From the IMG/VR virus record IMGVR_UViG_3300048130_000049, positions 1 to 31,224 of that record: DNA of 31,224 nt; one strand, 5' to 3'. A program made the translations under genes and the position numbers. Source of the DNA: a virus. The notes beneath the pieces were generated by a model. That model saw nothing but the letters and a program-made list of their open reading frames with translations, did not search any database and was not told where the DNA came from. Positions 1-31,224 of this stretch are shown here, piece after piece (position 1 is the stretch's first letter; every line of letters begins with the position of its first letter).

Positions 1-420
1 CCCCCAATATTGGCGGGAGTAGAATTTGATGTTTGGGAGTTACGTTCAGGAGGCGCAAGGACTTATCCTAGAGTGCAATACGAGAAAGGAAAGTTTCAAG
101 GCCCGTGTAGGGCGGTAGTAGATATCAGTTGGAGTACGACTCAGCCATTTGGTTTAGCAGCAGCGGAGAAGCCAGAACCTGAAACTATTTCAATTACGAA
201 TCCTCTATTTACTTTAAACATCCCCCCAACACTACATGGGCCTGTTAACTTTACAGTTAGCACGGGGTCTAATGATGAGACGTGGGAACCGACTAATGCA
301 ATATATACTAAAGGAGCGACGAACGTCACGAGTTGGGAGCCTCATATAGCTTCCTCTGAAGTAAAACCTTTTAGAGGAGGTTGGTTAATGCAGACAACTA
401 CTGTCTACCCACCGTCATGA
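1..420 (+). CDS. Putative virion protein, 5' end outside window
   Basis: The reading frame is open from base 1, so the gene is probably cut by the window edge; the first possible internal start is a TTG at base 10. About 139 codons are visible and end at TGA 418-420. The protein is rich in Thr, Ser, Pro and aromatic residues with short alternating hydrophobic stretches (for example NPLFTLNIPP, GPVNFTVSTG), which suggests beta structure and no membrane segment. I recognise no family. The stop overlaps the ATG of the next gene (ATGA), so the two are probably translationally coupled. Its place before a putative virion protein and two glycosyltransferases suggests a tail or surface part, but this is inference from context. 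Confidence 0.6.
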   Translation, partial: PPILAGVEFDVWELRSGGARTYPRVQYEKGKFQGPCRAVVDISWSTTQPFGLAAAEKPEPETISITNPLFTLNIPPTLHGPVNFTVSTGSNDETWEPTNAIYTKGATNVTSWEPHIASSEVKPFRGGWLMQTTTVYPPS

Positions 421-1433
421 GTTCTGAAGATAATAGCTTGGATATAGAGGCACCTATCTCTTATGAGATGCCTGACGAAGGTTTGAGTGACTATACAGTG
501 TCTCTTACGGACGCGGACGATACCCCTTTTGGTTCAGTTGTCCCAGAACCTCCAGCCTATAAGCCGTTTCCATTCGCTTTACGGCCCGCCCCTGATGGCA
601 AGATCCATATATATTTTGGTGTTCTGGTTCATCAGATCAACCAGATGACTTTTAACACGGATGGGTTAGTTTCTCAAACTGGCATAACTAACCCCCAAAC
701 TATAATTCCGTCTCCTCTTTCTTCTGGTGAGAATCGATACAAGTTTTACACACTAGACTGGCGTGGTGATGTGTATTTGTATTGGGAGACTAACAGCTCA
801 GGTGCTGTTACTTTGTGTGATATTAGGGGGCCATCTACACCCACTCAGCAAAGTTTACCTAATATTAGTGGTGGGAAGTTCCATGTTAAACTCGGAAAAG
901 TAGATAATAATGATGTCTCAACTCTAGACCAAAACATATCCACTGACGTTTACTGGTTAACAGCTTTTGCCATACAAGAAGATTCTTCTACTTCTACTTC
1001 TTCATCTTCATCTTCGTCTGGCTCTGACAAATCTACCGCTATTGTGCCTATGGACTGGCATGACAAAGGATACGGTGCGCTGTTCACGATGGAGTCTAAT
1101 GAGGTTCTCTTTGAATTTGTGATGAGAGACATACCATTAGAAGGAGCCAATACAGTAACCCGAATCGACGACAGGTTCTTAGCGGTGTGTGAGCCGGACT
1201 CTATGACTGTTACAGGAATATCAGGCGACAGAGCCGGATCAGTCGGTGCAGTGGTCGAGAAGAACAACGTGATTCTTTCAGCATGGCCCCTATCTTTTTT
1301 ACGGCCTTCTAAAGTAACTTTGAAACTGACCGGAACCCGTAAAGGCTTCAGAGGATTTGATATGCCGGAGCGTAGCAAAGAGCAGTTCATCGCTAACGAG
1401 AGGTTTATTAACTCAGCTTATCCTAGAAAATAA
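417..1433 (+). CDS. Putative virion/surface protein with Ser-rich spacer
   Basis: A 338-residue protein if it begins at ATG 417, which overlaps the upstream stop (ATGA). A TTG at 381 would add 12 residues but lacks support. It is beta-rich, with motifs such as WRGDVYLYWE near residue 120, and no signal peptide or membrane segment. Around residues 188-203 is a low-complexity Ser/Thr spacer ending GSDK that splits the protein into two parts. This looks like a flexible, exposed linker and echoes the Ser-Thr repeat protein just downstream. The stop overlaps the next start (TAATG). I recognise no Pfam-type family with certainty; a tail fibre, baseplate or decoration role is inferred from the neighbours. 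The opposite strand also carries a long open frame here, which I treat as a shadow. Confidence 0.7.
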   Translation: MSSEDNSLDIEAPISYEMPDEGLSDYTVSLTDADDTPFGSVVPEPPAYKPFPFALRPAPDGKIHIYFGVLVHQINQMTFNTDGLVSQTGITNPQTIIPSPLSSGENRYKFYTLDWRGDVYLYWETNSSGAVTLCDIRGPSTPTQQSLPNISGGKFHVKLGKVDNNDVSTLDQNISTDVYWLTAFAIQEDSSTSTSSSSSSSGSDKSTAIVPMDWHDKGYGALFTMESNEVLFEFVMRDIPLEGANTVTRIDDRFLAVCEPDSMTVTGISGDRAGSVGAVVEKNNVILSAWPLSFLRPSKVTLKLTGTRKGFRGFDMPERSKEQFIANERFINSAYPRK

Positions 1434-1687
1434 TGTCTGAATCTAATTCATCGGATTCTGATTCTGCTTCAGACTCAGCTTCTACTTCTACTTCTACTTC
1501 TACTTCTACTTCTACTTCTACTTCTACTTCTACTTCTACTTCTACTTCTACTTCTACTTCTACTTCTACTTCTACTTCTACTTCTACTTCTACTTCTACT
1601 TCAGACTCTGCTTCTGCTTCTAGCTCCAGCTCTTCAGGATCAGCAAAAAGTTCATCCTCAGTATCGGAAGGAGATGGAAACCCATGA
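1433..1687 (+). CDS. Ser-Thr dipeptide repeat protein
   Basis: An 84-residue protein almost wholly made of Ser, Thr, Asp and Ala. Residues 17-56 are 20 uninterrupted Ser-Thr pairs, preceded by an SDSDSASDSAS-like acidic segment and followed by a poly-Ser stretch and the tail SVSEGDGNP. There is no hydrophobic core, so it is probably disordered. The start overlaps the upstream stop (TAATG) and its stop overlaps the start of the glycosyltransferase gene (ATGA), so it sits in one translationally coupled unit between a virion-type gene and a glycosyltransferase. Dense Ser/Thr tracts are classic O-glycosylation acceptors, but modification here is inference. Alternatively it is a linker that reaches the upstream protein by readthrough or frameshift. 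The frame is maintained, and coupling on both sides supports a real gene. Confidence 0.65.
   Translation: MSESNSSDSDSASDSASTSTSTSTSTSTSTSTSTSTSTSTSTSTSTSTSTSTSTSTSDSASASSSSSSGSAKSSSSVSEGDGNP
1481..1600 (+). repeat. Hexanucleotide tandem repeat (TCTACT)x20
   Basis: Twenty perfect copies of the 6-base unit TCTACT run without interruption, encoding (Ser-Thr)20. Because the unit is two codons, gain or loss of copies by slippage changes tract length without shifting frame. Perfect identity at the DNA level, rather than mixed Ser and Thr codons, points to recent slippage expansion. Confidence 0.97.
1668..1673 (+). promoter_or_regulatory. Shine-Dalgarno site for the GT25-like gene
   Basis: AAGGAG lies 10 bases upstream of ATG 1684. 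It is notable because almost no other gene in the window has a recognisable ribosome binding site, so it suggests that this glycosyltransferase may be initiated independently as well as by coupling. Confidence 0.55.
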
Positions 1688-2355
1688 AGAACCTAACTGA
1701 CTGGTTTGACCGCGTTTACGTGATTAACTGCGCCCATAGACCGGATCGTCTCAAAGAGACGAAGAAGCATCTTGAAGAGACTAGAATGGCGGACAACGAC
1801 AAGGTCCACTATTATCCTGCTATTATAGGCGACTGGACAACCTGTCCGGCTGACTGGGGATCTGGTAGGGGCGCGTGGGGTTGTTTACGTTCGCATCAAA
1901 GGATTCTGGAAGATGTCCTCCATACTAGAGATGACCGCCACAACATGTCTTTGAACAACGTATTGGTGTTAGAAGACGACGTGATATTCAAAGACGAGTC
2001 GTTAGAGAAGCTCAATGAGTTCATGGAAGACGTGCCGGATGATTGGGGGCAGATCTATTTAGGCGGTCAGCATCGCCGCGACACTACATCTACTGGATTG
2101 TCTAATGTAATTGTCGGTAATTCTGTTAATAGAACACATGCCTACGCCGTTAACCAGCCTACTTTCACGTCGTTTTACCGCCATATATCGTATGCGACGG
2201 ACTATCGAAATACTAACAAGCATATCGACCACCAGCTTGAGTTAGCTCACCGACGTAAGGATTGGCCAGTTTACTGCCCGAAAGAGTGGGTCGCGGGCCA
2301 ACGAGCTGGTTCGTCGAATATTAACGGCAAGACACACGGAATAAATTTTTGGTAG
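1684..2355 (+). CDS. Glycosyltransferase family 25-like protein
   Basis: A 223-residue protein with the hallmarks of GT25 (LPS beta-1,4-galactosyltransferase/LgtB-like) enzymes. These are VINCAHRPDR near residues 13-22 (nucleotide-sugar binding start), GAWGCLRSH near 63-71, and the acidic metal-binding motif VLEDDV at 95-100. Such enzymes transfer a sugar from a nucleotide donor in the cytoplasm; no signal peptide or membrane segment is present. The start at 1684 is backed by AAGGAG ten bases upstream and by ATGA overlap with the Ser-Thr repeat gene. The acceptor cannot be read from sequence. Possible targets are the adjacent Ser/Thr-rich proteins, another virion protein, or host surface glycan. 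Length is near the family's usual 230-270 residues and no motif looks broken. Confidence 0.85.
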   Translation: MKNLTDWFDRVYVINCAHRPDRLKETKKHLEETRMADNDKVHYYPAIIGDWTTCPADWGSGRGAWGCLRSHQRILEDVLHTRDDRHNMSLNNVLVLEDDVIFKDESLEKLNEFMEDVPDDWGQIYLGGQHRRDTTSTGLSNVIVGNSVNRTHAYAVNQPTFTSFYRHISYATDYRNTNKHIDHQLELAHRRKDWPVYCPKEWVAGQRAGSSNINGKTHGINFW

Positions 2356-2407
2356 TGAAAATGAAGAGTGGACAAATGATAGCCACTTTTGTAAATATAT
2401 TTATACG

Positions 2408-3076
2408 ATGAGACTTATTGTTACATTCGCTATTGGGGGTATGCCTTGGGTAGACCCGTCCGTCGCCTCCATGCGAGAGTATGCGAGTAAAGTGGGCGCT
2501 GACTTTCACGAGGTGAAGTGGTTTCCCAACGAGGCGAGCAAGCCATATAGCGGCAAACCCGTATGGGCGTTCGTTGATTTTTTGAAGAGATTTCGAGAGC
2601 AGGATTATTACAAGGAAGTGTTGGTGGTTGATTGCGACGTTTTAATATTACCGAACTGCCCCGATCTGTTTGAAATAGAAGGGGGCCTTGTGTGCGCGCT
2701 GGACCAAGCATGGCCTACGAAAGACGATAGATATAAGACGTGGGTAGCTAAATACTACCCTGACAGCACGGAGAACTCCTCTGGTATCGACGACCCTTAC
2801 TTCAACGCAGGGGTATTATTGTTCCGTTTGGAGGCTCTCCGCTCCCTTAACTTTGACCCACCATACCCAGACGAGATGGGGTATGATCAAGATTTTTTGA
2901 ATATGCGGACGGCGGAGGCTGCTATAGATATTACTTGGATTGGTGAGGAATATAATCAACGTAACGTGAATGACCGCCAATGGACTCTCGCCAACAACCA
3001 TATCTTACATCTCGTTGGTGGCGGTAAGGAGCGACTGATGGATTACGCTGATTTCTTAGGAATATGGAAAAGTTAG
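2408..3076 (+). CDS. GT8-like glycosyltransferase
   Basis: A 222-residue protein with a GT-A fold signature. It begins with a hydrophobic strand, has a DxD metal/nucleotide-sugar motif in VLVVDCDVLIL (D75, D77), then YFNAGVLLFR at 131-140 and DQDFLN at 160-165, an order typical of GT8 and related transferases. A final His-containing strand (NHILHLVGGGK) fits the third metal ligand region of GT8. There is no membrane segment, so a cytoplasmic enzyme is expected. It follows the GT25-like gene after a 52-base AT-rich gap, and the two probably act on the same glycan or protein. The start is the only reasonable ATG and has no Shine-Dalgarno site. The donor sugar and acceptor are unknown. Confidence 0.8.
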   Translation: MRLIVTFAIGGMPWVDPSVASMREYASKVGADFHEVKWFPNEASKPYSGKPVWAFVDFLKRFREQDYYKEVLVVDCDVLILPNCPDLFEIEGGLVCALDQAWPTKDDRYKTWVAKYYPDSTENSSGIDDPYFNAGVLLFRLEALRSLNFDPPYPDEMGYDQDFLNMRTAEAAIDITWIGEEYNQRNVNDRQWTLANNHILHLVGGGKERLMDYADFLGIWKS

Positions 3077-3111
3077 TAAAAATGTAAGGTAAGAAGTCTA
3101 TTTCTCAGTGA

Positions 3112-3140
3112 TTGACTTTACTTTACCCTAATTGTATGGT
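3112..3140 (+). promoter_or_regulatory. Possible sigma70-type promoter
   Basis: TTGACT (3112-3117) and TATGGT (3135-3140) are separated by 17 bases in the gap after the GT8-like gene. Transcription would begin at or next to ATG 3147, giving an almost leaderless message. The -10 box matches the consensus at only four of six bases, so the call is weak. Confidence 0.3.
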
Positions 3141-3146
3141 TATCGC

Positions 3147-4112
3147 ATGCCAGCTTTGACCGTAAAGGCCGTAACTAAAGCCTTATCAGAATACGTCCGG
3201 CCTGACGAAGACCTTGTAGCCAAGCTGAATCTAGTCATGCCCCGCCTGTATGGGATGGGGATGTGGAAGGATCTACTCTATGACTGGTCTATTGAGACCA
3301 CCAACGATTATTTTGCGTTACCGGAGCATTCTGAGAGCCTTTTAGGGGCTATGCTAGAGGATTCTCCGGTAGAAGCCCGTTCTCAGTGGCATGATTACCG
3401 GATTGGGGGCTACGCGAAGGCTGGTCCCTCACCTATTTTTGGGGTCGTCGATGATGGCTACCACCCCACAAAAGAAGATATAATTTACAAAACTGTATCT
3501 GACGGGGACTTAGTCAAAGTTACTCCTATTGAACCCTCAACTGCTCTACCTTCAGAAGGGTCTATTACTATAATTTATGGGCGTAGCACAAACGTTTCTT
3601 TTGGGGAAGACTCCGTTGCGACCCACACGTATAACTTAAACGGTTCTAATCAACTCTCTTCACCAACATCAGATATTTCTAGTATTAAATCTATTAGTTT
3701 TGAGGATGTCCCAGAATCAGTTAAGATTAGTTATGACTACCAACCAGCAGGGTCAGACCTTGTTAATATTACACTAGCTGTAGTTAAAGGTGATGGGGTA
3801 GTCCGATACCGTCGATTCCGGTTTAGTAATCCCTCCGCTGAGGTTAAGAATATTAAGCTTCTACTCAAGCGGGCATGGGAGCCAGTTCTTGTTCAAGATG
3901 ATCTAATCTATCTAGGCAACCTAAACGCTATTAAACACGGCCTTTTGGGCATGCTAGCAGAGGACAATGCCGATTTAGAACGCGCTCAATATCACTGGAC
4001 GATTTGCCAAAAGCTTCTGGACGAGGAGCTAGACGCCGCCAGAGGAGCCGCCAAACCACGAGTTTCTCTAGATCCGTCAGGATCTAGGTCCACCATCCCT
4101 AATATAATGTAA
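3147..4112 (+). CDS. Putative structural protein
   Basis: A 321-residue protein if it starts at ATG 3147; a TTG at 3132 would add five residues. The N-terminal half is helical and contains VMPRLYGMGMWKDLLYDW followed by an acidic YFALPEHSESLLGAM segment. The middle (about 95-220) is beta-rich, and the C-terminal part (about 245-300) is helical and may pack as a coiled region (AEDNADLERAQYHWTICQKL). I recall similar N-terminal patterns in uncharacterised phage virion proteins, but I cannot name a family. It stands directly before the holin genes, with its stop one base from the next ATG. A neck or tail-connector role is possible but not demonstrated by any motif. Confidence 0.7.
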   Translation: MPALTVKAVTKALSEYVRPDEDLVAKLNLVMPRLYGMGMWKDLLYDWSIETTNDYFALPEHSESLLGAMLEDSPVEARSQWHDYRIGGYAKAGPSPIFGVVDDGYHPTKEDIIYKTVSDGDLVKVTPIEPSTALPSEGSITIIYGRSTNVSFGEDSVATHTYNLNGSNQLSSPTSDISSIKSISFEDVPESVKISYDYQPAGSDLVNITLAVVKGDGVVRYRRFRFSNPSAEVKNIKLLLKRAWEPVLVQDDLIYLGNLNAIKHGLLGMLAEDNADLERAQYHWTICQKLLDEELDAARGAAKPRVSLDPSGSRSTIPNIM

Positions 4113-4113
4113 A

Positions 4114-4293
4114 ATGTTTCAACACCTCACACACCCTATATCCGGCATCGTTGGTTCCGCTATTGCTTTCATGTCAACCCTACCTGAAAACCTAGATATG
4201 GGCATTAAACTGCTCTCGACTTTTCTCGGCTTGATTATCGCCGTCCTCTCTGCTATAACAGCAGTTGAAAAATTCCGAAACCGTAAAAAATGA
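4114..4293 (+). CDS. Holin-like small membrane protein 1
   Basis: A 59-residue protein. It has a moderately hydrophobic N-terminal segment (SGIVGSAIAFMSTL, about 10-23) and a strong transmembrane helix (LLSTFLGLIIAVLSAITAV, about 33-51), followed by a positively charged tail EKFRNRKK. Small size, one or two membrane helices, a basic C-terminus and a place at the head of a lysis cassette are the usual holin features. Holins make holes in the inner membrane that release or activate the endolysin. It starts one base after the upstream stop, and its own stop overlaps the next start (ATGA). The family cannot be assigned; an antiholin is also possible because another holin-like gene follows. Confidence 0.65.
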   Translation: MFQHLTHPISGIVGSAIAFMSTLPENLDMGIKLLSTFLGLIIAVLSAITAVEKFRNRKK

Positions 4294-4469
4294 TTAATTA
4301 TATCTTCGAGAACAAAGAGCAAATCTTTGGAATTGCTACCGCCATTATTGCAGCCGCGTCAGCTATCGCTGCTCTTACACCTACACCAGCAGACGACACG
4401 CTCGTTGGCAAAGCGTATAAAGTTATCGACTGGCTCGCGCTTAACGTGTTCAAGGCTAAGGATAAGTGA
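4290..4469 (+). CDS. Holin-like small membrane protein 2
   Basis: A 59-residue protein with a single clear hydrophobic helix (IFGIATAIIAAASAIAAL, about 12-29) after a short polar N-terminus. It continues with TPTPADDTLVGKAYKVIDWLALNV and ends in a basic KAKDK tail. The C-terminal pattern (acidic pair, aromatic-rich amphipathic stretch, Lys tail) is one I recall from small phage proteins near endolysins. Its start overlaps the stop of the first holin-like gene and its stop overlaps the next start (GTGA). With two small membrane proteins in series, one may be a holin and the other an antiholin or pinholin; the sequence does not decide which. Confidence 0.65.
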   Translation: MINYIFENKEQIFGIATAIIAAASAIAALTPTPADDTLVGKAYKVIDWLALNVFKAKDK

Positions 4470-4675
4470 TTAAACTGATCACCGAGCTGATCAAGGCATA
4501 CGTAGCTATGCTTAACTGGAAAAGAAGGCGACATATTTATGAACTGGAAGACGAAATCGATTCTCTCGCTGCTGATGGTTCTCCTAACGCCAAGCTGCGT
4601 ATCGAGAGGCTATCGCGACGCCTCCGCTTTGAACAGAAGTGCGCTCTACGATCCACCAACAGTGACCTTAATTGA
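4466..4675 (+). CDS. Spanin-like (Rz-like) coiled-coil protein
   Basis: A 69-residue protein starting at GTG 4466, overlapping the previous stop (GTGA). It opens with an amphipathic to hydrophobic segment (IKLITELIKAYVAMLNW) and then a long charged helix rich in Glu, Arg and Lys that could form a coiled coil (YELEDEIDSLAADG, LRIERLSRRLRF). Its 3' part (from 4539) overlaps the lipoprotein gene in another frame. A charged periplasmic helix gene that partly contains a lipoprotein gene in the +1 frame, just beside the endolysin, is the known Rz/Rz1 layout. The N-terminal membrane anchor is weaker than in a typical inner-membrane spanin, so the assignment is tentative. Confidence 0.5.
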   Translation: MIKLITELIKAYVAMLNWKRRRHIYELEDEIDSLAADGSPNAKLRIERLSRRLRFEQKCALRSTNSDLN

Positions 4676-4775
4676 AGGTGCTGAGTATCAGTTTAAAGAG
4701 GGAATCTTCGTCGGTGATGGCCAGAAGTTCCACAGTGATTACAGTTATCGTCGCGCAATTATTATCGGCAAATGA
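4539..4775 (+). CDS. Lipoprotein, o-spanin (Rz1)-like
   Basis: A 78-residue protein with an N-terminal lipoprotein-type signal. Residues 1-6 are basic, residues 8-16 are hydrophobic (ILSLLMVLL), and TPSC places a lipidation Cys at position 20. The lipobox is not canonical at -3 and -2 (Thr, Pro) but Ser at -1 fits. The mature part contains YDPPTVTLIEGAEY and ends in a Tyr/Arg-rich tail. It begins inside the preceding coiled-coil gene in a different frame, sharing 137 bases, and ends by overlapping the endolysin start (ATGA). This makes an outer-membrane spanin partner likely and so implies a Gram-negative host. It is longer than many Rz1 proteins. Confidence 0.6.
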   Translation: MNWKTKSILSLLMVLLTPSCVSRGYRDASALNRSALYDPPTVTLIEGAEYQFKEGIFVGDGQKFHSDYSYRRAIIIGK

Positions 4776-5422
4776 AGCCTAGTGAAATACTAGACAAGAT
4801 CCTTGAATTGATAGCCGCCTACAAAGCGGCTAAAGCTTTGCGGCGAAAGAAAGTAAAGAAGCTAAAAAAAGTCGCTATTTGTGTCGGCCACAGCCGGATC
4901 GGTGATAAAGGAGCTAGCTCTGTCGGCGGTGTGGACGAGTGGACTTACAACAAGAAGGTCGCAGACCTATTGCAGAACCACCTACGCCACCAAGGAATAC
5001 AATCGGTTGTCTTTGACGACTACCCGTCAGAAAGCTACAGCCGCGCTATGGACTGGATTGCACAGAGCGTAGCAAAAGAAAAGTGCGACATCGCGATAGA
5101 GCTGCACTTCAACAGCTACTCTAGCTCGAAAGCAGAGGGCTACGAGTATCTCTACTACCACACCAGCAACAACGGGCGTCGTTTAGCCGAGTGTTTTAGT
5201 AAAGCCCAATCGGAAACTTTCAAGGTGCAGAAAGATAGAGGCGTAAAAGCAATCGAGTCAGGCGGTCGTGGGGCTGGATTCTTGCGAAGCGTTCCACCAC
5301 CTGCCGTGATCTGCGAGCCTTTCTTCGGAAGTTCCCCGAAGGAATGGATTCTCTTTGACTCAAAGCACTCACTACTAGCCGACGTATATGCACAAGCGAT
5401 TGTCGAATACTTTAACGCATGA
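4772..5422 (+). CDS. N-acetylmuramoyl-L-alanine amidase endolysin (amidase_3)
   Basis: A 216-residue zinc amidase that cuts the bond between muramic acid and L-alanine in peptidoglycan. The amidase_3 core runs from about residue 33 to the end. H40 in CVGHSR, E56 in DEWTYN and H112 in IELHFNS are the expected zinc ligands, and E182 in CEPFFG is the catalytic glutamate. Residues 1-32 form an extra very basic helical leader (ALRRKKVKKLKK) without a signal peptide, so export would depend on the holins. Alternatively the leader may help bind the membrane or wall. There is no separate cell-wall binding domain. Gene overlap with the lipoprotein (ATGA) and the holin-like genes upstream confirm a lysis cassette. 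Confidence 0.9.
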   Translation: MKPSEILDKILELIAAYKAAKALRRKKVKKLKKVAICVGHSRIGDKGASSVGGVDEWTYNKKVADLLQNHLRHQGIQSVVFDDYPSESYSRAMDWIAQSVAKEKCDIAIELHFNSYSSSKAEGYEYLYYHTSNNGRRLAECFSKAQSETFKVQKDRGVKAIESGGRGAGFLRSVPPPAVICEPFFGSSPKEWILFDSKHSLLADVYAQAIVEYFNA

Positions 5423-5437
5423 AAAATTACCTGATAA

Positions 5438-5725
5438 GTGAAGAAATTAAAATCAGTCATGATCGCAGGCCAGCGAATCAAAATTCAAAAGACTGATCTA
5501 GATTCTTGTTACGGGCAATACCTACACGACAGAAAAACAATTCAACTCGATACCAGCTTATCTGATAAAGACCTTATACCGACCTTACGCCATGAAATGT
5601 TACACGCCGCCTTCCATATCTCCGGCATCTCGTTCTGCGAGAGTTTCCAAGAAGAAGCATGTATCCGTTGCATCGACGAGGTTTTCTTTCCGGCATACGA
5701 ACGAATCCTTAAACGCTTGAAATGA
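5438..5725 (+). CDS. Small HExxH metallopeptidase-like protein
   Basis: A 95-residue protein from GTG 5438; an internal ATG at 5459 would remove seven residues. It contains LRHEMLHAAFH, a zinc metallopeptidase HExxH motif at H52-E53-H56, followed by acidic residues (FQEEACIRCIDE) that can supply a third ligand. The upstream half is a beta-rich segment ending in a strand (KTIQLDTSLS), like the fold of small zincin peptidases related to ImmA/IrrE or SprT. Such phage proteins may cleave host or virion proteins, but the substrate is unknown. It lies 15 bases after the endolysin and overlaps the following gene (ATGA). Confidence 0.7.
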   Translation: MKKLKSVMIAGQRIKIQKTDLDSCYGQYLHDRKTIQLDTSLSDKDLIPTLRHEMLHAAFHISGISFCESFQEEACIRCIDEVFFPAYERILKRLK

Positions 5726-5907
5726 AGAAGAGGAAGAAATCAAGAGTAAACGAGGCGGGCAACTACACGAAGCCCGCAATGCGTAAACGTTTATTTAACT
5801 CAATCAAAGCAGGAACAAAAGGTGGTAGAGCTGGCCAGTGGTCGGCCCGCAAAGCGCAGCTACTAGCAGCACGATACAAAAAAGCAGGAGGAGGCTACAG
5901 AGACTAA
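5722..5907 (+). CDS. Small basic phage protein
   Basis: A 61-residue, strongly basic protein with no membrane segment. The conserved-looking core KPAMRKRLFNSIKAG, GGRAGQWSARKAQLLAARYK and the ending AGGGYRD match a pattern I recall from many uncharacterised marine phage proteins. No function is known to me. It overlaps the peptidase gene at its start (ATGA) and the next gene at its stop (TAATG). High Lys/Arg content suggests nucleic-acid contact, perhaps as a minor virion or nucleoid component; that is inference. Confidence 0.7.
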   Translation: MKKRKKSRVNEAGNYTKPAMRKRLFNSIKAGTKGGRAGQWSARKAQLLAARYKKAGGGYRD

Positions 5908-6095
5908 TGAAAAATTTTAAACCGCACATGATGTATGATAAGTCCGGTAAGGGCTATAAAGCGAACACCTACGAACAACACTTAGCTATGAAGAAAAAAG
6001 GATACCAACACACAAAACCCAAAAGCAAATCATCAACTAAGTCTTCGACTAAAAAGAAGGCTAAGAAGATCATCCGCAGACGCTCCGGTTACTAA
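5907..6095 (+). CDS. Small basic phage protein
   Basis: A 62-residue protein starting at ATG 5907, which overlaps the upstream stop (TAATG). An in-frame extension back to 5838 is possible but would lie inside the previous gene. The N-terminal part HMMYDKSGKGYKANTYEQH looks like a conserved motif of small phage proteins, and the C-terminal half is a Lys/Ser/Thr tract ending in RRRSGY. It is very basic and probably disordered at the end. No function can be given. Its stop overlaps the next gene start (TAATG), making a string of three small basic genes. Confidence 0.65.
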   Translation: MKNFKPHMMYDKSGKGYKANTYEQHLAMKKKGYQHTKPKSKSSTKSSTKKKAKKIIRRRSGY

Positions 6096-6388
6096 TGCCT
6101 AAGAAAGCTTCACAGAGATCTCTCGATAATTGGACACGGGAGAAATGGGGGACCAAATCCGGTAAGCCGTCTTTGAAGACAGGCGAGCGGTATTTGCCGA
6201 AGGCCGCGCGTGAAGCTTTGACGGACGAAGAATATGCCCGCACTAGCCGGAAGAAGCGGAAAGGTATGCGTAAAGGCAAGCAGCACGTTAAGCAACCTAA
6301 AAAGATTGCGGAGAAGACTGCTAAGTATCGGAGCAAAAAAAGGCTCTTGAAGAAGGCACGGAAAAAAGCGCGTAAGCGCAAATCATGA
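6095..6388 (+). CDS. Very basic Lys/Arg-rich phage protein
   Basis: A 97-residue protein with more than a third Lys and Arg. The ordered N-terminal part includes SLDNWTREKWGTKSGKPS and ERYLPKAAREALTDEEYA, which I recall as a recurring pattern in phage proteins of unknown function. From residue 50 the chain is almost continuously basic (RKKRKGMRKGKQHVKQPKK). It may bind DNA or RNA, or help condense the genome, but nothing direct shows this. It overlaps both neighbours by a few bases and so is part of the same translated string as the peptidase and nuclease genes. Confidence 0.7.
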   Translation: MPKKASQRSLDNWTREKWGTKSGKPSLKTGERYLPKAAREALTDEEYARTSRKKRKGMRKGKQHVKQPKKIAEKTAKYRSKKRLLKKARKKARKRKS

Positions 6389-6903
6389 GTCGTTTCATAC
6401 TCTACAAACCTACACCAGAAGATGTCGCTGAAGCGTGCCGGAGATCTGACGCCTTAGGAAATCTCAGGACATCGTTCACTAACGGTAAAGGAAACATGAC
6501 TGGCTTCTTAGGTGAGGTCGCTTTTGAAAAAACTTTTAAACAGTTCGACTACGTAGGAGATAAGTCTTACACTCACGACTACGAATACAAAGGTCTCAAG
6601 GTTGACGTTAAGGCTAAGAGCTGCAACACACCACCTAAGTTAAATTACAATGCCTCTGTAGTCAGGACTAAGTTCAGCAAGTTTGAGGCCGACGTATACT
6701 TCTTCATGCGCGTCCACAAAGGTCTGCGAAAGGTATGGCTTTGCGGGTGGTCCCCTAAGAAATCCATCATCCACAAAAAACGATTCAACGAAAGAGGTGA
6801 GCGTGACGCAGACGGATTTAGATTCAAAGCTGATGGCTACAATATCGAGATCAAGAGAACTCGTCGGCCAGACGCTTTCGAGTCACTGCTCCTCCGGCGG
6901 TAG
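6385..6903 (+). CDS. PD-(D/E)XK-like nuclease
   Basis: A 172-residue protein with the layout of the PD-(D/E)XK superfamily. A helix carries GFLGEVAFEK (E44), an acidic strand segment THDYEYKG (D65) leads to VDVKAKS (D74, K76), and a following segment holds ADVYFFMRV and VWLCGW. The same order appears in the minus-strand protein at 13075-13638, so the two look paralogous. Phage enzymes of this type degrade host DNA or resolve branches, but specificity cannot be read here. It starts in ATGA overlap with the basic gene and its last 21 bases overlap the end of a convergent minus-strand gene. Putative resolvase or restriction-like roles are alternatives. Confidence 0.65.
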   Translation: MSRFILYKPTPEDVAEACRRSDALGNLRTSFTNGKGNMTGFLGEVAFEKTFKQFDYVGDKSYTHDYEYKGLKVDVKAKSCNTPPKLNYNASVVRTKFSKFEADVYFFMRVHKGLRKVWLCGWSPKKSIIHKKRFNERGERDADGFRFKADGYNIEIKRTRRPDAFESLLLRR

Positions 6904-7110
6904 GCAGTTATGGTGGATGTGACCCGTCTTTTTATAAACGGGCCTTATACCGTTAGGAGCGACAAAATCTACAAACTCACTGAGTGGAGCATCTAAGTAA
7001 GCATCTATAACAGACGGGTCACCCCCAATTTGCTCTAGAATTTGTCTGAGTTCCATCCAAAACTCACCGCAGAGTTCTTGCCTCCTGATCTGAAGATCTT
7101 CGTTTGTCAT
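6883..7110 (-). CDS. Small protein at end of replication operon
   Basis: A 75-residue acidic protein that starts inside the 3' end of the primase-helicase gene (47-base overlap, different frame). It ends seven codons inside the convergent plus-strand nuclease gene. It is helical at first (LQIRRQELCGEFWMELRQIL) and then contains GGDPSVIDAYLDAPLSEFV and HIHHNC. No family is recognised. Its protein-like composition and the way it fills the gap between convergent operons favour a real gene, but tail overlaps on both sides leave doubt. Confidence 0.5.
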   Translation of the reverse strand: MTNEDLQIRRQELCGEFWMELRQILEQIGGDPSVIDAYLDAPLSEFVDFVAPNGIRPVYKKTGHIHHNCLPPEEQ

Positions 7111-9259
7111 CCGCTGTATAACCTATATCGTAAATCTCACTCAGGTCAATGCTCCACAATTTACCGCCGCCTTGTCCTTGAGAAATAACGGGTCGGATCT
7201 TTTTATTGACTCGGCTCGCCTCTTCAAGAGTTATCATCCCCCTTCGACAAAACTCCAGATTACGAGAAGAACCTACGTCACGCCCATTATTCAATTCGTG
7301 GAGCGCCACTTGAAACTCAGTGAGAGTCCCACTCCATAGGTCCAAGTCAGGGTAAACTTCACGGCAACGCTTGGCGAAGAACTCGACTAGCTCTGCAATC
7401 GAACTACGGCTGCTGTTATCATAAGCGGCATCGGCAATGGTAGGCTCGATGTATGACTTAACTCCGAACCGCCCAACGTCTTCAACTTCTTTAGGGATCT
7501 TCCAGTCGAGGAGGAACTTACCAAAGTGCGGCAGTTCTTGTTCGATGGTAGCTTCTAACTGGGCGTTAGGTGGGAATGATGTTGTAGAGGAGTCAGCAAT
7601 CAATAAGGCCATAAGCTTATCACGGTTACTGGTATCCAAAGAAGGAATCACCGACAGTGAATTGGCATCCATGTTTAGTGATAGTATAACTCTGCCTGTC
7701 CAAGGTATCGACATAGCGTCTGCGTATTTAGCCATATACTCCACTCTCGGGTTAGCTACTGCACGCTTTAGCAGTTCAGTCGCGCGTCTTTGGTCTTCAA
7801 AGCTAGCTGCCGAGGTCGTATCATCTATAACCCATGAGGCGACACGACCTAAGTCTTTGTTAAACTTCGTCTGACCTGACAGATAATCAGACGCATCAGA
7901 GAAACCCCCAACGAGTCCGCTGATAATTTTGTTCGACATTAGTGACTTGCCGCGACCCGTTGGCCCGACCAGCAGCAGAGCTTGTCCCTGTAGCGGAACC
8001 CTATCCAAAACCGCAGTGTAGAAACGCTGCATCCAAGAGTAAAAGTAATCTAGGGCTGGGTTCTTTGAACTATTCACAAATAGCTGACTGAACCATTGAT
8101 GTAGGAACGGCCACTTTGACGGGTCACCGTCACCGTCAGGGTGAACTGGAACTAGGTTAGAGCAGTTGAGAATCCTGCTAGCGTTATAAGATACGATGCG
8201 CTCGTTTGAGAACACAACAGGAGCAATCTCGTCGATTCGATTGTTATTACTAACTGTCAAGAGAGCTTCTTCTACTTCACTGATTGCCCTTCCTCTTCTA
8301 ACTCTTACAGAGAAGCCAGCTTGCCTAAGCTCAAGAAGGAGTTGTTCCTTCGGAATCGAGACTGCGTTCCCGTAGAGCAGCTTGAAAAAGGTCTTACCAT
8401 TAAACCAGTATTCGTCGAGGAGGTTAGCCAGCTTCTTGGTCTCATAGTCTTTGACGAATGAACTACCAAAGATTTCTGACCAACTCATGAATCCTTTACC
8501 AGCTCTGTCTGAATAACAGACGATACCATCTTCTACAACCTGACAACCGTCACGGTCAATACCGTCGTCAATCCAGAAAAGTGGTCCTCTGGCTCCTACT
8601 TCAAATTCACCGAACCACCGATTCGGGAATCGGGATTCAACTTCAGAGGCGACCACATCTAAAGGAATTGATGTGTCAGAAGACTCTGGTGGCTTAGACG
8701 ATACCGCCTTCGACAGGCAAGCGTGGGTTACTTGAGAAGTGATCTGCTCTCCTGTTTTTATCCAGTCTTCTCCTAACTCAAAATATTGATTAGGGCGTAG
8801 TGAAGTTTTATCAAAGCCCGCAAAAAGCTTATCCATTTTTATAGCCTTGTTCATGTAGTTCATAAACGACTCATACATAGATGGGTCTATAGGCATCGGC
8901 GTATCAAACTCCCACACTAATCGAAGGTATCCACTTTCTGTTCTACTAGCCCACGTAGGTAATGGGCTTGCCAGACACACTTTCTCAAGCTTGCTTTCAA
9001 AACTCACCCAATCAATTGGGGAGTCGTAATCAGCTACTACTCCATGAATCTTATGAACAGGATTGTCATTACTAACTCGTTTGGAAGGCGCACGTCCTTC
9101 AACACAAGAATAGAAAACGTGGTCGGTAGTGTTGTTACTACACCATTCGCGGTAGTCTGCTTTGTTCTTAAAGTTAGGTTTGGGTAGCTTCAGGTTATGA
9201 AGTTTACTCGTCTTCTCTGCTTTACTACCGCGTAGGTTACGTAAATATCTGTAGGTCAT
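7064..9259 (-). CDS. Primase / SF3-type replicative helicase
   Basis: A 731-residue replication protein. The N-terminal third resembles virus primase-polymerase (AEP-like) regions: GVVADYDSP at 73-81 gives a DxD-like acidic pair, then SRTESGYLRLVWEF and FDKTSLRPNQYFELG. The C-terminal part is an ATPase with Walker A GPTGRGKS at 432-439 and a Walker B-like SWVIDDTT near 475-482, as in DUF5906/SF3 helicases. It probably makes primers and unwinds DNA at the fork. The start overlaps the polymerase stop (TAATG), so polymerase and primase-helicase are coupled. The primase assignment rests on position and a few motifs, so helicase is the surer half. Confidence 0.75.
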   Translation of the reverse strand: MTYRYLRNLRGSKAEKTSKLHNLKLPKPNFKNKADYREWCSNNTTDHVFYSCVEGRAPSKRVSNDNPVHKIHGVVADYDSPIDWVSFESKLEKVCLASPLPTWASRTESGYLRLVWEFDTPMPIDPSMYESFMNYMNKAIKMDKLFAGFDKTSLRPNQYFELGEDWIKTGEQITSQVTHACLSKAVSSKPPESSDTSIPLDVVASEVESRFPNRWFGEFEVGARGPLFWIDDGIDRDGCQVVEDGIVCYSDRAGKGFMSWSEIFGSSFVKDYETKKLANLLDEYWFNGKTFFKLLYGNAVSIPKEQLLLELRQAGFSVRVRRGRAISEVEEALLTVSNNNRIDEIAPVVFSNERIVSYNASRILNCSNLVPVHPDGDGDPSKWPFLHQWFSQLFVNSSKNPALDYFYSWMQRFYTAVLDRVPLQGQALLLVGPTGRGKSLMSNKIISGLVGGFSDASDYLSGQTKFNKDLGRVASWVIDDTTSAASFEDQRRATELLKRAVANPRVEYMAKYADAMSIPWTGRVILSLNMDANSLSVIPSLDTSNRDKLMALLIADSSTTSFPPNAQLEATIEQELPHFGKFLLDWKIPKEVEDVGRFGVKSYIEPTIADAAYDNSSRSSIAELVEFFAKRCREVYPDLDLWSGTLTEFQVALHELNNGRDVGSSRNLEFCRRGMITLEEASRVNKKIRPVISQGQGGGKLWSIDLSEIYDIGYTADDKRRSSDQEARTLR

Positions 9260-11016
9260 TATTTTTGGTATTGGGTTAGAATTTCTCCCTCTGCATCCAG
9301 AGGAATATCGCTAATCCACTCAGGAGGAGTGGACATAATTTGGGTAATTTTTTGTAGGGTTTCTTCAGCTTTATCTTCATCACACTCGCAGATTACTTCA
9401 TCATGAACATGAAAAATAATATCTATGCCCGCCTTGTCGATCTCTAACATCATAAAACTAAAAATATCTCTGGCCAGAGCCTGCGAGAGATTCTCAGCGA
9501 GAACTCCACCCCATAGTTTCATGATGCGTTTCTGGCCATTTCGGTTAATACTGGAAACAAACTGGATTCGTCCTTGGGCCAGAGTCTTGCGAAGATTTCC
9601 GTAGTTAAGAGACCTCCCTGAAGGAAGCGTCAAAGACAGGCGACCCGCATTATATGCTCTATCGACTTCTTTGTCCAGTTTCTTCCAATAGCGAGGAACC
9701 TTTGCGAGCTTCCTACGATAAAGATTAACAGCGTCTTGAGCTTCTTGATGGGGCATATCATACATCTCAGCAAACCGATTAGCCCCCGCACCGTATCCAC
9801 AGCCTAATACGAGCGCCTTGACTTTGTGCCTCAGCTTGGCGTCTTCCTTCTTTAGGACTCCCCTATCTTCAGACCATAAGCCGAACTGGATTGCGAACGC
9901 TTCGTAGATATCATCTGATTTTTCAATAGCGTCCATTGTCTCTCGGTCACCGGACAGCCAGCACAGCGTACGGACTTCGATCTGCGAGAGGTCAACAACG
10001 ACTAGCTTCTTACCTTCAGGAGCAGTAATCAAGTTACGCATGTTGACTCCGAACATACCCTCTCTAGGCAAGTTCTGGAGGTTGAGGTTACCGCCACTAC
10101 CACTGAAGCGACCAGTGTGTCCGCCAAAATACATGATACCGCCGTAGTATCGATTGTCTGGCATCGTCGCATAATCGAAGCTATCGAGTTTTTTCTTAAT
10201 TGTGTTGATGCGTCGCCAGTTCGTTACAGCTTCGATCCATTTGTATTTGTGGCCGTGCGCCAGTATCCATCTCTGTGCATCGACATCAGTCTTAGCAAGA
10301 GAGGCAGGAGGCTCGATGCCGAGCTTGATGCAGTGTTCGTCAAATGCTTTTCGACTAAGTAAGGGTTTTTCGTCAGCCCAAGGGATCGCCTTCTCAGTTT
10401 CAAAGATGAGTTCATTGATCGTCTCTTTCGCTTTACGTAGAGCGTCTATATCAATAGGGATTCCTCTTTGAACGATTCGTCGGTTTGTGACGCTGATGTC
10501 TCGCTCAAACTGAGACCACTTAGACTCGTAAGCCTTCCACAGACGGAGACAGAGAACAGAGTCCTTGATGGCATATTCTTCTACTTCCTTCTGGAACTCT
10601 TTAGTCATACCAGTCCACGTCTTACCTGACATATTATCGCGAGTGGATTTGGAAATCTCTAAGTCGAAAGCCTCCGCAGTTGAGTTCTTCAACGATCTTG
10701 GTAGACCTACAGCAGCCGCCATATCCGCGGTGCAGTGCCATTCAGCGGGGGTTACTTCGGGCCACCAACCATAGTTAATCCCGTAGAGGTAAAGTGTTTC
10801 ATCAAATGATGCGTTATGTGACAGGACAATATTGCCGTTAAGCATTGGCCAGTCAAAATCTTCAGGATGCCCAACCCATTCGTATCCATCATCTCCGACG
10901 ATACTTACCATATAAGCGTCGAAGTCGTAATGAGAAAAGTACCCTAACGGGCCAAGCTTTCGGATAGAGCAGTGCTTATCGTAGTAAGTTTCAAAATCTA
11001 AGGCGTATGTATTCAT
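9259..11016 (-). CDS. Family A DNA polymerase with 3'-5' exonuclease
   Basis: A 585-residue PolA-type replicative polymerase without a 5'-3' exonuclease domain. The proofreading domain shows DFET (D7, E9), SHNASFD (D72) and YAIKD (Y148, D152). The polymerase domain has motif A VVVDLSQIEVR (D342), motif B RHKVKALVLGCGYG (R396, K400, Y408) and motif C HVHDE (D539, E540). The residue matching E. coli Phe762 is Leu404. In phage Pol I, Leu at this site has been linked in published marine virus work to slower or temperate-leaning lifestyles. The gene follows a terminator-like hairpin 20 bases upstream, and its stop overlaps the next start. All catalytic residues are present. Confidence 0.95.
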   Translation of the reverse strand: MNTYALDFETYYDKHCSIRKLGPLGYFSHYDFDAYMVSIVGDDGYEWVGHPEDFDWPMLNGNIVLSHNASFDETLYLYGINYGWWPEVTPAEWHCTADMAAAVGLPRSLKNSTAEAFDLEISKSTRDNMSGKTWTGMTKEFQKEVEEYAIKDSVLCLRLWKAYESKWSQFERDISVTNRRIVQRGIPIDIDALRKAKETINELIFETEKAIPWADEKPLLSRKAFDEHCIKLGIEPPASLAKTDVDAQRWILAHGHKYKWIEAVTNWRRINTIKKKLDSFDYATMPDNRYYGGIMYFGGHTGRFSGSGGNLNLQNLPREGMFGVNMRNLITAPEGKKLVVVDLSQIEVRTLCWLSGDRETMDAIEKSDDIYEAFAIQFGLWSEDRGVLKKEDAKLRHKVKALVLGCGYGAGANRFAEMYDMPHQEAQDAVNLYRRKLAKVPRYWKKLDKEVDRAYNAGRLSLTLPSGRSLNYGNLRKTLAQGRIQFVSSINRNGQKRIMKLWGGVLAENLSQALARDIFSFMMLEIDKAGIDIIFHVHDEVICECDEDKAEETLQKITQIMSTPPEWISDIPLDAEGEILTQYQK

Positions 11017-11035
11017 ATAAGTTTATTTGTGAGCA

Positions 11036-11084
11036 GAAAAAGCCCACCGCAAAGGGAAATGTTGGAAAACTCTGCGGTGGGCTT
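11036..11084 (-). terminator. Intrinsic terminator-like hairpin before polymerase
   Basis: AAGCCCACCGCA (11040-11051) and TGCGGTGGGCTT (11073-11084) form a perfect 12-bp stem with a 21-base loop. Read on the minus strand the stem is followed by a short T run, the usual form of an intrinsic terminator. It lies between the coiled-coil gene and the polymerase, in the middle of one operon, so partial termination or attenuation is likely. Confidence 0.75.
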
Positions 11085-11088
11085 GCTT

Positions 11089-11292
11089 CTAACTACTACT
11101 ATTCGATTCCAAATCTAATTCAGTCTGCTCACCAGTAACATGCTGGAGAGCTTCCCGAACTACCCTCAACTTTCGCAAGTTGGCTCCGACTTGGGAGAGC
11201 TGATCCTCGACTTCAGCGATCATGCCATCGAGCATCTTGATCTCTTCGAGAAGGAGATCACGGGTTTTTTCTTCTTTCTCTTCGTCAGTCAT
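11089..11292 (-). CDS. Small coiled-coil protein
   Basis: A 67-residue acidic protein that is almost all alpha-helical by composition: MTDEEKEEKTRDLLLEEI followed by heptad-like MLDGMIAEVEDQL and LRKLRVVREALQHV. It ends in LDLESNSSS. A coiled-coil dimer or a partner for a larger replication protein is likely, but no family is recognised. It lies two bases after the SSB-candidate gene and just before the hairpin that precedes polymerase. Confidence 0.6.
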   Translation of the reverse strand: MTDEEKEEKTRDLLLEEIKMLDGMIAEVEDQLSQVGANLRKLRVVREALQHVTGEQTELDLESNSSS

Positions 11293-11294
11293 AA

Positions 11295-11951
11295 CTACGC
11301 TCCAAGAAAGTTTTTAACGAATGCGGTAACAGCTTCATCGGCTTCTTCCTTAGTCACGGTAAGTGAAGGATTAAACCAAGTGTATTTACCCTTACTGAGT
11401 TCTTCAGAAACGAAGTTCCATACTTTGCTATGAATAGGGATTCCAGACTGAAGAGCGGCGAATGTCGCAAGACGCTTGTAGGTTGAACGGTATGCGTTCT
11501 TACCTACATTAATCTTACCCAACGCATAATTGTGGTCGCCGATAGGTAGCTGAAACGCCTCGTCGTTTTCACTACCTTCAGGCTGACGCATGAGGAGAGT
11601 GATCTCGGCGAACTCGGTCATATCCCACTCTGACTCTGCTGCAATAGCGTCAGACTCAGATTTAGACCAAGCGATACGGGGGATGTCCTCTTCATCGAAG
11701 GGGATGTTCTCCCGCCAGCCCTTCTGGGCAGCGACAGTGATCGTCTTAACCGGAGTGTCCGGTGGAGCGATCTCGTAAGTCTTGTCGAAAAGAATCGATC
11801 CAACTGGGGCGTCAGACTGAGACATCTTCTGGCAGACATTAATACGTGGAATCTCGATGTCCTCCACGTCGATTTCGATTCCGCTTACGTTGGTGGAGAG
11901 ACCAGTGTTGGTCTCGGCAGCAACGACTTCTTGGGTTTTGGTTTTAGCCAT
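11295..11951 (-). CDS. Unknown protein, candidate ssDNA-binding
   Basis: A 218-residue acidic protein. After a Thr/Ala-rich leader it has IEIPRINVCQKMS, a strand-rich middle (PVGSILFDKTYEI, VKTITVAAQKGW), GKINVGKNAYRSTYKRLATFA, and a conserved-looking ending with YTWFNPSLTV. Beta strands with aromatic residues, overall acidity and position between a RecB-like nuclease and the polymerase would fit a phage single-strand binding protein. No clear OB-fold motif is visible, so this is a guess from context. It has no Shine-Dalgarno site; A/T-rich bases precede the ATG. Confidence 0.6.
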   Translation of the reverse strand: MAKTKTQEVVAAETNTGLSTNVSGIEIDVEDIEIPRINVCQKMSQSDAPVGSILFDKTYEIAPPDTPVKTITVAAQKGWRENIPFDEEDIPRIAWSKSESDAIAAESEWDMTEFAEITLLMRQPEGSENDEAFQLPIGDHNYALGKINVGKNAYRSTYKRLATFAALQSGIPIHSKVWNFVSEELSKGKYTWFNPSLTVTKEEADEAVTAFVKNFLGA

Positions 11952-11972
11952 AATATCAATTATTGGTTTGGT

Positions 11973-13070
11973 TTATTGAGTCGCGACACTGTGTCGTTCG
12001 TCGGATGTTTCTACGATTCCTGCATCTTCGCATTCATCGAGGAAAGGTTGTTTGCTATCGGCTCCCGCTTTCTTGGCAACCTTGGCGAGCGGGATGTTAA
12101 CTTGATCAAGTAACGTGTCGAGATCTATTCCATGTTTCTTTGCAATTTTTACAAAAGTAGCATTATCAGAGATTTTTCGGGTTCGTCCCATCGAGCGAAG
12201 TTTAAGCCCGTCAAGCTTCTCGCCGTCTTTCAAAGCAGCTAACGTCTTCTTCTTAATAGACATAGACCAGTTCTCCACAATCTTCGCGATGTTGAATAGC
12301 TCAGAGAGTCTAGCTGGATTGTCAACGTCAGTCGGATCAATGTCTGGCAACGTGGTATCTAGTTTCTTAGCTACGCTGATAACGAGTCCGCCTAACGCAG
12401 GACAAGTATCTTCGTGCTTACAAAAACGACAATACTGAGTCGGGGTGCATTCCTCTAGTTCAGGTGTGCCAGACTCCCACTTAGGTCTAGTCTCTTCGCC
12501 AGCCTTGATCACTCGGCTAAGGTCTTCGACCAGAGTAGGGAGATCGTCTCGCGTAAACGTGTGATGAAGGGTCGCATTGTGTTGCGGCACGTAGAACGCA
12601 AAGACGATCTCCTGAATGTCTGGATACTTCTGGAAGGCTCCAGTCGTATAAGCTTTGGCCTGCCAGTTCTTATCGGGCGGATCGATGATACTGATTCCGG
12701 TTTTGTAGTCAGCCATGACGGCTCGGTCACCGCCTTTAAGGATTAGAAATCGGTCGCAGGTTCCCCACGTTTCTGTGCCTTCTAGAGCAACCTCAACTTG
12801 GATCTCGTTCAGCTCCTCAGAGACTTCTCCGAAGTTAGTCATGAAGTCCTGCTCCATCTCCACGATTTGCTCGTAGATCTCATGCTCTTGTTCAGTGTGG
12901 AGAGCAGAAGGATCGAAGACCTCAAGAGCCTCGTGGATTCTAGTCCCCATCTCAGCGGCGGCGGATGTGCCGTCACGGCCTTGGTAGCCAGCACAGGCGG
13001 CTACATACTTCAGGCTCGACGGAGAAAACTCCGCGTGGCCTCTGCTTTGGTGGTCTGGTTGGTTATTCAT
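11973..13070 (-). CDS. RecB/Cas4-like PD-(D/E)XK exonuclease with Cys cluster
   Basis: A 365-residue nuclease. The motifs of the RecB/Cas4 group appear in order: FSPSSLKYVAAC (C26), GTRIHEALE (H46), WGTCDRF (D106), MADYKTG (D121, K123) and WQAKAY (Q137, Y141). Further Cys at C208, C214, C217 and C223 (ECTPTQYCRFCKHEDTC) could with C26 hold an iron-sulfur cluster, as in AddB and Cas4. It probably degrades or end-processes DNA during recombination or host DNA breakdown. The C-terminal 120 residues are helical and Lys-rich. The neighbours are another nuclease upstream in transcription and the SSB candidate downstream. Confidence 0.85.
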   Translation of the reverse strand: MNNQPDHQSRGHAEFSPSSLKYVAACAGYQGRDGTSAAAEMGTRIHEALEVFDPSALHTEQEHEIYEQIVEMEQDFMTNFGEVSEELNEIQVEVALEGTETWGTCDRFLILKGGDRAVMADYKTGISIIDPPDKNWQAKAYTTGAFQKYPDIQEIVFAFYVPQHNATLHHTFTRDDLPTLVEDLSRVIKAGEETRPKWESGTPELEECTPTQYCRFCKHEDTCPALGGLVISVAKKLDTTLPDIDPTDVDNPARLSELFNIAKIVENWSMSIKKKTLAALKDGEKLDGLKLRSMGRTRKISDNATFVKIAKKHGIDLDTLLDQVNIPLAKVAKKAGADSKQPFLDECEDAGIVETSDERHSVATQ

Positions 13071-13074
13071 TATT

Positions 13075-13638
13075 TTAAAAACCGAATTCGGGATGTAATT
13101 CTTTTAGTTGGTTTTGATCAAGCCCGTATCCTTTCCCATAACCAAGATCAATAAGATTGTCTTCTTTAATTAATTCTTCTTTGGATGCCCACCCAACTAA
13201 TCTTACACAACGATTTTTAACAGTAGCGAGGACATAGACATCGATGTCGGGGTTTACTTTCCTAGTAGACAGAAGCATACCGTCTAAATGATGGGTAGAT
13301 TTTACATCGTAGCGTTGACCGTTAAGGACGCCGTCAGCACTACCACTTCTAGGTTTCAGACCTAAGTCTGGGAATGTGTTGAACGCTTTAGCAAAAGCAT
13401 ACTCAGCCTTCATACCCATCACGTCAGCCGCTGCGCCATCTTGGCCCCCCATTTTCGCGTCTTTAACGCGAGAACTTCTAGCGATCAGAGAGCGTAATCT
13501 CCCTACTGTTTCACATATTGTTATTTCGTCCGGTTCTAGGATCATTTTGATGCTCTTACCTGCCCCTATAACTTCACCCTCGCTTCTCCCTTTTACGTAA
13601 TCGAGATATTCACTAAGTGGTTTATATTCAATATCCAT
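13075..13638 (-). CDS. PD-(D/E)XK-like nuclease, paralog of 6385-6903
   Basis: A 187-residue protein with GMKAEYAFAKAF (E79), ADGVLNGQRYDVKST (D102, D111, K113) and later IDVYVLATV and VRLVGW. This order of helix-Glu, D, DxK and DVY/GW segments matches the plus-strand protein at 6385-6903. The pair are therefore probably distant paralogs within one phage, with different N-termini. The likely role is DNA cleavage in replication, packaging or host takeover; specificity is unknown. Its start overlaps the stop of the small upstream coiled-coil gene (TAATG). Confidence 0.65.
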   Translation of the reverse strand: MDIEYKPLSEYLDYVKGRSEGEVIGAGKSIKMILEPDEITICETVGRLRSLIARSSRVKDAKMGGQDGAAADVMGMKAEYAFAKAFNTFPDLGLKPRSGSADGVLNGQRYDVKSTHHLDGMLLSTRKVNPDIDVYVLATVKNRCVRLVGWASKEELIKEDNLIDLGYGKGYGLDQNQLKELHPEFGF

Positions 13639-13808
13639 TATACTTCAGTTTTAGTGGTCGATTCTTTTATGTGCGTTACCTCACGCTGGAGGTAGTCGCG
13701 TTTCTTGAGTGTGCGCTCAACTTTGTGGTTTAGCATGTATATCTCATCCTCAAGTAATTTGAGGCGTATCTTTTCTGCATCTGATAGGTATTTAGTGCTT
13801 TCGTTCAT
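13638..13808 (-). CDS. Small coiled-coil protein
   Basis: A 56-residue gene, short enough to be missed by simple length filters. The protein (MNESTKYLSDAEKIRL, LLEDEIYMLNHKVERTLKK, YLQREVTHIKEST) is a single charged helix with heptad spacing. It starts at ATG 13808, six bases after the SF2 helicase stop, and its stop overlaps the ATG of the nuclease (TAATG). No family is recognised. Position and coupling make it real, and partner binding to helicase or nuclease is possible. Confidence 0.6.
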   Translation of the reverse strand: MNESTKYLSDAEKIRLKLLEDEIYMLNHKVERTLKKRDYLQREVTHIKESTTKTEV

Positions 13809-13814
13809 TTTGTT

Positions 13815-15107
13815 TTATTGATGAAGTGTTTCTAGATTTTCTGACTTCTGATCTATGACTCTCATAACGTGTTCTTCTATTGAGTCACTAGCAACCAGAA
13901 TTTTCTGGATGGCGTCAGATTTAGCTCCGTTGCGGTGTATGCGCCCTAATGCTTGTAAGTGATCCTTGACATTGAAGGTCGGTGATATCAACGAGATCCG
14001 TTGGCGGTTGCCGTTGATATCGTGCAACGAGATGCCCGTTCCTCCTGCTGCGATGTTAACTACAATGACGTGTTCTTTATCTTCTTGGAAGTCGTCAATT
14101 ACCTGCTGCCTTTCTGCGGTAGTCTGTCCTCCTAAAATAGCTGGGCATTCAAGTAGTTGTTGGAGTGTTGAAGCTGTTTCGGAAAAATTAACGAAGAGAA
14201 CAACACTATGGCCTTGCTCAACGTAATCTTTAGCCATATCAGCCATGTCTTTAGCTTTGAGCGACTCCGCTAATTGACGTGCGCGTAACAGATTAACGAG
14301 AACCCAATCACTATCTTCGACGGTTCCGTTCTCTAAAAGATTAGTCACGATCTCCGGTGTGATGTCCAGATCTTTATAAGCCTTAGCAATCTTAGCGGCA
14401 GACCCAAAGGCAACAGGCTCGATGAACACTCGGTTATCTTTAAAAGAATCTGGGAAATCGTCCACCGTAAGACGTTTAACATTCTTCCCATACATGACCT
14501 TATTAAGGTCATTAAGTTTTGTTTTACGGCGCAACTCCCACGCATTCCATTGATTTTGAGTGCAACCGAATTTCATCATCCAGCTAAACCAGCTTTTAAG
14601 TTCCCCTTCAGGTTTGTTTAAGCTATGTAGGCCCAATGCGTAACCTATCGGTCGCATCTCAGTAGGGTCTTCGGCAGCGGTCGCACTCATGGCGTGGACA
14701 GAGTAGCCTTGAGTGACGAGAGAAATAAGTAGCTGCGCGTTTTGAGTATATGGTCCTTTGCACTTATGGACCTCATCGACTAGCACTAGTGTATCTTCAG
14801 GCAGATACCAAGACATAATCTTCTTCCCGCGCTTAGCCATCCACTCTGTCTTTCCGGTCCTGATCTTCTCGTAGTTAAGAACGAACAGAGGCTCCATACC
14901 GCACTCAGCGAGTTCGCGTTCCCAAGATGGGATCACTGCCTTCGGGCAGATGACTGCGACTGGCTTCTTGAGAATTTTGGCAAGGTGGCAAGCTACGATG
15001 GTCTTGCCAGTTCCGACGTGACTCGTATCTAACGAGTTAAGTCCTAGTTTATGCTTTGCTAAAAAGAAGTCGAAAGCTTCTTGCTGCTTGGGATATAGTT
15101 TCTTCAT
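13815..15107 (-). CDS. SF2 (SNF2-like) DNA helicase
   Basis: A 430-residue ATP-dependent helicase or translocase. A Q-like start (YPKQQEAFDFF) precedes Walker A GTGKT at 32-36, then VICPKAVIPSWERE (motif Ia, SNF2-like), DEVH at 111-114 (motif II), SATA at 141-144 (motif III), a long accessory insert, VNIAAGGTGISLHD (motif V) and QALGRIHRNG (motif VI). This is the compact form common in phages and may remodel forks or recombination joints. It lies between the RuvC-like resolvase and the nucleases. All motifs look intact. Confidence 0.9.
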   Translation of the reverse strand: MKKLYPKQQEAFDFFLAKHKLGLNSLDTSHVGTGKTIVACHLAKILKKPVAVICPKAVIPSWERELAECGMEPLFVLNYEKIRTGKTEWMAKRGKKIMSWYLPEDTLVLVDEVHKCKGPYTQNAQLLISLVTQGYSVHAMSATAAEDPTEMRPIGYALGLHSLNKPEGELKSWFSWMMKFGCTQNQWNAWELRRKTKLNDLNKVMYGKNVKRLTVDDFPDSFKDNRVFIEPVAFGSAAKIAKAYKDLDITPEIVTNLLENGTVEDSDWVLVNLLRARQLAESLKAKDMADMAKDYVEQGHSVVLFVNFSETASTLQQLLECPAILGGQTTAERQQVIDDFQEDKEHVIVVNIAAGGTGISLHDINGNRQRISLISPTFNVKDHLQALGRIHRNGAKSDAIQKILVASDSIEEHVMRVIDQKSENLETLHQ

Positions 15108-15151
15108 ATTGTCTATGGACAGACAAATAATTGAAGCAACTAGCTATGTCC

Positions 15152-15172
15152 AGAAAAAGTTCAACTTTTTCT
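15152..15172. other. Short A/T palindrome at resolvase stop
   Basis: AGAAAAAGTT and AACTTTTTCT flank one base and form perfect 10-base arms across the stop codon of the RuvC-like gene. It could be a weak terminator or a protein site. There is no G/C-rich stem, so function is doubtful. Confidence 0.35.
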
Positions 15173-15646
15173 CCCACCCCAAATATACTGAGCAATAAGA
15201 TAGGCGTCGATCATACCGTCGTGAGGTTTTTTACACCTCTTGTTTGCAAGCCAGTTCTCTTCTGGCGCGAGTGAATCAGCCAATGCTAAAGCTGCTTCTT
15301 TGGTTTTTCCTTTAGGAGTCCGACCAAGCATATGCTTCTGCCACTTATGGACGCTCACACGTAGGACTGAGTAATCGTGTGACTCAGCCATACCTATTAG
15401 CTTACCAAAGCTAATAGCCATTGATCTAACAGCTTGGCTGCTTTTTGCATGGGCTAATGGTTCTTCGATTGCGAGATCGAATGGTGTATTAAAATCGAGG
15501 AGCCACTGGTTGATGGAACGGATGTCAATTTCTTTCTTCTTCGACATTTGAAGAGTCGGCATACGAATCTTGTCGATGATGCCACCATCAAATTTAGATA
15601 TAGCGCAAAGTCCGCCATCGAGTCCGTTGTCGATTCCGACGATCAT
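15161..15646 (-). CDS. RuvC-like Holliday junction resolvase
   Basis: A 161-residue RNase H-fold nuclease. The first strand holds GIDNGLDGG (D6), a second acidic site is AIEEP (E61), and the C-terminal helix has HDGMIDAYLIA (D143, D147), the usual four-acid RuvC arrangement. A basic stretch KGKTKEAALAL precedes the last motif, as in RuvC. It should cut Holliday junctions to debranch phage DNA before packaging. The start overlaps the upstream gene stop (ATGA). The length is near that of cellular RuvC (about 170). Confidence 0.85.
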   Translation of the reverse strand: MIVGIDNGLDGGLCAISKFDGGIIDKIRMPTLQMSKKKEIDIRSINQWLLDFNTPFDLAIEEPLAHAKSSQAVRSMAISFGKLIGMAESHDYSVLRVSVHKWQKHMLGRTPKGKTKEAALALADSLAPEENWLANKRCKKPHDGMIDAYLIAQYIWGGRKS

Positions 15647-16026
15647 ACTTCAAGAGCCTCTAAAGCGTCTTGCTCTTTTTTGGCTTCCTTTATTTTCTTT
15701 CTAAGGAATGTGTATTGTTCCGCAAGAGGTCTATCGTTACCTTCCCACTCACCACCTTTTTCAAGACGCTTCTTATAAATAGCACACATCTCAAGGTGGC
15801 TACCTTCAACGTCTTCATCGCCCGTAATCCTAGTCCCCGCATAATCCCCGACGCCCCCCATAGGACCAGTATATATTTCGCGGTAGGCTACTGCGTGGTA
15901 GATGTCTACTTCCTTTAGCTCCTCTTTTTTAGCAAGCGGTCTTTTCTCCCCTTTGCCTTTATATCTAGTCACCACATAGAAGTAGTCACTGATCTTTGTC
16001 TTAAATATTATATCATTTATCTCCAT
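15643..16026 (-). CDS. Unknown protein
   Basis: A 127-residue protein if it begins at ATG 16026; an upstream in-frame start at 16110 would add a hydrophobic leader but would overlap the DUF1599 gene by 74 bases, so I prefer the shorter form. It contains FKTKISDYFYVVTRYKG, VDIYHAVAYREIYTG, and a C-terminal charged helix (LRKKIKEAKKEQDALEAL). There is no known motif. It overlaps the resolvase start by four bases and is probably co-translated. Confidence 0.6.
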   Translation of the reverse strand: MEINDIIFKTKISDYFYVVTRYKGKGEKRPLAKKEELKEVDIYHAVAYREIYTGPMGGVGDYAGTRITGDEDVEGSHLEMCAIYKKRLEKGGEWEGNDRPLAEQYTFLRKKIKEAKKEQDALEALEV

Positions 16027-16036
16027 AACACTTAAA

Positions 16037-16420
16037 TTACGATTTCTCAGGACAATACAAATTGTCACACTCACCACCAGAAACTGGATTGCTGCAAGTG
16101 CCGCACTCACGCTCCTCAGAGAGTAGGGCTTTCGCGAGAATCGAATAGTTCACGAGATCCTCACAGGCGTCATCAACTGATTCGCCAGCTACCTTTAACT
16201 CACCATCATTCACGAACGATTTAATCCGCATCAGTTTATCCTGCATCCTCAACAGCAATCCTGTAACCGGATGGAGTCCTAATGACTTCGCTGATTTGAA
16301 GTTCGCAAGGGCATCGATTGTCTCAGCACCACCGCAGTAGTCGCTGTTCTTTGCCCGCATGATTTCGAGCGTTTTAGCACACGTCTCTTCGTGTAAACGG
16401 AATAGGGTTTCTGGTTTCAT
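16037..16420 (-). CDS. DUF1599/MazG-like protein with C-terminal Cys motif
   Basis: A 127-residue protein whose first 100 residues match the DUF1599 (nucleotide-modification-associated, MazG-like) pattern: MRAKNSDYCGG, FKSAKSLGL, GLLLRMQDKLMRIKSF and an acidic SVDDACEDLVNYSIL helix. MazG-like proteins bind or hydrolyse nucleotides, and DUF1599 has been linked by context to modified nucleotides. The last 25 residues add CGTC and CDNLYC (C106, C109, C118, C123), a likely zinc ribbon. Its start overlaps the upstream stop (TAATG). The substrate is not known. Confidence 0.7.
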   Translation of the reverse strand: MKPETLFRLHEETCAKTLEIMRAKNSDYCGGAETIDALANFKSAKSLGLHPVTGLLLRMQDKLMRIKSFVNDGELKVAGESVDDACEDLVNYSILAKALLSEERECGTCSNPVSGGECDNLYCPEKS

Positions 16421-16650
16421 TATTTTGCTGGTATTGAATCTCCTCTGACTAGAAGGCCGTCGCCCTCAGCTGGAACTAAGACTCTGATCCCTTTCGGCAG
16501 AGACTGCAAGTAGAATACTTCGCGGGCTGTTGAAGGCTTCACGCGATACCATAATCCGTCAGCGGTATCGACGGGAAAACGGAAGTCCGCCCCCTCGTCA
16601 ATTCGGGTAATAAACTTCGGCCCTACCTCTGGCTCACGATCTTGGAACAT
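16420..16650 (-). CDS. Small unknown protein
   Basis: A 76-residue protein from ATG 16650. A longer form from 16719 would overlap the HTH gene and is less likely. It is beta-rich: GPKFITRIDEGADFRFPV, GLWYRVKPSTAREVFYL, GIRVLVPAEGDGLLV. No family is recognised. It lies 10 bases after the HTH gene and overlaps the DUF1599 start, so it belongs to the early part of the minus operon. Confidence 0.55.
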   Translation of the reverse strand: MFQDREPEVGPKFITRIDEGADFRFPVDTADGLWYRVKPSTAREVFYLQSLPKGIRVLVPAEGDGLLVRGDSIPAK

Positions 16651-16660
16651 TGTAAGGGTA

Positions 16661-17275
16661 TTAAATCTCGTTTCCGGTCTCCGCGTCAATCGTTTTTTTC
16701 TGCCTGACCGCGCCTCCACCTTTATCTGCTTTAGAGTTGTTCAGTATAGATATGTCGATCTGCATTTTACTACTACCGCCACCAGTCTTAGCGTTGAGTC
16801 CTAAGTTACGCCTGATGAGCTGGTCTAGTTCTGACATCTCCCTAATCGTTCTAGGCCCGCGTAACCCCTTCATCGAGTCACGTAGAAGTTTAATTCCAGC
16901 AGCTGCGATGTAGTGTTGGTATTTATCAGCGGGCGAGTTCTGTGCTTCAGCGATTTCGTTGAGGGTCACGTCCTCTTCTTTAGATGCCCGAAACCGCTCC
17001 TCCACAATTGCTGAACTTATGGTGTCATTGAAGTGTTCTTCAACATCTTCTTTTAGTTGGTCTTTATCTTGGCCTTTATCGTGGATTAAATTTCCCAGCA
17101 CTTTACCTTCTACTGTGTCCCCGTTCATCTTAGCGGCGACTCCGTGTTTCTTTAACCACTTACGTATTGTATTGCGGTGGACCCCAATGTGTTGACCAAT
17201 CGCACTATTACTGTAACCTTCTTTGTTAAGGCGCAAGGCTTCAGCCTCGCACTCTCGTATAGGTTTTTCAGACAT
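16661..17275 (-). CDS. HTH protein, candidate small terminase or regulator
   Basis: A 204-residue protein from ATG 17275. Residues about 10-45 are a helix-turn-helix (LNKEGYSNSAIGQHIG and HRNTIRKWLKKHG), followed by a charged helical middle and a C-terminal tail with KMQIDISILNNSKADKGGG. HTH plus helices plus a flexible tail is the general build of phage small terminases. Unusually, it is divergent from TerL, with only 10 bases between the two start codons. It may therefore be TerS on the other strand, or a regulator of the divergent operons. In-frame sequence back to 17332 lies inside terL and is not needed. Confidence 0.6.
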   Translation of the reverse strand: MSEKPIRECEAEALRLNKEGYSNSAIGQHIGVHRNTIRKWLKKHGVAAKMNGDTVEGKVLGNLIHDKGQDKDQLKEDVEEHFNDTISSAIVEERFRASKEEDVTLNEIAEAQNSPADKYQHYIAAAGIKLLRDSMKGLRGPRTIREMSELDQLIRRNLGLNAKTGGGSSKMQIDISILNNSKADKGGGAVRQKKTIDAETGNEI

Positions 17276-17285
17276 CGATTTAATT

Positions 17286-19073
17286 ATGCCGTCAGAAGCA
17301 GACAAACGCAAGCGCGTTCTAGAGCCGCGCATCGACCCACAATCAAAGCAGATGGACGTAGGTGGTATGATAATCCCACCGACAAGTCTACTGACCTCTC
17401 TATTATACGGCTTCGCCCACCACCCTAATAATAAAGCTAAGGAGTTCTACTTCTGGAGAATCTGTGACGAACTCTGGAATAGAGAAGAACTACCAGAGCC
17501 TATGATGGTCCGTCATCCTTGGGCTGAAAAAATGATTCGGGCTGCTCTAAAGGATAAGTATTTAGCGATTGGTGGTTCGGCTTCGTCTGGTAAGTCGCAC
17601 ACTATGGCCGCATGGGGAATCGTCCAATGGCTCTGCCAGCCTCGTGACACACTGGTCCTGATGACCTCAACCACGTTACGGGAAGCAAGGAAGAGGATTT
17701 GGGGTTCAGTTATGTCTTTGTTGTCCGTGATCGATGGTGCGCCGATCAAGATTCGGGATTCGATAGGGAACGCAGCGTATGTCGATGAGAACGGCACGCT
17801 TATCGAACGGGCCGGATTATCTCTGATCGCGGCGGAGAAGTCGAAGACACGCGAGGCAATAGGCAAGTTTATTGGTATCAAGCAGAAACGGGTAATTATG
17901 ATTGGTGATGAACTTTCAGAACTTTCTGAAAGTATATTGCAGGCTGGTCTGACTAACCTTTCTAAGAACCCGTTCTTCCAGATGATTGGAATGTCTAACC
18001 CGAATAGCCGATTCGACGCTTTTGGCGTGTGGTCAGAGCCGAAGAAGGGCTGGGAAGCCATCGATACGCAGACTGCTGATGAGTGGAAAACTAAGTGGGG
18101 TGGTAAGTATATAAGACTAGATGGTGAGCGAAGCCCTAATATATTATTAGGAGAAGAAAAATATCCTTGGCTCCCGACCGCTGCCAAGCTGGAAGAGGAC
18201 CGACTATTGTTAGGGCCAGAGTCCAGAGGATACATGCGAATGGTCCGCGCCATCTTCTTCGACTCCGACGAAACAACCGGAATCTACTCCGAAGCTGAGA
18301 TGGCGAAGAGCGGCGCGATGAGCGAAGTCGATTGGGCAGACAAGCCTACCGTCGTTGCCGGAATCGATCCGGCTTTCACTAACGGCGGTGACCGGACTAT
18401 TATGTATACAGCAGAAGTAGGCTACGCCCGAAATGGCCAATACGTCTGCAAGTTAGGAGAAGCCATACACCTCAATGATGATGCCACAAACAAAGCGGTT
18501 CCCCGCACATACCAAATCGTCCACCAAATTATCGATCACTGCAAACGTAGGAATATCTCTGCTAACAATGTGGCTCTCGACTCCACTGGTGCAGGTGCGC
18601 CCTTCTGCGACGTTCTGGCTGGCGAGTGGGAGGGTTCGTTCATGCGCGTTACCTTTGGCGGAAAAGCTTCCGACAAGAGAGTCAGTATGAATAGCCAGCT
18701 TACAGGCGAAGAACTCTACACTAATAGAGTGTCAGAACTCTGGTTCGTCGGTAAAGAGCTGATGCGGACGCGCCAGATCTACGGAATCTCGTCGGATTTA
18801 GCCAAAGAGATGTGCGCCAGAAACTACGATATGGTGAAAACTGGTTCCCTTAAAGTGAAGATCGAATCAAAATTAGAGTTCAAAGCTAGGTTCGGTCGTA
18901 GTCCTGACTTGGCTGATGCCGCATTTCTTGCGCTCGATTGCGCTCGCCAGCGTATGGGACTCGTGGCTGTTGATCCACCGAAAGACGAAGATGGTAAAGG
19001 GTTCAGGAAACAGGTTACGATTAAGAGTTTGAGTGGTGCGCTTAATAATCCCGATTCGTCGCTACTCGCCTAA
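17286..19073 (+). CDS. terL: Terminase large subunit
   Basis: A 595-residue packaging motor from ATG 17286; an earlier in-frame start at 17223 would overlap the divergent gene. The ATPase domain has Walker A GSASSGKS at 97-104, a coupling segment LVLMTSTTLREARKRIWG and Walker B VIMIGDELSE (D208, E209). The nuclease domain (RNase H fold) shows VAGIDPAF (D361), VALDSTG (D432) and SPDLADAAFLAL (D541 and D544). It cuts and pumps concatemeric DNA into proheads. The stop codon sits inside the left arm of a large palindrome. No second packaging gene lies downstream; the HTH protein on the other strand is the only TerS candidate in view. Confidence 0.92.
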   Translation: MPSEADKRKRVLEPRIDPQSKQMDVGGMIIPPTSLLTSLLYGFAHHPNNKAKEFYFWRICDELWNREELPEPMMVRHPWAEKMIRAALKDKYLAIGGSASSGKSHTMAAWGIVQWLCQPRDTLVLMTSTTLREARKRIWGSVMSLLSVIDGAPIKIRDSIGNAAYVDENGTLIERAGLSLIAAEKSKTREAIGKFIGIKQKRVIMIGDELSELSESILQAGLTNLSKNPFFQMIGMSNPNSRFDAFGVWSEPKKGWEAIDTQTADEWKTKWGGKYIRLDGERSPNILLGEEKYPWLPTAAKLEEDRLLLGPESRGYMRMVRAIFFDSDETTGIYSEAEMAKSGAMSEVDWADKPTVVAGIDPAFTNGGDRTIMYTAEVGYARNGQYVCKLGEAIHLNDDATNKAVPRTYQIVHQIIDHCKRRNISANNVALDSTGAGAPFCDVLAGEWEGSFMRVTFGGKASDKRVSMNSQLTGEELYTNRVSELWFVGKELMRTRQIYGISSDLAKEMCARNYDMVKTGSLKVKIESKLEFKARFGRSPDLADAAFLALDCARQRMGLVAVDPPKDEDGKGFRKQVTIKSLSGALNNPDSSLLA

Positions 19074-19152
19074 AAAACTTTTTCCTTAGACCGTTAGTTC
19101 TATAATATATATATTATAGAACTAAGGGTAAGACAGAAAAGTTTTTTAGGCG
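19067..19152. repeat. 86-bp double palindrome at terL stop
   Basis: Two nested inverted repeats share one exact centre (19109.5). The inner part (19094-19125) is a perfect 32-bp palindrome made of TTAGTTCTATAATATA and its complement, with no loop. The outer arms are CGCCTAAAAAACTTTT (19067-19082) and AAAAGTTTTTTAGGCG (19137-19152), with a poorly paired zone between. The terL stop lies in the left outer arm. It could be a two-way terminator, a cruciform, or a binding site for a dimeric protein. Confidence 0.9.
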
Positions 19153-19173
19153 GGTGCAGCAGCAGACCCTCCG

Positions 19174-19202
19174 TTGACAGTTTCGTTGAATTCTGGTAGT
19201 TT
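19174..19202 (+). promoter_or_regulatory. Possible promoter after the palindrome
   Basis: A consensus TTGACA (19174-19179) is followed after 17 bases by TAGTTT (19197-19202), a poor -10 box. As with the candidate at 3112, the -35 element lies 35-36 bases before a predicted start codon, so a near-leaderless message would result. It would restart transcription after the palindrome. Confidence 0.35.
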
Positions 19203-19209
19203 ATGTCGC

Positions 19210-19503
19210 GTGGCGACTAAACGATTCAAACGCTTGCCGTCTGGGCGAATCCAGTATCATGGCGAGACTTATGCTGGTTTTAATAAACCTAAGCGCGCGC
19301 CTAAAGGATCGAAGAAAAAATTTGTCGTTTTAGGTAAAGAGGGCGAGAAAATAAAGAAAGTTGGCTTCGGCCACCGCGACTACAGTGATTTCACGAAACA
19401 TAAGAACCCTAAGCGTAGAGCTAATTTCCGCGCTAGGCACAACTGCAAAACTGCAAAAGACAAAACAACGGCTAGATACTGGGCCTGTAAGAAACTTTGG
19501 TAA
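19210..19503 (+). CDS. Small basic phage protein
   Basis: About 97 residues from GTG 19210; an upstream TTG at 19174 would overlap the candidate promoter. It is very basic, with RLPSGRIQYHGETYAGFNKPKR, KKKFVVLGKEGEKIKKVGFG, NPKRRANFRARHNC and ARYWACKKLW. Similar endings (RARHNC and RYWACK) are familiar to me from marine phage proteins of unknown function; the two Cys may pair or bind metal. It stands between TerL and the helical protein and stops three bases before the next ATG. Confidence 0.65.
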   Translation: MATKRFKRLPSGRIQYHGETYAGFNKPKRAPKGSKKKFVVLGKEGEKIKKVGFGHRDYSDFTKHKNPKRRANFRARHNCKTAKDKTTARYWACKKLW

Positions 19504-19505
19504 CC

Positions 19506-20723
19506 ATGACTGAGAGACAGAAAAAAGAGGCTGCTAAACGCCTTGAGCAAGGAAAGCCTCAAGGATTAGAGCAGACCGGAGGATTACAAAATTCGGAGGC
19601 AGAGAAGAAGCGTAGAGAAAACTTTGGTAAAGTCGGAGGATTGCAAAATACGGAGGCAGAGAAGAAGCGTAGAGAAAACTTCGGTAAAGTCGGAGGATTA
19701 GAAAAGTCTGGTGGCTTAGGTGAAGTAGGCCCGATTGGAGCTACTGGTGCTGTAGGCGCGCCCGCAGAAGAAAAGAAAGGTTTTTCGGGTACTCTCGCTG
19801 GTATTTCAGATCAAGTAGAAGCAGGCGTAGAAGCTTCTAAAGAACCTGTTATGGACGCTTACGACAAAGGCTTCCAAGCTTTAGATCAAGCAGGCGTAGA
19901 AAAAAAGGGAGACTACGAAAGAGATCTTTTGGAACTCGGGCAGCTACGTAAGCAAACGATAGCTGATACCTCAATGCCGCAAGAAGAAAAGAGTAAACTT
20001 CTCGGTGACATTGCACAACAACCCGCAATGCAGAAGAAGCAGGCAAGGGTAGGTTTGATGGAAGAAGCCAAAAAGCTATCTAAAGGTGGTATGCTAGATG
20101 AAGCCGCACAAGAAAAACTCTTTGAAAAAGGTGAGTCAGGCAAAGCTAACCTCACTAAAGATGAGATGAAGAAAGCTTTCTCAAGAGAAGATTTGATTAA
20201 AGACAGAGCGACGGAGAAAGAACTAGGTTATCTTCAGGAGTTTGAAGGAAAACTAGGTGGTGGGTTAGGTGCTTACGACCAGAAAGTTAGACTCGGTCAG
20301 CAAGATCGAGCAGCTGGAAAACCTTTCGTAGCACGTAATTCTTTGACTGGAGCAGCAGGTGAAAGCCGATCAATCACTAGACCTGAAACCCTTATGATTA
20401 ATAAAGCTGCCAAAATGGCTCGGCTAGCTAAACGTAAGGGGCTTGACCCTTCTGCTCTTGTTAACCCACTGTTAGCAAAAGCGGGTCAGATGGGTATGTA
20501 TCGCCCTTCAATTACTTCTCAATCAGACAGAAAACGAGACGTTCTACAGTCTATGGCTTCAGCAGAACGTGCTGAAAAGACTCGGTCGCTCTTAGGTGAT
20601 ATTATGGAATCTAAAAGAGCCACGGCGTCTGCTGAAGCAGGGGTAGCCGAGAAAAAAAATTCATTACTGGAAGAGCTTATGCGCGAGAGAAAAGCTGGCG
20701 GGTATAAATACGGGAACGCTTAA
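19506..20723 (+). CDS. Helical protein with duplicated 19-residue unit
   Basis: A 405-residue Ala/Glu/Lys/Gly-rich protein from ATG 19506. Near the N-terminus a 19-residue unit (GGLQNSEAEKKRRENFGKV) occurs twice in tandem, followed by five Gly-X-Y triplets (GEVGPIGATGAVGAP), a small collagen-like stretch. The rest is mainly helical with charged segments (DYERDLLELGQLRKQ, KDEMKKAFSREDLIKD). No family is recognised. It is followed by another helical protein and a giant ORF, an order that recalls internal virion (ejection) protein clusters in podoviruses, but a scaffold or tail role is also possible. Confidence 0.65.
   Translation: MTERQKKEAAKRLEQGKPQGLEQTGGLQNSEAEKKRRENFGKVGGLQNTEAEKKRRENFGKVGGLEKSGGLGEVGPIGATGAVGAPAEEKKGFSGTLAGISDQVEAGVEASKEPVMDAYDKGFQALDQAGVEKKGDYERDLLELGQLRKQTIADTSMPQEEKSKLLGDIAQQPAMQKKQARVGLMEEAKKLSKGGMLDEAAQEKLFEKGESGKANLTKDEMKKAFSREDLIKDRATEKELGYLQEFEGKLGGGLGAYDQKVRLGQQDRAAGKPFVARNSLTGAAGESRSITRPETLMINKAAKMARLAKRKGLDPSALVNPLLAKAGQMGMYRPSITSQSDRKRDVLQSMASAERAEKTRSLLGDIMESKRATASAEAGVAEKKNSLLEELMRERKAGGYKYGNA
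19578..19691 (+). repeat. 57-bp direct tandem duplication
   Basis: Two 57-bp copies (19578-19634 and 19635-19691) differ at only a few bases (for example TTACAAAATTC versus TTGCAAAATAC, and TTTGG versus TTCGG). They encode the 19-residue unit of the helical protein, and a third, truncated start (GGAGGATT) follows. Confidence 0.9.
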
Positions 20724-20740
20724 CCTAAATACTTTAGACA

Positions 20741-21694
20741 ATGGATATCGCTCAGGAAATGGAAGCTTTGAAGATGCAGGACATCTTCAGGGGAGGTCTA
20801 GACGCTGCACAACAAATGCAGTATCAAAGAGAAGTTGAGATGCCTGAACAAGCTCATCTTGCTAAGATGGCGAATGCCGCTATGCAGGCTGAGAACCTAA
20901 GAATCTCGCAAGAGACTCAGAGTTTTAAGTTAGAAGAACTTCGTCGTAAGGCTAAGAACGAAGCCGAAGCCCACCAAATGATTCCTGATTTCGTGGACGC
21001 TCAACTAGGTCTCGCGAATGATCCTTCTAAAGATGCGTTTGAAAAAACACAAGGTATCGCTGCAATCTACGCGCAGCTACCGCCCTCCGCCCTCACTAAC
21101 CCCGCAGTTACTGCGGTGTTTGGAGCAGCTAATAGCATGGCCCAAGCTCAGTTTAATTCAGAGAAATACAAGAACGAGCAGAAGGAGAAGCAGCAGAGAC
21201 TTCAACTGGCTCAAGACAATAAGCGTGAGGCAGAAAACCAAAAAATCATGGAGGCTTACGCTAAGTCTGGTAATGTCAAAGCACTTGAAGAGATGTTGAC
21301 TAGCCAACCCTCTGAACTAGGTAACGCTTACCTCAGCATAGCGGGCGACGCTAAGAAGAGGGCGCAACTAGCACAAGCTGAGAAGACCGCAGAGCAGAGA
21401 GAAGAAGAAGAGAAAGCTCGCTTCGATGTAAATATGGCGAACAAGAAGCTGCTAGATAGTATGGAGATTGGTGAAGGCGATGACATTGATTACGCCGATG
21501 CGGCTAAAACTGATTCTCAGTGGCAGACAATCAACACTATGCTAGAAAACCAATACGGTATTGATCCTTCGCAGTTCAATACTCCTTTTGAAGCGAGGAG
21601 AAGAGCATTAAGGGCCGCTACACTAGCAATGGGAGGAACCTCAGCTGTCACAGAAAGCGCAGCAAGCAAAATTTCAGGCTCTATGGGCCGTTAA
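20741..21694 (+). CDS. Helical coiled-coil protein, putative internal virion
   Basis: A 317-residue protein very rich in Ala, Gln, Glu and Lys. It has long helical segments, including YQREVEMPEQAHLAKMANAA, EKYKNEQKEKQQRLQLAQ and KTAEQREEEEKARFDVN, and a less charged middle (IAAIYAQLPPSALTNPAVTA). It has no membrane helix or signal. It lies between another helical protein and the giant ORF. Small helical proteins before a giant ejection protein are known from T7-like (gp14, gp15, gp16) clusters, so an internal core or scaffold role is plausible but not proven. The start is ATG 20741 without a Shine-Dalgarno site. Confidence 0.65.
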   Translation: MDIAQEMEALKMQDIFRGGLDAAQQMQYQREVEMPEQAHLAKMANAAMQAENLRISQETQSFKLEELRRKAKNEAEAHQMIPDFVDAQLGLANDPSKDAFEKTQGIAAIYAQLPPSALTNPAVTAVFGAANSMAQAQFNSEKYKNEQKEKQQRLQLAQDNKREAENQKIMEAYAKSGNVKALEEMLTSQPSELGNAYLSIAGDAKKRAQLAQAEKTAEQREEEEKARFDVNMANKKLLDSMEIGEGDDIDYADAAKTDSQWQTINTMLENQYGIDPSQFNTPFEARRRALRAATLAMGGTSAVTESAASKISGSMGR

Positions 21695-21728
21695 ACACAA
21701 CACTACATCACCCTAAAATAACTCAGCT

Positions 21729-24700
21729 ATGACTGAATTCCAAGATTACTCAGATTGGGTAAAGCAAAGACCTGTCTCTACAGATAGCACCCAAAACAAG
21801 GTAGACTACTCAAACTACCTCCGTAAAACCCACCTCGACTCCGACGACTATTCTCTAGAGGTCGAGAACTCAATCCAGAACGAGCTTTACGGTAGTTTAG
21901 TTTCGTCAGGAGACATTGAAGAAGGTGATATAGATGCGTTTAGTTCTCTCACTACTCCTCAAGCGATATCTTCAGAGGCTAAAATGGATATCATCCAGTC
22001 TCGCATCAACCCGAAAAGCTCTAGCTGGCAGGCGATCACTGCTTATAAGACTGCGGAAGCTGATGGCCTACCACCGGAAGAAGTCCAAAGGTTAAAAACC
22101 AACGCAGGGTTTATCGCTGATCGGGAGTATGACTCCATGAAGAGGCAGATGGTTCGCAACGGCGAGCTAGCCTTCGCTGCTTTTACTAACCTTGACGGAA
22201 GCCGTGAGATTGTAGCGGGCGACGCGGCTATTGGATCTAACCTCAGTGATGCTTTGAAAGCTTCTAAGATGGGAGAGGTCACTTTATCCGACGCGCTTGC
22301 TGCTCAACAGCAGATGACTCCTGCATTTGGAACTAAGGTTCCCGCCTTCAAGGCTTCTCGTTATAATCAAGCTTCAGCTATTATGTCTGAGTTGATTAGG
22401 GGTGATGAGAAAACCAACACCCTCTTACAAGCACACGCAGAACTTCGTGCTGGCGAAGAGGATGAAGGCTTCATGGACCAAGCAGCCAATGTAGTTAATG
22501 CGTTTGGTGATGCGTTTGTTGGTATCTTCTCTTCTGAGAAACGGGAGCAGAACTCTGCGATGTTTAGAGCGAAGGATGTGACACGCGATGAAGCAGTCGC
22601 AGACATGATGCTCCGTGTCAACAGCTCAAACGCTTTGCCGGAAGGTGAAGAGTTTACTGCTCAAGAGATTGGGGCAGCTTTTGACCACGCGGTCCTCGAA
22701 CGTGCGACAGCACAAAACATGTTTGACCAGTATACTGGTGAAGACGCTGGACGTAACCTCCGCATCTCTTCGACGGGTATGCCAATCATGGCGAGCGACG
22801 TTCTCGCAAACGAAGATCTCTTCAACGATACTGTTAAAGGATCTACTCTTGATGATAACCAGAAAGATTTTCTTAGGCAGACCCGCACGTCAGTCCTTAC
22901 TGACCGCTTTGAGGATTACTCTGAGATGTTTAAGCGTAGTGCTGTTGACGACCAGTGGAGCCAAGCATTAATCGAAGGAGCCAACCAAGGTAAGAAGAAT
23001 CATGAGATCTTGAATGACTTCTTGAAGGACGAAGACAACTACAGCCTCGTTACTCAACGATCTAAAGGGATCGCGTGGTCCCTTGTGAACTCTATCGGGA
23101 CTTTGGCAGCAGCCATTCCAGCAGCAGCAGGTAACAAGATGGCTACTGACTACTTAGCTGACGTTGCTCAGAAGAATTCTGACAGGCAGCAGGTCGCTCG
23201 TCTGTTTGGGCAAGAGTATGGATACGCTGGCGAGATTGGTGAGACTATCGCCCCTATGGTCACGGATATCTCGGCTACTGCTTTCCTTTCAGCCGGAACT
23301 TTCGGAACAGGAGGAGCTGCTTACGTTGCAGCGAAGTCCGGTTCCGTTGCAGTGGCTAAGACAGTCACTAAATCTTACGTCAACCACGTAGTTAAGAGTG
23401 TTCCAAGGTCTGTATTCAGAATCAAAGGAGCTAAGTATCAAGGTAAACTCTCTGACGCGATTAACATCGCAGTTAAAGAAGGCCACGGTGACCTGACGAT
23501 GGATGTCTTGAAAACATTCAACAGCGAAATCGTCCGTAAAGCAGGTATTTCAAGTGCTGCTGCTATTCCGGCGGCAACTCGATCAAGTGCTGCTACCTAT
23601 GGGGCGATCACCAATGCTCTTAGGTCTGATACAGATATGTCAGACGAAGAGATTCGCGACAAAGCTTTAGGAGCAGGCATGATGAGTGGAGCCATCACCG
23701 GAATTATTACTGGTGGATTCTCAGCACTCGGCAGGGGCGGTCTTGATGACGCCCTGCTTCGCGGGATGACTTTCCGCGATATGACTTCGGTGGTCGGCAA
23801 GATGTCGAACGTCACGAACAAAACTAATCTTGATGCAAATGTTAAAGCGGCTCTTAAAAAGAGCATTGCAGAGTCTGCTAAGAAAGCGGGCATGGCTTCA
23901 GCGGCTATAACAAAGAGGTCTAGACGAAATATATCCAGAGCGGCAGATGTTGTTAAAGCAATAGGGCGTGACGCTGGTAACGAAGCTGTCGAAGAAGGTC
24001 TAGACGAGTTTGTAAACTCGTTCGTCGAAGATGCCGCATTGGATCAGGACACTCCAATGTTTGAAAGATTGGGCCAGACGTTCCACGCAGCTGTGTTAGG
24101 TGGAGCGTTGGGAGCAGGTGCGCCTGCTGTCCAGCGTTTTGGTAGGTCTTTGCGTCAGAAGAGAGGAGTCAACTTATCACAGGTTGATAGGATGGTTTCT
24201 GACGTTGCCCAGAGTGCGTCGAAAAACCTAAAGGATAATAATAGCCCCGTTTCAGCGGCTGTACTTGAAAGGATTTTCAGGACTCCTATGCGTGAGATGG
24301 TAGCTGCGCCTGAAGTTACAGAAGCTGCGCCTGAAGTTACAGAAGCTGCGCCTGAAGTTACAGAAGCTGCGCCTGAAGTTACAGAAGCTGCGCCTGAAGT
24401 TACAGAAGCTGCGCCTGAAGTTACAGAAGCTGCACCCGAAGTTACAGAAGCTGCACCCGAAGTTACAGAAGCTGCACCCGAAGTTACAGAAGCTGCACCT
24501 GAAGTGGAAGGTGATAGTAAGTTTGTAGAAGAAACACTAAGCGATCCTGATCAAACAAAGAGAGAGAGCAACAATGTTATCAACGAGCGAGCTGGAGAAA
24601 ACTCAATAGTTCTAGAAGAACTTGATGGTGATTTTTATGCGGACGAAGTTGTTGATCAACCCTCGATAGAAGAAAGAATCGCTCAGGAAGGTCAACAACA

Positions 24701-27700
24701 GCGAGAGGCTGAGTTGACAAGGGTGGAGGCTCAGGAACTTAGAAAAATTGAAGCTGCCTTAGCTAAGGCAGAGTCAGCTCAAATCGAAGCCGAAGCCGAA
24801 GCGGCTCAGGCAACTCCTGAAGAGAAACCTGCTAAGGAGCAAGAAGCTAAGGAAGCAGCTAGAAATACAGCGATAGCTAAGAAAGCTGCTAAGAAAGCTG
24901 CTAAGAAAGCTGCTAAGAAAGCTGCTAAGAAAGCTGCTAAGAAAGCTGCTAAGAAGACAACTAAGAAAGCTGCTAAGAAAATTAAGTTACAGAACCGGAA
25001 GGTTCGGAAGGCTAGAGATCCATTCTACACCACTCCCGAATCTAAGTCTTCAGTAGACTTCTACAATGAGAAAGCTTTCTTGTCGAAGAACATCAAAACA
25101 GAAGATGTTACCGATGAAGATGGTAAGATCACTCTGTCTACAAATGAACGGGAAGTAGCTGATCAAGTTCTCGATCTCGTTGTCCGAGGTTTTCCAGTGT
25201 CCTTTGCTACTCAATCTACGTATGGCGTTGACCTTTCAAACCATAACAGGCGCGACGTATCCGAGGCTCTAGCTAGAAAAATCTACGACCGCTTCCCCGT
25301 CCTTGAACCTACTGATAAGGCAAAAGCTTCGCTTGAGACATTCTCTACTAAGAGTAAAAAGGTGATGCACTATAATCCTAAAACAGGAAAGAGATCATCA
25401 TTGGCTGTTAAAGGGTTACTAACTAGAGACGGAGCTGGGGTCTTCAACAACGATCCTGTTACTATGTTGGAGATGTTGTCGAGGAACATACCCATCACTA
25501 TACCAAAAGAGTATAGAGATAGTGTATTGTTGAACCCTTCTTTCAGAGATGGATTCGATGTAAAGACAGGGAAACTACATACGATTGTAGCTCCCCACAA
25601 AAAATACCCATCTCAAAATGTTTCTCTACTAAAAGAGATCCGATACACGGAGCTTGCGTACAACTTTGATAGGGCTAGAAGGCTGTCTCAAATCAAGTTT
25701 ATCAGACCGGATGAAAAGTTTATCCTACCTTTAGGTGTTTCTGTAACCGACAGACAAACAGGGAAACCGATCACCGCGTCTGATAAGACTCAGCAGAAGT
25801 TTGCAGACGCCATAAGTCCTGTCGCAGCTTTCGTTAAAAAAGTTACACCACCGTCAAAAGATGCCAAAGCTATGGATAGGGCGGTAAAAACAATTAGAGG
25901 ACTACTTTACTCTTCTAAGAGATCTTCTTTTGATCGCCTTGATATCGAGACCAACTTTAGTATCCCGTCAGTAGTTAATGAGGCTGAAAACGAATACGAG
26001 CTTCTACTTAACTTATTCAAGATACGTCAGGATATTTTAACCGATAATGATAAACAATCTAAAGGTAAGAAAATCGAAGATCTAACTCCCGCCCAAGTAA
26101 GTCGTGGGGTAAAGGCTCTGCTTAGTAGAGTGGACTTCGATGAAAGTGTTAAAAAAGGAGATCGCATAGAGGCACTGTCCGACATGTTAGCTGGGTTTGG
26201 TCTTAAAGACTTCAACGCCTATGCTCCAGAGCAGAACGTCAAAAACTTTCTAAAGAATGATGTGGTTAACAACCAAGCATTCATAAAGACAGGCTCGATG
26301 CCTGACTTCATGACGCTCATCCGCCAATCGATTGATAGATACATTGGCCAAAGCATCAGCCGAGATAGTGCTAGGGTCGCGAGTCAAGCTGTTTCTTTTG
26401 AAGAGCTAACAGAAGCAGGCTATGATCCATCGACTGGATCACTTGATGGATTAGATGCTATACTTGGCTCGGAAGAACCTGAACTTCTGTCTGTCGATTC
26501 AGATGCTATGTCAGAAGTTTTCAAAGACACAGTGGAGGCAGCGGTCACTGAGGTTGAAGTTAATCCAGAAGTCCGGCAGCAATTAGAACAGCTCTACATA
26601 GACATTGGCAACAACAGTAGCCAAGAAGCTATAGACGAAGTCCCGAATTTGCCTACAGAGTTTCTTATTGATTCGATTGCTCATAAGATTAGACAAGCTG
26701 GTTATGACAGCCCGACGGCTCTCGACGCACTAGAATTCAAAAGGCAGATTGAACAGAGCTTACTACCCTCTGCGGAAAAGCTCAAAGATCTCTTAGAAAC
26801 AGTTTATTACCCTGACGCTAAAGTTCTTAATACAGGTAAGCTGATTACTAAGGGCGATGTCACTAGCAATACTATTGCTTTCGCCAACTTCCGTAGAAGA
26901 GAAGACGCTCGCATAAGTGGTGTTCCAAGTGATGTATCTCTTTTCGATTTCGTAACGTCTAGAGAAGAGAAACAGAAACTCACAGATAGAGGTAAGATCA
27001 TAGTCGCGAAAAGAGACATAGCGAAGGAAGACGAATTTGTCCGCCTTGCTCTTGCTCTTCCTGAAAAAGCACAGGAGCTTATTGCTAAGTCGGCTCCTGC
27101 AAAAGCAGTCCGAAAAGCTTTCCTAGAGGGAAAGACTGTTCCGGTAGATGGCCTAACTAAAGAAGCTATTGACCTGATTAAAGGTAACAAGAAGTTCTAC
27201 AAGTTAAGTCCTGAAGACCAGACAGTAGTTCGTAATCTCCGGTCCAAGCTTATCGACCCTGACGCCAGTAAAGCCGAAAAGAAAAATGTCTCGTCTAGAA
27301 TTGAGACGGAGGTTGCTAAAGGGGTGGATGAAGCTGAGAGGAAGGACAATGAGAGAAAGATCTATGGAACTACCTTAGATAAACTTAGTCCTGAAGATAG
27401 GGAGTCGCTCATTGAAATCGTTGAGGATCTTGAAAGCACTACCGATCCTCTAGAAAGGGCGGAGCTAAGTGATGAAGCTATGATGATTGTTGGTCGGGCT
27501 AACAACCACGCTTCACAGAACTCAGCGTCACAGGCGGCGACTCCGATGGAGCGCCAGTTGATGCGAGCAGATAACCTAGCGGAGATCGAAAGACTTGGGC
27601 TTGAGCATAATAGTCCTGAGACAGTTATCGCTGCACTCAAGACTATATCCGCGGAGTCAGATAACCCATCACATAAGTTAGTAGCTGACCTTCTTTTAGA

Positions 27701-30700
27701 AGATGAGTCTTTCATCAGCACTGTAGACTTCTACATTGTAGATAGCCCAGAGGACTACGCCGGACAGTATGCTTATCGTAATGATGGGACTCATCGGGTA
27801 GCAATCAATATCGATACAGGCAACAAGCTCGGACTTGAGAACGTCCTCCTTGAGGAATACGTCCACGCATTCTTGTCTGACGTAACTAAATCAAATACTG
27901 ATCAGAGGTCTGACCAGCAGAACGCTGCTGTCGAAAGGCTCAACCGGATCTACAAGCTGGCAGAGAAACAGTATCGCGCCAGTGGTATTAAAGATCCTAT
28001 GCTTGAAGACGCCTTCGTAGATTTCGACGAGTTCTTAGCTAAGTTCTTATTGTCACCTAAGCTTCAAGCTAGCATCAAGTTACTGGAAGCTCCTGCTGAT
28101 CAACGTGGTTTCTTCAAGAGGATCATTGATTCTATCTTGTCCATGTTCCGAAAGCGGAAGGTATCAAAGACTGAAGCTGTTGAATATGGTAAGGCTCTAC
28201 AGGATGTCATCGACCTAACCAAGTCTTCTACCTTAGCACAACGTCCTCCTCTTACACAAGAAGCTGCGCGAGTTGCTGAAGATACAGGAAGAGTTATTAC
28301 GAAAGTTCAAGAGAAGATCATCGAACAACAGGAGCAGCGAGAAAACCGCATGACATCTGAGGAAGCGGTTGATGATACTGTAGAAGATACCGCCTCTGAT
28401 GAGCCAGTCACTTTCGAGTCTGAGAAGAGTCGTAAGATTAAGGAAGTCGAAGCCCACTTGCGGAGTAGGATTCCAAGAGGTCTGTCTCTACAGGAATCTA
28501 GTCTAATGGATGAAGGAGGTATTGCTCGGTTGAACCAAGGCAATTTTAATTCGGACGGGATACAGATAGTTGAGTTTGACTTTGAAGCTTTTGAGGTCGC
28601 GACCAGAGGAATGGATATGATTGGAGCTAAGGTCTACGCAGAGAAACTTCTACTGCATGAGACGATCCACTCTGCTTCCTATAACGCTCTTACCGTCGAA
28701 GAGATTACTAAGCTAGAGGAGTCCATCTCAGATAGTGACTACGCCTCTATTGCTGAGACATACTTCAGAACCGACGAGGCAATCGCAGAAGCGAAGGCGA
28801 AACTCGAAAGCGATAACGTGGAGGAAGTTGCCCTCATCAAGAGGCAACTCGCTGAGGAGTATCTCCGTATGAACTCGGAGCGTGTGCTGTCTGGAACAAC
28901 AACTGAAGAGGACGCTGAGTTCTGGTCGTCTGACCCATCTCTCCTTAGAATAATTGCACGATACTTCAGGTCGATGTTCGCTCGATTGGCAAACCGTAGG
29001 AGAGCTGAGAAAGGCTCAGGTGTTCTAGACGAGATGCTCATCCGTATTCACGATGAGGTCATCCTTATCCAGAACGGTTATGTTCATTACGATCCTTCGA
29101 CGGAGTTCAACACTGATGATCCTGAAGAATCTTTAAACAAGTTCAATGAGATATTGAAGCGGGACATCGGTTCAGGACAGCCAGAAGGAGTAGCTCTCGG
29201 AGCGCAAGTCGGAGCATCCTCCGCAAGTGATGTAGACTTCTCAAATATTCCAAAGCTGCTTGAGCTTTCGATGGTGGAGTTCAAAACTTACAAGTCTCCA
29301 AAGACTTGGTTCGCTAGGAACTTCAAAGGAGATGTTGACCTACCTATCAGAAGGATCATGGAGCAGCGCGCTGAGTTTGAGAGAGCATCAACTCGTGTCT
29401 TGAAAACATTCCACACGGAATTCAATAAGATCATCGAAAGAGATTTCGGTGAGATGACTCAGGAGTTGAGTGATAAGATTAATCTAGCTCAAGGTTATTC
29501 TCCCGTCAGCCTCGTTAAAGAAGAATTCTATAGAGAGGTAGAGGAAGAACATCGCCTTACAGTAAGGCAGATAAATAAAGATGACTCACTCACTGACGTT
29601 CAAAAGAAAGAACAGAAAGCAGAGTCTCGGAAAATTAAGGAGAAGAAGATTGAAGAGTTAGAGAACGTCAAGATCGCAGAACATCAACAGGCCGTTGACA
29701 AAGCACTGGATGATATCAGAAAAATCTCTCCAGACCTCGCTGCTAAGATCACCCTGATGCGCGAGGAACTTATCCGACCTATTCAGAAGATCATGACTGA
29801 AGACGGTTCAGGTCTATCTGACGAGCTTAAGGCTAGGATCGATAGGACTGGTGGGATCTACCTTACGAGACAGTATAAGATTTTCAACGATCCGACATAC
29901 GCTCAGAAGGTTCTGGAAGATCCTGACTTCAATGATCATCGTGATTTCGCTATCGAATACTTCACGAACCAGATGGGACTCTCAAAGGATGAAGCTACTG
30001 AAGCCATGAGGGTGTTCGTGCAACAGTATGACACTGGACTCCAAGGAAGTGGGACTCCCCTCACTAAGTCTTATAAGAAGATCATGAAGAACCTTTCACG
30101 CCGGAAGGATCTACCGATTGCACTTAGAAATCTTATGGGTGAGTATGGTTTAGAAGAGTCTACTAAAGGAGAGCCAGCCACCAACCTCCTGCTTAGAACC
30201 TTTGCTACCGTGTCCACACTAGCGGCACAACAGAAGTTCAGAAGTAACATTGTTAAGTGGGGTGATGAAAGTAATTCAATCGTCAGTAAAGAAAAGAGAG
30301 ACGCAGACCCAGCTAAATTTGGAGACTATGTTCTCTTACTTGATCCTAAGACAGCAGTCAAAGGTGATCCACTGGCTGGTATGTATGCCGCAGCTGATAC
30401 AGTTAAAGACTTGCGGGATATGCTCACACCTTCGCCGATAGGAATTGATTCCTCATCTGCTGGTAAGACCGTAGAGGGTATGGCTAAAGTGATGCAGAAC
30501 CTAACGGGTAAGTCGATGCTGTTCAAGACACTCGGCTCCGTTGGTTTCTACCTCCGTAACATCTTAGGAAACGTATTGTTCTTCGGACCTGCTCAAGGTG
30601 TGTCGCTCTCAACAATGGGAGGGACTGTGGCGGATTCTTGGAAGTCTATTATTGGTGTAATGAATCCCGACCAGATAGACGCGGAGCTTACTGAGATGAC

Positions 30701-31224
30701 AGCTTTAGGTGTATTTGGTGACGAGCTTCGTGCTGGTATGATCAAGGAGTTACTCGACGGTAAGAATGAAACCTTCCTCGATAAGCTCAACAACATCCTC
30801 GACAAGGTTCCTGACGATAAAGCATCAGGAGCCAAGGGGGCTATCGCCAAGACTGGTAAGGGTTTTAAATCACTAGAGGAAGCACTCATGAGATTGTCCT
30901 CTAACGTAGATGGGGTATACAAAATCCAATACTACAAGCACGAGTTGGGTGTCCTGATGGAGGCTAGAGAGAAGTATCCCGACACGAGAATATTTGGTAA
31001 AGGGTCGAAGAAATTTAAAGATGCAACAGACGAGCAACTCAAGCGCATGGCAGCTGACAAGGTTAAGCGGACTGCCCAGTCACTGAGCCAAGCCCCACCG
31101 ATCATTAGCAAGCTATCGAAGTCTAGCTACGGTATGCTCTTTGCTCCGTTCATCCGATTCAAAACTGAAATTCCGCGTATCGTGTTCAATACATACGAGC
31201 TGGCGAAGGAAGAAATGGCTAGCG
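21729..31224 (+). CDS. Giant polyvalent/ejection-type protein, 3' end outside window
   Basis: An ORF from ATG 21729 stays open for at least 3165 codons to the window edge. By region: soluble helical N-terminus; Gly/Ala-rich hydrophobic segments near residues 447-468, 509-538, 649-667 and 788-800 (GAGMMSGAITGIITGG type); a PEVTEAA repeat (860-922); charged coiled coil (about 980-1045); an AKKA tract (1050-1085); two metallopeptidase-like modules with EEYVH at 2042-2046 and HETIH at 2310-2314; a charged coil near 2598-2665; a segment FYLRNILGN (2940-2948); and FAPFIRFKTEIPR near 3138-3150, which recalls large polyvalent-protein-associated domains. Proteins of this build are carried in virions and injected with DNA. 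Injection is inferred; the long open frame is seen directly. Confidence 0.85.
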   Translation, partial: MTEFQDYSDWVKQRPVSTDSTQNKVDYSNYLRKTHLDSDDYSLEVENSIQNELYGSLVSSGDIEEGDIDAFSSLTTPQAISSEAKMDIIQSRINPKSSSWQAITAYKTAEADGLPPEEVQRLKTNAGFIADREYDSMKRQMVRNGELAFAAFTNLDGSREIVAGDAAIGSNLSDALKASKMGEVTLSDALAAQQQMTPAFGTKVPAFKASRYNQASAIMSELIRGDEKTNTLLQAHAELRAGEEDEGFMDQAANVVNAFGDAFVGIFSSEKREQNSAMFRAKDVTRDEAVADMMLRVNSSNALPEGEEFTAQEIGAAFDHAVLERATAQNMFDQYTGEDAGRNLRISSTGMPIMASDVLANEDLFNDTVKGSTLDDNQKDFLRQTRTSVLTDRFEDYSEMFKRSAVDDQWSQALIEGANQGKKNHEILNDFLKDEDNYSLVTQRSKGIAWSLVNSIGTLAAAIPAAAGNKMATDYLADVAQKNSDRQQVARLFGQEYGYAGEIGETIAPMVTDISATAFLSAGTFGTGGAAYVAAKSGSVAVAKTVTKSYVNHVVKSVPRSVFRIKGAKYQGKLSDAINIAVKEGHGDLTMDVLKTFNSEIVRKAGISSAAAIPAATRSSAATYGAITNALRSDTDMSDEEIRDKALGAGMMSGAITGIITGGFSALGRGGLDDALLRGMTFRDMTSVVGKMSNVTNKTNLDANVKAALKKSIAESAKKAGMASAAITKRSRRNISRAADVVKAIGRDAGNEAVEEGLDEFVNSFVEDAALDQDTPMFERLGQTFHAAVLGGALGAGAPAVQRFGRSLRQKRGVNLSQVDRMVSDVAQSASKNLKDNNSPVSAAVLERIFRTPMREMVAAPEVTEAAPEVTEAAPEVTEAAPEVTEAAPEVTEAAPEVTEAAPEVTEAAPEVTEAAPEVTEAAPEVEGDSKFVEETLSDPDQTKRESNNVINERAGENSIVLEELDGDFYADEVVDQPSIEERIAQEGQQQREAELTRVEAQELRKIEAALAKAESAQIEAEAEAAQATPEEKPAKEQEAKEAARNTAIAKKAAKKAAKKAAKKAAKKAAKKAAKKTTKKAAKKIKLQNRKVRKARDPFYTTPESKSSVDFYNEKAFLSKNIKTEDVTDEDGKITLSTNEREVADQVLDLVVRGFPVSFATQSTYGVDLSNHNRRDVSEALARKIYDRFPVLEPTDKAKASLETFSTKSKKVMHYNPKTGKRSSLAVKGLLTRDGAGVFNNDPVTMLEMLSRNIPITIPKEYRDSVLLNPSFRDGFDVKTGKLHTIVAPHKKYPSQNVSLLKEIRYTELAYNFDRARRLSQIKFIRPDEKFILPLGVSVTDRQTGKPITASDKTQQKFADAISPVAAFVKKVTPPSKDAKAMDRAVKTIRGLLYSSKRSSFDRLDIETNFSIPSVVNEAENEYELLLNLFKIRQDILTDNDKQSKGKKIEDLTPAQVSRGVKALLSRVDFDESVKKGDRIEALSDMLAGFGLKDFNAYAPEQNVKNFLKNDVVNNQAFIKTGSMPDFMTLIRQSIDRYIGQSISRDSARVASQAVSFEELTEAGYDPSTGSLDGLDAILGSEEPELLSVDSDAMSEVFKDTVEAAVTEVEVNPEVRQQLEQLYIDIGNNSSQEAIDEVPNLPTEFLIDSIAHKIRQAGYDSPTALDALEFKRQIEQSLLPSAEKLKDLLETVYYPDAKVLNTGKLITKGDVTSNTIAFANFRRREDARISGVPSDVSLFDFVTSREEKQKLTDRGKIIVAKRDIAKEDEFVRLALALPEKAQELIAKSAPAKAVRKAFLEGKTVPVDGLTKEAIDLIKGNKKFYKLSPEDQTVVRNLRSKLIDPDASKAEKKNVSSRIETEVAKGVDEAERKDNERKIYGTTLDKLSPEDRESLIEIVEDLESTTDPLERAELSDEAMMIVGRANNHASQNSASQAATPMERQLMRADNLAEIERLGLEHNSPETVIAALKTISAESDNPSHKLVADLLLEDESFISTVDFYIVDSPEDYAGQYAYRNDGTHRVAINIDTGNKLGLENVLLEEYVHAFLSDVTKSNTDQRSDQQNAAVERLNRIYKLAEKQYRASGIKDPMLEDAFVDFDEFLAKFLLSPKLQASIKLLEAPADQRGFFKRIIDSILSMFRKRKVSKTEAVEYGKALQDVIDLTKSSTLAQRPPLTQEAARVAEDTGRVITKVQEKIIEQQEQRENRMTSEEAVDDTVEDTASDEPVTFESEKSRKIKEVEAHLRSRIPRGLSLQESSLMDEGGIARLNQGNFNSDGIQIVEFDFEAFEVATRGMDMIGAKVYAEKLLLHETIHSASYNALTVEEITKLEESISDSDYASIAETYFRTDEAIAEAKAKLESDNVEEVALIKRQLAEEYLRMNSERVLSGTTTEEDAEFWSSDPSLLRIIARYFRSMFARLANRRRAEKGSGVLDEMLIRIHDEVILIQNGYVHYDPSTEFNTDDPEESLNKFNEILKRDIGSGQPEGVALGAQVGASSASDVDFSNIPKLLELSMVEFKTYKSPKTWFARNFKGDVDLPIRRIMEQRAEFERASTRVLKTFHTEFNKIIERDFGEMTQELSDKINLAQGYSPVSLVKEEFYREVEEEHRLTVRQINKDDSLTDVQKKEQKAESRKIKEKKIEELENVKIAEHQQAVDKALDDIRKISPDLAAKITLMREELIRPIQKIMTEDGSGLSDELKARIDRTGGIYLTRQYKIFNDPTYAQKVLEDPDFNDHRDFAIEYFTNQMGLSKDEATEAMRVFVQQYDTGLQGSGTPLTKSYKKIMKNLSRRKDLPIALRNLMGEYGLEESTKGEPATNLLLRTFATVSTLAAQQKFRSNIVKWGDESNSIVSKEKRDADPAKFGDYVLLLDPKTAVKGDPLAGMYAAADTVKDLRDMLTPSPIGIDSSSAGKTVEGMAKVMQNLTGKSMLFKTLGSVGFYLRNILGNVLFFGPAQGVSLSTMGGTVADSWKSIIGVMNPDQIDAELTEMTALGVFGDELRAGMIKELLDGKNETFLDKLNNILDKVPDDKASGAKGAIAKTGKGFKSLEEALMRLSSNVDGVYKIQYYKHELGVLMEAREKYPDTRIFGKGSKKFKDATDEQLKRMAADKVKRTAQSLSQAPPIISKLSKSSYGMLFAPFIRFKTEIPRIVFNTYELAKEEMAS
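24306..24494 (+). repeat. 21-bp tandem repeat x9 (PEVTEAA)
   Basis: Nine units of 21 bases, GCGCCTGAAGTTACAGAAGCT, encode (A)PEVTEA repeats inside the giant ORF. The first six units begin GCGCCT and the last three GCACCC, so at least two separate expansions took place. A tenth partial unit begins at 24495. The Pro/Glu-rich product is probably an extended acidic spacer. Confidence 0.95.
24876..24983 (+). repeat. 12-bp tandem repeat (AKKA), H1-like tract
   Basis: Six perfect units GCTAAGAAAGCT (24876-24947) and three altered ones encode AKKA repeats in the giant protein, ending near KKIKLQNRKVRKAR. The tract resembles the Lys/Ala tails of histone H1 and AlgP-like proteins, which bind DNA through charge. 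It follows an acidic PEVTEAA spacer and a coiled coil. Confidence 0.95.

Follow-up and report, generated by a model that had tools for sequence, protein, structure and literature searches.

The locus examined here, at the start of a 31,224-nt stretch of viral DNA (hereinafter, the window), raises the question of why a phage tail-type gene should be followed, via overlapping stop and start codons, by a gene for a protein consisting largely of serine and threonine and then by two glycosyltransferase genes. The answer suggested by comparison of related loci is that certain uncultured phages apparently sugar-coat their own tails, in a manner undescribed so far.

Layout of the locus and its proteins

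All the genes of the locus are on the + strand. The contig begins with the 3' part of a gene truncated by the contig end (P0005, 1..420; complete homologs among ten compared loci encode 405-742 aa), which overlaps the start of P0001 (417..1433) in an ATGA at 417-420. The TAA of P0001 and the ATG of P0002 (1433..1687) overlap in TAATG at 1431-1435, and the TGA of P0002 overlaps the ATG of the GT25 glycosyltransferase gene, P0003 (1684..2355), in ATGA at 1684-1687. A gene for a GT8-like glycosyltransferase, P0004 (2408..3076), occupies a variable enzyme slot that is bounded on the far side by a conserved gene, P0006 (3147..4112). The ORFs from P0001 to P0004, the overlaps joining the first three of them and the succession of a GT25-like and a GT8-like gene are as given in the initial annotation of this DNA. 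Among the ten compared loci, homologs of P0005 are located upstream of P0001 in all 8 that carry P0001, and homologs of both P0005 and P0006 are retained in two loci (L045 and L046) from which P0001, the P0002-type gene and the GT25 gene are missing together.

P0001 consists of a variable N-terminal part, a Ser-rich spacer (978..1019) and a conserved C-terminal domain (GSDKSTAIVP...INSAYP, 1020..1430). The G, S and K of the GSDK motif that opens this domain are invariant in 35 aligned sequences, and the first predicted strand lies within TAIVP; in the AF2 model, residues 175-204, the spacer region, have pLDDT below 50. In BFVD, the model's matches include tail and minor-tail proteins, albeit at low TM-scores, and Foldseek yielded no PDB match at E <=0.001 (best 0.06); the C-terminal domain has no counterpart among PDB sequences better than E 1.5, and the window's copy has no PHROG match. 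Of the 7 proteins scanned in the surroundings of the module in L034, L043 and L020, 3 match tail or tail-fibre PHROGs, so the transferase genes are linked to virion-type genes, as in phage virion glycosylation. Bordering as it does the GSDKST motif, which resembles the tag described below, the P0001 spacer is probably a second predicted acceptor.

P0002, the main predicted glycan acceptor, contains 43 Ser and 20 Thr among its 84 aa, including, exactly as initially annotated, a single run of 20 perfect Ser-Thr pairs (1481..1600). The pairs are encoded by an in-frame array of 24 copies of CTTCTA (1479-1622), a copy number that is uncertain given the metagenome assembly, so their perfection can be accounted for by replication slippage. 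The pairs themselves are not conserved; where the initial annotation pictured Ser-Thr repeats, the conserved element is a short tag, GSxKS...SVSE, beside any Ser-rich tract. In P0002, this tag is GSAKSSSSVSEG (1637..1672). Its consensus across the compared loci is GS[AS]K[ST]x[SG]S[VIL]SE, with G, K and the position-8 Ser each invariant in 31 of 31 loci. At fixed positions, Ser is encoded by both TCN and AGY codons over these 31 loci (in the codon table, two tag-bearing loci stand apart, L004 being out of register by two extra Ser and L094 unmatched by the pattern), and the tag, judging by its codons, is maintained at the protein level. In many of the proteins it is terminal and adjoins the Ser tract, whether N-terminally (as M[ST]YGSAKSSGS..) or C-terminally, and elsewhere it is internal; the tag proteins contain a Ser-rich, disorder-prone tract beside it, with or without a further domain, and in L068 a 30-aa ORF persists with hardly anything besides the tag.

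P0003 is a member of the GT25 family: it matches PF01755 (Glyco_transf_25) with 29.6 bits, above the curated cut-off of 24 (E 7.7e-7), has a GT-A fold and contains the acidic motif EDD, of which E97, D98 and D99 are invariant in 43 sequences. Its AF2 model (mean pLDDT 95.1) is closest to human COLGALT1 (VIA Z 22.0 over 198 residues, rmsd 2.6) and mimivirus R655 (Z 18.9), followed by bacterial beta-1,4-galactosyltransferases (Z 16.8) and, more remotely, the capsid glycosyltransferase 2p6w of the eukaryotic virus PBCV-1 (VIA Z 10.8); solved GT25 structures are few and such likeness does not identify the acceptor. The GT25s linked to the tag do not group as a single clade. The profile built for this family (A1) has one match per record in 8 of the 8 largest records searched, all at the module; G001 also has a more divergent GT25 in its slot, which this profile does not count. 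The alignment behind the GT25 profile used for the co-occurrence counts below took in L223, L224, L232 and L234, each of which independently matches PF01755 above the cut-off.

P0004 scores 21.7 bits against PF01501 (Glyco_transf_8; E 1.7e-4), below the cut-off of 24.3, and hence is designated GT8-like rather than GT8; a six-row alignment found no match among PDB sequences. Relatives are present in 8 loci, and elsewhere the same place is taken by a second GT25, Gly_transf_sug (in L021, no better than below the cut-off), Caps_synth, GT29 with Methyltransf_24, UDP-galactopyranose mutase, a GT25-sulfotransferase fusion, or no enzyme, so that GT32-type and sialyltransferase-plus-methyltransferase classes are included; the slot proteins of L008 and L015 and the second one of L010 were assigned to no Pfam family. 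The GT8-like gene that the initial annotation noted after GT25 is thus just one of the enzymes that replace each other in this slot. Between the window and L004, the GT8-like proteins are 99.5% identical whereas the proteins upstream of the tag are completely different.

Co-occurrence of tag, Ser/Thr tract and GT25

A scan seeded with the P0001 C-terminal domain alone, and thus blind to GT25 and to the tag, detected 38 viral loci, in 36 of which the following ORF bears the tag (degenerate in L235 and weak in L237); the remaining two are L217, without further sequence, and L222, in which the next ORF is cut and no tag was seen. Of the 29 loci whose sequence continues for 700 nt or more past the tag, 26 encode GT25; the other three are L236, with a Stealth_CR2-like protein (below the cut-off), L241, with Glyco_transf_7C and pyruvyl-transferase matches, and L235. 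L235, where the P0001 domain is present but neither a recognized glycan enzyme nor a strong Ser tract was found, counts against the module. Conversely, a search seeded with the tag identified 22 stretches, 21 of them on contigs with this GT25, the contig of L056 ending before the place of GT25. In 15 of 22 compared rows, the GT25 start codon overlaps the tag gene. A second tag pattern found 2 stretches, both already-known members.

With GT25 as the seed, a Ser/Thr tract (12/20 residues) is located directly upstream in all 23 loci with close relatives (at least 300 bits), compared to 1 of 337 for other genes of the same loci under the identical rule (28/337 at the looser 10/20), where some loci are near-copies so that the counts are not independent events. 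An earlier background, 0.9% of 803 ORFs at 12/20, had been obtained with a different rule, hence the application of the same rule to other genes. In six near-complete relatives, only 12 of the kept ORFs encode a tract in which Ser makes up 10 or more of 20 residues, and 10 of these 12 belong to the pair of genes immediately preceding GT25, a clustering that is more than chance. The coupling declines with distance: at 200-300 bits, 11 of 25 GT25s lack the tract even at 10/20; at 120-200 bits, it is present in 1 of 32 loci; and at 60-120 bits, in none of 32 (3/32 at 10/20). GT25 as such, then, does not predict a Ser/Thr tract, and the coupling is limited to this subfamily; in L102, GT25 is kept (50% identity) whereas tract and tag are absent.

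The interpretation in the initial annotation is partly supported. The contrast of 23/23 with 1/337 strongly supports its central proposal that dedicated transferases would act on the adjoining Ser/Thr protein, and the coupling emerges from the GT25, P0001-domain or tag seed alike; the picture differs as to the repeats and the GT8-like partner. Transferases without Ser/Thr proteins, which the initial annotation had named as evidence against its interpretation, do occur among distant GT25s, including bacterial chromosomal ones with no such neighbor above background, and these lie outside the subfamily.

Proposed function and competing explanations

Taken together, the order of the genes, the conserved tag, the surrounding tail genes, the enzyme families and their exchange, and the co-occurrence make it likely, in our view, that the locus encodes a tail O-glycosylation module. 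It would comprise an acceptor of its own, a first transferase that is semi-constant, and finishing enzymes that vary. The acceptors would be P0002 and its counterparts, in the Ser-rich, disorder-prone tract next to the tag, with the P0001 spacer as a probable second one; GT25, whose start overlaps the acceptor gene, would put the first sugar on the tract hydroxyls, guided to the tract by the tag, and the slot enzymes (in the window, the GT8-like protein) would extend or cap that sugar. Transfer would thus be onto Ser/Thr and on the virion, where the glycans might shield the phage or alter its adsorption or recognition. Because slot enzymes are exchanged between phages, closely related particles would differ in the surface glycans of their tail appendages. 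A more tentative extension, which could well go either way, is that the tag is a portable signal, such that any protein with GSxKS...SVSE beside a hydroxyl-rich tract would be modified, with different enzyme classes (the non-monophyletic GT25s, Stealth-like and GT7C-type proteins) recruited as readers; the phage would then own a general tail O-glycosylation system in which acceptors and glycans are both swappable.

The strongest competitor, unlikely as it seems, is that the tag serves as a docking peptide by which the protein is attached to the tail, with the Ser tracts acting simply as flexible linkers; the transferases would then be cargo acting on host surface glycans, for receptor masking during infection. 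The tag is located at one end beside the Ser tract in many tag proteins, as an anchor would be, the similar motif of P0001 runs on into the opening strand of a folded domain, and enzymes of the GT25, GT8 and GT32 types are common in lipopolysaccharide synthesis. However, cargo genes would not be expected behind the tag in nearly all loci, or with start codons that overlap the tag gene, and the joint absence of P0001, the tag gene and GT25 from L045 and L046 also argues against this explanation. Docking and glycosylation may both hold at once.

Far less probable is a GT25 with an activity like that of a collagen galactosyltransferase, whose target would be either collagen-like fibres of the tail or a hydroxylated lysine, for which the tag lysine is a candidate. 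The nearest solved folds are indeed collagen-modifying enzymes and that lysine never varies, but (GXY)7 or longer repeats are present in only 3 of 39 loci, the window not among them, and in 1 of 6 near-complete genomes, so we reject a collagen-like acceptor as a general explanation; besides, the one hydroxylase family covered, 2OG-FeII_Oxy_3 (PF13640), has no match in 9 of 9 records. It is hardly credible that the tag reflects DNA homology retained so that tail genes can recombine, without any role as a peptide, as might be surmised from the wholly different upstream proteins joined to a similar tag and GT25 in, for instance, the window and L004, because the codons vary while the residues stay, even to the point of exchanging one Ser codon family for the other, and the tag occurs at either protein end or internally.

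Distribution and comparison with known systems

The host probably belongs to Verrucomicrobiota. No isolated phage among those searched carries the module: 50,697 phage records yielded nothing for P0006 and the terminase at E 1e-5, or for the P0001 domain at E 0.01. GT25 was represented only by proteins with 25-28% identity, from four huge phages that are uncultured, and the polymerase matched 1,774 records, all below 60%, with the best 15 of the 1,774 reaching 28% at most. In a genome survey of two phyla, the P0001 domain was detected twice among 387 genomes of one and twice among 396 of the other, each count including the starting genome. L261, from the Verrucomicrobiota survey, encodes a protein with a Ser tract and a domain distantly resembling that of P0001, followed by an ORF (cut at 489 aa) without the tag and with only a weak MptE-like match below the cut-off, which counts against the module; in L263, neither tag nor Ser tract was found on either strand. 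Among a limited number of open-licence papers, judged by titles and abstract openings, we found no description of a phage Ser-rich or GT25 glycosylation system, the phage virion glycosylation found in print being that of mycobacteriophages.

A close analogy in layout, and in layout only, is with the SRRP/Fap1 loci of Gram-positive bacteria, in which, according to excerpts of PMC5207161 and PMC6973325, a Ser-rich acceptor is clustered with a conserved first transferase and variable further transferases acting in sequence. The phage module likewise places a Ser-rich acceptor next to a variable transferase set, but it has GT25 in place of a GtfA-type enzyme, and the acceptor is tagged and located among phage tail genes. 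The first transferase GtfA (TIGR02918) was detected in 0 of 10 phage records, that of the window included (these records may be incomplete), and a GtfA-type serine-rich repeat system was accordingly rejected.

With COLGALT1 and R655, P0003 shares the GT25 family, the GT-A fold and the acidic motif, along with, in the case of COLGALT1, action on protein; however, most module loci lack collagen-like repeats, no hydroxylase was found with the one family, and the activity of R655 itself is not established, according to the excerpted text of PMC9546862. The PBCV-1 enzyme 2p6w, by its PDB title, is a viral enzyme for major capsid protein glycosylation, but its structural match to P0003 is far weaker and its acceptor is a capsid protein.

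A further precedent is provided by the mycobacteriophages Che8, Corndog and Myrna, whose transferases modify the phage's own structural proteins (Freeman et al. 2023, as cited in excerpts of PMC12363180, PMC12619734 and PMC12691614), with glycans reported at the C-termini of capsid and tail-tube subunits (excerpt of PMC12619734). As these excerpts have it, the mycobacteriophage acceptors are capsid and tail-tube proteins, whereas those predicted for the module are dedicated Ser-rich proteins that bear a tag and are encoded within the tail gene region, next to a slot for varying enzymes. If the proposed function is correct, this would be a second design of phage virion glycosylation, beside that of mycobacteriophages, in uncultured phages, with acceptor, signal and enzymes occurring together and varying. 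It implies, as a testable claim, that phages alter their surface chemistry without altering the tail itself, and short tag-plus-enzyme pairs of this kind could, conceivably, attach defined sugars to proteins in the bacterial cytoplasm.

The module and its tag

At 417-3076 of the 31,224-base virus record that constitutes the window, the genes are laid out as the initial annotation described: a tail-type protein (P0001, 417-1433), a Ser/Thr protein (P0002, 1433-1687), a GT25 enzyme (P0003, 1684-2355) and a GT8-like enzyme (P0004, 2408-3076). P0003 passes the curated GT25 cut-off; P0004 scores under the GT8 cut-off and is GT8-like only. The Ser-Thr tract of P0002 comprises exactly 20 pairs, encoded by an in-frame hexanucleotide array. 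The solved structures closest to the P0003 model (mean pLDDT 95.1) are mimivirus R655 (Z 18.9) and human COLGALT1 (Z 22.0); bacterial beta-1,4-galactosyltransferases give Z 16.8. Elsewhere in the window, an open frame of at least 3,165 aa (21729-31223) that continues past the contig end includes an array of 21-base repeats at 24302-24505, which encode EVTEAAP, and a Lys-Ala repeat at 24876-24980.

A scan of viral contigs with P0003 as the query detected 23 loci, in 22 of which the upstream ORF is present, several being truncated by the contig end, while L023 begins within the GT25 gene. All these upstream ORFs contain a Ser-rich stretch, and the N-terminal part is wholly different among many relatives. 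In the 22 sequences tabulated (the window and 21 loci; L010, with an internal tag and an ORF that stops 22 nt before GT25, falls outside the rule), the final residues are KS[SFY]SSVSE or a variant in 18, and a 4-base overlap (ATGA or GTGA) with the GT25 start is found in 15, the ORF stopping shortly short of it in the remaining seven. The ORF end is Gly-Ser rich in L011, L012, L014 and L016, of which all but L012 have an internal tag.

The complete tag, GS[AS]K[ST]x[SG]S[VIL]SE, borders a Ser-rich tract. Across 31 loci, its conserved residues are G (31), S (30, A in one), K (31) and S (30, T in one), followed by S at position 8 (31), V/I/L (29), S (30) and E (28), and the fixed Ser positions use both Ser codon families. 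In the viral collection of 2.9 million contigs, 22 stretches match a pattern for the tag, and 19 of these lie on contigs already known to carry a GT25 of the P0003 family. Two loci, L062 and L068, were newly found by the pattern and encode GT25 directly 3' of a 30-aa ORF made up of the tag plus mostly Ser; the contig of L056, which encodes the same protein as L011, stops before reaching GT25. A second, tighter pattern, aimed at tags of the N-terminal form, matched two stretches of contigs already known as members.

Residues 202-210 of P0001, GSDKSTAIV, and the tag sequence GSAKSSSSV have the common pattern GSxKS...V, each bordering a Ser tract; the two may have a common origin or a common binding partner.

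Association of the tag, the tract and GT25

The conserved C-terminal domain of P0001, used as the sole query, retrieved 38 viral loci (L227/L228, L225/L226, L239/L240 and L211/L212 are near-copies). Counting L235 (degenerate, GSNKE) and L237 (weak), 36 of these have the tag in the ORF that comes next; L217 ends after the P0001 domain, and in L222 the next ORF is cut and no tag is seen. GT25 is encoded in 26 of the 29 loci with at least 700 nt beyond the tag, and its beginning is visible in L233 (385 nt). L236 encodes a Stealth_CR2-like protein (26.6 bits against a cut-off of 39.4), and L241 a protein matching Glyco_transf_7C and pyruvyl-transferase above the cut-off, followed by an O-FucT-like protein below it; in L235, neither a Ser tract at the level of 10 of 20 residues nor a recognised glycan enzyme was found. 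In L261, found in one genome of the Verrucomicrobiota survey, a Ser tract accompanies a domain that is distantly P0001-like. The next ORF there (1-1467, minus strand) lacks the tag and has a weak match, under the cut-off, to the MptE-like family (PF01973), which was formerly linked to flagellin glycosylation factors.

How far GT25 predicts a tract was assessed on viral and genome contigs, exact duplicates removed. A Ser/Thr tract (12 of 20 residues) lies directly upstream of 23/23 GT25s scoring at least 300 bits, 7/25 at 200-300 bits (14/25 at 10 of 20), 1/32 at 120-200 bits and 0/32 at 60-120 bits (3/32 at 10 of 20); elsewhere in these loci, the identical rule finds a tract upstream of 1/337 other genes (28/337 at 10 of 20). 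No neighbour with a Ser/Thr tract accompanies the GT25s of bacterial chromosomes, for example L152-L154 of Verrucomicrobium. At least four label changes, each a possible gain or loss, are needed to account for the tag-linked sequences in a 43-member GT25 tree.

L099-L101 and L103 have no tag, yet a Ser/Thr tail (..TSSATSTSYSNTT and similar) ends the ORF preceding GT25; in L104-L107 the tracts are internal, and L102 has none. L099, L101 and L103, from another phage group, have a distinct conserved C-terminal tail beside GT25, ..SATSTSYSNTT or similar, possibly a second kind of tag. In an Opitutae bin, a 617-aa frame (L150:5795-7648), with a start resembling this GT25 family and a tblastn GT25 match near its end, is apparently a tandem GT25 protein.

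Genome context and enzyme exchange

Six near-complete relatives contain 12 kept ORFs with a strong Ser tract, 10 of which are the tag gene or P0001. Two genes with Ser tracts, G001:C1:40254-41477 and G006:C1:24767-25321, lie away from the module and lack the tag. When 13 records were searched with a profile made from this GT25 family itself, each of the eight largest had one match, at the place of the module, and three had none: G009 and G010 do not have the module, and the contig of G013 starts shortly before P0006. In L045 and L046, P0001, the tag gene and GT25 are jointly absent, with the flanking genes retained.

The P0001 model (mean pLDDT 69.5) has a mostly confident C-terminal domain and an unordered spacer. 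Among viral predictions, its top matches, at E 3e-14 and 5e-12, are to uncharacterised phage proteins. Further down the ranking come one minor tail protein (4e-5), one tail protein and another that is tail-fibre-like; none of these matches has a TM-score above 0.35 on the query. Seven proteins around the module were scanned in L034, L043 and L020: three have a match to a tail or tail-fibre family, four have none. The metagenome-assembled genomes that contain members carry the labels Verrucomicrobiales, Opitutae and Acidobacteriales. The host assignment is likely and no firmer than that, because bins can include stray phage contigs and broad surveys yielded few members.

The slot that separates GT25 from the conserved P0006 gene (3147-4112) holds differing enzymes among close relatives: GT8-like proteins (the window, L004, L006, L009, L010, L013, L017/L018), a second GT25 (L003; L023 is similar), Gly_transf_sug (L005 and L011, with the same protein in L012), Caps_synth (L022), Methyltransf_24 (L007, L020), Methyltransf_24 together with a match to GT29 sialyltransferases (L024) and UDP-galactopyranose mutase (L017). 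The slot of L002 is empty, the slot proteins of L008 and L015 and the second one of L010 have no Pfam match, and that of L021 has a match under the cut-off. More distant members encode a GT8/Gly_transf_sug protein behind GT25 (L232), GT2 with Methyltransf_24 (L230), a second GT25-like protein just under the cut-off with a methyltransferase (L068) and, at a tag locus, a fusion of GT25 with a sulfotransferase-like domain (L234:7598-8926). The GT8-like proteins of the window and L004 (the same contig as L040) are 99.5% identical, and their tag proteins are unrelated.

A probable role in tail glycosylation

Co-occurrence, tail context, conservation of the tag at the protein level and enzyme exchange together favour glycosylation of the tail as the best reading of the module, and a probable one. 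The tag may act as a signal, as an anchor, or both. Capsid and tail-tube proteins of mycobacteriophages are reported to be glycosylated (PMC12363180, PMC12619734), and a third paper mentions natural capsid glycosylation (PMC12691614). For mimivirus, PMC9546862 identifies R699, not R655, as an active collagen glucosyltransferase. Serine-rich adhesins, according to PMC5207161 and PMC6973325, are glycosylated sequentially by transferases that are clustered, the first step being conserved.
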